From: Parelaphostrongylus tenuis
Taxonomy: Eukaryota; Nematoda; Chromadorea; Rhabditida; Metastrongylidae
Assembly (NCBI GenBank): GCA_019055375.1
Contig: JAHQIW010004318.1
Span: 30,058 to 94,057 of the forward strand
DNA length: 64,000 nucleotides
Reading direction: 5' to 3'
The first letter of the stretch is position 1; each line of letters opens with the position of its first letter. Shown here piece after piece: positions 1 to 64,000 of this stretch. The position numbers and the translations under genes are program-made. The notes beneath the pieces are model-generated. The model was not told the DNA's origin. It saw only the letters and a list, made by a program, of their open reading frames with translations, and made no database searches.

Positions 1-185
1 GAGGTTCTTCGTTCAGGCCATGCTCTACTGAAAGAAGATTTGATTGGGTGAACAGAAGGTGAAGTGCACAACGACGACGAGCGAGGAAGAACTATTGACT
101 CGAAACATCTGAAAACGACAATACGAACCATAGCGTCAGTCTAATAAATACTGTTGTTGATACCTCGTGCTACAGGCTTAATCAA
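1..185 (+). repeat. HH4-type arm at the start of repeat K (copy 1)
   Basis: The segment from about 26 aligns with 31,300-31,470 and, more loosely, with the right arms of the two HH4 foldbacks (22,290-22,440 and 45,740-45,900). Shared landmarks are GAAGATTTGA near the left, a purine-rich middle, and CCTCGTGCTACAGGC at 162-176. The hammerhead-like part of the HH4 arm is eroded beyond use here. The window edge cuts the left side, so a missing inverted partner cannot be excluded. Both copies of repeat K begin with this arm, so it was probably part of K before K was copied. Confidence 0.5.
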
Positions 186-296
186 CAAAGGATATGTCCT
201 TTCATTCTTATTTGAGCCAACTTGTCATGCGGTCTGGTAAGGGCTCTTGTTACAGCCCGATACACGTGTTTCGTCCTCACAGACTCGTCAGCGATA
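186..296 (-). mobile_element. Solo arm of HH2 foldback element inserted in repeat K
   Basis: This aligns with one arm of the complete HH2 foldback at 10,931-11,355. Shared blocks are TTTGAGCCAACTTGTCATG at 211-229, AAGGGCTCTTGT, and the whole hammerhead segment read on the minus strand. The second K copy at 31,460-31,500 lacks this segment, so it is an insertion of about 110 bp. Only one arm is present. It stops immediately 5' of the catalytic core, so the 5' strand of helix I is lost. Confidence 0.75.
256..291 (-). ncRNA. Hammerhead ribozyme core, HH2 type, helix I incomplete
   Basis: Read on the minus strand, the core CTGACGA (285-291) is followed by helix II GTCU/GGAC closed by a GUGA tetraloop, then GAA, then the self-complementary ACACGTGT as helix III, cleavage-site A and TCGGG. 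This matches the complete copy at 11,250-11,290 except that the tetraloop is GUGA rather than GUAA, and both fit GNRA. The CCCGA strand that should close helix I is missing because the element is truncated there. All conserved core bases fit the hammerhead consensus CUGANGA...GAA. Without helix I this copy should not cleave in cis. Confidence 0.75.
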
Positions 297-870
297 TATG
301 ATTGATATAAAGAAGATATGATTGATCGTTTATACCGAGTTAAACGAAAGTCGGCTTACAATGTAGAACGATTTATTGATATTCTCTGCAGAAAAGCTTA
401 GGTTTTAGGAGAGCTTCATCGTCACAAAAAGCGAAATATCACCGAGGAGACTCTTTGAAGATATGTCGGTGCTTATTAACCCGTTGCAAATACATGTATC
501 GCTTTGAGTACAGACCCTCTCGGCGCAAAATTATTGGAAAGATTTCTATAAATTTATTTCTAGTAAAAGCACCTAGTTGTCAGAGAGATCTCCACTTTTT
601 ATTACTAATTTTGCCATTCGCTCATACACTTTGTGAACTGTGGTAGTGTTTCCTTCCTTTTGTATCCAGATGAGAAGTCTCCCTAGACGTTAGTAACAAA
701 TCCATAGTTTTGGAGAAATGAAGATTTTTGTACGAGGCTTCGTTTATGAAGTAACTTTTCTGTTGCATCATATAAACAAAAGAGGACTGGGTTTGCTTTT
801 TACTAGAAACTTTACGTTGCCTTTTTTGATACCTATACAGTTAAATCCACAGACCTCCTTCTTTGAGGGT
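297..870 (+). repeat. Dispersed repeat K, copy 1, 5' part
   Basis: This aligns over most of its length with 31,480-32,400. Shared blocks include GATATGATTGAT, AAACGAAAGTCGGCTTAC and GATCTCCACTT. The two copies are clearly related but well diverged, with several indels. No protein could be recognised; the open frames here are short and not shared between copies. At about 870 the alignment breaks, where the RTE fragment starts, and it resumes at about 1,766. Confidence 0.65.
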
Positions 871-1765
871 TCCCGCCCAGTTAGTCACGAGGGCACGTGG
901 TGCGTTCCCACGTGGTGGATAGGGGAAGAAACGCAAACCAAAAACGACCGTGTGCTTCCCAGAGACTCAGGTGGATTCAGTGGAGAGCACTCCTGCCTCT
1001 GCAGCGCCGACTTGACAAAACTCTATCTCTACGAGCCAAGTCGGCCAAAAGCCTGCAATCAAGCGGCTGGGAAGTACATGGGAGGCTGTTAGGAGTCGCC
1101 TCCAACAAAAAAGCTCCTTCCGCTCCTCCGAGAGAGACTGGCAAGCTACTCGTGAGTACCCAGCCCCCACGTTTAGAGTCTGACAAGCTATACGTTGGGT
1201 ATCAAAATGCCAAAAACAGTAATAAATATGGGCTTCATTCCCCTGACCCCGAAAGAGCCCCTGGCACGGCAGCACCAGGTAGGACGAGTATGGAGAGGCT
1301 CCTCAATCTCAGGGCCAAATTAGGCTGTCAAGATCGAAACGGACAAAAATGACGATCCGTACCTAGAATGCAAGAACCCTTGCTCACGAATCCGCTGTAG
1401 AAAATCAATTTTTTGAAGAAAGGAGAATGAGGTACGACGTCATTAATCTGGGTGAGACGAGAAGGAGCCATACTTTCACGCTGTTTATGACATCGGAGAA
1501 GAACTGTTCCTTGGAACATGTGATCGCGGCGGTGTCGGCGGCGTTGGCGTCCTCGTGAAATCGAATTTGACCGTAAACATTGATTGGTTTGAACAACTAA
1601 CAACCCGTATCCGACGAATACGGTTGAAACGACGTGGTTCTATGTCGGTTTTGACAATCTTCGTTGCATACGCACCATTATCAAGCTATGACGAAGCCGA
1701 AGTCGAAGCGTTCTTTATAGACCTCGATAAATTCTTCAGAGATGAACACATACATTCTTCGCGGT
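871..1765 (+). mobile_element. RTE-clade retrotransposon, 5' region and endonuclease fragment (pseudogene)
   Basis: An ATG at 1,349 opens an apurinic-type endonuclease reading. MTIRT, a stop at 1,364, then NARTLAHESAVEN and YDVINLGETRR follow in one frame. After a frameshift near 1,490 it continues EELFLGTCDRGGVGGVGVL, FEQLTTRIRRIRLKR and VAYAPLSSYDEAEVEAF. This is the N-terminal endonuclease of the hookworm RTE protein; the GETRR block holds its catalytic glutamate. The roughly 480 bp before the ATG are more GC-rich than the surroundings and are probably the 5' leader. Similarity stops at 1,763, where repeat K resumes, so the reverse transcriptase half is absent. Keeping the 5' end and losing the 3' end is the reverse of usual LINE truncation. 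Non-functional. Confidence 0.85.
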
Positions 1766-1985
1766 CATTGCACCTCTATGGTCTATTCTGTGAGAAATCG
1801 ACCCAAAAAAGAACCATTTCTGCAATGTGAAGTTAGGAGAAGGAATATATACGGAATTCTAGTATGCAGCTAGAACAGGTCTCGACAGAGTTCTCACTGA
1901 CCAAAGTTAGGATCATTTTCTTGGAAAAGTACACTTATTCTCTACCTCCTGCTTCTGTAGTAGGCTATTAGTACACACATTGATG
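1766..1985 (+). repeat. Dispersed repeat K, copy 1, 3' part
   Basis: This matches 32,555-32,760. Both copies run through CTCTATGG, TATGCAGCT, AAAGTTAGGA and AAAAGTGCACTTA/AAAAGTACACTTA before entering the T-type motif around AGTAGTCATT. The K copy is therefore interrupted by the RTE fragment. About 150 bp present in the other copy (32,405-32,555) are missing here. Confidence 0.7.
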
Positions 1986-2849
1986 TGGAACTCGAAGGTC
2001 ATTTTACCCAGTTGGGCTACGTGTGTTCTGTGTTTCTTGCACCATCAACCCCTCTTTTGACACTACTCTTTCTACTTCACTGCGCGCCTGTCTGTCAGCA
2101 ACCAGCCGTCAACGGTTGAGTGTGCCAGCAATCTTTCCAAAGCTTAAATTTGTGACGACTGATTATGTGCATCCTTTCTGGAAAAGTGCTTACTTATAAA
2201 TGTAACTTTCTAAATCAAATCACGTTTCACACCTGCCGCTTGCTCTTCTACCTTTTCGGTGGAAACACTAAAAGCATATAAACGTGGAGAGGAAGTCTTG
2301 TATTATCATAGCCAAATGTTCTATGTGGTGTTTCCTCCAAAGTGTAAAATATTCCTTATTAAGTAACAGAAATTGCACGTCACACGTGCAACACACCAGC
2401 GCAATTGATCGGTCGCCGTGTCAGAACCATGAGCGACTATCTCCCCTCTTCCCTAGCCCGTGAATTAGCCGAAAAAGCCCGCTTATGTAAACTCAATCTT
2501 GCTTTCCTTGCTACACTACAGTGAAACGGTCTCTCCAAAAATTAAGCAAGGCCTTGGAATCAACGAAGACCGGTATCGCTATCGGAAGATTGGTCATAGT
2601 CGCACGAAGTTCTGTCTAGCGAGAAATATATGCGTGTGAAACATAAGTGATTTTTGTAGCGCAGTAGCTAGAGATTTGTGCTTTCAAATGATTGCTAAAG
2701 GTGCAATAGACACTCCTTGCGCAGCGAAAGAGGTTGTCTCTTTACTCGCTTCCTGATAATGAAAAAAATCGTGCACATATACAAATTTATTTATTATTTA
2801 TTAGGTGATACAAGTAAAACTATAAAACAAAGACTCTTCTGCAATTCCT
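1986..2849. other. Unassigned stretch with weak T-family motif
   Basis: No gene was recognised. Around 2,520-2,700 there is a diverged match to 21,395-21,530 and 46,640-46,720 (GAGAAACGG, AAGCA..GCTTTGGAAT) and a T-family core variant near 2,684. The rest shows no structure I can name. Confidence 0.4.
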
Positions 2850-4880
2850 ATAGGCTCCCAACTCCTGAATCACACTGCTAGTTATGAAACTGTTGAAAGT
2901 TATCGTTGAGCTGCATTGTATGTAACGTGCATTCTATCATCTTTGACAGACTATTAGTTGTTTCTAATTTCTAATCATTGTAACCAACTTTTGCGTATTG
3001 CATCATGTGAAGGTATATCAATAGACAATTTATTTCATAATATTCTTTACACAACTTATGGCAATTCATTGAATTCTAGAAGCGGTATTATTGCACAGTA
3101 TACAAGTACTTTTGTTTCGTAAAAAGGAGCTCTATATGCACCGAACACATGGGAAATTGTATAGAAGAACATGGAACATATTTAGAATAGGAAAATATAA
3201 AAATTCTTTTAAAACACTGAAAAAACCTAGTTAGCGTCTTCAAAGAGGAAATATAACTATACAAATTGTTATTCAAAAATCTCAACGCCGTCGTCAACCA
3301 GGAAAGCCGCATTACAATGGACATTATAACAAACTTATCAAAAGTTCTTAAAAATGGTATCCCAGTTTGGCCAAAGCGGCAAAATACTGCACTTAGTTCA
3401 GTGGAACACGGTCTATCGAGTCAATTAACATTATTGCGTTGTCACTTAGTGCAGTAGAATTTGATATGGGCGACTTTCCGCTTATGTCACGAGCCGGTGA
3501 CTACGTAAAGTACTAATGTATTAAGGCCGGATTACAAGTTGCGAGATATAAAGACACATAGGCATGGGCATTTAGCCCAGTAGAGGCACAACCTCTACTA
3601 CATGACGAACTTCGCAACTTTGATGAACGAGATCATCTTGCGCGTTTTAGAAACAAATCTATCAAGAAGAATACCAATGGAACAAATTTTGGAAAATGAA
3701 CTAGAATTCGCTCATAAGGACAGATGCTATGCTTCACTGGCTCCATGATCACAGCTGAGGTTCCTTTTCTCTTTAAATAGGCGCAAGAAGTCTATCTGAA
3801 AGAAGTTGGTGATGATTCAATTTCCGATTGCGTTGATAAGTTGATATCGAAGCATCAGAAGTCGTCGTTAGACCATCAGAACATCTAAAACATGACTCCA
3901 ATAAATACCAAGTTTGATCTCACATCTGTAGAGATGAATGGAATTTCTTTTGCCTATACATAACTTGGAAAGGCCACATGTACACCATGGAGAGATGGAC
4001 GTGTTGTTTCAGAAACATGCTGTAATTTGCAAGCGTAATGAAAGTGTGTCAAAGCCCTGCATTATACATTTCGGTTCACATAGATTACGATACATTGCAG
4101 ATTAAGATTATCTGAAAAAAAACCATCTATTCACGAATTCCTTCCGTGGTGCTGTGATGTCAGGACTGCATCCCTACATAAGAAGAAGTGTTTTAATATA
4201 CCCTGACAGACGTTGTAGGATGTTTTCGAATATATTATTGCCTTTAAAAGAAGACAACATAGTTATTGGAGAACTTCAGAAACTTCTAACGCTCCTCACA
4301 GATAATCGCATCTAATCTACAGCGCACAAAAATATATACGTATCACAGCGATTAGGCAGATCGCTAAAAAAATGTCTTTTTGTGGAAGATAAACGCGACG
4401 AAACGATGAATGGAATGCCAGATGTGTTGAGATCCACACAATAATTTGAGATGACTGACCGTTCAGAAAAATGAACTGACATTTGATAGTTTATACCAGA
4501 GTTACGGCGCAGATATCATATCAGTTATATTGAAATCATATGTGTGGCACAAAATATGAATATTGGATGAAGCGCGGATATTTTGGAAAAGTTTGCAAAT
4601 CGAAAGTGGAGTAGAAGTTGTAACCTCTCGAAGCCAAAGGAGGAATGTTTGTGAATATCAAAATCACGATAGTGAAGGAAAGAAACAGTGGATGCTCATA
4701 ACACCAAAATTCTTCAAAAATTTTTCATTACGTAATCGGTATATTTCAGACTATCACCGAGATACTAGAGATATGTGCTTGGGACTCTGAGATCGACAGA
4801 AATACATGAATAGATTTTATGATTACAAAGCTCCACATAAAATCTTGTGTGCTTGCCAGTGTCACGATGCCCGACTTATA
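2850..4880 (+). repeat. Dispersed repeat L, copy A
   Basis: This aligns in the same orientation with 34,850-35,760 and then 38,270-38,800. Landmarks are GAGCTCTA.ATGCACC and AACATGGA (about 3,128-3,176, paired with 35,110-35,160), CATAGTTATTG (4,258, paired with 35,610) and ATATTGAAATCA.A...GTGGCACAAAA (4,527, paired with 38,438). Copy A has about 700 bp (3,440-4,130) missing from copy B, and copy B has a 2.5-kb insertion instead. Open frames are short and interrupted, and no protein family could be named. It could be a DNA transposon or the body of a larger element related to W. Confidence 0.6.
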
Positions 4881-6083
4881 ACTAGTCACGTGCTTCCGCA
4901 TAACTCGCCCTTCTTTGGCCTACTGTAAAACTTGAGAGAGTAAGGGCTTCACAGAGTCTTAGAAGAAACTTTCTCATTGCCATCGGAATATGTGCGTTGG
5001 TCTTTACTGCTTGCAGCTGAGGTCAACCAACCCACTTCATCAAAGTCTGCAATTCTTGGTGTTTCATAGACGAACCATTTACTGCGTGAATAACTGACGT
5101 GCCAGAATCAGTATTATTTTAGTAGTCAGTGACTTGCTTTGGTCATCCAGTTTTTCGAACATTTCAATAATATCTTACATTTTTACTGAAAGTATTGAAC
5201 AGTCAACGACTTAATCGATCAAGGTCAATTACTTACAAATTACCTTTGCTCATAGGCTACCACCAGTTAACAATTTACCCATGTTGCAACTGTATTTCTC
5301 ACAGTAAACAATTAGTATTTCCTGCTTTTTTACTAGTCTACCAGCAGTCAATCAGTAGGTGGAGAAATGGAGATTTTGATACTGAGTTTGGTTTTCAAAA
5401 AGTCGAATTTAGTATACAGTTTCAACAAGAACAAAATTATGCCTGTTTTTGGAATTGAATTCATTCTTCAAACATTAGCGGCGGCTTTTGTTGGAGGTTA
5501 TATGGCGAAATTTATATAGTCGGAACACTTCATCATCGCGAAAAGGCAGCATGTAGCCGACGAGATTTCTGCAGGTGATTTTATCAGAGGATGTCCATGC
5601 GTTCTAACAGCCCCCACTTCTTAGCAGAAAAATCACATGCTTTGGAAATGAGCATATTTTTCCCAACACCTAATTGCGCTTTCGCCTCTCCTGTCTATGA
5701 AGAGTAAGACCATTTGCTCCTGCTTACTCATCATCCGTCCGATAGCCATGTCCTGGTCAACAGTCGACTTCTGATATTGAGCATGCACAGCTAGTATAAA
5801 TCGATTGGTTTCTTACGACTGAACCTCACGTATCCTCGAGAACCTTCCATCGCTGAAACAGATCAAAATCGTTTCCTTTTACATACCCTTCTTCGCATTA
5901 TCGGCTCTGAGGAAGGCGATAATTGTCAAAACGTCAATTATTGTACTACTCATTGCACTGTTTTATATTGTTTATGAACACTATTATCACATCCTCGAAT
6001 CTGCCTATAAAGGAAAGACAGTTCATTTCTTACATCAATAAAATAAGGCGTATTAACTATCTATTTATTTACAGAGCCCGCCA
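4881..6083. other. Unassigned AT-rich stretch
   Basis: The open frames (up to about 90 codons) have no recognisable similarity and no clear splice context. No repeat partner was found inside the window. Confidence 0.3.
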
Positions 6084-6312
6084 TCACAAATCTTATTGCG
6101 CGGATCCCAGTACTTCTAGGCATTCGATTCGTTTTCGTCTTTTTCTTGAATCACTTAAAATACTGGTGGATCATGTCTTTTTGAAATCTCGAGGATAGCC
6201 TGGCTGTGGCGTTCCATGGGCGCTTCGCGTTGACTGCTAACGAGTGTTGGGGTATGGAGCTCCTCCAAGAGCGACGCAACGAGCGTCACAACCAATGAGC
6301 CACGTCGCTCCC
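6084..6312 (-). mobile_element. SINE-B copy, antisense
   Basis: Read on the minus strand it starts GGGAGCGACGTGGCTC (ending at 6,312), then GGTTGTGACGCTCGTTGCG, GGAACGCCACAGCCAGGCTA, and a purine-rich tail. It matches SINE-B copies at 44,943, 55,836 and 56,645 through the head, the CAGCCAGG.TATCC block and the GAAAAAGA..AAA tail. The head has tRNA-like promoter spacing (box A-like GTGGCTCATTGG) but the box B is eroded. No coding capacity. Confidence 0.7.
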
Positions 6313-7104
6313 AATAACGCTTATATTTGAAAAAAAAACTTAATTAACGACGAATACAACTGGGTGAAAGGACAATCTCCCGAATGGACAAACAAGTATC
6401 AATAACATTTATTTTCTTCGGGTACGTTTGCTCTTCTTCCCTCAAGCCGTCGCAGTTGTTTTTCTTCACCACCGCAGGATTTTTCTGATCAGTCCAAAGA
6501 AATTAACCTCAGTAGGATAATGGCGGCGTTTGGACTATGTTCCTCTACTCTTCACCTTGTCACTCCCTCCGCTAAGATGCTGGTCGTCTTCCATTTGCAG
6601 TGACATGTCATGCATTCTATGTGCTACAGGAGACGATCATATGGACGTCAATGCGACCACTGTTGCAGAGCCACTGCCAGTATTCAGTGCGTCGGGATGA
6701 CTTTCCAACTGCACATGCTGAAGTCTATGGTTTTACGCTATAGTATGGAGTTGAAAAAAGCAAAACGAATCTAAATACAAGAAAGATATCGTCATATTGA
6801 ATTCCGTAAACGCACGTTTAAAAGCACCTAGTCGATTGGATACTGCATTGGAAGGGCATGCTGGTGATGATCGGCATCTATTGAAATCGACGTCGGCGGT
6901 CAAACAGGTGATAAAGAATTATATTGACCACAACACTGATCAAAAACCAATGGACTTGACCGCTTAACAACCACGTTGAAATGTGGCGTGGTATACAAAG
7001 CGATCACTCGGCAAACGCAGTGGAGTTGCAATTAAAATAAAGCAGCTTTCTAGTGAAATTTGGATTTTTAGCGTCACTAATAGGATTTTCATCGCGAACA
7101 GATC
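6313..7104. other. Unassigned stretch
   Basis: No gene or repeat partner was found in the window. It precedes the HH1 arm and might be further 5' sequence of the same Penelope-like element, but I could not read a credible reverse transcriptase or GIY-YIG frame in it. Confidence 0.3.
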
Positions 7105-7262
7105 TTGAAGGGTGACAGAAGAGATAGAAAGGTCTAATAATACATACGTCCAGGCTCTGAAGAAGGAGGATCGGCGAAACGTCAGTCGAAATACTACTAC
7201 CACCACTTTATCAACCTCTCGTCTGTTGATCAAGATATGTTTTCTCGTTTTCATATATGCAT
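7105..7262 (+). mobile_element. Solo HH1 arm (Penelope-like 3' end)
   Basis: This aligns with the right arm of the HH1 palindrome at 14,660-14,805. Shared blocks are ATACGTCCAGGCTCTGAAGA, CGAAACGTCAG, TTTATCAACCTC and TTTTCATATA. Only one arm is present and no inverted partner is nearby. It carries a degenerate hammerhead at 7,153-7,187. Confidence 0.75.
7153..7187 (+). ncRNA. Hammerhead-like motif, HH1 type, helix II decayed
   Basis: GGCT (7,153-7,156) is followed by core CTGAAGA, an altered helix II region, GAA, self-complementary ACGT, cleavage-site C and AGTC (7,184-7,187). Helix I can still pair as GGCU/AGUC with one G-U wobble. The helix II stem that is perfect at 14,711-14,721 is broken here. 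Probably a dead copy. Confidence 0.55.
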
Positions 7263-7289
7263 GGATAGGAAAAGAGTTCAATAAAGCTT

Positions 7290-7585
7290 TGTAGTGCCGA
7301 TGTTCTTTCCTAGAACCACGTATTCCAAGAGGAAATCCTGATACTCACAGAAATTTGATGTTTCAAGCTCTTATTGAACACTTCTATGATATTCGTTCAT
7401 ATTTCAACCATACTATCTTCTTGTTTCATGTTGACGGCTTCTCGTTCTTACATTGCCGCAAATGAATGATAATCAAAAAATAAGTCACTATACCAAATTG
7501 TTCTTGTGTAATCAAAATTACAATAAAAATCTTTCACTTTTGCAAAACACTTCTTTTCATGAAACAGACTCTTTATACAGTTTCT
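7290..7585 (+). repeat. Dispersed repeat V, copy 1
   Basis: This aligns with 49,415-49,700. Shared blocks are TTATTGAA, CATTGCCGCA.A.GAAT.ATAATCAAA, AAATCTTTCACTTTTG and TTTCATTTTATGAAA-like text. AT-rich, no coding signal, class unknown. Confidence 0.6.
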
Positions 7586-8200
7586 GTTCTTCAATATTTC
7601 ATTATTACATCAAGGTGTTCAGGAACAAAACTTCGCGATATAATCCAAAAAATTAGCCGTGAAGTTGGAACAGCTTATTCAGAAAGGAAAACGTGATTTT
7701 CTTCCTAGTTACCAGTTCGCACTTTTCGAAAACCAAGCTAACTGCTAATTTCTCCAGTTCTTAAGTGACTGAATATTTATTGATAATCTAATGAAAAGCT
7801 CTTTCTTTAAAAGAAGAAGCAAACAGGAGCATTCTCATATAATACGACCGCATTTCACGTAATTCGTGAGAAAGTGAAACTTTCGAGACACATAATGCTC
7901 TTTCAACTAAAACACGTTTACAAGGAAGCTCATATCGACACTGATGTAGTTTTTCATAGCGAGAAAGTTTACTTAACATAGAAACTCTGCTATATAACGC
8001 GAAAAAAGTCCGCTTTGGAAGTGTAACTACACAATTCGGGAGCAAAACTCTAAATTTTTTTTCGCTAGTTAGACGTGTTGAACAGTAACAAACAGAAAAG
8101 CCTTAGATAAAAACATATGATTCTGACACTACGAAGAATTCTCTACAGGCCGATATGCCTTTCATGGTTCCAGCGAATTAGACTTGTCATAAAAATGAAG
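7586..8200. other. Unassigned AT-rich stretch
   Basis: No recognisable gene or partner repeat. An 85-codon minus-strand frame at 7,788-8,045 has no recognisable domain. Confidence 0.3.
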
Positions 8201-8420
8201 GCGAAAAAACGACTTTGAAAATAATCGTGTCTGTGGATTTTACATCGTTTAAAAGGCTATTTTGAAAAACGGCGAACTGGGGCTGTAGCCAGAGATCTAA
8301 GTTTTCGAATGACTGCTAAATGAAAAATTCCTGCTCAGCGAATGAGATTAATTCCAATTTGTCGCTGTCTGAACATCTAAGTTACTTTTTATTCTTTAGT
8401 CGAAATCACTTGAAACTCTG
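8201..8420 (+). repeat. T-family repeat block
   Basis: It holds the T core TCGAATGACTGCTAAA at 8,305-8,320, followed by the usual CTGCTCAGCGAATGAGA context. It is one of many diverged T units in the window (see 42,720-44,880). Confidence 0.5.
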
Positions 8421-10930
8421 CAGCTCCATCTACTGCTTATGTTTTTGACTCGGAGCGCAGCACACAAGAGCATGCAAAGATTCGGGTAATCCTAGTAATA
8501 GATCTATTTAACTAAGAAGAAAATAATATGCCATTACAGCGGATCAACTTACACACATAATGAGAAAGAGAAAAGAAACAAATCTCACCAGCATCATCTC
8601 GCGTTTGTCGCATCTCAATGTTTAATCCGTGCTTCCTCTGCTGAAGAATCATTTCAGTTACACGAGTGAGTGAATCTGTATTTGGACAAATTCGATTCTG
8701 ATCTGTACATTTGATGAGTCGATATTATTACAATTCTCAAGTTAGTGTTCGTAAGTACATCAACACAAATTTATGGAACCAATATACTAGATCTTCTTAT
8801 AGGTTATGGCATTAGAGCAATAAATTTGAAATGTAATAGGTCTTCTACAAGTTTTGGCCTCAGAGCAGAGCCATAAGTTATTGAAATTGCATGAATATTG
8901 CTTCCTTTATTTGCGCATTTTCCTGCAAACATTTTGGTGTACAACTTGCCTATACTTTCTATGAGATGGAGTTGACGTGGAAAAAAAAATCGCTTGCTAC
9001 TCATGCACTAATGACGCGTTGAGAAAGACGCTAGTGAAGCCGCGCGCAAGACCAGTGAAGCTGCCTGCGGGCGGCTTGAGCGCGAGTGATCTTCTAGATT
9101 GAGTCTCCAGCTTCAAACTGGAATTACTTCCTAACCCTCCTTTCTGCAACCGCATCATCACCGCAAGCTCCATTAATCTGCGCGTCGCTTCACTTGCGCT
9201 TTCCCCTACGCCTGTTTGCGCATGATAACGAATTTGTTCACAAGACAGATCCGTCTCAAAGCAAGTATACGCAACTGTATACCTGTACTCTTCGCAGAAA
9301 ATCGCAATTGAACGATATAAAACGGCCTGACATCAAAGAGAAGTTATTTAAATTGCTGAGCAACTTTAATCAAAGTCGTCGATCAACTCCTTAGCAGTTC
9401 TTTAGTTATATTAGTTATAGTTTAGTTAGTTATATTCTTTAGTTGCTTTGATGGCGGCTTTCAGAATTGGCAAGCAAAGTTCTGAAAAAATAACGGAAAT
9501 CGCGTTCGCTTAAATCGAGCTGTGCCTGCTAATCTTAAAACATCACGAAAGGGTGCAATTTTCGTCGACTGTTTTTTCTCAATTCGACGAATTTTTCAAA
9601 TCTCTTGTAGCATAATTGTAGAGAAGACCTTGTTTCATCGTCTCTTAGGTACAATCCTTCATTTTCGTCCCATATTGCCGCGAAAACTGTAAGAAAACCG
9701 CTACGCGATCGAAGCAGCCTGCTTTGGGCGCGATATGTGTTTTTCTTTTCTCTCCACACCGCTTTATGTAAGGCTTTTCATTAAACAATTCCATCGTCAA
9801 AACTGTCGAGGTTGAGCCATCGAACGACAACTTGAAGTGTAACGAAAAGCCGTCCACACACCGCGTCCGAGGAGCATAACAGACTGATTGTGAAACACAA
9901 TATTATTCTCACTGGTCAGCGCAAGTACAGAGGCTTTCAAAACTGAGCGCATTAGTAGAATTGCCGAGATTCAGGCCTCAGAATGATTAGTAAAATTTTC
10001 AGAAAAAAAAGTTTTGTTCAGCGAGGAATGCTCTAGAAGATCGCGTATCCAAATGCATACATGCTGTCCCGAAAAGGTTGAATTGACGGCAAATGGAACA
10101 GTGCTTTCCTAGCTATCTGCAGTATGCTAAGATGTAAAGATCTAGTACTTCCTTACTTCATTGTTCTTCTTACCTTCATAATTTCCCATACTACCTCTTT
10201 ATCTCGAAAAATTTTTTATGAGGCCCGTCTTCACATCTACTTGCTGATCCAAACACTTCTTGCGTTTGATTCATTTTTTCATCCATAATCTACGTCCCTA
10301 TTCAAACTTTCAAAACAAAGGTTCAACTGCTGTAAAGGAGATATTGCCCTCATTATGAGTGACAATGAGTGCTGATTATGTCACTGCCCTTAAAGTCCTA
10401 TAATATTTGGGATCATACAATTGGATTGCAGAGAGTAAGCCGACTCTGAACAATTTTGATGACGTTCTTCACGCCCCGGAGGAGGGCTGAGTAAGCCCAG
10501 ATAAGATCGCTGAGCACTATGGCCGTGATCATTAGCATCACAATCTCTGCTACAGGAGCAGCTTAATGGAACAACAGATTATCAAAGTCTCTTTTCTATT
10601 GATTATTGCAGATTTTTATGGATTAATCTAAAATTTCATTTGACAAACCCTCTCTTAGATTATCAGAAAGGATAACAACGAGTCAAAAAATTCTATTGAT
10701 AACAACATTGGACCACCTGACATCAGTTCGGCTTCCAAAGCATATGCTCAAAGTCACACTAAAGCTTTTTTTTTTTGAAATCTCACCTACATATTTAGTG
10801 CCTACATTCGACCATAAAGCCAAGAATTCCAAAGACAGAATTTCTATTAACCTCGGTATTGGTGAAATGTTACATTGTACGCTTATTATACCTTTACTTC
10901 GAGTGCTTTGTTGAAACCACGCTCAAATTT
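8421..10930. other. Unassigned 2.5-kb stretch
   Basis: No gene recognised. A short TTAGTTATA-type low-complexity run lies at about 9,400-9,445. Overlapping minus-strand frames at 9,535-9,857 show no known domain. No partner repeat was noticed in the window. Confidence 0.3.
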
Positions 10931-10994
10931 CAATAGATACTTTCATTATTATTTGAGCCAACTTGTCATGTGATCTCGGTAAGGGCTTTTGTAC

Positions 10995-11038
10995 AGCCCG
11001 ATACACGTGTTTCATCCATACAGACTCGTTAGTCAGGC
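10995..11038 (-). ncRNA. Hammerhead ribozyme, HH2 left arm, mutated core
   Basis: Minus-strand reading: CCTGA, then CTAACGA where an active core would have CTGACGA (G to A at the invariant G), helix II GTCT/GGAT with loop GUAU, GAA, ACACGTGT, A, TCGGG. Helix I still pairs with one G-U wobble. Loss of the invariant G predicts no cleavage. Confidence 0.7.
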
Positions 11039-11249
11039 AGAACCGGTCGTCTTTCAATAAAGCACTTGAAATAAAGGTATAATATGATACAAATACCAGC
11101 CAAAGAGCAATTGAGTGAGCAAATACTCTGTGATAAGTGAAAACTTCGCTTGACACAGAGTGTAAATTGTTCGTCTTTGTTGACTCTCTGTAAGGGAGCA
11201 GAGCTCCCGAGAGACTGACTATAAGAATATCGAAAGATGACGAGATCTG

Positions 11250-11290
11250 CCCGACTGACGAGTCTGTAAGGACGAAACACGTGTATCGGG
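11250..11290 (+). ncRNA. Hammerhead ribozyme, HH2 right arm, all core bases present
   Basis: CCCGA (11,250-11,254) pairs with TCGGG (11,286-11,290) as helix I. The core is CTGACGA (11,255-11,261). Helix II is GTCT/GGAC (11,262-11,265 with 11,270-11,273) closed by GUAA, a GNRA tetraloop. GAA follows at 11,274-11,276. Helix III is the self-complementary ACACGTGT (11,277-11,284), leaving no loop, so pairing between two molecules is the natural fold. The cleavage-site base is A at 11,285, in a GUA context that satisfies the NUH rule. Every conserved hammerhead position is satisfied. Activity is predicted, not shown. Confidence 0.88.
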
Positions 11291-11355
11291 GTGTACAAGA
11301 GCCCTTACCAGACTACATGACAAGTCGGCTCAAATAATAATGAGAGCATCTATTG

Positions 11356-13039
11356 TTCTTTTGATAAACAGACGCGAGGTCGTTAACGCATAAGGGACGC
11401 CTATAGAAATCGATTCGCGCAGCGTGAATTGCGCAGCTGTACGCGATTTTCGTTGTTTGATTGAAGTTCTTTTCTCTGCCTTGTAATAATTTTTAGCTTC
11501 TCCGTGAGAAGACGTAAGTGCAATAAGACTTTGATCACTGCTATAACCGGAAGAACAGTGAGCACTTCATAAACAACTCATCCAAAATGAATCCAGTCAA
11601 TAGAATCCATAATCCATCCGTAGAACAGAGAGCTGCAAATCCAGAGCTATTCGAAGGACATGGGTAACAATTAGAACCGCTGCCGCTAATTGCCTTAACG
11701 CTTACGAGACCGTGGGTCCACCTTCTCTCCATCAGTATCCACGAGCGTTCACTGTGTTCCCACTCTGATGGTCATAGATGCGGAGGATGTGGGCTCACGG
11801 TCCCGGAAAGGTTAACGACTTACGAATGTGGGTCTCTTTTTCGCGATGTCACTATTTGAATAAGCAAGTAAAGACTAAGAAAATATGTAAGTAAAGTAGT
11901 TTGAAGTAGGAACAAAGATAACTGGAGAGTAGATGAACTTCTACTAGTAATTATGCAGTAATCCTCTGAAAAAAACTCATTGCTTCCCACGACTGGCTTC
12001 AGTAACACAGTGGGTGTCGAACGTGCACACCAGCTGTTGCTGCTGTTCCTTCTCCCAAACGAAATAGAAGAACGTTCCTTGACAAATCTATAATCACCGT
12101 TTGAGGAAACTGCGATCAGTACATCGGTAATTCAATAACCAGAACAGTAGGCGACAGAATGAATGTGGCAATGAGTATTCGTTCCTTTTAGCACATATAG
12201 AATCCAGACGAAAAAAATTCCAGTAATGCTAGGTGGCACTGAAAGTATGGATGTCTAGCAATTCGTGCCTCACTCTTTCCAAAATGCGTGCTAACCACTA
12301 CTCACCAGAGCTGTGTACTTCTTCGCAACACCGACTGCAAATTTGCTTTTGTGTGCGAAAAATGAGCCCCTGAAGAAATACTTTGGAAGAAATATGTCTA
12401 AGACCTTCAATTTTTAGTTTAGCCTGAGATAAGAATACAGTGCGAATATAGTACACAGCGTTTGAGCAAACTGAGAACTGCTTTTATAGAAATCATCCAT
12501 TAATACTGAACGATACCAAAAGAAAGACTATTCTAATAAAAACATAAACAAAGCGAAAACCTTTGAAGAAGACCCATAAGACAAAAGAACATTTCAAAAT
12601 ATAGAAACATCCGCATAATCTACATGCTTACCAGGATAGCCGTGCGATCCAACAAAATATAGTGAAAAAAGGTGTTATTAACACCAAAAATCATAGAAAC
12701 GACACTACTATCATGTAAGCATAAATTAAGCATATCATCTTATAAAACCTCGTCACAAGTTATCAGTGAAGCTACGAAAGACTGCCCATAAACCTAGAAC
12801 CATTAAGCAAACCTCAGTGTAGATTTTTTTACGATAAAAATTAATGTAGATTTCTCAACGATTCATATTAACAAAAAAAAACCATGAGTTAATATAAGTA
12901 TAATACCAGTAGTTTTTTTTACTTATTACAAGACTCTTGAAGATAGCAATAAATACCTTCGATAAGAACACTGGAAAAGTATTATCAGAAAGCTTATAGC
13001 CTCTGTAATATTATTAATTGTAATACTCACAGTTTGAAA
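11356..13039. other. Unassigned AT-rich stretch
   Basis: No gene or partner repeat recognised. The part from 12,400 to 13,000 is strongly A-rich. Minus-strand frames of 62-63 codons at 11,541 and 11,820 are not recognisable. Confidence 0.3.
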
Positions 13040-13338
13040 GCGCATGTGGCGCAGTGGGTAGTGGTGCTCTGCGTCGCACACGAGGTCAACGGTTTGATCT
13101 CGCGCTCATGGCTCACCAAGTCATCCATCCTCCGGGGTCGGTAAATTGGTACCAGACTGGTCTCAAACTTGTCAGGGACGATAAGCGTCAATGACTTGGT
13201 AGAGCGGGAGGCCACGGCGAGTCATTATAAAGGCCAGATATGCAGTCAATCACCTCAAACGAAGTTGAAAATTAAAGTCGAAGGCATGGCGCATCCCTCA
13301 TTGAGTGATCAATGTCGAGAGCTTTATCCTTTCATTTT
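13040..13338 (+). mobile_element. SINE-A copy 1
   Basis: The head is tRNA-like: box A-type TGGCGCAGTGGGTAGTGG from 13,047 and box B-type GGTTTGATCTC at 13,091-13,101. The body matches the antisense copy at 27,820-28,120 almost throughout (AAATTGGTA.CAGACTGGTCTC, AATCACCTCAAACGAAGTT), and also 17,499-17,779. Length is about 300 bp with no coding capacity. It needs an RNA polymerase III promoter and LINE machinery in trans; the RTE in this window is a candidate partner but no shared tail was seen. Confidence 0.8.
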
Positions 13339-13955
13339 GATACTCATGATTTGCAATGTTTTATTGCATTTTTTCGCAGTGGCACGATATTTCCAGTACC
13401 ATGTAAGATTTGAAGCGACTGTTGAAATGCGATGATCACCCGAGACATGAGCCTCCTCGTATCCGTTTGCTTATCGTCGTAACACACAACTCGATTTTAC
13501 ATATTATGGCCCCACAAAGCTTGGAATGGTCCTGTTCATTACAATATAGTCAGCTAAATGCCTCCATGACTCTGTCAAGAAAGCTCAAAATTACGAATTT
13601 GATTTCTAAACAAGTTGTTTTCATACAGTCACAGCTTTACATGAGCTTCCTATTGAGTGTTCCACTTAAGTACACAGCAAAAAGCTCACAGAGAGGAGTA
13701 CTGTTCACTTTCACGTTGAAATATCTTTTGTTCGCTCATCAGCATACCGTCATAGTTTTTCTAGGCCTACGTCCACGCCATATTGTCGCGAATCTGGTGT
13801 AGAATCAAAAGTAAACTGCGACATCTATTGGTTACTGTAGAAATACATGTATACAGAGGAGTTAAATTTCATGGTGAATGTGTGCACGCCTGTTTGTACG
13901 TTCATTTGAACTATACAGGAACACATGTGATAGCGAGGAATAACAAACTCACGAA
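13339..13955. other. Unassigned stretch with a 130-codon open frame
   Basis: The plus-strand frame 13,410-13,802 is open but has no recognisable domain, no signal peptide and no repeat partner. I do not support it as a gene. Confidence 0.25.
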
Positions 13956-14037
13956 ACAGTTTACATTGATATATGAAAATGGAGAAAACTTATCTTGATT
14001 AGCTGACGCGAGGTTGATAAAATAGTTGTAGAAATTC

Positions 14038-14072
14038 GGCTGACGTTTCGGCGACCCGCCTTCTTCAGAGCC
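14038..14072 (-). ncRNA. Hammerhead ribozyme, HH1 left arm
   Basis: This is an exact mirror of the right-arm motif at 14,699-14,733. On the minus strand: GGCT, CTGAAGA, an extra A, helix II GGCG-GGT-CGCC, GAA, self-complementary ACGT, cleavage-site C, AGCC. All core bases fit. Confidence 0.75.
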
Positions 14073-14139
14073 TGGACGTATATAGTATTAGTCTATTTGA
14101 ATGATCGGATGGTCTTATTTATATGCTGCCTAGGTCACG

Positions 14140-14340
14140 TTAGAAGATCAAACGAAGAAAGGGCGCGAGATCTCGCGTGATGGTGACGCACTCGTCCTTC
14201 CGATTCATTTCGGGGTTTTGGGCGTTTATCCAAAATGCCTCAAGAGTTTTGCGCGTGGATGTTTTTGATTCCTGCGCCAGGATTGTGACAGTCACATCAA
14301 AATCCTTATTGTTGTGTTTTTGTGCCCTATGTAAAACCTA
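14140..14340 (-). pseudogene. Penelope-like GIY-YIG endonuclease C-terminus, left arm
   Basis: This is the inverted copy of the right-arm frame at 14,413-14,631; it ends with the same stop (minus strand, 14,140). Residues are the same as far as I compared. It breaks at the arm centre, where one base more than in the right arm lies in the TAAAACC run and the 38-bp duplication begins. A fragment only: no reverse transcriptase and no GIY or YIG motif on either side. Confidence 0.7.
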
Positions 14341-14406
14341 AAGGTTTGGTTTTATCTATTTAGATAGAGTAAAACCTAAAGGTTTGGTTTTATCTATTTA
14401 GATAGG
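14331..14406 (+). repeat. 38-bp tandem duplication at the palindrome centre
   Basis: Two copies start at 14,331 and 14,369, each beginning GTAAAACCTAAAGG and ending TTTAGATAG. The right arm has one equivalent. It probably arose by slippage at the hairpin tip and slightly unbalances the palindrome. Confidence 0.85.
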
Positions 14407-14412
14407 GTATAA

Positions 14413-14631
14413 ATAGATAAAACCAAACCTTTAGGTTTACATAGGGCACAAAAACACAACAATAAGGATTTTGATGTGACTGTCACAATCCTGGCGCAGG
14501 AATCAAAAACATCCACGCGCAAAACTCTTGAGGCATTTTGGATAAACGCCCAAAACCCCGAAATGAATCGGAAGGACGAGTGCGTCACCATCACGCGAGA
14601 TCTCGCGCCCTTTCTTCGTTTGATCTTCTAA
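14413..14631 (+). pseudogene. Penelope-like element, GIY-YIG endonuclease C-terminus
   Basis: The frame is open for about 72 codons to a TAA at 14,629. It contains KPLGLHRAQKHNNKDF, VTILAQESKTSTRKT, LEAFWINAQNPEMNR and ECVTITRDLAPFLRLIF. The L-E-A-F-W-I ... N-P-x-M-N block is typical of the end of Penelope-like GIY-YIG endonucleases, which cut target DNA during retrotransposition; the glutamate is its metal-binding residue. The catalytic GIY and YIG motifs and the reverse transcriptase are absent, and a stop at 14,410 closes the frame upstream at the palindrome centre. The hammerhead follows 67 bp downstream, the usual order at a Penelope 3' end. Confidence 0.8.
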
Positions 14632-14698
14632 CGTGACCTAGGCAGCATATAAATAAGACCATCCGATCATTCAAATAGACTAATACTATATACGTCCA

Positions 14699-14733
14699 GG
14701 CTCTGAAGAAGGCGGGTCGCCGAAACGTCAGCC
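14699..14733 (+). ncRNA. Hammerhead ribozyme, HH1 right arm
   Basis: GGCT (14,699-14,702) pairs with AGCC (14,730-14,733) as helix I. The core is CTGAAGA (14,703-14,709). After one extra A, helix II is GGCG/CGCC with a GGT loop. GAA follows (14,722-14,724), then self-complementary ACGT (14,725-14,728) as a two-pair helix III without a loop, and cleavage-site C at 14,729. This layout matches published small Penelope-associated hammerheads that act as dimers. The extra A beside helix II and the very short helices make single-molecule activity unlikely. Confidence 0.78.
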
Positions 14734-14862
14734 GAATTTCTACAACTATTTTATCAACCTCGCGTCAGCTAATCAAGATAAGTTTTCTCCATTTTCATAT
14801 ATCAATTGATTATGCCGAGGTTTATAGAAAGTCGAACTTTTGAATTGTTACAGTTTACATTG

Positions 14863-16439
14863 TTTAGTACTATTTACAAAGTGTATTCACATCAGGGAGT
14901 GTCATACTTCTTCAAGGAGGCTTCGAAAAGTATTGCCATGATACGGATGACGAAGATTTACCATTTAGACAAATTCGCGTAAAGGTGAAAACTGACTTAA
15001 ATGTGAGTCATGCATGAGTCATATTTTTCTTAGTAATCCTATTTCTTCTGGGCTTTTGGTGTACACGAAAGTGATTTCTATGGACGGATTGACATCGACT
15101 CGGGTAAGTCGTACCTTTTTCCACTGACACTCGATCTAAACTATGCGATCTGGGATAGGAAGTTAGCTCTGAATCCACCAATCTTGACACAAAAAAATCC
15201 CCATTTATTTGCTATTTTAGCAGTGAAATGATGTCATATCTATGTCTATGAATCCATTGATATTCAGTGAATACGCATAACTTTGAACCTCAGACCGGAG
15301 TCAAGCTGGCATTTTACCTTTCCCAGGAGCGCTTACTAACCAGCTGCATTACTGTGGCTTCTATTCTACTAACGCTTTTTGTTCGATACAGAATATCGCC
15401 CCGGAAGGGTGAAACGCAGGGTTCGATCCTACCGAAGTTCAAAAATTTCCATGTCACTCAAAATTTCTGGACTTTAATATTTACACTATCTTCTCCAGTG
15501 AACCTGTATGAAATTATTCTATTGAAATTCAGAAGGAACAATGGAAACTTGTTCAAAAGTAAGTACAGAGTCGGAGAGGTTCATCTCAATAAGGAATAAA
15601 TTATAAGCTATCATCTTCAAAGACTTAAAGCTAACAAGGTTTTGCTCCTGGTCGGTCGGCTACTTCAATATTCTCACGGAATCTGATCCTCTCATTTATA
15701 AAATCTAACAAAAATCATTCTCAAAAGTCATTCAGCAGTGATAGCAGCAATGTGCAGATGCCATTTTTTCTGTCAGGAGTAGGATTATAAGCTCCTTTAT
15801 TCGAGTAGAAGCGCTTTTATCTCTTCAGATTCGATTGCGATGTGAACAAATTATATCGTGTTGTGGGCAAATTGCGGTTTTTCAGGATTGACAGGGAGTT
15901 AGACGTTAGATCCAGAGGTCTCTATGCTTCGATTTTTGTGAAGAACATGACCAATCGGTCGTTTAACCCTTTTGGGACCATGTGCTACAAAAAGTAGCAC
16001 GCCGTGCGATGTTCCGTTCCATTCAACTACTGTTATGGCAGCTTCACGTCTCGTAGTAAGGCAACCAGGCAGGCAGTAAACAAGGCGTGTTTAGGTGATC
16101 AGATATGGCCGAAAGATTGCCTCTGAGATTCAGTGACGCTTTGAAAGCCTTGTGCGATGGACTTTATGAATATTACATGGAACGGGTATTACTCTTCAAT
16201 ACCTTCTTGCAAAAAGGATGCTTTTCAGTTCATTGTATTTCTTAAACGACTGACTTTTCGATAAGTCGCCGACTGCAGCACTAATCTTCGTTGCGAAAAC
16301 TGCAGCTAAGTTTTGAACTAGTTCGCGTGCGGTCTTGTAACGAAAACTAGTACAGCAGTTTGCGTATAATCGGGGCAGAGGAGGTAGAGTCGGACACGCT
16401 CGGTGTGGGTCCATGGAAGTCGACCGGACGAACCTGAGG
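14863..16439. other. Unassigned stretch
   Basis: No gene recognised. A 110-codon plus frame at 15,267-15,599 and a 60-codon minus frame at 15,008 carry no recognisable domain. Confidence 0.3.
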
Positions 16440-16567
16440 TATGACGTGTGACTATCTACACAATGATGTGAGGTGATATGCAAATCTCAGAACGTCAGGC
16501 AGGAATTGAACCCGTGTCCCACGCTTTGCGAGGGTGCGGGCTAGCCACTACACTATCGCGGCTCCCT
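16440..16567 (-). mobile_element. SINE-D copy, antisense, tRNA-like head
   Basis: Minus-strand reading: GGGAGCCGCGATAGTGTAGT, GGCTAGCCCGCACC, then box B-like GGTTCAATTCC (complement of 16,503-16,513) and CTGCCTG. Downstream, AGATTTGCATATC is shared with the next copy at 16,648. It lacks a proper acceptor stem, so it is a SINE head rather than a tRNA gene. Confidence 0.7.
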
Positions 16568-16647
16568 GTTTTGCTATTACTCTTAAATTAGGCGTGCTTC
16601 AGTGATCACATATCGGCGTTAAATTCAGCTGATAAGTGATAGAAAGA

Positions 16648-16800
16648 TAGGGGCATGGTAATGCAGTGGTTAGCACGTACTCCCGCAAAGTGTGAGACAC
16701 GGATTCAGCTCCCGCCTGGTGCTCCAAGATTTGCATATCGCCACTTGGCACAGTTGAATATGTATCACTTATTTACACAATGTCTATAGGTACAAATATA
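16648..16800 (+). mobile_element. SINE-D copy, tRNA-like head
   Basis: GGGGCATGGTAATGCAGTGG (box A-like), TTAGCACGTAC, ACACGGATTCAGCTCCCG (box B-like), then AGATTTGCATATCGCC and TTTACACAATGTCTATAGG. The latter parallels the complement of 16,440-16,490, showing a shared body beyond the tRNA head. Confidence 0.65.
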
Positions 16801-16890
16801 CCCAAGAAAATTGAGTGTTGAGCAAAAGTTCGACCTCAGACGGGAATAGCTATGACAACGATGTACGTGAAAAATGAATAGTTGGCAGGC

Positions 16891-16985
16891 GATGGCCTCG
16901 GTGGTGTAGTGGTAGCACGCGCATCCTGTATGAATGAAACATGAGTTCAACTCCCGGCTGAGGTAGGATTTCCGCCCATCACTCA
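16891..16985 (+). mobile_element. SINE-D related tRNA-like head
   Basis: GGTGGTGTAGTGGTAGCACG resembles box A of a glycine/glutamate-type tRNA, and GAGTTCAACTCCCGG is a good box B. No 3' acceptor strand matches the 5' end, and the anticodon arm is poor. A third tRNA-like head within 550 bp. Confidence 0.6.
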
Positions 16986-17061
16986 GTTCTCTTATGTATA
17001 TTTGAAACATCATGAAACTGCGAAAAAACAACAAAACGTTACATTTCAATCTTCTTCATCA

Positions 17062-17228
17062 ACATCAACTTCTAAATAGTATTTTCATAGCGTTTTTCGT
17101 CATACATTTCACTACTATGGTGGATGTCAATAGTAACAAAAATTTTAGAAAGTGAATAGTTACATCAACTTTTAAATAGCATTTTTATAGCGTTTTTCGT
17201 CACGCATCTCACTACCATGGTGGGCGTC
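17062..17228 (+). repeat. 67-bp direct repeat with 100-bp period
   Basis: ACATCAACTT.TAAATAG begins at 17,062 and again at 17,162. Both copies contain ATAGCGTTTTTCGTCA and end in ATGGTGG.. GTC. About nine substitutions separate them. No coding signal. Confidence 0.85.
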
Positions 17229-17498
17229 GTTATTTGGCTTACAATTGTATCACAGTATCGCATGTTTTTGTTTTGATTCAACACAAATATTTCCGAAGAT
17301 TCTGTATCGATATTTGATCAATTTAATATGTGCCTCCATATTTCTCTTAGCTAACCAACCCTCTTGTTGAAATACTCCGAGAATGTCAATGAGAATACGC
17401 CATATTGAGTTTTCCCTTGCAAGTAGTTCAGCACGTGTTTTTGGTTGGAAACTGGTGCTCCCTTTTGGTGAGTTACATCCTCTTGATATTGGATAAAT

Positions 17499-17779
17499 GA
17501 GCGTGCAGCGCAGCGGTTCGAGGTGTTCTTCACTGCACACAAAGTCGATGCCTCGAGTCCTCCTAAGGGCCATCAAGCCTTCCCTCCCTCCGGGTCGGTG
17601 AATTAGCACCAAACTCGTTTAACAGTATAGAGCAATGACTTGATACGTCGGTAGGCCACTGCGAGTTTTTTTGCAGGCCAGATAGACATTAAACACATCT
17701 AGCGATTCTTGATGAAGTCGAATATACGGCACATCCCTCAGGGATTAATCAACACCGGGAGCTTATTCTTTGACTTTAT
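17499..17779 (+). mobile_element. SINE-A copy 2
   Basis: Head GCGTGCAGCGCAGCGGTTCG (box A-like), a weak box B around GATGCCTCGAGTCC, then the SINE-A body: CCGGGTCGGTGAATTAG, CAATGACTTG, GGCCACTGCGAGT, GGCACATCCCTCAGGGATTA. More diverged than the copies at 13,040 and 27,820. Confidence 0.7.
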
Positions 17780-18110
17780 CACTGGAATACAAGCTTAGAA
17801 ACTTCCCAGTGTCCAAACATTTTCAAAAGAGGCAACAGTTCTATCCTTCTTTATGGACATGCGAACGCGTCTAACAAAAAACAGATCGAAGACGGTGATA
17901 TGTGCTTGTTCGATATGAGACTAGAATATAATTGCTATAGTAAGTACATACATACTAATTGCGCTTATTTTTCAACTAAATGATTAAAAACTAATGTAAA
18001 TATAACATAAAAAATAATATAAATAGAATTAAAAAGCAAAAAATAAAAAATAAGAAATACTTCAGTTATAATATAATTATAATTTTACTTACTAATTGTT
18101 CTTCTCTTTG
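17780..18110. other. Unassigned, with A/T-rich tract
   Basis: From 17,975 to 18,095 the sequence is almost pure A and T with A-rich strings. No gene signal. Confidence 0.4.
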
Positions 18111-19080
18111 AAAAGTTTATCTCTCTAGAGCCTCTGATATCACCAGATCGCTCCCGGCAAATGGAAACTTCATCGATAAGCAGAAAATCGTCCACAACAC
18201 AGTCCCTGATGCGAACCAAGCGGTTTTCACGTCTGTCTCTTTTCATTCATAATCTGTTAAGAAGTTTGCACTCTTTGTGATTTGAAGTGCTCAATGGACT
18301 GACATGCGTATTCTTGCCGAGCTGGTAGTACTCACACATCATAAGGAAGCAGGACTTGTCAAAGGTTCGCTGCTAAAATGCACCAAACGAATTTCTAGAG
18401 AGCCTGCACGAAGGCCATGGTCTTCCCGATATCTCTAGTCTTCGCTCTGCACTTCCTCAATCGATATTTTTTCCTGAGATAGATCTTTCTCAAGTGACAT
18501 TGACAAGATGATACAAGCTAGAGTGGGAGCCGTATTTATGCCACATGGTTTAGAACACTTTATTGAACTTGATGTTCGCGATTGTGGTAACTATCTAGGA
18601 ATATGTGAAATACTTCCATAACTGATTATGTGCCAATCGTTACAGAAATTTGACGGGATGCCCTGCCTTGATCGAAGCCTCCTGGTCTAAAGAGCTTGCG
18701 CACAACAAGAACATTACAGGAAAGAATGGTACTGGCCCTTGGACTTGTCTGGGAGAAAATCTTTTTGTGATATTATTCAAATTCTGTGACTAGAATATTT
18801 GAGGTCATCACGATTGAGCTAGGATTCATCGATACACTTCTTGACGCTGCACTTAACAATCCGAACCAAGCGAAATTCCTCGTCAAATCAGAAATCGACA
18901 AATATCCTGGACAAGGTGGAGTAGGTCCTCAACCAGAATCCTGTCTACTATACTTTCCTCATAAACGATTATGTTATTCAAGTCCGAATCGAGGACGATG
19001 TGATGATATGGGTCAAAGGCAACGAAAATATGAGTGATCTTCCAAGAGCTGTAGAAGAAAGTGAATAGTGCATGTCAAGT
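18111..19080 (+). pseudogene. Possible decayed coding region, unidentified
   Basis: Codon-like stretches occur on the plus strand but change frame: [16 protein letters not shown] and [10 protein letters not shown] near 18,538-18,620, an 83-codon frame at 18,786-19,037 (MTRIFEVITIELGFIDTLLD...), and INDYVIQVRIEDDVMIWVKG near 18,970-19,030 in another frame. I do not recognise the family. It could be a decayed element gene or chance. No splice pattern links the pieces convincingly. Confidence 0.25.
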
Positions 19081-19840
19081 GGAGAATTCAACGACTCCAC
19101 TGCACAAAAGTGCATCCGTCCTTACTTTAACAAAAGTTACCCTCCATTTATTTCCTTACATCGATGATCATATATTATATCTATTTCCCTCCTATAGTAA
19201 ATACTATCCGGTAATTTTTTTATTTTTTGAACCTCTTCGGTGCCTCGATATTAAGTCATCGCTTCAATAAATATTCTTTCAAAAATTACTCAAAAGCAAC
19301 AAAAGCAAAAGGGTAACGACTTCTTTGAGGTTACACGTTGTCTAGAATATATGCTTCACGGGCCACGCTCTTTGACAGCAACTTGTGCCATCAATGAATC
19401 TGTGTGATCACCAACTACAAACGCCCAACTACACACGGCTAATTTATTTGAAGGCCATACTTTGTTAGTGAGTGTAGTGGTTACAGTAGTGAATGTCCTG
19501 TCGTATGCTATGTCTTGGTACACCTGCCACGCGGATTAATTTATCAGAAATAACAGCAAGAATAAATCGCTCAATGAAAAAAAAACTAAAATGAAAAATA
19601 ATCACATATAATACATTCATATCCGCCAGTCAATCCAATTGGCGGTTCAAAAGGCATATTACGCGACAATCGTTAAATCAATACACTGTAGTAGCTCGAC
19701 TAGTAGCTATTTCGTAGGTATGTAGTACGTCAACGTCGTAAGTATTAGTAGTATGTCAACGTGGGTCAAATACATTAGGACAAAGAGCGAGAATTGACTG
19801 TATTAAACTTAAAAGGCTTCAATAAATAAGGCTTGCAAAT
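19081..19840. other. Unassigned stretch
   Basis: No gene recognised. Around 19,690-19,760 short repeats of GTAGTA and GTCAACGT(C/G)G occur. Confidence 0.3.
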
Positions 19841-20060
19841 GTCAATCAGGAGACGGGGGAACCACGAAGGCTATCGTGGTCGCCCCGGAATGACGAAACC
19901 CCAGGGCGGTATGTCGGGTCGACGATGTGTGAGTATCATAGTCATATAAGTCATAAAGTCTCACACTGTATGTTCGAGATCGTCCTAAGAGCCCGCTACC
20001 CATCCCGGGTGAGTCGCCCACGACCCCCACCACTGGGCTCGTCTCCGTGACCTAGGTTTG
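19841..20060. other. GC-rich island of unknown nature
   Basis: About 220 bp with much higher G+C than its surroundings, flanked on both sides by TTGCAAA-type sequence (19,835 and 20,057). A 63-codon minus-strand frame (19,842-20,033) spans it. No rRNA, tRNA or spliced-leader signature was found. It might be a structured RNA, a transposon end or an exon. Confidence 0.3.
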
Positions 20061-20860
20061 CAATTACTATCTTTAGTGCAACATAGAGCAGTCGACCATC
20101 AAGCAAAAGGTGGTAAACAAAATAACGTCTTATGGACTCAGTCACTGATCAGCAATGAACCGGGCCACATCGAGTCATAAACAACAATCGTAGGCGATCG
20201 ATAATCTAAAAGGAGAAAGAAACGAATACGAAGAGGAAAGGTAACCAGACGGCCGCATGGGCCAGTTGAAGGCGCTCGACTGTCGTCGTCGTCGGCCCTT
20301 TGTCTGCGTGCCTCCGCTGCGTATCAGTCTTTTCGTAGCGCAACCGTCGCCACTCGCCTTCAAGTTTACCTTAACAGTCGAGCACGCTATGTTACCACCT
20401 ACATAGAAAGATAATATAAAAATAGCAATGAATGTTGCATTGATTGCCATAGTGAATTAGGAACTTCACAAGCGTCTGAATTTAGTTGAAATTGTGTAGA
20501 ATGTTTGATTTCAAAGCCTGCAAGCAATACAGTACTGTAGACGTGGCAAAGTGCAAATGGTAAACACAAGTTTATTAGCAACACATTCTTTCACAGATGT
20601 TCCATTAATAAGCTGAAATATTCAAAAAAGATAAAGAAATTTTAAAAATTGCAGTAATAGCTTCTTTTGTGCAGCACGATAACTATAAAAGAAAAGCCAT
20701 AACATGGCAAACATGATGCGATCACGTTCTGCCTCTGTATTGTTCCTGGTAGACGTGGAATTGGAAGTAGATACCAATGGGAACTTTCCTGCACAGAACA
20801 ATAGCAAGAAAGAATAATGATACACACTTGTAGGTCCACCATTAAAAAAAATGGTGAAGT
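20061..20860. other. Unassigned stretch with one secreted-looking frame
   Basis: The minus frame 20,175-20,450 (91 codons) begins with a hydrophobic stretch (FIAIFILSFYVGG) and has a GRRRRQ basic run further on, which would suit a secreted precursor. No family match and no repeated peptide support it. Other frames here are not recognisable. Confidence 0.25.
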
Positions 20861-21040
20861 TGTTCGTCTTTTATCGATCCTTGAGAAATGTCCCATGTAT
20901 TGTACACCACCACGTGTCATTGAGATTAGTAAATGCATGTCCGGTAAACACTCCCTCGTGTCCATCGGGTTTGCGATTCTTCGGGGTCATCGAACTGGTG
21001 AACAGACTTGGTTGGGATGACAGAAACATCCATTCAGTGC
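20861..21040 (-). mobile_element. Possible diverged SINE-A copy, antisense
   Basis: The first 30 bases (ATCGATCCTTGAGAAATG...) match the tail-side segment of SINE-A at 27,843-27,875 in the same orientation, followed by weaker similarity (AAATGCATGT). The head end is not identifiable. Confidence 0.35.
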
Positions 21041-21910
21041 ATTAGTAAGCCACTCCAATTCATTCTAATTACCAGATATGCATTCTGCCACTTCCACTAT
21101 GATTGCTAGTGTCGAATGAACGGCGCATTCTTCAGGGGTTCGTCAACGACGAACAGTTTATACTCCTTGAGTGTATGGAAGAATTGCTTCGATCATGTCG
21201 TCATCTTCCATTTGGAGGCTTCCTGGAGTATCGCCATCGTTTAATTGACGACCATCGAATACGAATCTGCAAACAATTAATCACTAACTCTATTTGATGC
21301 CGAAGAGACCTATGAAGTTAGTTTTGTTGTACATTACATTGCAATTTGCACAAAAGACAAATACACTCATATGTCAATCATCCGTTTTCTGCCTGTTACA
21401 GTGAAGAGAAACGGTTTTTTTAAAAAATAAGCACAGCTTTGGAATAGGGAAATCCTACGCTATCAAATGGTGACTAATAGTCTAAAGGAAGAGCGCTGTC
21501 TTGCGAGCAACATGCGTGTGGAAACGTAAATGTTTTACTTATGTTACAGCAGTATTTATAATGCTTTTTTGAAAGCAAACACATTTTTGAGTTCCTCAAG
21601 ACTTGAGCTATCAAAATATTTTCAGTGGTCTGAGGAAAGAGTTTTGCTCAGCAAAATATAAGCGAAAGTAAAAAAGCAGACAGTGCGCGTGAAATATAAT
21701 CATATTCTGGATACTACAGCGTCTAAAAAAGGCTTTTATAAGAAGGCTATGTAGTGCAGTTGCCACTGATTTGTGCTTCCAAATGATTAATGAAGCTCCT
21801 ATGAAAATCTCTTGTCCATCAAATGGACGTTTTTTCATTTGTCCCTGCACAACCGAAAATAAGCCGTTAAACTTTTAAAATCCGAGTATCGGACTACTTA
21901 CCAATAATCA
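21041..21910. repeat. T-family-like block and unassigned sequence
   Basis: 21,395-21,530 resembles 2,520-2,650 and 46,640-46,720. T-family core variants occur near 21,776, with the CTCTTGTCCA..AAATG context that follows the core elsewhere. 21,041-21,390 shows nothing recognisable apart from a 64-codon frame. Confidence 0.45.
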
Positions 21911-22065
21911 ATTGGAATTCATTTATTTGACGGCTTGCTGCGGTGGTATGATCTTGTAATATACCCAATAATGTGGGGTGCTGTGCAACTACATTTGTGT
22001 CAGCCGGGATTCGAACCCAAATCTCTAAAATTTCCGGAAGCGTATGCTAACTGTTGACTTAGTAA
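21911..22065 (-). mobile_element. SINE-C copy, antisense
   Basis: Minus strand: TTCGGGTTCGAATCCCGG-type box B (GGGTTCGAATCCCGGCTGAC, complement ending near 22,026), then GTAGTTGCACAGCAC, TTGGGTATATTA, CCACCGCAGCAAGCCGTCAAATAAATG. The 3' segment matches the copies at 37,201 and 37,404. The box A end is eroded. Confidence 0.75.
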
Positions 22066-22139
22066 TAGTATAGAAAACAGAAAACGCGTTTCCCCAAAAG
22101 TTCGCAAATGTTAGCAAATAATGAATAATGGAAAAGAAC

Positions 22140-22445
22140 TACAGAAAGTATTAAATGACTAACGCTTCGACGCGATTCGTCTTTCTAGAGCCGATAATTT
22201 GAGTCTTTGCTGTCGTTTGTGCCTGTTGTTCGTCTTCGCCATCGTTTCCTGGAGTTCAAGAGAGGTGCTTTACCAAAGAAGATTTGACTCGAAGAAAACG
22301 AAAGCAAAGGTTCACGACGCGGACGAATAACAGTAGTGGATCGATCGGAACTATCGGCTCTCAGGAAGACAAAAAGCATAAAAAAGTTAGCCGAGTAAAA
22401 CTCTTTATTGACAGCCACGGCATCGTGCTACAGGCTTCAGCAAGA
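22140..22445. mobile_element. HH4 foldback, copy 1
   Basis: The left arm (about 22,140-22,235) and right arm (about 22,330-22,445) are inverted relative to each other: CTAACGCTTCGACGCG on the left against the region of GGCTCTCAGGAAGAC and AAGTTAGCC on the right. The hammerhead-like consensus shared with copy 2 is GGCT-CTCAGGA-A-GACG-AAACG-CGTC-GAA-ACGT-T-AGCC. Both arms here deviate from it in the core, so they are relics. Confidence 0.6.
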
Positions 22446-22539
22446 AGAAAAGTAGAACAAAGAGTCTCGCGTGTAGGCCAAAAGGGGAGAAGCACCTACT
22501 GCATATCATAAAGCAAACTGACCAACAAACCTTACATAT

Positions 22540-22610
22540 TGGTGGCTAGGCGGTAGGGCCCTAGCCTGCAATGCAGGTGACTCGGGTTCGATTTCCGGTC
22601 AATGTTTCAT
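22540..22610 (+). mobile_element. tRNA-like SINE head in composite Z
   Basis: TGGCTAGGCGGTAGGGCCC (box A-like) and CGGGTTCGATTTCCGG (good box B). The same head sits at 46,005-46,068. The acceptor stem does not form, so this is not a working tRNA gene. Confidence 0.6.
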
Positions 22611-22639
22611 TTAGAGAGGATGATAGAACCTCAAGAGAA

Positions 22640-22737
22640 CAAAATACTGCTAATATTACCACATTTAAGAATATATTCCAATATCAAACGGTGAATTTCA
22701 ATAATGCAAAAATCGTGATAAATTTTGCACCAACCTA
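22640..22737 (-). mobile_element. Mariner 5' end fragment
   Basis: On the minus strand from 22,737: TAGGTTGGTGCAAAA begins a mariner inverted terminal repeat, with ATTTTTGCATTATTG following. The next bases, GAAATTCACCGTTTGATAT and GGAATATATTC, match the sequence upstream of the mariner at 28,340-28,835. No transposase is left. The equivalent piece in Z copy 2 is 46,945-47,031. Confidence 0.7.
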
Positions 22738-22934
22738 GTAATTAAAGGGAGCATACGACCAGGTGGCAGGACAGCGGATGATTGTGTGATTTTTGAGGGA
22801 TGGCTAGTGGGCGGAGCTCAAGCGTCGATCCAAAGATGACCGAATATGAGTGCGCACACACTCAATTGCAGCAGCAGAGAAGCAAAGACCCGAGATAGCG
22901 TACAGACGCCACCTGCTCCAGACGTCGTGGGCAG

Positions 22935-23010
22935 GTTGTTCGCAGTGGCGAGTGGTTAGTGATGCAACCTATCAGAAGATGGTTGCTGATTCGATCCCTC
23001 TCAGGACATT
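22935..23010 (+). mobile_element. Second tRNA-like head in composite Z
   Basis: GTGGCGAGTGGTTAGTGATG (box A-like) and TGATTCGATCCCTCTC (box B). The parallel sequence in copy 2 is at about 47,275-47,335 and is more eroded. Confidence 0.5.
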
Positions 23011-23055
23011 TCATGGCGGACTTCTGGTCATATTCTCTGTTGTTGATTAGTACTG

Positions 23056-24055
23056 GAGGTTCTTCTAGAGACGTAAATGTTACAGCCAGAAAAAGCGCAG
23101 TTGTTTTAATCTTACAAATTACCTCATTTTGATATGAAGCGTAGATTTATGAGGTGACACTGCATATCCAACCACTACTTATTGTATTTGTGAGCAATGT
23201 ATTGTATTATGGCGCTGCTTAAATCGTATTATTATTGTGTTATGTGTTACGCTATATGCATTGCTATAAGCTGGAGATTGTTGAGCTGATGGTGATGAAT
23301 ACATTATTCAGTAGCCGCATGTATTACAATGCTACAATAATGATCGCTTTTCTTTCTAAAATTACGTTTATGGAAGGACCTTCATTACCATTAGACACTA
23401 AGAAATAACAAAAAAAATTGCTGTGAAGCGTCGTGAGGAGAGATATAACCAGCAATCTTCTTTCCTATGCTGGGCATCACGAACCACTCGGCACTACGGA
23501 ATACTCGCCACGAGAGGCATCCACGATTGTTGGAGGATATCATACTCAGTGGTTAACTTCTGATTAACCAAAAAAGTCGCTTTTTTCAGTATGACAACGC
23601 AGGATCAATGTCGTCCGTCAGAAAGTCCGCTGATTTTTCAAGGACTTTTGTCTTTCTTTTGAAATCAACAAAGTCAAATCAACTTGCAGCTAATAGATTA
23701 AAATGAAATATGACTAACATCTGTTGGGATCCAAATTTCTTTGCGTTTTTGATAATGAAAAAATAATTTTTTCGTAACTGAAGGGCTCAAGATGTACTGG
23801 ACACAACAGGACTGCAGTGTAAACTTTACGCTAACGCTTCATCATTTTGAGTGATATTCGCATTATTATTTACTATGTGTTAACATGTTCCATTACAAAT
23901 TCAATGCCGCTTAAAAGTGTTTCACCTTTATGTTGTGATTATTTCGGAGCTACTACTCACACATCCATGAAACACCAGAACAAATGAAACTGAACAAAAA
24001 CCACTTGTAAAGAAAACTACCAGTCAGTGAATTTTTCCGGACAAGAAGTTCTCTA
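23056..24055. other. Unassigned stretch
   Basis: No gene or partner repeat recognised; AT-rich. Confidence 0.3.
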
Positions 24056-25164
24056 AAAAGTGGAGTGACTCGAGCGGGTACCAGCAACACTTCCATTTTT
24101 CCCTATCGCGTGCAAGAGTAGCCCAGTGCGTCCTCTCGCTCCAGAAATTCGCTGATCATCATATCTTTCTTCTATAGCTTTCATGAAGAAATCGGACAAA
24201 TGGGTCGGTGGCCTTCCTGATGAGCGCTTAACTGTCGTCCATCGGCGATCGTTGAGGCGCATCACGTGTCCGACCCACCCTTTTTTCGATATCCTGGAGT
24301 GTAGAACGGCGTCTCTGATTTTCGATCGTTGACGTAGGTCGGAACTTCGGATCCTTCCTCTCATTTGCGAGACACGGGATACCCCTAGCATCGACATCTC
24401 GAGTGCGCGTTCAATAATGCCAAGTGATCTTTCATCCTGCTTACGTAGTGACCAAGTTTCTGCTGCATACGTTAAGGCAGGGACAACTGTCGCGTCGAAA
24501 AGGTGGGCACGGAATCGGATGTTCTTCGCCCTCTTCACTACATCTTCGATGCTCTCAAACGTTCCCCAAGCCGCTCGTTTCCTCCTGGTCAACTCTAGAG
24601 CTAGATCGATCATCATGTTGATTTCACGACCTAGATAGATGCAACTGGAGCATTCGGAGATTGTCGTTTCGTTGATCGTGAATGGAGCATTAGAAACTCA
24701 TCCGTTCCTCATGAACATCGTTTTCGTTAGATTAAGTTGAAGACCAACCTTTCCACAGGCCTATCGAAATAAGTCAAGATTCAATCCGCTTGGCCGATGT
24801 TTGGTGTTATGAGGACGATGTCGTCAGCAAAGCGAAGACGGTTTAATTGTCAACCGTCAATTTCCACTCCCATATCATCCCATTCTAATGCTCGCATGAC
24901 GTTTTGTAGGATGGCAGTGATTAGTTTTGGCGATATTGTACCGCCTTGTCGAACCCCTCTTCTTACGTCAATGGTGATACTGTTGTAGAATGCAGATATT
25001 TTGGTCGTAAAATCTTTATAAAGTTCACGAAGGATCATTACATACCAAGTAGGGACGACCTGGTTATCCAAAACCTCCATAACCGCTTCTCTTTCCACTG
25101 AATTAAAGGCTTTTTTGAGATTGATGAAAGTGAGACAGAGTGATTGCTTTTGCACTAAGGTGTA
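24056..25164 (-). mobile_element. RTE-clade retrotransposon, 5'-truncated reverse transcriptase (pseudogene)
   Basis: Reading from 25,155 downward: LTFINLKKAFNSVEREAVME, LRELYKDFTTKISAFYNS, DVRRGVRQGGTISPKL, EWDDMGVEIDG, a stop, then LRFADDIVLITPNIGQ with the catalytic FADD encoded at 24,820-24,831. After a frameshift: LQLNLTKTMFMRNG, SECSSCIYLGREINMM, then the long frame 24,053-24,616 with LALELTRRKRAAWG, ALTYAAETWSLRKQ, LRQRSKIRDAVLHS and GWVGHVMRLNDRRWT. Near the end another frameshift restores THWATLARDREKWK. About 15 residues after RRWT are missing compared with the family as I know it. Stops and shifts make it dead. The 5' truncation at about 25,164 is typical of LINE insertion. Identity with the other RTE pieces here cannot be compared because they cover different or more decayed parts. 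Confidence 0.92.
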
Positions 25165-25239
25165 ACTCTAAGGTGTCACTCTGCTTGTAGTGAGTCTAAT
25201 GGCACAGTCTTAATGAGAGGTTAATGCTTGAGTGTGGAA
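25165..25239. other. Short linker
   Basis: Contains two imperfect copies of AAGGTGTAACTCT / AAGGTGTCACTCT at 25,157-25,182. Nothing else recognised. Confidence 0.3.
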
Positions 25240-25917
25240 CATAATTTCATTTTCAACTTCACATTGTTGTAAAGAAGCACTTCAAAATGAAGCGCACTAT
25301 TAGAATTCGCGAGGTTTTACCTATCGCCTGGTCACTTGAAGGCGATGGTTTTATGCCAATTTCGAAATCCATTCACATGTCGCTGCAAGGTGTGTGTGTT
25401 GCATGTGAAGTAAAGCCTTTGTTTCAATGTCACCGCCCAATAAAATGTTTTTTCGTGGAATCAAAGTTGTCTAAATTTTTTCTCCAAATAAACACTAAAT
25501 TTTTCTACAAAATGCTTCGCACGGCGAGAAATGCTTGGGTGTGAAATAGAAATTTCTTTTTGTTGTAACAGCGTTTTGATAAGGCCTTTCGAAAAAACAA
25601 AATGCGCCTTTTATATTTCCAAGGTGCAGGCTATAAATATTCACTAAAATGTCTAGAGAGAGTGAAAAAATTTTTCTTTGAACATGGATGCTGGTAGAGG
25701 AAGTACCGTATTCTCCGCAATGATAAACGAGCGCTCTTTCTACACCTACTTTCGCTACATACCACATTTGCTCCCAGATAGACCTCCATCAGATGTGTTT
25801 AGTTTTGAAAAATGTGCTCTCAAGCTACGTTCTCACAGGACAGCAACACGAATGCATAATAAGGGCTGGAAGTTTATTTATTTTTTACAGGGGCATGGTA
25901 TTACTGCTGGAAAATGA
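25240..25917 (+). repeat. Dispersed repeat U, copy 1 (T-related)
   Basis: This aligns with 48,590-49,240 over its whole length. Shared blocks: TTTGAAGGCGATG/GACCTGATGCCG region, CATGTGAA.TAAA, ATTCTCCGCAA, ATAGACCTC, TGTGCTCTCAAGCTACGTTCT and GCATAATAAGGG. The 79-codon frame 25,678-25,917 is not preserved in the second copy (stops and shifts), which argues against coding. Confidence 0.65.
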
Positions 25918-27383
25918 AGGGTTTCAAGAGAAGTAGTTGCTCTTCTTATCAAAAAACCTTTAAGAAAAGTCTATTTGTAGTATTTCATTCTTCATAAAGC
26001 GATGAGATGCCTCTGACGCACAGGTTTTAACCTATCGTAACCAATAAACCACTTATGGGGATTAAGCTGCGGGGTAACATCTTAGGCGTAAAATGTAGCC
26101 CTCTTTCCACTCATACAGCGTTCTGTGGTACCCTTTCAAAAGAGTCACTCGTCTTATAAAGATTGCTAAGATTTAGACTATCGAATGACTATCAAAGCAT
26201 TGGTGGCCAGCCACATCGAAGCCCAGCTAAACGAATGAAGCAAATTGAGTGTGAAACATAACTCCATTTCGCTGATATAAGGTAACAAAAATTCTTTCAT
26301 TGAAATTATAAATATCACTAAAATATCAGAAATTTAAGCTTTTGAATGACTGCCAAATATCTTTGAAAGCACTTCGAACCAGCCAGAAAACCTTCAAACA
26401 ATCGTGTACTTCAGGTGGTACACGTTTCCTTGGGGGCTAACAGATTAATTCGCCACACTACAGGTAGTAGGTTTTCTCATAAATCCTAGCACTAGAGCAA
26501 AAAACACCATATTATTCAATTCATATTCAAAGTAGGCGTCATTAGAGGTGAATAAAGTTTCTACTAGAATTCTAAAACGAGAAACCTACAAATTTTCTAC
26601 GAAACTCAGAAAAACCTCGTATAAAAACGAAGACATGCGCGATTGTGAGCCCCGAGTGTTAAACTCAACGCTATTTTTGCTGCTGTAGCGCACCAAGAGA
26701 CTCTTTCTGAGAAGCAAGTACAGTGATGGAATCACCGTCATTTAAGGTATCAAAACATTACTAACAGCGTAAATAAGAAGCCAGGAAGGCCTCATCCTCA
26801 AAGGATCAAAAGGTTAATCTCGACGATAGAAGGGTACCGAGTTATCAAGGATCTGAACGAGAATTGTTACCTGTTTAGTTCAGTTGAGCGTAAAATAGCC
26901 ATCATCGTTGCAGGCGAATTCTTTACTTTCGGAGAGCATACTTTGAACAGTGCTGTTTAGCAGTTTCAATTACTTCTGGTTAGTAAAGTTGGCTTCAATC
27001 GCTGTAGTGCCAGAACCTATGAGAAGACCACAGACAGCGACTACTGTAGCAATACGGTGCTTACATATTGGACGGCAACAAACGAAAATGCGACCCATTC
27101 ACTGGACAAGAACTTTCTATACGAGTGATGTCAATTATTCGAAAGAACGAATTTCTGCCGTTATTGAAAAGACCTGTTTATGACGCTTCAACTTTTGTGT
27201 TTCACACACGCGTTCTTCTCACAAAACAGAACTCATATTCTAGACAATTAGCAGTCATTCGGTAGAATAAGATCTAACGATTTTAACGATTTGCTCAATT
27301 TCCAGAAAGGCCGTTTCTCCGTAGTTTAGCAGAGAAAATAAGATTCCTCACATACGAGAACATGTGTATTTTGACCATTCTAT
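25918..27383. other. Mostly unassigned; scattered T-family cores
   Basis: T cores: CTATCGAATGACT at 26,179-26,191 and TTGAATGACTGCCAAA at 26,342-26,357. The overlapping plus frames of 65-77 codons at 26,950-27,265 have no recognisable domain. Confidence 0.35.
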
Positions 27384-27409
27384 GGGGTGGCGGGAACGGG
27401 GGTGGGGGG
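27384..27409 (+). other. G-run cluster, possible G-quadruplex
   Basis: Four G runs (27,384-27,387; 27,392-27,394; 27,398-27,402; 27,404-27,409) separated by 1-4 bases in otherwise AT-rich DNA. Fits the G3+ loop pattern of intramolecular quadruplexes. Confidence 0.6.
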
Positions 27410-27819
27410 ATGTGACGCGACGTAAATGCGGCTCATTCAACACTGGCACCGATCGACTGACCCTTCGGCGCGTGACATGAGTGCGACTTTTGTTATTCAA
27501 CTAAGAATTTTTTCGCTCTAAAAGAAACTCGAGATCAAACGTCTGATTCTAATACTAAAAGATCTTCTCTATACGATAATATGCTATTCGTGTTTCCAGC
27601 AAAGTAATGAGTGAATTGAGCGGCCGTGTTGAACATAACTTTACTTTAAGTTTGAAAACGTTGTGAAAGGATGTCTTGAAAAAGTGCCTACGCAGTGCGC
27701 TGGCCAGTAATTTAAGCCATTGGACGATCACTTACACTCTTCAGAAATGTTCCTGTCCAGCTGAAGTTATCGGTTTTTATTTGTCGCCATCTAGCACATA
27801 AGAGCCACCAATAAAGGAT
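27410..27819. repeat. T-family-like block
   Basis: 27,530-27,800 resembles 42,760-43,010 (GTGACTCTTA/CTGATTCTAATACTA...TTCTCT, TTTCCAGCAAA.TAAT, GTGAA.ATAA). The core is eroded at 27,718-27,735. Confidence 0.45.
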
Positions 27820-28120
27820 AAAGGATGAAGCTCTCGGAGTGGATCAATCCCTGAGGAATGCTCCATGCATTCGTCTTCAATTTTAACTTCGTTTGAGGTG
27901 ATTGAATGCATATGTGGCCCTTACAATGACTCGCAGTTGCCTCCCGTTGAACCGGGTCTGTGCTGCTTATCCTCCCAGATAAGTCTGAGACCAGTCTGAT
28001 ACCAATTTAGTGATCTCCCTGGGATGGATGGCTTAGTGACCCCTGAACGCTTTGAGATCGAACTATTGAGCTCGTGTACTACGCAGAGCACCTCTAACCA
28101 CTAAGCAACGTGCCCTCGCA
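27820..28120 (-). mobile_element. SINE-A copy 3, antisense
   Basis: Minus strand from 28,120: TGCGAGGGCACGTTGCTTAG, TGGTTAGAGGTGCTCTGCG (box A), AGTTCGATCTCAAAGCG (box B), then AAATTGGTATCAGACTGGTC, CTGCGAGTCATTGTAAGGGC, AATCACCTCAAACGAAGTTA and GGGATTGATCCACTCCGAGA. Full length (301 bp) and the closest match to the copy at 13,040. Confidence 0.85.
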
Positions 28121-28339
28121 AGAACCACTAGTACCAAATATAATGAGTGTCAACAATTCTGTGATTGATTTGCACCAAAAATACTAATGCAGATGATGTA
28201 TAACTAGACGGTTTTGGAATTATTTGCTTATAAATCATTACTTTCACAAAAGTACGAGTGGAAGCTTGGGCTTTACTGAGCCTGTGCAAAAGTTCTTGCA
28301 TTCTTCGGCGATTTGAAGCAGTTATTGCTTCTACCTAAC
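28121..28339. other. Between SINE-A and mariner, unassigned
   Basis: It should contain the rest of the mariner at 28,340-28,835 if that element were complete, but no transposase residues could be read here. Confidence 0.3.
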
Positions 28340-28835
28340 TCTACGCAATAGTGAACGATCGTAGAATGGTCAATGTTGAATTTTTTTGCGACATCTCTTG
28401 TAGTCTTAAGAGAATTAGCTTTGATGATTGCTTTCAATCTGTCGTTGTAAATTTCTCATATCACATCGCATTATGTTCCTCATATTTAAGGCTCTCGTTT
28501 GTTTTACGAAACTTCTTGTATCATCTACACAGTAAGCTCGTTAGAAGTTCCTGGGCCAAATGCGTTGTTAATGCTGCAAATTGTCTCCGCTGCTTAAACC
28601 TCATTTCGAACTCGAATTAGAAAATCGCTTGGATTACTTCTTTGTCCAGCATCCTTTGCACCTTCTCAGATCAGTGCGAGATATTTAGGAAGAAAAATGT
28701 CACCAGCAAAATAAACTGGCGTATACGCATCAAAATGATGTTTGGCATAAACAAATCTATTGGGAATATACTCCATTATCAAATTTTGCATTTCAACAAT
28801 GCGTAAACACCACACTTTTTTTCGTTAAATTAATG
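28340..28835 (-). mobile_element. Mariner (bandit/Hsmar1-like) N-terminal fragment
   Basis: From the minus-strand ATG at 28,652: MLDKEVIQAIF, a stop, FEFEMRFKQRR, then after a shift SINNAFGPGTSNELTV, KKFRKTNESLKYEEHN, and in another frame DRLKAIIKANSLKTTRD and VAKKFNIDHSTIVHY (to 28,340). These are the two helix-turn-helix DNA-binding regions of a mariner transposase. The catalytic half is absent. Upstream (28,653-28,835) the leader matches the mariner ends in composite Z, and a decayed terminal repeat lies at about 28,800-28,835. Hookworm bandit and human Hsmar1 are the closest families I know. Several shifts and stops: dead. Confidence 0.85.
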
Positions 28836-30060
28836 CCGGAATATTAATCCCATGCGGATTATCTGAGCAACTTCACTCTGGAACATTCGTATCAAAATAT
28901 AACGGAGTAGCTAAAAAGACTGTATAATACAGAACTACATAATAATGAATATCATAACTCATATGTCCCGAAATGTCGGGAACTACAGCAAACCTCCCAG
29001 TGGAGTTATGCTGCCTTTTCGGGGATTACATAATAATTTGGGCAACGCAGATGGTCCAAGACCATAGGGAGCTAATGGCATAGCGGAGGTTCAAGAACCT
29101 TAAGCAGAAAATGGTCCACGTGGAGAGGGCGGCACACAGGTGCTGTTAACCACAGCAGTCAGTTCGATCTCGGGGCATCACCCGAACGGTCTTGTGACTT
29201 CACCCGGACCACCTCACCTCAATTCGTTATCTATCCATCATTGATCTCTTCACACAGTCTCCTTGTCGTGTATCTAACTGCTTTTTTAAAGTTGCGTTTA
29301 TACAACTGTCAGATGAACTAAAGAGAATTGTGAACGGAAGATAGAACTTCCGTGGCGAAGCAAACTCTTTAGATTATGCTTGGCATAACACAGCGGTTAA
29401 GGGATTCTGCCTATTCATAATCACCAGTGACGACTATGCTGTCACACTATATATTCACCCACTGGATCCAACAATCGTCTTGTTATTCCGGCGAAAACAT
29501 AACGACCAAACGGGCTCCGCCGCTTAGTCATGCTGCTCCAGTTACAATAACACCGTCTGTTACAATAACACTGTCACTTACAATTACATTCTTAGTATCG
29601 TCAGATGACGATACATTTCATCAATCGATCACTCATATTAACATAGGCATATGTTCACATAACGGTATGTCGCAATGAAGTATGTATTACTATTATATTC
29701 TTATAGTAATGTATGTATATTATAGGTTGTTTGGTACCGCGCCACTGTTTGGTTCCATCCTTCTGTTTAGTATAACCCATATAAACAAGTGAACCTTCAC
29801 AGCACAATACGAATCCACTGAACCTCCGCGTACAATTTAGTACCTCGACTACAAACCTTTGCCACAGGAACTATCTAGCCATTGGTAGGCCCATATAGTA
29901 ATCTCATGCTTTTTTGCTAACCAAGACTTAAGTCTATCCAATGATCGGGTTTTTTCTTCGAGTTTAATTCAGGTCATAAAAAGAATGCGCTAGAATCTTT
30001 GTTCGATTTCTTTATAAAGATCTAGTTGATAGATGACACTTTCAACGATAAAATCTAGAA
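28836..30060. other. Unassigned stretch with 18-bp triplet repeat
   Basis: 29,541-29,594 holds three imperfect 18-bp units beginning GTTACAATAACACC. A 6-bp stem hairpin TCCCGA-AATG-TCGGGA is at 28,968-28,983. 29,105-29,230 may be a very diverged SINE. No gene recognised. Confidence 0.35.
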
Positions 30061-30500
30061 GGACTGTACAATTTTCGACCAAGAATGATATGCGCAAATC
30101 AATAGCGAACGCAATGGGCAACGCTCAACTTGACGAGCGACCTTTGAAAGCTGTTCGAGAGAAAACAGTTAAGAATTTTTGCTAAGTGGAGTGAGAAAGT
30201 AAATGAAATGTGGGGAAACTTGTTGCAAATGTCACTGGACGGAGATGGTTTTTTGTTAGAAGGCAAAACATTTGTCTTGATGAGAATGGCAGAAAAGACG
30301 AGTACGACTTCTGCGCCATTTTCTTTAACAGAAATTTGCAGTAAGCCTAGATTAGAGCATCTGAGAAGTTCGTCTCTACTTGGACAGAAGTGGCACAAAG
30401 AGGAAAGTGCTAATCTGGAATGCACCTGCCGGTAATTTGATTCTTGTCCCACACTTACTAAGTCTTCCGTGCATTCTACGACGGCACTTTGGTACAACAA
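30061..30500. other. Overlapping open frames on both strands, unidentified
   Basis: Minus strand: 133 codons at 30,099-30,500. Plus strand: 75 codons at 30,208-30,435, preceded in another frame by MRKSIANAMGNAQLDERPL and AVREKTVKNF. Neither reading gives a family I know, and the strand of any real coding sequence cannot be decided. No copy elsewhere in the window. Confidence 0.25.
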
Positions 30501-31258
30501 TTGATTGAGAGTATAGAAGCATCAACCTGACACATGGCCAACGTGAGTCATTGCAAAGATCGAACATTCGTGTAATTATCTTAATGCTTGATGAACTCGA
30601 ATACATGGCATATTTGTCAATAATAGATCAGCTCCAACACTTTATTTTTCGCATTATAAGAGAAAACTTTGAAATGGATGTTAGCGAGATGTGTCATACA
30701 CGTCGATCACTCACTATCCACATCGATTGAGTATTGGAATTTTTTGTATGGAAAAGTCTGGTGTAGAACAAATCCCATCTTTTCACCTATCAATTGTCTG
30801 TTAGAATTACTCTTTCTCATTGTCATCAACAGACTTAAGAGTGCATCATATGAGTAACAGCCATATAAAGCTTAAGTCCAGTAGGAACGAAACACTATTT
30901 ATGTCAAGAATCCCATCATCTGTAGAAAATCTTAGTGCAATACAATACAAGAGCATGAATTTTCATCACATTCATGAATTTCAGGAAAACAGCTCTGTAG
31001 AAATAGAAGCTGTTGATAATTCTCAAAGGAAATAAGGCGTTTTTAAGTCAGTTGAAAGTAGAATGTGTTCTATTCTACCACTCGTGTTTTCCTATGTATT
31101 TTGCCGGTGGAGCTTTTTTTTTTTATTAAACTTTCAGTAGTCATTAGATAGCTTGAGAAACGGCCATCTTAAGACGCTTTAGTTCCAAAGGATTTTTTCA
31201 ACGCGCTATATCAACGGTATGAGCCTCTCTTTCAAACAGTAAACCCGCTGTTTCAACT
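30501..31258. other. Unassigned stretch
   Basis: A T core (AGTAGTCATTAGATAGCTTG) is at 31,136-31,155. Otherwise nothing recognised. Confidence 0.35.
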
Positions 31259-32800
31259 TCAGAATTGACTTACTGAGCTCGCCAAATAAGGTTCTCCGTT
31301 CGACTGATGCTCTATTGAAGGATAAATCTGACTTGAGTGAGAAGGAGGCGAAGTGCCACAACGAGGGCGAACAAGAGTGAACGATCGATTTAAATCATCC
31401 GAACTAGGCAAAATGAGCCAAGACGACAATCTAATGAAAGTTGTTTTTGACACCTCGTACTACATGATTATATAACAAAGAAGATATGATTGATTAGTTA
31501 TTGCTGAAGTAAAACGAAAGTCGGCTTACGATAGACAAGGATTTGTTGATTATCTCATACAGAAAGCTCAAGTTTTAGAAGTAGGTTACCGTCACGAGAG
31601 TGAAGGTTCACTGAAGAGTTTTATGAATATAACGCGCGGTGGTCACACGCTTTTATGAGAATAACAATATATTCGATGCTTTGAGGTTTTGTGGCTACAT
31701 TATCAGGATTAATTAATGGGATATCACAAGAGATGTTTCTCTAAAAAGTGTTTCGGTAAAGAAAAAGTCTATCTGTCGGAGATCATTTTATGTTTCAACG
31801 AAAGAGCAACATTGTTGTGGAAGTGAACATATTTACAGCCGTTATGAAGCACTCGTTTCTTTACATTCATCTATGCTTTTGTAGTCATTCCATAGCCTGA
31901 GAAATACCGTTTCTTGTAATAAGTCTGTTTCGTGAAAAGACTTTCGTAATACACTTACTAACAAGAAGAAAGATACATTTTGCAATCGAACGTCATCATT
32001 CCAACTTCACAGGGCATTTTTTGGCCTTGTGTAAAAAATTCTGATTTCAAGAGGGACTTTGTCACTATAGAGTATGAAGTATTGACCGAGAAATTTTCAT
32101 AAACTTGCTTTTATAGAAAGGGAGCCTAGTGGTCATAGAAATCTCCACTTCTTATCAAGAATCATCTGAATTGTAGTTACATTTTATGATATGTACTGTT
32201 GTTTTCTTTCGATTTGTTCTCAAGAAGTATTTTAAGTAGACTGTTAGTAATCAATCAATATATTGAGGAAAAGAGATCCCTGTACTATGTTTGATTTATA
32301 GAAAACCTTCCCGTTGCGGCGTAATTAATAAAAGGTGGGCTGCCTTTTGCTTTTGGACTCAATGCTCCGTTATTTGAACTTAACGTCGCTTTTTTTTTTG
32401 TTTTCGAGAGAGTTTGCTGTTATGAAAGGACAGATAATCTATTGGAGAAACGCATTTTCGCGTGGGGAACGCCCACATGCTCCAACATTTTCCACCTTTC
32501 AAATTGAAAAGTACATCCATGGTAAAGCCAAACCTCTGGCCTTTCTTGTATATCTCTATGGCCTATATTATAAGTCGTGAACTCGAAAATACATTTTCCA
32601 CAATGTCCAACTTATAGAAGAGACAGATATGAGGGGAATACTGCTATGCAGCTGGAGCAAGCATCTACAGACTTCGCATTGATTAAAGTTAGGAGCATTC
32701 CTCAGAAAAGTGCACTTACACTGTGTCTTATGCTTTTTCAGTAGACTAATAGTAGTCATTCAGTAGCTTGAAAATAGGAATTTCAGTACTAGCTTTCTTT
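31259..32800 (+). repeat. Dispersed repeat K, copy 2
   Basis: This aligns with 1-870 and 1,766-1,985. It starts with an HH4-type arm (31,300-31,470), lacks the HH2 arm that interrupts copy 1, and has 150 bp at 32,405-32,555 in place of the RTE fragment of copy 1. It ends in T-family sequence (AGTAGTCATTCAGTAGCTTG at 32,751-32,770). It is the uninterrupted reference for reading the two insertions in copy 1. No protein recognised. Confidence 0.65.
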
Positions 32801-33250
32801 CTGCGAAAAGTCCTTTTATGAGTAAAACTAGCGAGGAAAAGATACGCCTCACCTTGCGAATAGTTATCTCATTATTTGAACTTCGCTGCCCCAAAAAGTC
32901 TTCTTTATGAACCAAAATTAAGTCTTCAATAATCATGAAAGTCTAGGAAAAGAGTTTTGTATAGAAGAAAATGCGTCAAGTGTGACACATGGGTCCATTT
33001 TAATTGATACAGTGCACTCAAAATCCTCTTCACAATTGAAGAATGACACAGAAATTTCCGAGCTGTCGAATGACCACTAAAACTCTGCAAAAGCAGTTGC
33101 CTTTAGAAGGTTGGAAATGGTTACCGATAACCGAAGAGTACCATTATCTCTCATGAAAGACAAACGCTCATGTCTCCTCGATAACAGCATTTCTTGAAGG
33201 AAAACTGATTTTTTGCGAAACGAACACGCTATCTACTCTTATTGCCCATT
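32801..33250 (+). repeat. T-family block
   Basis: Core AGCTGTCGAATGACCACTAA at 33,061-33,080, with the CTCTGCAAAAGC context usual downstream of the core. Diverged. Confidence 0.5.
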
Positions 33251-34049
33251 TTTTATTGATTTATTATTGCCTTTGTGTGAGAAGTAACTCGTTAACACAT
33301 ATTCTACTATGTAGGGCAATGTATTCTGGAAGACCTTTTATGAAACTGTTTCTAGTATATGTGAGCTTGTTTAGGAGAGCGCGAATCCACCGCCAATCAA
33401 AGTAGTGTGAAAAAAGTCAGTATTCCAGGCCCATATTTTTTAAGTATTTTATGTTGTAAATTTCTTCCTCAAGATGTTAATCGAGCAATCAACAGCTCGT
33501 AAAGTTAGGTTCGGTTTACGTAATACTGGTTATTATCTTATCCTTCATGCACAAAATTTGTGCTTTTGACATATACCGAGAAATTCGAGTTCTAAGGCTT
33601 TCAGACAAATCACATTTTCACAGCGGTAGCAAAGTCACCTGAACAAAGGTGTTTTTCACATTGATTATGCGTTGAGCGCTTTTTGTACCATTCACTCGAG
33701 CATGTGCAGTATTTCAGTTTCGTTTGTTCTCCATCGAAGTTTACTCTTAAGTAGAGAAATGTTATTGTGCCGGCTGCCAGCGTAGAGGTGTCATTTTTCA
33801 CCGTTTATGCCGCCCTTAGGGTCATCACAATACCATTTGTGAGGCGCCCGGCCGACTAACGTTTAGCGTGTGCAAGTACATCTGCCTACACAATCGTTTC
33901 ATAGGTGTACTACACTGCACCATTTGCTCCTTCAACCCGTATTTGTGCCCTTTGCGAAAGTAGTACTGACGAATTACATTTCATCCCTCAATGAGTACCG
34001 CGGACTCGTCGAGACATACATCTCTCACAGGTCTACTAATTTATGAGGC
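33251..34049. other. Unassigned stretch
   Basis: The minus frame 33,610-33,801 has four cysteines (CTC...QCEK..LC) but no recognised finger. No partner repeat. Confidence 0.3.
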
Positions 34050-34146
34050 AGATAACTGGTCTAGTAATGTCTCAGGCGTGGCTGTCACATAACACTAATC
34101 TGATAGCACAAGATGGCCGATTTTTCTATCCGCTCTCGTTTGCTTG
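34050..34146 (+). repeat. 92-bp dispersed repeat, copy 1
   Basis: Matches 50,921-51,012 with only a few substitutions: ACTGGTCTAGTAATGT, TCAGGCGTGGCTGTCA, ATCTGATAGCACAAG, ATTTTTCTA. The match stops abruptly at both ends. Function unknown. Confidence 0.8.
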
Positions 34147-34849
34147 TCATAGATATTTGCCCCTGCTACAATCAACCTCAAAAATTGGTCATGGAATAGT
34201 TTGAAGAATTCAGCTTGTTCCTTGCAGCTGAACACTAATCGCCCTGCACTTCTGCGCGCATAATAAAAAGTGAATTGGGTGACTGCACTCTAACTGAGCA
34301 CGCTCTGATATTTTTTCGTTTGTCAAATCATTCTGCTCTTGATCGCCTAAGTCGTTTCTCTCAGCGCCAGCACCTGCGACGAGTGCATTGCTCTCCCATG
34401 ATTCCAACCACCTCTTAGTCACTGCCTCTCAGCTAGGTCTGTGTCAGTTTGACTGTATTTATCTACAATTTGCCTTTTACTCCGAATATTTGCTCAGGCA
34501 TTCTTCTTACATCCTCTACGACGCGCACAATAGTGTGCAAAGTCTTGACACCTCTTGCATGAAACTTGGTGCGAGTGAAGGAATCTATCGAAAGCAAATG
34601 GCCGACCAGAGTCTGTAATGTACAGATAAGCATCCAGAACCAACTGGAGAAGTGAGAACTGAACGAGGCACTGTAAATTGTCCTGAGGTCATTCAAGCAG
34701 AAAAGAACGCTCATAGAAACGTAATATTAGTTTGGATATTCAGTGACAGATTTCGCGACTACAAATTATGGTCGTAGTACAGAATCAGTGTATATATACG
34801 AAAGGGATACCCACAAACGATAAACCAAGCATTTTCTAATTTAATAGTC
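34147..34849. other. Unassigned stretch with short frames
   Basis: Frames of 70-83 codons on both strands (34,210-34,714) overlap each other and show no recognisable domain. Confidence 0.25.
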
Positions 34850-35760
34850 CGAACTACTGAAATTCCCAGATATTTGAGAAATCGATGAGAGTTATGGCTG
34901 AGCTAACACTGCATGCAGTGTGAATTGTCATCTTCGACAAATCATTCATTGTTTCTCATATTCAATCATTATGACGACTTCTAGTGTTGTATTCAATGAA
35001 AATGTATCAATTCATTTCATAGTATCCTGTGCAAAACATATGATAATCTGCTGAAATCTAAGAGAGATATGACTGCACTGGGAACGAGTGCTTTTTCTTC
35101 ACACATCCGAGCTCTACATGCACCAAAAACATGAGAAAGTGTATTAAAAGAACATGGAGCACAAGCTGAATAGAAATGAAATAATAATTTTTCTAAAACG
35201 CTAAGAAAAACCTAATTAACATCTTCAAAGGTTAATATAACGAGATCTAGACTGCTATACAACAACTCCAAAGCCGTCATCAAGACCAGGAAAACCAATT
35301 TTACAATGGACATAACCGTGAACTCACTGAAAAGCTCTCAAGAATAGTATATCAATTCCGTCAATGCATTAAAATACAGTAGCCAATCTGCCTTTAAGTA
35401 TCTGAGTGACAAAAAACGCTTCATCATTTATTCCTCGTGTGAGTCGAACTTAGCTATTTAAGTCCACATTTTCAACGGTGCTTCGATTTTAGAAGTTTCC
35501 TTCCTGATCTATATTATGAGGACTGCATTTCTGAATAAGAAAAATGTCCTAATGATCCTAACACTTTTTACAAGATGTTTTGAATATATGCTGTCTGTGA
35601 ATGGAAATTACATAGTTATTGAAATTTTACATAAACTTTTAGAATCCTTTCCTTATAAACTCCTTGTAATTAATCGTATGCAGTCTACAGTGCACAATTC
35701 ATATGTATCACAAGGAGTAAGAAGATAATGTCTTCGAAAGAAAAGTATCTCTGACAGAAA
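34850..35760 (+). repeat. Dispersed repeat L, copy B, 5' part
   Basis: Matches 2,850-3,440 and 4,130-4,380 of copy A, with about 700 bp of copy A absent. The plus frame 35,516-35,728 (70 codons) lies in the shared part but is broken in copy A, so it is probably not a gene. Confidence 0.6.
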
Positions 35761-35934
35761 TCCAACAATACGACAGAATATGCAACTAGTATAACCAATA
35801 CCAGATACTGTATCACCATGCAATAGTTGAAGAATCAACAACTACTAAGATATGTATTCAAGCTCTTAATTTCTAATGCGCTTCAGCAGTATTTGATGTA
35901 CCAAATATACATTTGAGTATTGAGTGGCATGCAA
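35761..35934. other. Short unassigned stretch
   Basis: Nothing recognised; near the left edge of the insertion that splits repeat L copy B. Confidence 0.3.
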
Positions 35935-36095
35935 ATATAAGCCCACGCGGGAGTTAAATCCACGTTTCACCTATAACGAAGGCTCGTGCTGTCCAGGAGA
36001 AAGTGGTAACAAAGCAGCGGTCTCAGTGTCTTAGTAGTAGCTCTCGCTTCCGGTTAAGGTGAAACGCGGGTTCAGCTGTGTGCGTCTTCTCTTAC
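35935..36095. mobile_element. Head-to-head pair of tRNA-like SINE heads (SINE-D type)
   Basis: The minus-strand head (35,935-35,998): GTGCTGTCC complement, GGTGAAACGTGGATTTAACTCC, CGCGTGGGC. The plus-strand head (36,015-36,092): CAGCGGTCTCAGTGTCTTAG, TAGTAGCTCTCGCTTCC, GGTGAAACGCGGGTTCAGC. Both contain GGTGAAACG followed by a box B-like motif. They are separated by about 15 bp, making an imperfect inverted repeat with divergent promoters. Confidence 0.6.
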
Positions 36096-36202
36096 GAATT
36101 GCCAGCGACCTCAAAAAAAAAACATGGAATGGGCAGGCATAATTCATTTTACCAGATACAAGCTCCACTGCTGGTCGCTGCAATGTCAGGGGATTCTGTC
36201 AT

Positions 36203-36718
36203 ATGACTTGCGGTGATTTATTTTTCGGCGTTAATTCCTCTAGACAGGACTTTAGCCTCAAGAGATCGGCTGAACCGAAGGAGGCTAGACTGCTGATTAG
36301 TCTTGGAGTACAAAACAGGAGCATGTTTATAAGACTTCACAAATGGCTTAAAACATGTCATATCATTATCATACTATATAAGCGCTCTAATGAAGAGGTA
36401 TTAATAATAATAATAACAGAAATGAGGTTAAGGAAGAAAAACAACTCACAAAAAATTGTTCGAAAGCTCCCACAGATGTACATCGTTTCAAATTCGCGCT
36501 GGATTATTCGCATAGCGTCAAGCTCTTCCACTTTAGAGACCAGTTATCGACTGACTCTGTTACACGTAAGAGACAATAAATGTAGTGATGGATGTCCAGT
36601 ATTTCATTACAAGACGAAGAAATGTGCATGCAATACGTTCGATGCATTTGTCGATGTAAACGCGACCACCTCAATCGACATTTCCATGCGAAAAATGGTG
36701 GCCAACCAAAAGAACTAG
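36203..36718 (+). CDS. Unrecognised 171-codon open frame
   Basis: The second-longest open frame of the window (after the RTE one at 24,053-24,616). It starts MTCGDLFFGVNSSRQDF and its last third has a cysteine cluster (CSDGCPVFHYKTKKCACN). I cannot place it in a family. It lies in the 2.5-kb insertion that splits repeat L copy B, between two groups of SINEs. A 101-codon minus frame overlaps it. In this AT-rich sequence an open frame of this length by chance is possible; no signal peptide, splice sites or second copy support it. May be part of an unrecognised mobile element. Confidence 0.25.
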   Translation: MTCGDLFFGVNSSRQDFSLKRSAEPKEARLLISLGVQNRSMFIRLHKWLKTCHIIIILYKRSNEEVLIIIITEMRLRKKNNSQKIVRKLPQMYIVSNSRWIIRIASSSSTLETSYRLTLLHVRDNKCSDGCPVFHYKTKKCACNTFDAFVDVNATTSIDISMRKMVANQKN

Positions 36719-36985
36719 ACTGAAGAGACAAACGGGCAGAGATCTGGCAGAAGTAAGAGGTACATTTCATTATCCATACGTAAGTAGTTAATGAAAGAAG
36801 GCAACACAAATGTGAAAGTGGTGGACGAGCAAACTATTATTATGCGTAGTACTTAAGAGATCAAAACTAAAACTATTGACGGAGTAGAGAGCGTATGATT
36901 GCGTCTTCCCAGCATCGTTCATTTGTGAAATTTGTGCATCTTTTACCCTCTGATAAAGCTAATCGCTTCTCTCTAGATCCTCTCA
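36719..36985. other. Unassigned stretch
   Basis: Nothing recognised. Confidence 0.3.
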
Positions 36986-37200
36986 CGTAACTCTCTGATA
37001 CCCTTAATAAATAAATAAATAAATAAATATATATTCAATAATACATATTCGGCAAATATGTAACATTATCGTTAGTATATATTAGCATATTATTACTATA
37101 TACGATGCGCAAGATATAGCACGCATATAGCATGTAAATATATTATTGTACTTATACTATTCATTGATATATATATACATACGAAATATCCATATATATG
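36986..37200. repeat. AT-rich low-complexity tract with AAAT microsatellite
   Basis: A TAAA/AAAT run at about 37,003-37,028 is followed by mixed TA-rich sequence to 37,200. It directly precedes a SINE-C tail. Confidence 0.8.
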
Positions 37201-37283
37201 CACAGCACTCTGCAGACACTTGGGTATATTATAAGATTGTACTACCGCAAGAGGCGGTCAAATAAATGATTTCTGATTGATTA
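37201..37283 (+). mobile_element. SINE-C, 3' end only
   Basis: CACAGCACTCTGCAGACACT, TTGGGTATATTATAAGAT-like sequence, ACCGCAAGAGGCGGTCAAAT and AAATGATTTCTGATTGATT match the ends of the copies at 37,404 and 21,911. The tRNA head is missing. Confidence 0.8.
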
Positions 37284-37403
37284 GTGATACCCAATATATG
37301 TCAGCATAAGTGGGCTCAATGCCGAAAGGGCTGCCTCGCAAAACCGTCGACGTTGGCTGTTGACAGATAACGCGTTGTAGCTTAGAAAGAGTGCTGTGCA
37401 AAA
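37284..37403. other. Spacer between two SINE-C copies
   Basis: Nothing recognised. Confidence 0.3.
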
Positions 37404-37575
37404 CGAGCGTTGGTGGTGCAACGGTTCAGACACGCGCTCCTGGAAAGAGTGAGATTTGGGTTTGAGTCCGCGGCTGACACACGTGTTTTGCTACAACACT
37501 CTACAGACAATTGAGTGTAGTATGAGATCATAGCACCGCAAGAGGCGGTGAAATAAATGGATTCTGATTTATTAT
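37404..37575 (+). mobile_element. SINE-C, full-length copy
   Basis: Head: GTTGGTGGTGCAACGGTTCA (box A-like) and GGGTTTGAGTCCGCGG (box B-like). Body: CTACAGACAATTGAGTGTAG. The 3' end is ACCGCAAGAGGCGGTGAAAT, AAATGGATTCTGATTTATT. The CCGC-AAGA-GGCGG piece (37,533-37,545) can form a small stem, and every SINE-C copy ends in AAATAAATG..TTCTGATT, which may be the sequence its LINE partner recognises. Confidence 0.85.
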
Positions 37576-38185
37576 AATATTGTTGTCATCGAAACGCTAT
37601 TTATAGTGGGTCACGTTCAGCGACCCAAGTGTGAGTTTTGTTTCATGAGGTTGATAAAAAGTGTATGATATGACGAATTCCAATTAAAGTCGGCGTAACT
37701 TAATAACGTCGATAATCTGGTAGAATGTTTTCGGCCTCTTAAAAGGTCTGGTATGGCATTTCTAGCGCTAGGATTACCTTCTATGCTTCTCGCCAACCCT
37801 TTCAAGTGGCACATGCTTTCTCGGTTCACCCCTACAATAAAGAGTAGCGGCGCCAAACATATATGACTTCATGTCAAGTAAAATCATCAAGTGATCTTGG
37901 CGGTGCCAAATGATTTTCAGTCAATGACTTGCGAATAGTAGAAACGGCGTATCGCAGTAGTTAGGCATATCCGCCATACATTCCAATTGCTTACGTTCTC
38001 CAAAGAAACTCATGAGGCAATATATGGAAAATAATTGAAAATAACTACAATCGAAATTTCTCACGGTTAACGAACGAGATCTCCTTCAACTGCGATGAGT
38101 GGCGTCGGTCCCCGTGTCCTGCTGCTTTCTGTAGCACATCGTTGCTGTGCTTGGCTAAAATGAAAATACCATTTCTCTACGTCAC
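37576..38185. other. Unassigned stretch
   Basis: A 79-codon minus frame (37,617-37,856) is not recognisable. No partner repeat. Confidence 0.3.
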
Positions 38186-38265
38186 AATGTAGATCATATA
38201 TATATATATACATATCTACATACATACATTTAAATGTATAAGCACATATATATAAATATTCATAA
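38186..38265. repeat. TA/CA microsatellite
   Basis: TATATATATATATACATA followed by CATACATACAT and further ATATATATA. Confidence 0.85.
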
Positions 38266-38269
38266 TAAC

Positions 38270-39110
38270 AGTGAGTTTGAGAAATATATTAGTAGGTTAT
38301 GACACACTTCGATTACTTGCTTTTCAAATAATCTAGTGTCCTTTCCTGTTGCAAAGTTCGCGTCACATTTTGCGCCTTTAGTGGAAGTCATGGCTTGACT
38401 GAATAGCTCATAACTCGGCAAAGATATTACTTCATTTATATTGAAATCACATACGTGGCACAAAACAGAAATACTGGAAGAAGCACAGAAAGAAGTGGAC
38501 AAAGTTTGCAAATCTAATAAGTAAAGCAGAATTCAACTTTTCCAAACCAAGAGAGATTCGTTTTTGACTATCAAAATCACGATAGTCAAAGAATGAAACA
38601 GTGAATTATGAGACATCAAAAGTCATTAATAGTTTCTCATCATCTCAATTTTGTAAATCTTTGGTCATTAGTAAAATAACAGAGATCTTTGCTTGGATAA
38701 TTGAAAATGATAAAAATGCATAACTAGATCTTACGATTACAAAGTTCTACGTAAGATCGTGCGTGCTAGCTACGTTGATGATCAAAGATTTACAAGACCA
38801 AGATGACGAAAGACTACTAAAGACTTGATAACGATCCTTTTGCCCAGATAATAAGCTGCAACTTCAGTTTACAAATGTTTGTCTATCCTCAGTGACCTCT
38901 GAAATTTCACTGCTGAAAAAAATAAATTTTTGCATCTGTTGCAGATTAATGGGAATTCCAACCAACTTGGCGCTGTTTTTCTATAAAAATCGCGAGCTAT
39001 GCTGCACCGATTCAAACTCTCAATATACCTCCTATAGAGTATCTCTAATAGACAAAATTCTAACATGTTTACCCAGAAAATATTTGGATTAATTGCAAGA
39101 ATTCAGTCAA
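38270..39110 (+). repeat. Dispersed repeat L, copy B, 3' part
   Basis: 38,430-38,800 matches 4,520-4,860 of copy A. 38,850-39,050 matches 53,820-54,045 in the W spacer (AATTTCA.TG..GA..AAATAAATTTT, GATTCAAACT.TCAA). A short internal inverted repeat pairs about 38,622-38,665 with 38,768-38,815 around TTTGTAAATCTTTG.TCAT. Confidence 0.55.
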
Positions 39111-40199
39111 CATACCATATATGCCAAGGTGTCTTCTACTCGTTGACATTTTATGCACTGACCATGTCGCTGTAGATGTGACCATGTGTCAGCTGTAAAA
39201 TTTCGCACTGCAAATACGATAGCCATTCAACTATGCTTGCTAGGTAGTCTAAACAAACATCATTCGAGTAGCAGCTTACCGTCCTCTCTCGGAGGCTGAA
39301 GATCCGCTTCAGTGTTTTCAAACCTAGGATAGATTTTTTTCAAATTCGAAAGCACAAGAAGCAGATAATCCAATATCCGAAGATAATTAATCCGTCAATT
39401 ACAAATCTAGAATTTTTCTTCGTCTGATAACAAGACCCAACCTTGTGACGACTGGTTGGGCATGCACGAATGCGCTGTGACTGTGAGGCTCACTCTTCTT
39501 TTGCATTTTTCCGAATAGTGAGTACGGCGACGTCGTGTCTTCAAATTAAAAGTAATAAGCTCGGTGAAAAACTTAGGTAAGTTTTCATCGTTTCGTAATC
39601 TTCTTGCAAGATTAGAATTTATAGCAAAAAGTCGTGCTATTGTAGCGGCTTATTTCACACTTCCACTTTTCGCTATTTCTCACTTTGAGCGAGTTACCTT
39701 CACCGGATAAAATTCATTATTTCATCAGAGATTTATGTAAGGAATTCTGAAACAATGACGTCCTAAGCTCATAAATACACTGCATCAATGAAAACCAACT
39801 TGCTAAAAACAAAACCTTTTTTGAATGTCAAGGATCAACACTTCGTGGACGTCAAGGACCACACCAAACCAAACCACACAAAAATAAACACCAGTTGGAC
39901 ACTAACCTTTTTCGCCTCGCATCATTCTATAACCGCCTCAAGAACTGTGACACGTTGTCAACGGTTTCCATCATCCTTGTGATGTTTGCACACTTCTCTT
40001 ATAGCACTGAAAACAAAAGAAAGAGGTGACTTTGAAATCCTCTCCAAAGCCACTATTTAGAAAAATTCATAATATAAATGAATGCCGATTCCGCCCAAAT
40101 AAGTTTACTTCAAATATATATCTGAACAAGTGCATTAGTTGAAGAACAGTTATCAAGCTGTGCAACATATTAAGACAAGTTCAATAAGGAAGTCATGCA
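39111..40199. other. Unassigned stretch
   Basis: No gene recognised; a 64-codon frame at 39,788 is low-complexity. Probably interior of the L-related element but without a partner in the window. Confidence 0.3.
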
Positions 40200-40915
40200 A
40201 TGAGAAACACTTCTTTGAAAGTGTTGTTGGGGACTCAATGACGGAGCAAGAAAACTGAGAAAAACAAGAAGAGCGCGATGAAATAGAATGAGGGGTCAAA
40301 GCGGAAAGAGCAGCAGTTTGCGTGCCTGAACTCTACAGTATGCCTAAGTCATGCAATTCACTTCCGGTAAAAGGAATTGACGTAATCCAAGTACCACAAT
40401 AGGACAACAGCGCAGCTTGAAAAGGATGGAAAACTTTTTGAATATTCTCACTTGTGCGTCCCATTATTGATGTTCGATCGTACCCATTTTAAGGCGCGCA
40501 CGAATGCTTTCCAATGCACCGATCAGATTACTGCAAAATCACCGACCACACTGCTAAATGCGTTGATTCAGAAAGAACCTAAATTGGCTGAATTAATTAT
40601 GCCTTGATTAAGGAAATATAACAAATTTAGAGAAAGAATGCCGAGATATTCGCCATTGTGTTTCGGCATATTCTGCGTCCATCCCATTTTCTGATAGGAA
40701 GAAATAATTCGGATTTGTTCTACTAAACACTGAACTGTGATTATGACGCGAAGAAGACACAGCTTGAGTATCCGCAGTAGTAGAAGTGGTCTTCGAATTA
40801 GAGTTCGCCAACTAAGAGTTTGGAAGTGAAGGCATGCTATTCGTAGGGAAGGGTTTGTAAGGGCGACATCTCGTTGGGTTTTTCGCTGTCCCATTGCTTA
40901 GATATCACACTTACC
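40200..40915 (-). repeat. L/W-related segment, inverted
   Basis: The reverse complement matches 52,780-53,490 in the W spacer: AATTTGTTA.ATT.CCTTAATCAA, GCATACTGTAGA.TTCAGGCACGCAA, TTGCTCCGTCATTGAGTC. The two frames overlapping here (minus 40,568-40,894, and plus 52,972-53,163 in the partner) share SLNLLYFLNQ-type residues, but frame and stops differ between copies, so they do not support a living gene. Confidence 0.6.
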
Positions 40916-42719
40916 CAAAAGATGCGAAAGAACCGTACATCAACACAAGTGACCCTAGTAGAGGATACCCGTTAAGTATTTGGCATGTTGGTTCTGGTTC
41001 ATGAGCCCTTCTTCAACATAGCAAATTCAAGTATGTCTTCAGGAAGGGATTCTCCAGTGCTTTGACATCTTGCACTACAATCGTATTGGCCTGAAAACTG
41101 TCCCAATGTAGATTTACAGCACTGTATAAGTAACGAAAATAATGAAAGGTGAGTGAGGACATATTAGGGAATGATCGACGACTTTGAAAAGAAAATCTTT
41201 GTCATTTTAGGGAGAAAACACACAATGTGCGTGTCCTCCTGCGATTCACGCTCATTCTTGTGCTCCCTGACCTGGTCTTCTGGCATATCTACAACGCCTT
41301 CACATTGTACGTGACAATTAGTAGTGTTATAGTAAGTGTTAAAGAGTAGGATCAAGATTTATGGCTAAAAGTGAGCCGATCATTGCGAAGGGGCATCTCA
41401 AACTTTCCTCAACACGAGAAGTTGAAAGTTTTAGTCCACCTGATTTTCAGCGATTTCTGCGGAGAACAAAAGATATAGCGATGGAGAACTACCGAAAATG
41501 TGTCGTGTAAATCCACTTGATCTAGGGTCAAGGGTGGGGGAAAATGTTTATTTCAAATAATATATCAGAAAAGCAGTGAATTTGTATGGTATAAAGACTT
41601 TTTGAAAAGAATCAAAAGCAACTCTCTTCGTAGTGCTATTGTCTTTGATTAAGATATTTAAATACCAGTTTTGTTCCACTAACACTATTCATGAAAATAA
41701 CGTCGACGAAGCATGGTTAACAGAAATTTCCCACAGTGCCTATCAATTTCCTCTTACAGGCGCCAAATACGTGGACCACAAAAGCGCGACGGTAAACACT
41801 TTTGAGAGAAAGACAAAAAAAAAAAAAAAATTGCAGCGGCACCATAAGTCCTTTTATAGATTGAAATGATGGATATAGTAAGTGCAATATTACGTTGCAG
41901 TCGAGATGTAAGCTGCTCAGCTTTTATGTGGGATGAATTCACTGCTTAGTCGGCAGAAGGAAAATCGCTTTGCTACAGACAATAGTTTTCTGTGCTCAAT
42001 ACAACTTGAGAGAGAAGGTGGTTGATGCACACGGCACACGTACAACACGTATGAGGTATATAAGAAATATTGTCGAATAGAGCTTCGTCAAATATCTAAA
42101 CTTCATACAGATTCAACGACGCAGCGATGAATCTAATTCAGTGGATTACAGGTAGGCAACCATTGTCAAAGTTATAATATAGATGCAATCTGGGAATTTC
42201 GGTTTGACATGTGGTCATTTGTGAAGTTAGAAGATTGGTAGCTATCATGTCATTCCTTACACCCACGACAAGCATCTTGCAAAAGCAGTGAGCCTTGCGC
42301 TTTTCAAGAGAACTCCGTTGATTATCGTCGTCTTTTAGTACAAAACGAAACTTCCCGTTATTGTCGTAATCCCTTGCCTAGGCATCGCCATCGCTCAGTC
42401 CATGCTATCGACTTATCTAATATTGCTGTGATGCCCAAGATTTTTCCTTTTTAGGTGGAAAGTGCACGCGCACCAAAGTGGAGTACTTGTAAGAAGTTGG
42501 AAAAATACTCGAAAAATAAAGTCGACGGTGCCTTAACTTATCGTAGTGATAAACATAAATCTATCGCTACAAAATTCATAATTTTTTTTGCGAGACTAAT
42601 TTCCAATGGTCAAAATCGTCCTGTCCTGCCCACATATCAAGACACAGAATAGTGTTGATGTTATTATCGATTGATGACGCATATGTGTGGTGCTATTTTT
42701 GTTATTTGATTAGGAGTTG
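40916..42719. other. Unassigned stretch
   Basis: No gene recognised. A poly-A run of 17 lies near 41,815. The open frames are 62-78 codons and overlap on both strands. Confidence 0.3.
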
Positions 42720-44880
42720 CTTCTCCGCCTTGAGAGACACCCAGATTAAACGCGTGACTCTTATACTAGAAAATTTTCTCTGTACCTTCATGCGCTCTTC
42801 GTGCTTCCAGCAAACTAATAGTTGAATAGCGTGGTCGTCGTCAAATATGATTTTATTTCAAATTTCACCGCGTTATAGAAGGAACTTTGCAAAAAACCAG
42901 CCGCGTATCACACTAGCCAGAGAATTGAGCTTTCGAATGATCAATAGTACCTTCGTGAATAGCTCTTGTCCAGCGAAGGAGATAGGCTTGGAAATCCGTG
43001 ACGTCAAACATAAATGAACCTACTCTGTCTCATTTGCTCGAGTGGGGCTTGTATACGGCCCATCATTAATGCCATACTAGTCATTCGATAGCATAAATCT
43101 TAAAGATTTTGACGACGTAATTGGCTTTTTCAAATACCTATCATAATAGGCTGTAAGAGCAAAAAAATGCATCTCACGTAGAAAATGTTACGCCACCGCT
43201 TAGATGTCATGGGTGGTTTATTGATGCTTATAGGTAAAGTTCCTACGACAGAGACATCTTATTCGTTGCAGAAAAATGAAATATTACAAATGAATCTTTT
43301 GTAAAGGTCTTTTTTTGATAGAAGAAGTGATACTTGTCTTGAGAATCTTTATTTTCTCAGCGGGCGCATCCTTGCAAAAAAAAAAGATGAACAGCTTTCA
43401 GCCCTTCTTATGCATTTGCATCACCTGTGTTTCAAGAATATAGCTTGGAAGCACGTATTTTATAAATAGACATCTCTTATAGAGCTCGCTGCAGAGGTAG
43501 TTGCAGCATGTAGCTGGAGTGAATGTAAGAAGAGCGCGCGTCCATCACTGCGGGACACTTTTTAGTCAATTCCACCCTCTTCAGTCCTTTAATAATAGCG
43601 CGATTTCCAATTTTTCTTCAGAGCTTCAGTAATTATCCGATAGCTTGAATCTCGAGAATTTGAATACAGAATTTTGCCTTTTAAACTGCTTTCTTCTGTG
43701 CTGTAATAGCAAAAACAAATTATATTTTTCCCTCAAGCATATCTTGTTGATCGATGCCCTCCCCTTAGATTTTCAATAACTATTTGATGCATAGATCTCG
43801 CAATTTCAATGGTATACTTGATTTTTCAAAATTTTTGATTGCGCTGTAGCAGCCAAAAAGGACTTAGCTTCGAAAGTTTTGGATCACCTTCGATATCCGC
43901 TTCTTGACGACCTCTTGGAAAACACACGTTTTCTACTTTTTTTTTCTAAAGTCTGAACACTCATTTAGGAGCTTCATTTTCGGCAATTTAGGAAATACGA
44001 TCAGAATCCAAAACGGTTTTTTAGTGAGCTCCAATAATAAAAATAAAATTATCTTACACACTCAAGCATTTCTCGCAGAACATAGCTCTTCTGGTAGATT
44101 TCCAGCAATCGATCGATGTCACAAACCTCGGCAATATTAGCGTAAACTGTGTTTTTAAAAAAATTTCTTAATGCACTATAGAAGCCAAAAAAGATTATAC
44201 TTCGCAGGCAATTGATCGCTTACCAATAGTGTCACTCAAAAAGTTTTCGCCCTTTTCCGAAAGAGACCTAGGCTTTCTATTGTATATACATTGTGAAGAG
44301 ACCTTCAATCTACCGCTCTGTGAGTAAAAGAGTTTTCCTCGTTTCATAAGCGAATAAATTCTCTGTAAGTATCAGGCGACGAACTAACTACTTCAAGTGC
44401 AAAAGCTGATTTATCTTCTGTTTAAACAGCGCTGTATATAGACTGTTTCAAAACCAGTCTCACACCGAATTATCAAGATCCGAGTTATCGGATAACTGTC
44501 AGCAATCCATGCATATTATTACACTTGTGTTACTGCTCTAACGCATAACGTATTCTTCTTTTTTAGAATTTTAATGGTTCTTGATTAGCCAAAATTTCGA
44601 CAATCTGAATTTTGTACTTGGTTTTTGTATACAAGTTCCAAGAGCACGGTGGCAGTAAGAATTACATTATGTTTTGCACTGGGCGCATTTAAGTGCGCAT
44701 CTCTGTCATTTAGCTGGAAACTTTTTCTCCATTTTGCAGAGACTCCTAAGTGTTTTTTGTTGCAATTTCAGCAGACTTGCTCTTTTCAAACTTAAGCTTT
44801 CCTTTTCATTTTCATTGTATATTGTCAATAAACCCTCTAGTAAACTGAAGCCCAAGTGACCTGAATTTGTAATCGAAAAA
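42720..44880. repeat. T-family array, strongly degenerate tandem units
   Basis: Units of roughly 150-185 bp recur with the order: TCATTCGATAGCTTGAATCTCG-like core, T-rich run, GCGCTGTA.CAGCAAAA-like block, CTCAAGCAT.T.TCGC block. The GCTGTA block is at about 43,693, 43,843, 44,027 (eroded), 44,175, 44,428 and 44,646. Cores in the array: TAGTCATTCGATAGC at 43,078-43,092, TAATTATCCGATAGCTTG at 43,630-43,647, and the opposite orientation TTTCGAATGATCAATAGT at 42,931-42,948. No coding signal; identity between units is low. Confidence 0.55.
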
Positions 44881-44942
44881 CATATGAACATGTAGAGCAG
44901 ATGTTGACGTAACAGGTCATTTGCTTTATCCAAAGTTCATTT

Positions 44943-45205
44943 CGGGGACACCGTGGTAGAGTGGTTGTGATGCTCGTCGCGGCGCACGCGAGCTAAACTC
45001 CACTACAACACTCGCCAGTCAACAACGAACTCTCTAAGGAACGTCACAGCCAGGTTATCCCCGAGATTCAAAGATACATGCTCATCCAGCATTTCACAGA
45101 GTTCAAGAAAAAGATGAAAAGCGAAATGAATGTCAGAAATATCTGGATCCGCATCGTGAAAAAAATACGCTGTGAAGACGGCTCAATGAAGTGCCAAAAG
45201 TGCTG
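44943..45205 (+). mobile_element. SINE-B, full-length copy
   Basis: Head: CGGGGACACCGTGGTAGAGT, GGTTGTGATGCTCGTCGCGG. Then CCACTACAACACTCGCCAGT, GGAACGTCACAGCCAGGTTA, GAAAAAGATGAAAAGCGAAA and GAAGTGCCAAAAGTGC. Box A-like GTGGTAGAGTGG is good, the box B is eroded. It defines the family together with 6,084, 55,836 and 56,645. Confidence 0.75.
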
Positions 45206-45540
45206 AGAATTCTCATCGATTCATGGAAAAATCTAATTTTTGTAATAAATGCACGCCATATGTGAAACGCGCCCTGCTATCTGTGAACCACACGATCGAT
45301 GCACTCGCACTCGTACATTCTGGCCGACAAAAAATGGGCGCTGAGTCCAAAACACACTTTTACTTTCAATTTCGTGAAAGTTTAGGTAAAATCTCTGTCC
45401 AGTGGAAAATGAGCCAAATTGTGCCTAGTGCAAAACTTGATTTCATTTTTAACGCTACGGCGATCTGAAGCGGATTTTGAGAAAGCGATGTGAGTGTTAA
45501 GATTTTCAAGATTCAAGTAATTGAATGACTGCTAGATCTA
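45206..45540. repeat. T/U-related sequence
   Basis: The core ATTGAATGACTGCTAGATCT is at 45,520-45,539. The rest resembles U/T flanks weakly. The 81-codon plus frame 45,223-45,468 is not recognisable. Confidence 0.4.
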
Positions 45541-45604
45541 TAGAAAACAGAGAACGCGTTTCACCAAATGGTCGAGAATGTTTGCCGATATTGGAAAAGT
45601 AGCA

Positions 45605-45885
45605 CAGAATGTTATAGTTGGCTAACGTTTCGACGCGTTTCGTCTATTTCGAGATCGATGATTACAATCAAACTTTGACTGCCGCTCGTCCTCGCTGTCG
45701 ATCCTCACCTTCGTCTCGTTTCGATCAAACGAGAGGGGTCTCACCAACAAGATTAGAATCGAAGAAAGCGAACACGAATATCCACAACGAGTGCGAACGA
45801 CAGTGGAGGATCTGTACAAATTATCGGCTCTCAGGAAGAAGAAATGCGTTGAAACAATAGCCGATCAAAACTTTTTCTTGACAAA
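45605..45885. mobile_element. HH4 foldback, copy 2
   Basis: Left arm from about 45,605 and right arm to about 45,885. GGCTAACGTTTCGACGCGTT on the left pairs with the region around AATGCGTTGAAACAATAGCC on the right. Each arm has a hammerhead-like piece. On the left, helix II GACG-AAACG-CGTC, GAA and ACGT-T-AGCC are perfect (complement of 45,620-45,644) but the CUGANGA core is lost. On the right (45,826-45,862) GGCT-CTCAGGA is kept while the 3' half is eroded. Confidence 0.6.
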
Positions 45886-46004
45886 CACGGACTCGTGCTA
45901 GAGAATTAGTGAGGAAGAAAATCGAATAAAGTCTTACGTGAAAGGGAGAGAGAAGAGAATATCTACAGATTATCATAGAGTTAACCAACATACCTGGTTC
46001 ATTG

Positions 46005-46068
46005 ATGGCCCAGCGGTGGGATTCTCGCTCGCAGTGCTGCAATCCAGGTTCGATTCCCGGCCAATGCG
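46005..46068 (+). mobile_element. tRNA-like SINE head in composite Z copy 2
   Basis: TGATGGCCCAGCGGTGGGAT (box A-like), CAGTGCTGCAATCC, AGGTTCGATTCCCGGCCAAT (canonical box B). It parallels 22,540-22,610. Confidence 0.6.
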
Positions 46069-46477
46069 TCATTCAGAGGGGAGGAGAAGACCATAAAAGC
46101 AAGATATGTTTGGATTTTTTTCTGATTACAAGAGGCAAACAAAAAAATCTACCTCATTTGCTCGAGAGGAACTTTTCATAGGAATGTTAGTAGCCATTCG
46201 AAAGCTGAGATTTCAGTCTACATTCTCACATCACCAATTTCGAAAAAGTATTTTTTTAACGTCGCTACAAAAGGAGTTCTAATTTCCTGCATTGCAGACG
46301 CACGTATTTCTCGCCAGATAGAGCTCTTTCATTAGACTTTTGCTAATTCTATGATAACGCAATCGTTTCTGATTGCGACGCTGTGATTATGTCCCGAAAA
46401 GATCGCTTGTCTGAACCCAGCGGGTAAAGTAAGTTGATTTTTATTTGCTACAGAGGAGGTTTTTGGACAATTCACGA

Positions 46478-46578
46478 GCGGCTGGCTGAGGCAGCCACTG
46501 CGCTAGCGCGATGATCGATAGACCTTGCACCGGTCATACGACATTATGCGAGCGCACGCGGCTGCCTCAGCGAGCCGC
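46478..46578. repeat. 31-bp inverted repeat, GC-rich arms
   Basis: The left arm 46,478-46,509 (GCGGCTGGCTGAGGCAGCC...) pairs with 46,548-46,578 (...GGCTGCCTCAGCGAGCCGC) with few mismatches. The spacer is 38 bp. Its G+C contrasts with the AT-rich surroundings. Confidence 0.8.
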
Positions 46579-46944
46579 ATGCGAAGTGGCCAAGGACCCC
46601 TTGAACGCAGACGAGAATTCAACTTATTTTACCTGCTATGTTTTGGAGAAACGGTTTTTTCAGAATATAAGCACAGCTTTGGAATCGAAAACGTCTTTGC
46701 TATAGTTTTATTACCATTAGTACAAAGAAAGGGCTTTGTTCGGCAAAAAGCATGTGCACCTGAGGTATAGTTGTCCGAATTTGGCAGCGTTAAAGAGGAG
46801 TCTTTTCAAAAACTGGCAACCCGGGACTGCAGCTATAATTCCAGGCTTTTCAATGTTTACTGGCACTCTTATGAAAGCCTCTTCTCCAGCGAACGAAGTC
46901 GGTTTTTCAATTGCACCCTTATAACTAGAAAGAACCTACTTCTG

Positions 46945-47031
46945 GTGTTAAGATTATCTAAGAATGTAATCTAATACCAAACGGTGAATTTGAGCAATGC
47001 ATAAAACGTAATTACTTTTGTACCAACCTGT
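46945..47031 (-). mobile_element. Mariner 5' end fragment in composite Z copy 2
   Basis: Minus strand from 47,031: AGGTTGGTACAAAAGTAATT then ACGTTTTATGCATTGCTCAA and AATTCACCGTTTGGTATTAG. This keeps the mariner terminal repeat better than copy 1 (22,737). No transposase. Confidence 0.7.
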
Positions 47032-47395
47032 CATCATTGATTAACTGTGGAGCAGCAAGGTGGAACGACAGGGGATTGTGAAGTGATCTCTGAGTTGATG
47101 GCTGATGGGTGGAGCCTACGCGTCGATCTGAAGCTTGCTGAAGATGAGTGCGCACACACTCACATGCAGGGTAGAGAAGCAGAGATACAAAACAGCGTAT
47201 AAATGATGATATGCTAGTAGACAGGTGAAACTTCAGCCGTTTTCCTAAGGTGACGTGCACATGCACATCGTAGTGTCAAGTATTTAGTGATTCAGGCTAT
47301 GAGAAGAAGGATGCTAGTTCAATCCTGCTCCACGACACTTCACGGCAGAGTTCCATCTTATTTTCTTGTCGATAATGAGTATTTTGTCGTTATAA

Positions 47396-48589
47396 TCATG
47401 GTACTGTTCTACTATGCCTGCGCCATTTGAGATCCTCAGTGAAAACGTATTTTTTGCTTTTGCAAAACGTTTCTGTAGCTTGTCGATAGCTCAATCAAGC
47501 GAATTTCAATGGCTTGTTTAATTTCTCAAGAAGCTTCTTTTTGGCGAAAGTCTAAATAAGATTCTGTCTCCCATCCAAGGATAACTCACTGGATAAAAGT
47601 TTTGTTGTAATGAACTTTTGATCATTGAATGGAGAAAATCCTTCCGATTATAAAGGTATACTTGGCTTCCGAAAAGGACTTCTTCCAGCTTCGTAGCGAC
47701 CGAAAGAATATTGCGTTTGTATAAGTGAGTACTTCTACTCGGCTAGCGTACCTGTACAGCTGTAATACCTAAGAGCAAACATATTCGGAAAGACTTGCTC
47801 AATCCAATGGTTAAAATTTTGTTATAAGAAACTTTCATCAGGCGAAAATGTTCAAATGTGAAACAAAATTGGTTTTGACTGGAGCGCCGTTAAGAACAAG
47901 CAATAAGAGGAGCAATATATACATTTATTCACTTGATTTGAGCTATCGACAAACTACAGAGACGTCATGCAAAAGCAGGAAATACATTTTATCGAAGGCC
48001 TCAAGTGGCGCCTCCAGAATAGAACAGTAGCTAATCATGTTCATAGAAGCACCTTCAAATCGAATCACTGCGTTGCCCTGTCCGTATCTATACTCAAGCA
48101 GACGTAATTTTTGCTCTCTGTGGAAATTTTAGTAGTCACTGGATAGCTCAATCTCGACAATTTGAAAGTTGTATTTCATTTTTGAAATGACCTTATATTG
48201 CGTCGTAACAGTGGAAATAGATCTTTTTCGCATTCAAGTATTTTTTGCTGAGTACAACTTTTCCTTCAAACTTTCAGTAATCCTTCAATGCCACAAATCT
48301 TGGCGACTGCATTAGTGTATTTGTTTTCCGAAAAAGAATTCTCGATCTTCAAGAGCCAAATAAAAATTGTGTTTCTCACTCGGTGCGCACTCTTTGCTCC
48401 TCTATGTCGATATGATTTCGCAACACATCGCGTTACATTCAACAAAACTTTATTTGCGAAGCCCTATCTTTTCTCCACTACATCGCACTAATAAAACTAG
48501 CAATTTGTTTTACAAAAAACAAATAAATCACTGAAATCACCGAGATTCGAGCTATCGAATGACTACTATTCAGCGGAGCTCTTATGTGA
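47396..48589. repeat. T-family region
   Basis: Cores at about 47,473 (GCTTGTCGATAGCTCAATC), 48,131-48,150 (AGTAGTCACTGGATAGCTCA) and 48,551-48,567 (GCTATCGAATGACTACT, opposite orientation). Between them are T-rich runs and GTCGTAACAGT-type blocks as in 42,720-44,880. No gene recognised. Confidence 0.5.
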
Positions 48590-49240
48590 AACATAAATCT
48601 ATCTTCACTCTCGCAACGTTTGAAGGAAACCAGTTGAAAATGAGCTATACTGTTAAAATTCTCGATAATTAAGCTATCGACTAGTTAAGGAGAGGTAAAG
48701 ACCTGATGCCGATTTGCGGAATACATCTACATACCGATGCAAGGTTTGCGCGCTACATGTGAAATAAAATCTTGATTTCAGTATTGAAGCACAATAAAAA
48801 GCTTTTCTTAGAGAACCAGAAGAACGATTGAATTTGCCGACATTTTGAAAAATTTTTTATGAAATGTCACTGACTTTTTTGAAAAAACATTGCTTGACAA
48901 AAAATGCTAGATTGTGAAATAGAATTTTTTTCCGCTGTTGCGGCGCATTGTAGAGGCCTATCAAAAAACAGAATATATCTTCTTTTTTTTTTAAAGATGG
49001 GTGCTGATAGGGAAGTGCCGCATTCTCCGCAACAATGAACGCGAGCTCTTCCTACACTTACTCCAGCTACATACTACAGTTGCCTCCACATAGACCTCTA
49101 TGAAATGTGTTCAGTTATAGAATATGTGCTCTCAAGCTACGTTCTTGCATGACAGGCGCTACAATAGCATAATAAGGGGTTGGAAGTTTGATTAATTTTT
49201 ACAAGGATATGGTATTGGTGCTGAAAAATGACGACCAAGT
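48590..49240 (+). repeat. Dispersed repeat U, copy 2
   Basis: Matches 25,240-25,917; see that entry. The open frame of copy 1 is interrupted here. Confidence 0.65.
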
Positions 49241-49414
49241 TGAAATGTGGGCGCGGCATGCGACGTGGTCGCGCGGTGAGATCGGCGAGCTACAATCACG
49301 ATGCGGCAGTGTTCTAATGAAATTTCTCCTTTTATCGTCACTGAAAGATTTTTGTTGCCAGCAAGTTATGAAATATGGTAGAAGAAATTTTAGCAAGATT
49401 ACTTGTAGTAGGAA
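49241..49414. other. Short unassigned stretch
   Basis: 82- and 65-codon frames overlap on opposite strands across 49,188-49,436; not recognisable. Confidence 0.25.
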
Positions 49415-49700
49415 TAATGCCGATTATCTCACTTAAAACCCGCGTCTTAAGGGAAAAGACAGATATTCACGAAAACGGGGTGTTTCAAACTGTTATTGAA
49501 TATTTTACGCTATCTTATCATTATTCATTCATTATTGAATAATATTGAGAATTTATTCTTTATGTTGACAATGTCTTGTTCTTATTCATTGCCGCATACG
49601 AATTATAATCAAACAATCAGGCATTTTATCAGTTTGCTGTTCTGAAATCAGAAATTATGACAAAAATCTTTCACTTTTGAAATTGTTTCATTTTATGAAA
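49415..49700 (+). repeat. Dispersed repeat V, copy 2
   Basis: Matches 7,290-7,585; see that entry. Confidence 0.6.
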
Positions 49701-50816
49701 TTCCCGAAAGCCACGAAAGTGAGTGGAAATGAGAAATCGATCAATTGCTTGTCAAAAATGATGCTGGCACACTGCATGAGATGCCATCTAACCTACAATT
49801 CTCAATAATTTCTTGATTACTAGTAAACTCCTGAGGACGAAACCTTTCTGAATTACAAAAAGACTTTGTTCCACCAACTCATGGCTATTAACTTTTTCTA
49901 CCAGCGTTTGTTCTGTACTGCGAGCACATTTTACGGTACTGATTTCGGCACTGAATATTCGTGCCGTTTACGCCCTCTACGCTTCCCTTTTAATTAAATG
50001 CCCTCAAGAAGACTTCATGCGCCGATAAAATTCCCACTTTTCTATCAACTCCAATGTTACCACATATAGGTGGTTAGGCGAAAAACAGAGACATCCAAGT
50101 TGCCCATTTGCTTCCGATGGTTATCGTTTTCACCAGTGGGAGTATTCTCTCCGCCGCATGATTTGTTTCGGTTCTTCTGCCCACACCTCAAACAAAAGCT
50201 TGAAGCTTTTACTTCATCCATAGCTAATAATAGAATTTGTCACACACTGGCCTTGTCAATTTCTACGAATATAGTTCTCGGATGCAAAGCAGAGTTGGCT
50301 ACTTTTGCGTCACGGAACACGGAACAACTCTGGCCTCGAGCTGATTGTGTTTAAATGAAAAACACACTGGTATCTGTGGCGATCGGAGGAGTAATGATAT
50401 GGAAAAAGGGAATCTGAATCCTACGAGATACAAGCAGAAATGGGGAGTGAGAGTTGGAAGTAAGTTCCTTTTGTAATTTTCCTAATGAAAGCGAATTTGC
50501 AAGACGAGTTGGAGTACTTCGCCCTGAAATAGTCCACTGACAGAGCAAGAGATAAAGTATAAGTGCAATTTTCTTCAGAAGTGCTCCTGAATTTGACCGC
50601 TGCGAGCTTCGTCGGTGCTTGGACCTCCCCAAACTGAAACTCCCTCTACATATATATTTATATTCTTCGCATTGCGAAACAAGTGTTTTGGAGTCAGATT
50701 CTTATAAAACAAAACTCCAAAACACATGTTTATGAAATAGGCGGTAGGAATGCACACTGAGAACTGAAAGTATGGTTTTCATAAGAATATACCTTTGAGT
50801 TGGAAGGTAGCGCCTC
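49701..50816. other. Unassigned stretch with open frames
   Basis: A plus frame of 94 codons (50,070-50,354) and minus frame of 93 codons (50,351-50,632) abut tail to tail. Neither shows a domain I know; the minus frame has one hydrophobic segment (KIALILYLLLCQW). Confidence 0.25.
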
Positions 50817-50920
50817 CTAGTAATAAAAGTTTAATAATAAATAAAAAGCATAAAAAAGAATATAATAATAAACAAAAAAGCATAGCATGCTAATAAATGA
50901 AAAAAGTAAAAAAAAAAACT
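50817..50920. repeat. A-rich low-complexity tract
   Basis: TAATAATAAATAAAAAGCAT-type repeats ending in a run of A. It sits immediately before the 92-bp repeat. Confidence 0.75.
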
Positions 50921-51010
50921 GGTCTAGTAATGTTTCAGGCGTGGCTGTCATATAACACTGATCTGATAGCACAAGGCGGCGGATTTTTCTACCCAGCTCT
51001 CTTATTTGCA
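50921..51010 (+). repeat. 92-bp dispersed repeat, copy 2
   Basis: See 34,050-34,146. It lies at the outer left edge of element W but is not found at W's right edge, so it is probably independent of it. Confidence 0.8.
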
Positions 51011-52319
51011 TTACAGCTGAAGACAGGGTTTCATACGGCGAGAATGTTTAATATGAATCTATGAATTTAGATTATTAAATGTGAACTTTGGTCGAATCCA
51101 TGCGATACCACCCGAAGACGGACATTTGAGACCTGCGAAATATCCCCAGAAAATTGGTTTGCGAGCTTTTATTGTCACTCGAGTTTTTGGTGTAATGTCA
51201 TTGTTATCTTCAGTATAGTAGTATTTGGTTGTGGGAAATGGTGCGGATCTCCTTGGAGTATGCTTAAAGCCTTTCACTTAACTTTGACTTTTTAGAAGTA
51301 TATCAGAGCTGACGACTGATTGCTCATAGCGCGTACGATCGGACTTTTACCAGATGTTCGTCGTGTATCATATAGACGACTGAAACCAAATTCAAAGGTT
51401 ATAACAGATTTCGCGGGCTCACGTAGAGAATGGTAAACATTGTGTAAATTTTTTATATTACGTAATAGGCTATTTGAAGAGGGATTTTCGTCTTGACAGC
51501 GGTGATTAGTAGTGAATTCAAGAAGAAATGCTCAAAATGATGCGATTTGTTTTCTTTACACCCTATTCTTAATGAATAAATACCAAAAAAAACCTTAACT
51601 AATTTTCCATTATGTGCTGTTCAAGCATTATTCGAATGATATAAGGTGGAAACAACTTTTGCCAAGCATCCATGGAATTTTAGACTACTCTGCTGTGATG
51701 ATATTAAGAACGTCTCCATACTCATAGAATGTTTTTCTAATGTTTATCCTTTATCTAGGAAAAATTTGTCTATCAAATGTTACCAAAATTTGCACATCGA
51801 GATTGAAAAGGGAGATTGCACACCGGCGTTTCACAGCAAGAAACTGCTTGTCATGAAACAGGAACTTCTCGAGGCTCCTGATATATGCCTATCCACGCTA
51901 GAGCGTGTGCTGCGTGTTACCAAAGCAGATATTCCTTCTTCATAACATGGTCGATGTAATAACTTTTCTCAAAAGTAATCCTAACGCCGTAGACGCTCTA
52001 AATTTTCTTCTCTCACCTTTTGTATGCGTTTATGTTTTAATCTGCGAGAGCAGTGGATCACATGAAACGAACACCTACTTTTTTGAGTTTTCAGTCGGTG
52101 GAGCTTGTCCACTGGACCGCCGCTGGTTGACACAAATGAAATGATCATTTCAGTACTGAGTTCGGTTTCCGAGATTGACTTTAGTATACGCTGTGTCGAT
52201 GAAAGAATATTTTGTTTCACTGCCTCTTTGGTTGTGCTCAGTTTTTACTTTTCATTGAGAATTTTTCCTTTGTCAAAAAAATTTATAACATTTTTCGATG
52301 CTTTAAGAACAGTAAGATC
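51011..52319 (+). repeat. W left terminal inverted repeat
   Basis: Outer end CAGCTGAAGACAGGGTTTC, inner end GCTTTAAGAACAGTAAGAT. Pairs with 54,043-55,366. Confidence 0.85.
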
Positions 52320-54042
52320 TCTTGTAGAGGCTCACAAACTTCTCATTCATGTGTTTCCGAGTGTGCAGCGCAATCTTTTTTCACTCTTGCGGCTCTCGAT
52401 AAACATCTTGTTTCCAAGCTAGAGGTCCAGCGAAAATCTGACCACAGACACCAGTCGTGCCGATAGAGTGCGTTGAACGCGAAGCAAAATTTCGTTTTGG
52501 CTGATACAGCTTAGTAACAAAATCGTTAGGAAACAGATTACAATGTTGAAGTCGTCACAGTTTATGCCATCGCATGATTGCTCAAAATCAAGGGAAACAC
52601 GATGATAGTCTTTCCTTCAAAACTTTTATTTGGAGTTACTCGTTGTGTTACATGCGGCTGCTTTAGAGAAGGCTATTTCCTACAAGTAACGATAGCACAA
52701 ATAACGATAATGAAGGCGGGACAACTTTATGCCAGTACGTTTGCTTTATAGCGGTTTTGTACTGCACTTTCAGCAAGGATTTATGACATTTTTTATTCAC
52801 AGTCTCAAAACACGTTCAAGAAAATTGGTTTACAGCGAAGAATTGTGCAGCGGAATTCATTGCATTCCACAATTTACATATCGTGAGTGATAGAACATTT
52901 TCACTTCCAAACTCTTTGTCCGTGAATTCTGTCTCACCGAAACCATTTGCAATACTGCTGATCCTCGTTCTATGTCTTCTTCATGTTATGTCACTACTCA
53001 GTTTTTAGAAAAGCAAATCCGAATCAGCTTTTTCTGTTATAAAATGGAAAAGTCGCATAGTATACCGAAATATAGTAGTAAATATTTCGTCATTCTTTCT
53101 CTAAATTTGTTACATTACCTTAATCAAAGCATGATAAATTCAGGCAATTTACTTTTCTTTTAAATCAACGCATTTAGTAATCTGCTCTGCTTATTGGAAA
53201 GCCTTCGGTGCGCGCCTAAAAATGAGTGCAATCGAATACTATACATTGGACGCACAAGTAGAATATTCTCTAGCGTTTTCCATACATTTAAAGTCGTGCT
53301 AGAGTACTAATGTAGATTTTGGATCATTTCAGTTTTTTTTATCGGAAAAGAAAATGCATGACCTTGCATACTGTAGAATTCAGGCACGCAAGACTGCTTC
53401 TCTTTCCACTTTGGCTTACTGTTGTAGTCCGTGGAGTTCCACTCACTATTCCTAATCTTTCTTGCTCCGTCATTGAGTCTTCAATAGTATAACAGCGAAA
53501 ATTTATTTTTTCTCGACAATGAAATTCCGAGGTGAAAGGGCAGGTAAAAGTTTGACTCCTCTGAACTAGAGTTGCAGTTTGTGATTCAAGCAAGAGTATC
53601 GTCATGAAAGGGTCTCAGTAGCTTTTCATTATCTCAGTTTTGTAAGTCTTCGATCATCAACGTAGCGAGCACGCGTGGTCTTACCGAGAACTTTTCAATC
53701 GTAAAATCTATTTGTACATTGTTATCGTTTTCAAATATTTAAATAAATATCTCTATTATCTCGCTGATGATTAGAGATGTACAAAATAGATTTTTTTTGC
53801 AATCACTTTAATTTTTTAACAAGCTGCAATCACTTTGTATTTGTGAATATAAGTGGAGGACGAAAAGTGAACGCGCAGAGCAACTGACAAAGGTTCGGAA
53901 TTTCATTGTCGAGAAGAAATAAATTTTCGCTGCTATTTCAGACTAATGTGAATTTCAGTGAACTTGGAGCAGGTTTTCCAAAGAAATCGCGAACTATATC
54001 GCGCTGATTCAAACTATCAAAACCACCTATAACGTATGTGAA

Positions 54043-55366
54043 ATCTTACTGTTCTTAGAGCATCGAAAAAGGTTATAAAATATTGTGACACAGGAATAAT
54101 TCTCAATAAAAGGTAAAAACTGCGCACATCCGCGGAGGCAGTGGAACAAAATATTCTTTCCGTTGCTACAGCGCATAATGAAGTCAATCTTGGAAACAGA
54201 ACTTAGTACTGAAATGATCATTTTACTTGTGTCGAATAATTAGCGAGAATTTAGAGGAGAAGCTTCACCGACTTGTAACCCAACGAAGTAGGTGTTGGTC
54301 TCGTGTGTTCCATTGCTCTCAAAGATTAAAGCATGGAAGCATAGAAAAGGTGAGAGAAGAAAAATTTGAACGTCTACGGCGATAGAATTACTTTTGAGAG
54401 GTGTTATTACATCAAACATGTCATGAAGAAAGTATATGTGCTTTGGTAACACGCAGCGCGAGCACGCTCCAGCGTGGATAGGCATATCAAGATCAGGAGC
54501 CTCGAGAAGTTCCTGTATTATGACAAGCAGTTTCTTGCTGTTAAACGCCGGCGTGCAATTTCCACCTTTTGGTAACAGTTGGTAGACAGATTTTTCCTAG
54601 ATAGAAAACAAACATTAGAAAAACATTCTATGAGTATGGAGACTTTGTGAAGATCATCACAACAGAGTAGTCTAAAACTCCATGGATGCTTGGAGTAGTT
54701 GGGGCTTGGCAAAATTTGTTTCCACCTTATATCATTCGAATATTGCTTGAACAGCACATGATGAGAAATTAGTCAAGGTTTTTTGGTATTTATCCATTAA
54801 GAAGAGGATGTAAAGAAAAACAAATCGCATCATTTTTGAGCATTTCTTCTCAAATTCACAACTAATCACCGCTGTCAAGACGAAAACCCCTCTTCAAATA
54901 GCCGAATACGTAATATAAACGATTTACACAATGTTTACCATTCTCTACGTGAGCTCGCGAAACCTGTTATATCCTTTGAATTTGGCTTCAGTGGTCTACA
55001 TGATACACGACGAACATCTGGTAAAGTCCAATCGTACGCAATGTGAGCAATCAGTCGTCAGCTCTGATGCACTTCTAAACCTAATAAAAGTCAAAGGCAA
55101 GTGAAAGGCATCAAGAATGTTCTAAGGAGATCCGCACCAATTCCCACAACCAAGAACCACTATAGTGAAGATAACATTGTCATTATACCAAAAACTCGAG
55201 TGGCAATAAAAGCTCGCAAACCAATTTTCTGGGATATTTTGCAGGTCTCATAAATGCCCGTCTTTGGGTGGTATCGCATGGATTAGACCAAAGTTCACAT
55301 TTAATAATCTAAATTCATAGATTCATATCAAAGATTCTCGCTGTTTGAAACCCTATCTTCAGTTAT
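54043..55366 (-). repeat. W right terminal inverted repeat
   Basis: The complement of the left arm; inner end AATCTTACTGTTCTTAGAG, outer end GAAACCCTATCTTCAGTTA. Confidence 0.85.
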
Positions 55367-55650
55367 AATCCAAAAATTTTTTAGAGATTGTTAAGCAGAA
55401 GAAACTCAAAAGATCAACCAATAAAGAGATGTTACTTTCAATTACACTTAGATATCAACTTTTCGTATATCCGCTTCTTCTAAGCTGAGGGAGGTGGTGG
55501 GTTAACACTTTCGTGATCAGACTACAAACCTGACGACGGACATACAATCGGATGAAACAGGGATCGTTCGAATCTACGAGCTGTAGGAGGTTCAAGTGGG
55601 TAGTGCTTGCTGAAAGTCGAACTTATCCACAAAAGTTAGTTTAATAGTCT
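55367..55650. other. Short unassigned stretch
   Basis: Nothing recognised. Confidence 0.3.
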
Positions 55651-55652
55651 TG

Positions 55653-55835
55653 GCATATATATGTATACACGTGCATATACATATGCATATATTTGCACGT
55701 ATATACATATGTATACATGTACACATAAATGTGCATTTACATATTTATATGTACAGTGTATATATACGTACGTACATGTAAATTTATGTACAATATATGT
55801 AAGTAAATATGTATGTAAATATATACTCATATATA
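55653..55835. repeat. Alternating purine-pyrimidine tract
   Basis: Perfect alternation for 40 bp at 55,653-55,692 and 34 bp at 55,694-55,727, then an imperfect TA/CA/TG mix to 55,835. It ends where SINE-B begins. Confidence 0.8.
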
Positions 55836-56075
55836 GGCGCCGCGACCGAGTAGTTGTGATACTCGTGGAGCAGCGCGTTGGGCCAAACGCCACTCCCAAA
55901 TCTTCACGGCATTCAGCAAGGAACGCCCGTAGGAATGCCATATCCATGCTATCCTCAAGAATGTAAGTAGTCACGTTCAACCACCTCTCTACGACGTTCA
56001 AGAGAAAAATGGATTGAATGCTGGAGTACTGGAATCCTAACGAAAGAATTATCTGCGAAAAAAGCAAATCGCATC
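55836..56075 (+). mobile_element. SINE-B copy
   Basis: GGCGCCGCGACCGAGTAGTT, GTGATACTCGTGGAGCAGCG, then GCAAGGAACGCCCGTAGG and GCTATCCTCAAGA. The matches to 44,943 run through the head and the TATCCTC-AGA block. The tail is diverged. Confidence 0.65.
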
Positions 56076-56640
56076 GACAGTTTCATAGCAGTGTGTTTAT
56101 ATGCTCAGCTACATGTAATAAGTAGTACAATGCACATCATCCCTACTTTGAAATAAAGCCATGCATATGTCTGAGTCATGTTTGTGGCCTCTCAATCTTC
56201 CAGTTTCCAGAAAATTACTACCTTCGGGTGGAAAACCAGCAGTTTTTGTACTAGTATGAAATTGGGAGCGTATTGCTTGCCGAACACACAAAATCAAGCG
56301 TTTAAAGTCAGTGATTCGACTAGTATGCGTCAATAGTGGCCTTTGAAGGTTGTTAATAATATTACATGAAGAGGATACTACTTGCAATGTATATTACGAA
56401 ATTAAGTTATGAGTGAACTCAGTCTGATCGAAAAAAGTATTTTAACATCATATTCTTCTAACAAATCACTTTCAAACACACCAACATTTTCCCGTGGGAT
56501 AGTTCTTCCAAAAAAATATTCTGAGTCAAGCATGAGATTCAAACATTATTGTGTTGAGTTATGCACACTTCCTAACTTAGGTTAGACTGCAGAATTTTCG
56601 GTCGTGGATTTTCTTTTCATAAAGTTCTATATCATATTAG
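56076..56640. other. Unassigned stretch
   Basis: A 92-codon minus frame (56,109-56,387) is not recognisable. No repeat partner. Confidence 0.3.
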
Positions 56641-56892
56641 AAGCGTTAATTGTGACACTCCTCGCGGCGCGCGCGAGAGAACTCCGTGCCTCAACATTCT
56701 TGGCAGTGAACAAAAGCCCTTTATGGAAGGCTACAACCAGGCTATCCTCAAGATTGCAGGGAGACGTGCACAAGCAGTCAGTATTCCAAAGCTTTTATGA
56801 AGAGAACGAAAAACGATTTGATTGCTAGAAGTTTAGGGATTTGCGTAGTGAAAAAACGCTTCGAATAGGGATTAATAAAGTGCTAAAAAGTG
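56641..56892 (+). mobile_element. SINE-B copy, head truncated
   Basis: Starts within the head (TTAATTGTGACACTCCTCGC), then ACAACCAGGCTATCCTCAAG and GAGAACGAAAAACGATTTGA, ending AAGTGCTAAAAAGTGCC. The tail aligns well with 45,115-45,200. Confidence 0.65.
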
Positions 56893-57036
56893 CCAAATCT
56901 ACGTCATGTAAACATCGCTATATATATCGTTGAATTAAAATAATAGTTAAGTGTGCAAGCTACATTTCCATTCGTGCTTGTATTCATATAAGAGATACTA
57001 TAAACTTTATAACTATGCAAAATATAGCAGTTCTCG

Positions 57037-57084
57037 CCGAAGTGCCCACAATATGTGATATGTGTATAATTGTGGGCACTTCGG
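57037..57084. repeat. Perfect 15-bp hairpin
   Basis: CCGAAGTGCCCACAA (57,037-57,051) and its exact complement TTGTGGGCACTTCGG (57,070-57,084) around an 18-nt AT-rich loop. No T-run or gene context suggests a terminator; it may be a MITE remnant or a small-RNA precursor. Confidence 0.85.
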
Positions 57085-57598
57085 ACCACACGCGCTTTCT
57101 TCAGTGAGTCTGCCAAACAGCTCTTAGAGTTGCCACATTGCAGTCAGAGATAGTTCGTTTTTGGTATGCGCATCAGAGCAGGCTCAGATGCCCATTGCAA
57201 GCATTCTGGCAAATTTTGTTGTTATACTTACAAGGATACTTGAATGACCGATCTTCGGTGGTAGTGCGAGCTCACGCACGTTTTCCAATCGCTTTTTTTC
57301 TTGTTCTCGCCAAATTTTTTCCCGTATTGGTTATGATGATCAACATTCAATATAATGACGTTCGCGGGGCACATTCGGAGATTCTGAAATCGTTCTCATC
57401 TGCGGATACAAATCATTGTCGTGGGGCATCAAATACGTGAGCCCGATGTTTGAGTAATTGTTCGAGAGGACGTTTGGATTTCTTTCAGCTAATCAAATTA
57501 TCCTTGTTGTCCGTTTTTTATTCGTTTTTCTCATTATCAAGCTCATTTGTACTTCGCGATCGATATATGTCCTCTAATTCATAGAAATAAGGTAAGTG
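57085..57598. other. Unassigned stretch
   Basis: A 100-codon plus frame (57,138-57,440) has one hydrophobic segment but no recognisable family. Confidence 0.25.
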
Positions 57599-57665
57599 TC
57601 AAAGGTCTGGGCTGGACGTTTCGGCTCAAGGTTGTGAGTATTGGTCAAATCCATAAGATCGACTG
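57599..57665 (-). ncRNA. Half of a hammerhead-like motif
   Basis: The minus strand has GAGCCGAAACGTCCAGCC (complement of 57,608-57,625), the same GAA-ACGT-C 3' half as HH1, preceded by TTGACCA and a CTCA/TGAG mini-stem. The 5' strand of helix I is not present. Possibly a relic of a fifth related family. Confidence 0.3.
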
Positions 57666-57746
57666 TTTTTCAAAATCTCGTGATAAACATTCGAAATAAT
57701 TTCTAAAAAGAGAATGTTTTAAGCCTAAACGAGGTTGGTATGCCAA

Positions 57747-57792
57747 GGTCTACACCGGTATTTCGGAGTTCTCGACCTCCTCGTCACGACTG
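57747..57792 (-). ncRNA. Hammerhead-like motif, HH3 left arm
   Basis: Minus strand: AGTC, GTGACGA (core with C to G at its first base), helix II GGAG/CTCC, GAA, helix III ATAC-CG-GTGT, cleavage-site A, GACC. Helix I is only three pairs. The first-position change is expected to disable it. Confidence 0.5.
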
Positions 57793-57883
57793 AACAGTGG
57801 TGATGGACCAGTGTCATCGCACACTATGCCATCACCACATACGCCTCCCTCCTTGCTATAGTGCAGGTCTTGATGTGGGGCGG

Positions 57884-57932
57884 GGGTCCTTGACGAGGTG
57901 GCCGAAACCTCCGAAACACCGATGTGTGACCC
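57884..57932 (+). ncRNA. Hammerhead-like motif, HH3 right arm
   Basis: GGGTC (57,884-57,888) pairs with GACCC (57,928-57,932). Between them: CTTGACGA (core CTGACGA with one inserted T), helix II GGTGG/CCTCC, GAA, helix III ACAC-CGAT-GTGT. The cleavage-site base present in the left arm (A) is missing. The two arms together suggest an ancestral hammerhead with a five-pair helix I and a looped four-pair helix III. Confidence 0.55.
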
Positions 57933-57982
57933 TGGAATACAACCTCGTTTAGGCTTAAAACATTCTCTTTTTTGGAATTATT

Positions 57983-59373
57983 AGTAAAATGTTGGTGAGA
58001 TCGGTCAAACGCTACGTAGACAATGCACAGAGTTCCTGATGTAGCTGAGATAATAGCCCGTGTCTTTGCTCTATAACAGTGCACTGGGTGATTTACTGGA
58101 CATGAAAGGGCGAGTGCGTCATTAGAAATCATTTGTTGACTTTTGGCTTGTTCGAGAAGCTGCAGTATATCATAGTTATCATATTTCCAACTGAACTTTA
58201 TAATGAGCATTTGCTATGTTGTTTGTGTGCGCATAATTTTGACTTTCGCTGTATAGTTTAGTATACTTCACATTTTCAACTCTAAACTGGTGATTTTAAA
58301 TTTGCTTGAAGGATGCAGGTCAATATATAAACATCGAGTGGTTCAATGAATTCAAACTTGGATGTGTAATACAAGAGCAACCTGAGATACAATCGAAGTA
58401 TGAAGGCCGTTACAGTATTTACCAGGAGAAGGATTTGTGCACAGATCGGTTCAAGAAGTTTCTTAACAAATATACGAGTCTGATATGTCAAATTTTCAAG
58501 AGATAGCACCAGTAGTTAATGGTCTTTTGAGAGCGGAATATGAAGCTGATATTTGTGATTATATATGCAACTTGTACGACATTTCAAATCGTCCACGGCC
58601 ATGACATTTTGCATTCGGCCCCAATCAAAGCAACAGCCATAATATTTCCGTGTTGTAACATACAGTCTTAAAGCTTTGTTACATCAGAGTTAACTCAAAG
58701 TCTTAGTTTTGTATAAAAGCACTGTCATAACCACCATGAGTAAATTTCCAAAAAGCTTTTACCATGCTCAACAACGCTCATCAAACTGCCCCTCTTTCCT
58801 TCATCTACCCTACTTTGAAACTGAAGCAAAAAAAAATTTAAGATATACTATAAACAGGTCGTGTTTCACTGTGGAATTCAACGACTCGGGTTGAATTATA
58901 TAATAAAATTGCATAAAATTGGGTGATAGTTTCTGAGAACGTTGCACTGACCGATGCACAATATTCGTCACTTGGAAAAGGTGGAAAAGGTCGCAAATGG
59001 TCATCAGGCTATTCAAAAGTGTGATAAGCAAGGGACTATCTTTATAAATTGCTTACCTAATAAATAGCAGCACACTCTTGATTGCATTTCTGGCATGTGA
59101 ACGATGTGAAGAGAACACATGCGACAACCGACAGCATTTACACTAGTGCTTATACTCAGAAACTTCTCACAGGTTCCTCATGACCAATATATAGAGAGGT
59201 TGTTCGGTCACTCTTCTTCCAAACAGTCACTACTTTTCCATAAACCGTACTCTTTCTATGCTATGTTTGTCATTAACGACTTCTTCATTGCCTTCTACAG
59301 CATCTTTGTAATTCGGTCGTAGCATGCGTCATCATCAGCTGATTTTCGTCTTAGTTTGTGTGTGGCTGAGAAA
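57983..59373. other. Unassigned stretch
   Basis: Minus frame 57,824-58,210 (128 codons) starts inside HH3 and is therefore probably chance. Frames of 60-75 codons at 58,282-59,322 are not recognisable. Confidence 0.3.
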
Positions 59374-59546
59374 TGCTTGTTATTTCATGACATTCTGACA
59401 GCTGCACAGTTGAAAACCCTTAGTGCAAGAGGCTCCATAGTTTTTGCTTGTTATTTCATGGTATTCTGACAGCTGCACAGTTGAAAAACCTTAGTGCCAG
59501 AGGACCTATAGTTTTTTTTTTGTTAATTTTAGTGCAAGAGGCTCTA
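59374..59546 (+). repeat. 71-bp tandem repeat, 2.4 copies
   Basis: Copies start at 59,375 and 59,446 (GCTTGTTATTTCATG, CATTCTGACAGCTGCACAG / TATTCTGACAGCTGCACAG, TTAGTGC.AGAGG). A third, partial copy (TTAGTGCAAGAGGCTCTATA) starts near 59,527 after a T run. Confidence 0.9.
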
Positions 59547-59679
59547 TAGTTTTTTCCCATATCAACATCTACATTCACGGAAAAAACTGTCTGAAAACGA
59601 GCACGTCATTTCAAAAAGAAGAGAACTAGGAGTCATCCTTTCAATTTTCTCAGACATTGTCACAGCTTTCATATTTTTA

Positions 59680-60606
59680 CATTCCATGTTTATTCACAGA
59701 TACCCCTGAAGACAACACGCGAACATTGGAATGGGAAAACGAGAGAGTGAAAATGCATTGCCGGCAATCAGACTGTTTTCAATTTAGTGTTGATTGACAT
59801 GGTTCTCAGAACTCCAAGCATCAGCCAAACGGAGCGAGTGTTTGCCATCTACAACAGCTCTTGTGGAGGCAAATTGACTCTCAACTAGATCTCGCAGAAC
59901 CAATGTTTATGAGGAGCGGATCGGCTTCATATGCCTCATTCACGCTCAACGGAATCAGTATCTCAGTGTTCCAGTTACACCTAAATATGTCAGAAAGTCA
60001 AAATAGTTGACGATTTAGCCTTCAGATTTGAGCAGGAGAAAGCGAGTAGCTTCGGGAGCGCTTGAGAGTTTCGTCGATGTAATAAGGAAATAAAATGTCC
60101 GAATCTGCTCTCACATTCTCTACTAAAATATTACTTCTTCCTTATCAGATGAATGGGGAATACACCGCCACGTATGCAAGACACATGGTTACTTGGAGTT
60201 ATCAAACCCATGCTTCAAAGGGCGACGTTAGGAGAACAGTGTACACGCAATTGAAAGGATTAATTCAAATTTCCAACCTACGTCAGCAATCAAAATCAAT
60301 CATCCCGTTTTACACCCAAAGCAATCGGTGATCAGATGGGCCGGACACGTGATGCCTTCTAATGACAAACGTTAGACGAGAGCTGTCACGATTAGATCAC
60401 CCGGAATATCGAACCCACAACAGGATGACCACAGACCCTTGTGATCAGAATTTTTACATAAACTCTCAAAAAATATATGATGTTCAACGATTACTCAAAG
60501 CGAGGAGTACTTAGTGAGCGTATTTAACACACGAAGATAAAAGTGAGAGGTTAGCTGGCGCTAAGTGGAGTCACTGACGATTAGAAGGACAACAAGTGAT
60601 GCAAGC
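59680..60606 (+). mobile_element. RTE-clade retrotransposon, 5'-truncated reverse transcriptase (pseudogene)
   Basis: Heavily decayed but readable in order: LFTDTPEDN and RTLEWENERVK (59,690-59,760), a broken FADD region (DMVLRTPSISQTERVF), FMRSGSASYASFTLNGISIS (about 59,910-59,970), TYARHMVTW, SNLRQQSKS (about 60,280), then IRWAGHVM and NDKR near 60,335-60,375. These are the same landmarks as in the copy at 24,056-25,164. Many stops and frameshifts. The end GTGATGCAAG (60,596) abuts the mariner terminal repeat. More eroded than the 24-kb copy, so an older insertion. Confidence 0.8.
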
Positions 60607-61445
60607 TATAAAGGATGGTGTAAAAGTAATGGCATTTTATCGTTATTAAGATCTGCCATTCGAAATCGCATCAAATTCTCTAGAATGTAGTTGTTAAACA
60701 CTAATTCAATGAGCATTTTCCGCTCTATGGTTTTTGCGAACGACGTCTTATTGAGTGTTAATCTCACATTTATTTAGGACTATGGAAAGGCTGTTGCTTG
60801 ATGCAACCCAAATTTGGTACCATTGGTCTAGAATGAGTCGTAAAGCAGCAGAGGGCAATTCGCAACATCAACAACGCATTTGGCCCAGGAACTGTTAACA
60901 AACGTACGCTACAGTGGTGGTTCAAGAAGTCTCATAATGGCCGACCAAGCGAAGTTGACAGTGACCAACTGAGAGCAATTACTGAAGCTGGCCTCGAAGA
61001 CTACATGAGATGTTGTAGGAGAACTCAACGTCGGCCAATCTACGGCCGTTTGCTGCTTCAACAAATACGAAAGGTGGAGAAGATTGGTGCAAAAGCATTC
61101 ACGGTTCAGTTACAGCCAGCCGACAATCATACGTCGTGCAGCAAACGCTTCAGCAGTTGAAGGAATTGAGATGCAAAGTTTTATCTCATGCTCCACATTT
61201 GTCGGACCTCGTGCTTTCAGGACTATCTTTTCCTTGTACATCTGGACAAATTCTTGCAGGGAAAAAGCCTCCACAACGAACAGGCTGCAGAAAAGCTCCA
61301 CAAGAGTCCGTCAAATCTCAAAACAGCGATTTTCAAGCTACATGATCAAACATTCACTTATCATTTATCGTTAACGTCATCAACAATCATTTATCCTCGG
61401 CGGATATGTGTTGATAGTAATGGTTCTTAGTTTGCTAAACACTTA
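60607..61445 (+). mobile_element. Mariner (bandit/Hsmar1-like), internally deleted
   Basis: Terminal repeat at 60,611-60,632 (AAGGATGGTGTAAAAGTAAT). ATG at 60,782: MERLLLDATQIWYHWSRMSR, KAAEG, a +1 shift near 60,853, NINNAFGPGTVNKRT, WFKKSHNGRPSEVDSDQL. It then jumps to the C-terminal half: QQLKELRCKVLSHAP (61,142), HLDKFLQGKSLHNEQAAEK and VDSNGS (ending about 61,432). The first two catalytic aspartate blocks are missing or broken apart from a remnant around 61,118-61,135, so there is no transposase activity. The 3' terminal repeat was not found. It sits exactly at the RTE 3' end. Confidence 0.85.
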
Positions 61446-62989
61446 CGAAGCCGTGTATCCAACGTTCTGCGCTATGACTTCCAGCGTGTTGCTTCTAACA
61501 ACAGCATCTAACCCTCATTATTCAGCGTCTAACAATGGCACGCTGAGGTTAGACGCAGCACACTGGTGGTTAGAGACGCAGAAGTTTGGGTCCAAGGCTC
61601 CGTAACGGCTAAACGCGCGAATATGTGTCTACAACTGTGGTCTAAACTGTTCTTAGATATCTCGCATCAGTAGGGGGATAGGTTATAAACTGAGCTGCTA
61701 TACACTTTTCTTTCAAACATAGACACACATAGCTTGTGAGAAGCTCATTTGGATGAATTAGCCATGGTCGTAAGTCCATTGACGACTTCGGCATGCTGTA
61801 CAGAAAGACTCCACGGAAGCCCTTATTGGTGGCAGTCGTGCTAAGTTAGTTGGTGCACAAGTACAGTGCAAAAGCTCTGGGGTGATTCTTGACTATTATA
61901 AAGCCTAAACAAGACAGACTCGAAAGAGTACTCGATATACATAGAATTCGGCCAGCAACAACGACTATGTGCTTTGTTTATCTATTAAAATATATTCCAA
62001 CAAACGAAACTCTTGATTATAATGCGTAGTTCATCAACATAATCATTGCACTAAGATGTCCGGAATCCAAGGTATAGTGTTGTGTTGAGGGTATGAAACA
62101 CTTAGCAAACGCATGGCCTCTAATCCGGCTTCAACTTGTAGCGCTGACGGTTCGCAACCTGTTAGAAAACAACATTTGTCGTAGATTATTTGGTTTTGAA
62201 GACTGCAGCAATGTGACATAAGCAGTATCGTCACTAATTCCTGTCGCATAAAAAACAACTTTTCGTTTGAAGCTACAGGATATTGCTCAATATTTATTAT
62301 GGCAACACTTGGAAACTGTTTGTGCACAGACACGACGTAGAACATATTTGCAGAGATCTGATGCAGAATAACAGGGTGACAATTCGGATGATGTTGGAGT
62401 CGAACTACCTCTGCCACGCCAGCGTCCTCTTTTCCTCATAGTATAGACGATTGCAAAACTTGAATAGAAGAGAAGTTGTCTGGATGCTTTTCCTCGAAAT
62501 AGAGAGCTGTTAAAATTTTAAGTATGAAGGAAGTAAAATGAGAAGATTGCACATGAAGCAAGGGAGTTGCGATACAGTAGATAAGACTTCCATGCGTAGT
62601 CCTTGGAAGAAGGCAAAGTTGGAGGGCCGTGTTGCTCGAGGTATCGCATCCTGTGAAAACATTCGATTCTTCCATACACATCGAATTTCAAGCAGTTGAT
62701 TTGTTTGAGAAAAGTGTAATGCTGCTCTTTCCTAGTGCACAAGCAGTGAGCCTGAAGACTCAGCACAATAATCACGCACCAATGATCTTTGTTCAAATCG
62801 TTACGAAACGTCTATTACATGCCGATACGTCAAAGAATTATTTTGAATGCACCGAATGGAATAACTCCTCTGGTCGTTCCATGCAAACTAGACTTGAGTG
62901 TAAATATCCTACTTGAGCCTTATTTTATCCATATATTAGATTTCACACTCAGAAAATGCTACTACCTAGTATAGGAATATTATGACAAA
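61446..62989. other. Unassigned stretch with a 9-bp perfect hairpin and open frames
   Basis: GCGTCTAAC (61,525-61,533) and GTTAGACGC (61,548-61,556) form a hairpin. 61,846-61,866 (TTAGTTGGTGCACAAGTACA) resembles a mariner terminal repeat without an element attached. Minus frames of 124 codons (62,043-62,417) and 92 codons (62,518-62,796) have no domain I know. A TTTTCTAACAG sequence on the minus strand near 62,160 could be a splice acceptor, but no gene model follows. Confidence 0.3.
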
Positions 62990-63095
62990 ATTTTGACAAT
63001 GAGAAGAAAAGCTTAGAAAACTAATCAATATTTGAAGCTTCACGAGGTTGGTATCTTTATCCCAATCGTTTCTACTTTCCGGCCGATGGGTTTTC
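62990..63095 (+). repeat. Direct repeat, copy 1 (HH1-related)
   Basis: Matches 63,415-63,523: GAAGAAAAGCTTAGAAAACT, GAAGCTTCACGAGGTTGGTA, TTTCCGGCCGATGG. It is the outer part of an HH1-type arm, here on the minus strand. Confidence 0.85.
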
Positions 63096-63190
63096 GTGGT
63101 TGCTTGTGGCTGACGTTTTGACAAATACGCCTTCTTCAGAGCCTGAACATATTATTCGTTGTAGCTTTATTTATAAGACCAGATAGTGTG
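63096..63190 (-). mobile_element. Solo HH1-type arm
   Basis: With 62,990-63,095 it forms one arm of the HH1 family in reverse orientation (GGCTGACGTTTTGACAAATA, CTTCTTCAGAGCCTGAACAT). No endonuclease residues could be read beyond 63,190. Confidence 0.65.
63108..63143 (-). ncRNA. Hammerhead-like motif, HH1 type, 3' core changed
   Basis: Minus strand: GGCT, CTGAAGA, A, a broken helix II (GGCG kept, partner lost), AAA in place of GAA, ACGT, C, AGCC. Helix I is perfect. Loss of the conserved G and of helix II predicts it is dead. Confidence 0.5.
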
Positions 63191-63414
63191 AGAGAAAAAA
63201 AAGAAAAATAAATTCAAAATCCAGGATGTTGATAAGCGATAATCGATTCACGGAAAGCCACTCACCGTGCAATCTAATCCAGGTACTATGTCTTTAGTGC
63301 CAGGGTGACGTATGAACCCGCCCCTTCCCATGTCAATAGGTCAAATTATGGATAGGTGTCGACTGGGACCCATGCTAGGAAATTCAATCTGAGATAAGGT
63401 GCCATATGATATAA

Positions 63415-63523
63415 AATTTTGAAAATGGGAAGAAAAGCTTAGAAAACTAATCTTTACTTAAAGCTTCACGAGGTTGGTATCTTTTTCCCAATTGATTGTT
63501 CTTCTTTCCGGTCGATGGTTCTT
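63415..63523 (+). repeat. Direct repeat, copy 2 (HH1-related)
   Basis: Second copy of 62,990-63,095, about 425 bp downstream, without the ribozyme segment. Confidence 0.85.
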
Positions 63524-64000
63524 TTTATAAGCTTTACTTCGCATTTCCAAAGTTTTATATTATTAACATGCCAAGGTCTCAAGAAAGTCGGTCTTTCGAG
63601 TTATGACAAAATTCTCCTGCAAAAGAATTTCTCCTCACTAAATTAGGCAGTGGTACAAAGAAAGTCATCACTTGTTTCTAACTAAGCAAGTTCCAGGCGA
63701 AATGCCATGTAAACTGCTCCTAGGATTTTACTGACCAGTGGTTTCGACACATGTTATCTAACTGCTCCATAAAAAATAATATGAGGATAGAGAGTAAAGT
63801 TCAAAGCTGTGAAATACCTAAAAACCGAATTCACTACGTCTCTATTTATGAAGTGATCATTGTCAAAAGCAGCAGCAAGTTTCTTAGCCAAGTCACGTAA
63901 CTGGCGGAAGGCGTCCAAAAGTGGATCACCAAATTCTGATCCTGTGACCTAAACTAACACATTTGAGTAAAAAGTACTGAAAATGCCTCAGGCATAACGA
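63524..64000. other. Unassigned stretch
   Basis: Nothing recognised up to the window end. Confidence 0.3.

Follow-up and report, generated by a model that had tools for sequence, protein, structure and literature searches.

A hammerhead retrozyme family in Parelaphostrongylus tenuis with an insertion footprint like that of Penelope-like elements

The hammerhead ribozyme at positions 11250-11290 of the window (the whole stretch of 64,000 nucleotides of P. tenuis DNA that was analyzed) is confirmed as real. The element that carries it is probably a non-autonomous, non-coding non-LTR retrozyme of about 318 nt, in which the type I hammerhead would process the RNA and the enzyme of a Penelope-like element (PLE) would carry out the insertion. 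The footprint of the family shows that it inserts like a PLE, which is not proof of its being one. The interpretation given in an initial annotation of this DNA is supported overall; the link to Penelope now runs through insertion footprints and not through sequence. As far as our limited searches show, the novelty lies in the group of hosts and in footprints that point to PLE-type insertion.

Results

A type I hammerhead in the window

The three helices and the full set of core bases claimed in the initial annotation can each be read in the plus strand. Helix I pairs 11250-11254 with 11286-11290 (CCCGA/TCGGG), the core comprises CTGACGA (11255-11261) and GAA (11274-11276), helix II pairs 11262-11265 with 11270-11273 (GTCT/GGAC) and is closed by the loop GTAA (11266-11269), and helix III (ACAC/GTGT, 11277-11284) has no loop. 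The cleavage site reads GTA, with the cut predicted after A11285. The copy has the CUGANGA ... GAA core and the NUH cleavage site of a type I hammerhead. When the covariance-model search proposed at the outset was run, Rfam Hammerhead_1 (RF00163) matched 11249-11291 with 25.3 bits (E 0.0018 over 1.4 kb), under its gathering score of 34, which is a search cut-off and no structural criterion; nothing in the Rfam search of the window reached a gathering score. A match to MIR396 at 10888-11081 (28.6 bits, gathering score 80) was judged to be a chance match to the inverted repeat.

Our model R1 scored the window copy at 74.8 bits, this copy being itself among the 43 motifs behind the model. The pattern CTGANGA-N12-GAAACACGTGTA with up to three mismatches has four matches in the window (0.24 expected), one of which, at 12370 with three mismatches, is probably due to chance. 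There are three hammerhead copies in the window, one at 11245-11296 (+) and two on the minus strand (Table 1). Consistent with the earlier statement that the element has no coding capacity, none of the ten window ORFs of at least 120 aa overlaps it; it contains no ORF of that length, and no ORF with the reverse transcriptase and GIY-YIG domains of a PLE.

Table 1. Positions of the elements discussed in the text, in window coordinates
Feature	Position	Strand	Basis
Type I hammerhead ribozyme, all core bases	11250..11290	+	sequence, Rfam RF00163, model R1, covariation
Right arm, almost full-length retrozyme unit whose short tail stops 70 nt past the cleavage site (End A)	11052..11355	+	
Tail between the cleavage site and End A; includes the 5' part of a possible tail hairpin	11286..11355	+	
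Left arm, inverted 5'-truncated unit, long tail (End B)	10889..11059	-	
Left-arm hammerhead, core CUAACGA instead of CUGANGA (G to A), 63.3 bits	10991..11042	-	
5'-truncated copy, intact core, helix I unpaired (hammerhead 250-301)	199..301	-	
Foldback with a PLE 3' fragment in head-to-head arms, including the end of the GIY-YIG region; separate insertion	13965..14845	.	

Abundance and covariation of genomic copies

A genome-wide search for the core pattern with paired flanks, also suggested in the initial annotation, was productive. In the 481.5-Mb genome the N12 pattern has 6,549 exact matches (3,307 on the plus and 3,242 on the minus strand), and its reversed control has none; an N11 form without the last A has 196 matches (control 0). 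The hammerhead pattern was not found in the collections of viral contigs and genome contigs that were searched. With RF00163, for which 74 of 119,811 first-look candidates were scored, the genome yielded at least 31 matches, 20 of them above the curators' cut-off, and 14 control genomes yielded none. Five of seven regions at RF00163 matches contain a hammerhead by the core pattern, and all five have a longer helix III starting with ACAG.

Covariation was analyzed in 43 motifs (42 distinct) from the fetched loci and the window, with helix III fixed by the search pattern. Cells of helices I and II are paired in 91.4% of cases, compared with 83.3% after shuffling and 18.7-44.5% in slid controls. 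Double-changed cells in these helices number 46, against a shuffled mean of 15.9 and a maximum below 46 in all 500 shuffles; double changes occur in five of the six pairs of helix I and three of the four pairs of helix II. Two other measures are less striking: the count of 8 pairs showing double changes was reached in 14 of the 500 shuffles, and that of 21 further pair types in 32. Helix II appears as GATC/GATC, GACT/GGTC, GTCT/GGAC, GGCT/GGCC and other variants, and helix I, too, varies on both strands of the stem. Helices I and II covary in genomic copies, and this covariation argues for selection on the RNA. By the initial annotation, genomic copies varying without regard to core or pairing would have spoken against the ribozyme; both are kept while the copies change.

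Complete or almost complete copies collected with the whole unit as query gave 24 alignments. In these, 25 of 1,032 cells differ within the hammerhead, compared with 260 of 6,101 at the remaining sites (p 0.004, calculated over copies that are not independent). Most copies were collected via the hammerhead pattern itself; loci L079-L098 (whole-unit similarity) and the PLE loci L039-L068 and L106-L114 were collected without that pattern or Rfam.

Helix III and folding as a dimer

Helix III with another inner base was found at 168 places, compared with 6,549 for the N12 pattern, the two patterns not being identical. A hand count of 100 listed places among the 168 gave about 59 with G opposite U and 2 compensated to G-C, so helix III is conserved as a sequence and not by covariation. 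Since it has no loop, a monomer could form about 2 bp there. The proposal that the ribozyme folds best between two molecules is partly supported, by the motif itself more than by its context and relatives. For the 41-nt motif the dimer minimum is an exact double hammerhead (-28.9 kcal/mol) and the monomer minimum is a non-hammerhead fold (-10.5 kcal/mol); monomer folding of the window motif gave neither a hammerhead nor unusual stability (z 0.15). With one flanking base added at each end of the window copy, the double hammerhead is no longer the dimer minimum. It is the dimer minimum in 19 of the 43 motifs, and the hammerhead is the monomer minimum in none. The folding energies favour dimers, short of proof.

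Architecture of the unit and its foldbacks

The foldback in which the hammerhead was said to lie is present, with arms pairing as 10978-11059/11228-11309 and 10931-10976/11310-11355. It had been equated with the element, which we correct: the unit is a non-coding sequence of about 318 nt that occurs singly, in tandem and head-to-head. Tandem copies have a period of 318 in L009 and of 316-337 elsewhere. Among the first 100 of the 6,549 places, a hand count of neighbours less than 1 kb apart gave 19 pairs, 12 of them head-to-head, 6 tandem (316-337 bp) and 1 tail-to-tail; for these first 100 listed places the difference between head-to-head and tail-to-tail pairs, 12 versus 1, has p 0.003. The skew is weaker in the fetched loci, which are fewer and overlap with this sample (13 head-to-head, 5 tandem, 3 tail-to-tail).

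In the window foldback the two arms overlap by 8 nt (11052-11059), and the similarity of the left arm to the unit extends to 10884. The left-arm hammerhead is presumably inactive, as general chemistry would lead one to expect for a CUAACGA core. Inspected by eye, the flanks of the copy at 199-301 suggest a duplication of about 27-30 nt when compared with a diverged paralogue at 31289-31595.

A fixed 5' start of full-length copies (window 11056) was considered and rejected, for it reflected only the end of the query and 5' ends vary widely; the idea that reverse transcription stops at the tail hairpin was dropped together with it. Some 5'-truncated copies (in L009, L080 and at window 261 (-)) start within one base of CTGACGA, partly through search bias. 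The sequence at C595:9480-9832 is 98% identical to the window unit, has the same inverted piece and is probably a duplicate or other haplotype of the locus. Elsewhere in the window there is a 71-bp tandem duplication at 59374-59516.

Insertion footprint of the retrozyme family

We compared the outer flanks of 13 distinct head-to-head foldbacks from the fetched loci and the window. Six of the 13 share a flank stretch with a local score of 9-13, and mismatched flank pairs reach 9 or more in 3.8% of cases. The duplication adjoins both foldback ends within 3 nt in L008 (TCGTTCTGGAT), L078 (ATTAGCATTTA) and L037 (TGACCTACA); in L014, L029 and L096 the shared stretch overlaps an element end, which leaves the length of the duplication uncertain. 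Target duplications of more than 4 bp, a feature of non-LTR retrozymes when present, thus occur at 6 of 13 foldbacks. Since the shared flanks surround whole foldbacks, at least some foldbacks are a single insertion. At the window's own foldback the flank comparison found no target duplication (score 5).

The 3' ends, measured from the cleavage site, fall into two groups about 45 nt apart. In subfamily I (n=50), 31 lie at +49 to +80 and 12 at +111 to +119, with +98 and +159 found once each and five run-on tandems; in subfamily II (n=20), 12 lie at +49 to +77 and 7 at +113 to +125, with one run-on. Of 81 copies, 11 whose tails aligned weakly do not enter these counts. A short tail on one arm is combined with a long tail on the other in 9 of 11 classifiable foldbacks, including that of the window; both tails are short in two and both long in none (permutation p 0.053, with length classes defined after the data were seen); excluded from the 13 foldbacks were L034 (run-on) and L014 (intermediate end). 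The family's tail stem (GACCAC/GCTCAAA ... TTTGAGC/GTGGTC) is paired in 88.8% of cells, compared with 25.7-43.1% in slid controls; its covariation does not rise above that of shuffles, and RNAalifold predicted no structure in the tail. Across the family we find the head-to-head copies, target duplication and optional tail on one arm that mark PLE insertions, the window copy being without a duplication.

PLEs of the P. tenuis genome

A PLE search with a PLE core as query gave 3,626 first-look candidates, 150 of which were scored. Many of the 150 scored places have reading frames several hundred aa long, and in some the frame measures 893 aa. Locus L063 carries RVT_1 and GIY-YIG domains; its best match is a 3.5-kb contig (73%), and among named relatives the best come from Necator, Ancylostoma and Haemonchus, which puts the host among the strongylid nematodes. 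Three tandem PLE matches with 893-aa open frames and a period of 2,985 lie at C2880:13583-21706. A small hammerhead was found in 26 of 30 PLE loci, in L063 about 200 nt past the stop codon. Its helix III is AC/GU, and it differs from, and is smaller than, that of the retrozyme. This corrects the initial annotation: the local PLEs carry a hammerhead of their own. No similarity to the unit was found by blastn in the 30 PLE loci, nor was a PLE with the tail motif of the retrozyme family found among the 39 PLE loci scanned.

PLE tails have two 3' ends about 41 nt apart. In subfamily a, 7 rows end at +52 to +69 and 8 at +104 to +130; in subfamily b, 6 end at +99 to +128 and 5 at +165 to +170, a further five of the 31 rows, all of subfamily b, being unusable (poor alignment or cut by the locus end). 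The reference loci L051 (a) and L066 (b) were each aligned to the other reference, and L043 and L044 are near-identical.

PLE neighbours at most 5 kb apart among the 150 scored places comprise, by hand count, 9 head-to-head pairs, 1 tandem and no tail-to-tail pair; a tail-to-tail pair of PLE ends at C834 lies outside this count. Both tails can be read in five head-to-head pairs, each of which combines a short tail with a long one (p 0.12), and for retrozyme foldbacks and PLE pairs jointly the pairing of short with long has p 0.004; this set excludes C1721, where the locus ends within a tail, the tail-to-tail pair at C834, and C1811, which is not a pair. Judged by eye, target duplications are clear in two of the five (GAACGAATA at C4812, TTCAAGTTAATTC at C240) and weak in three. 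A young-looking PLE foldback lies in the window itself, 2.6 kb from the retrozyme. Its arms are 99.7% identical over a 398-bp alignment and carry hammerheads at 14038-14072 (-) and 14699-14733 (+); one tail is short and one long, and a 9-nt repeat, ACAGTTTAC, is seen by eye at 13956-13964 and 14850-14858.

Related hammerhead families and their tails

A second retrozyme family, absent from the window, has a loopless helix III ACACC/GGUGU and 2,934 genome matches (control 0). Its tandem period is 267-278 (for example in L115-L118 and L111:385-), with a run of six units of about 270 nt at C72. Pairs less than 1 kb apart among its first 100 places are, by hand count, 18 tandem, 9 head-to-head and 1 tail-to-tail. 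Aligned to four PLE tails, its tail scored 34, 30, 22 and 20 (shuffled means 10.6-11.5); the best score was reached by none of 2,000 shuffles, and the weakest (20 versus 11.5) has p 0.0115. The tail of the window family is weakly similar to that of the second family (two of three sequences score 20 versus about 11, p 0.0055, and the remaining one 18, p 0.02) and shows no significant similarity to the four PLE tails (p 0.18 or more). For the window family the PLE link is therefore one of architecture and footprint, not of sequence.

In loci L099-L101, L103 and L104 the hammerheads have an extended helix III, self-complementary for the most part (for example ACAGGCGCCTGT), and a helix II near GTCCCAAATAGGAC; we take them to resemble the schistosome ribozyme. 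The stretch GGCTCAAA of the window family's tail is common to three of these five loci.

Discussion

A model for mobilization by PLE enzymes

The non-coding unit falls within 170-400 nt, carries a type I hammerhead and occurs in tandem, as do metazoan non-LTR retrozymes. We propose that tandem copies would be transcribed and that hammerheads, possibly double ones formed via the self-complementary helix III, would cut the multimers to units, which may be circularized. A PLE protein would then bind the tail past the hammerhead, cut the target and start reverse transcription at one or the other of two sites separated by about 45 nt; the two groups of 3' ends are seen in the genomic copies, and the enzyme is the proposed one. 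Extension of both target strands and joining of the two cDNAs head-to-head would give a foldback with its tails outward and a single target duplication around the whole. The geometry is seen in the copies and the duplications in some foldbacks; given initiation by a PLE protein in the tail, we lean towards this order of events. A copy with an intact hammerhead would come from RNA uncut at that site, so that the template would be circular or uncut RNA.

For an Anolis PLE, reverse transcription starts at an internal position of the RNA, within a stem loop that lies downstream of its hammerhead, and the protein cuts and extends both strands, the tail being the sequence between two start sites (PMC11167929). 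In vitro, insertion was unaffected by hammerhead mutations and RNA that had not been processed was the main substrate; the ribozyme cut only with protein, and no reads started or ended at the cleavage site (PMC11167929). By analogy with this element, the ribozyme of the retrozyme may not be needed for insertion.

In its wider form, the proposal is that the footprints identify the mobilizer of metazoan retrozymes as a PLE protein acting with two tail starts and on both target strands, and that foldbacks are two-ended PLE insertions, often of circular or multimeric RNA. We give this an even chance, because the accessible part of PMC3846280 offers another cause of head-to-head arms. On that account a PLE would still move the retrozyme, and the arms would arise by self-priming or template jumps on one cDNA or antisense template. 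Self-priming on an antisense template is the explanation its authors favour for Penelope inserts, and the overlap of the window arms and the variable arm lengths and junctions would fit template jumps. Set against it are the cutting and extension of both strands by the Anolis protein in vitro, the different tail sites at which the arms end in 9 of 11 foldbacks, and a locus of the second family (C77:119684-120747) with tandem runs on both arms, the latter two suggesting two separate starts. We regard this origin of the arms as possible, if unlikely.

Other conceivable origins of the family

Insertion by another reverse transcriptase, such as that of an RTE-type LINE, with the foldbacks as 5' inversions made by twin priming, appears improbable. 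The window has an ORF at 24053-24616 (-) that we take to be an RTE-type retrotransposon remnant, for which a Pfam search gave no match, and LINE twin priming also yields 5' inversions. Twin priming, however, inverts an adjacent part of the same RNA; in the foldbacks described here, hammerhead and tail are present a second time in the inverted arm, whose own 3' end points outward. The two groups of 3' ends, the lack of any poly-A tail noticed in the copies inspected and the similar footprint of the local PLEs also speak against a LINE. We doubt strongly that the family is a decayed satellite-like repeat with an inactive hammerhead, spread by segmental duplication. Degenerate copies do exist, and the C595 copy looks like a duplicate of the locus; against this, copies are spread across numerous contigs, their flanks differ, target duplications accompany some of them, and hammerhead positions change less than the rest of the unit. 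A MITE-like foldback DNA transposon with a hammerhead acquired by chance would account for the long inverted repeats and the target duplications at some of them, but is very improbable given arm lengths and junctions that differ between loci, the absence of the inverted arm in some (L032, L033), the tandem copies, foldback ends that usually differ from each other and covarying helices that indicate selection at the RNA level.

Comparison with known systems

Retrozymes with type I hammerheads are known from many animal phyla, and PLEs have been proposed as their likely movers (accessible parts of PMC7229834 and PMC7761336). A limited search of the open-access literature, some of it available in part, found no report of hammerhead retrozymes in strongylid nematodes; 'inverted' and 'nematod' do not occur in the main text of PMC7229834, nor 'nematod' in the main texts of PMC11167929, PMC6155905 and PMC7761336. 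The P. tenuis element would extend hammerhead retrozymes to a strongylid nematode. With 6,549 retrozyme pattern matches and 150 scored PLE places that have a common footprint, it also makes mobilization by PLEs testable at the bench.

Like the metazoan non-LTR retrozymes described in the available text of PMC7229834, the element has a unit of 170-400 nt, a type I hammerhead, tandem copies and no LTR, and it occurs alongside hammerhead-bearing PLEs; unlike those retrozymes as described there, it forms head-to-head foldbacks and has a two-ended tail, and it is known here from DNA. With the satellite retrozymes of newt and axolotl (PMC7229834 and PMC6155905, in the portions available), whose hammerhead works better as a dimer, it shares type I, a short helix III and, to judge from their 330-350 nt, a similar length; the host phylum differs, and the likeness is one of description. 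The small PLE-associated hammerheads of Lunse 2017 are small like the present one and, by the title given in the reference list of PMC7761336, cleave as dimers.

Penelope inserts, as reported in the accessible part of PMC3846280, consist of adjacent inverted pLTRs, mostly head-to-head, with an optional 31-bp tail on one; duplications of 8, 9 or 10 bp accompany some and none accompanies others, and unrelated sequences lying between pLTRs are mobilized in trans. As in PLEs (PMC11167929 and the same part of PMC3846280), the hammerhead of the P. tenuis element is followed by a tail with two 3' ends, inverted copies stand head-to-head, target duplications are short and the long tail is usually on a single arm. 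Unlike PLEs, the element encodes neither reverse transcriptase nor endonuclease, and its helix III is ACAC/GUGU where that of the local PLEs is AC/GU.
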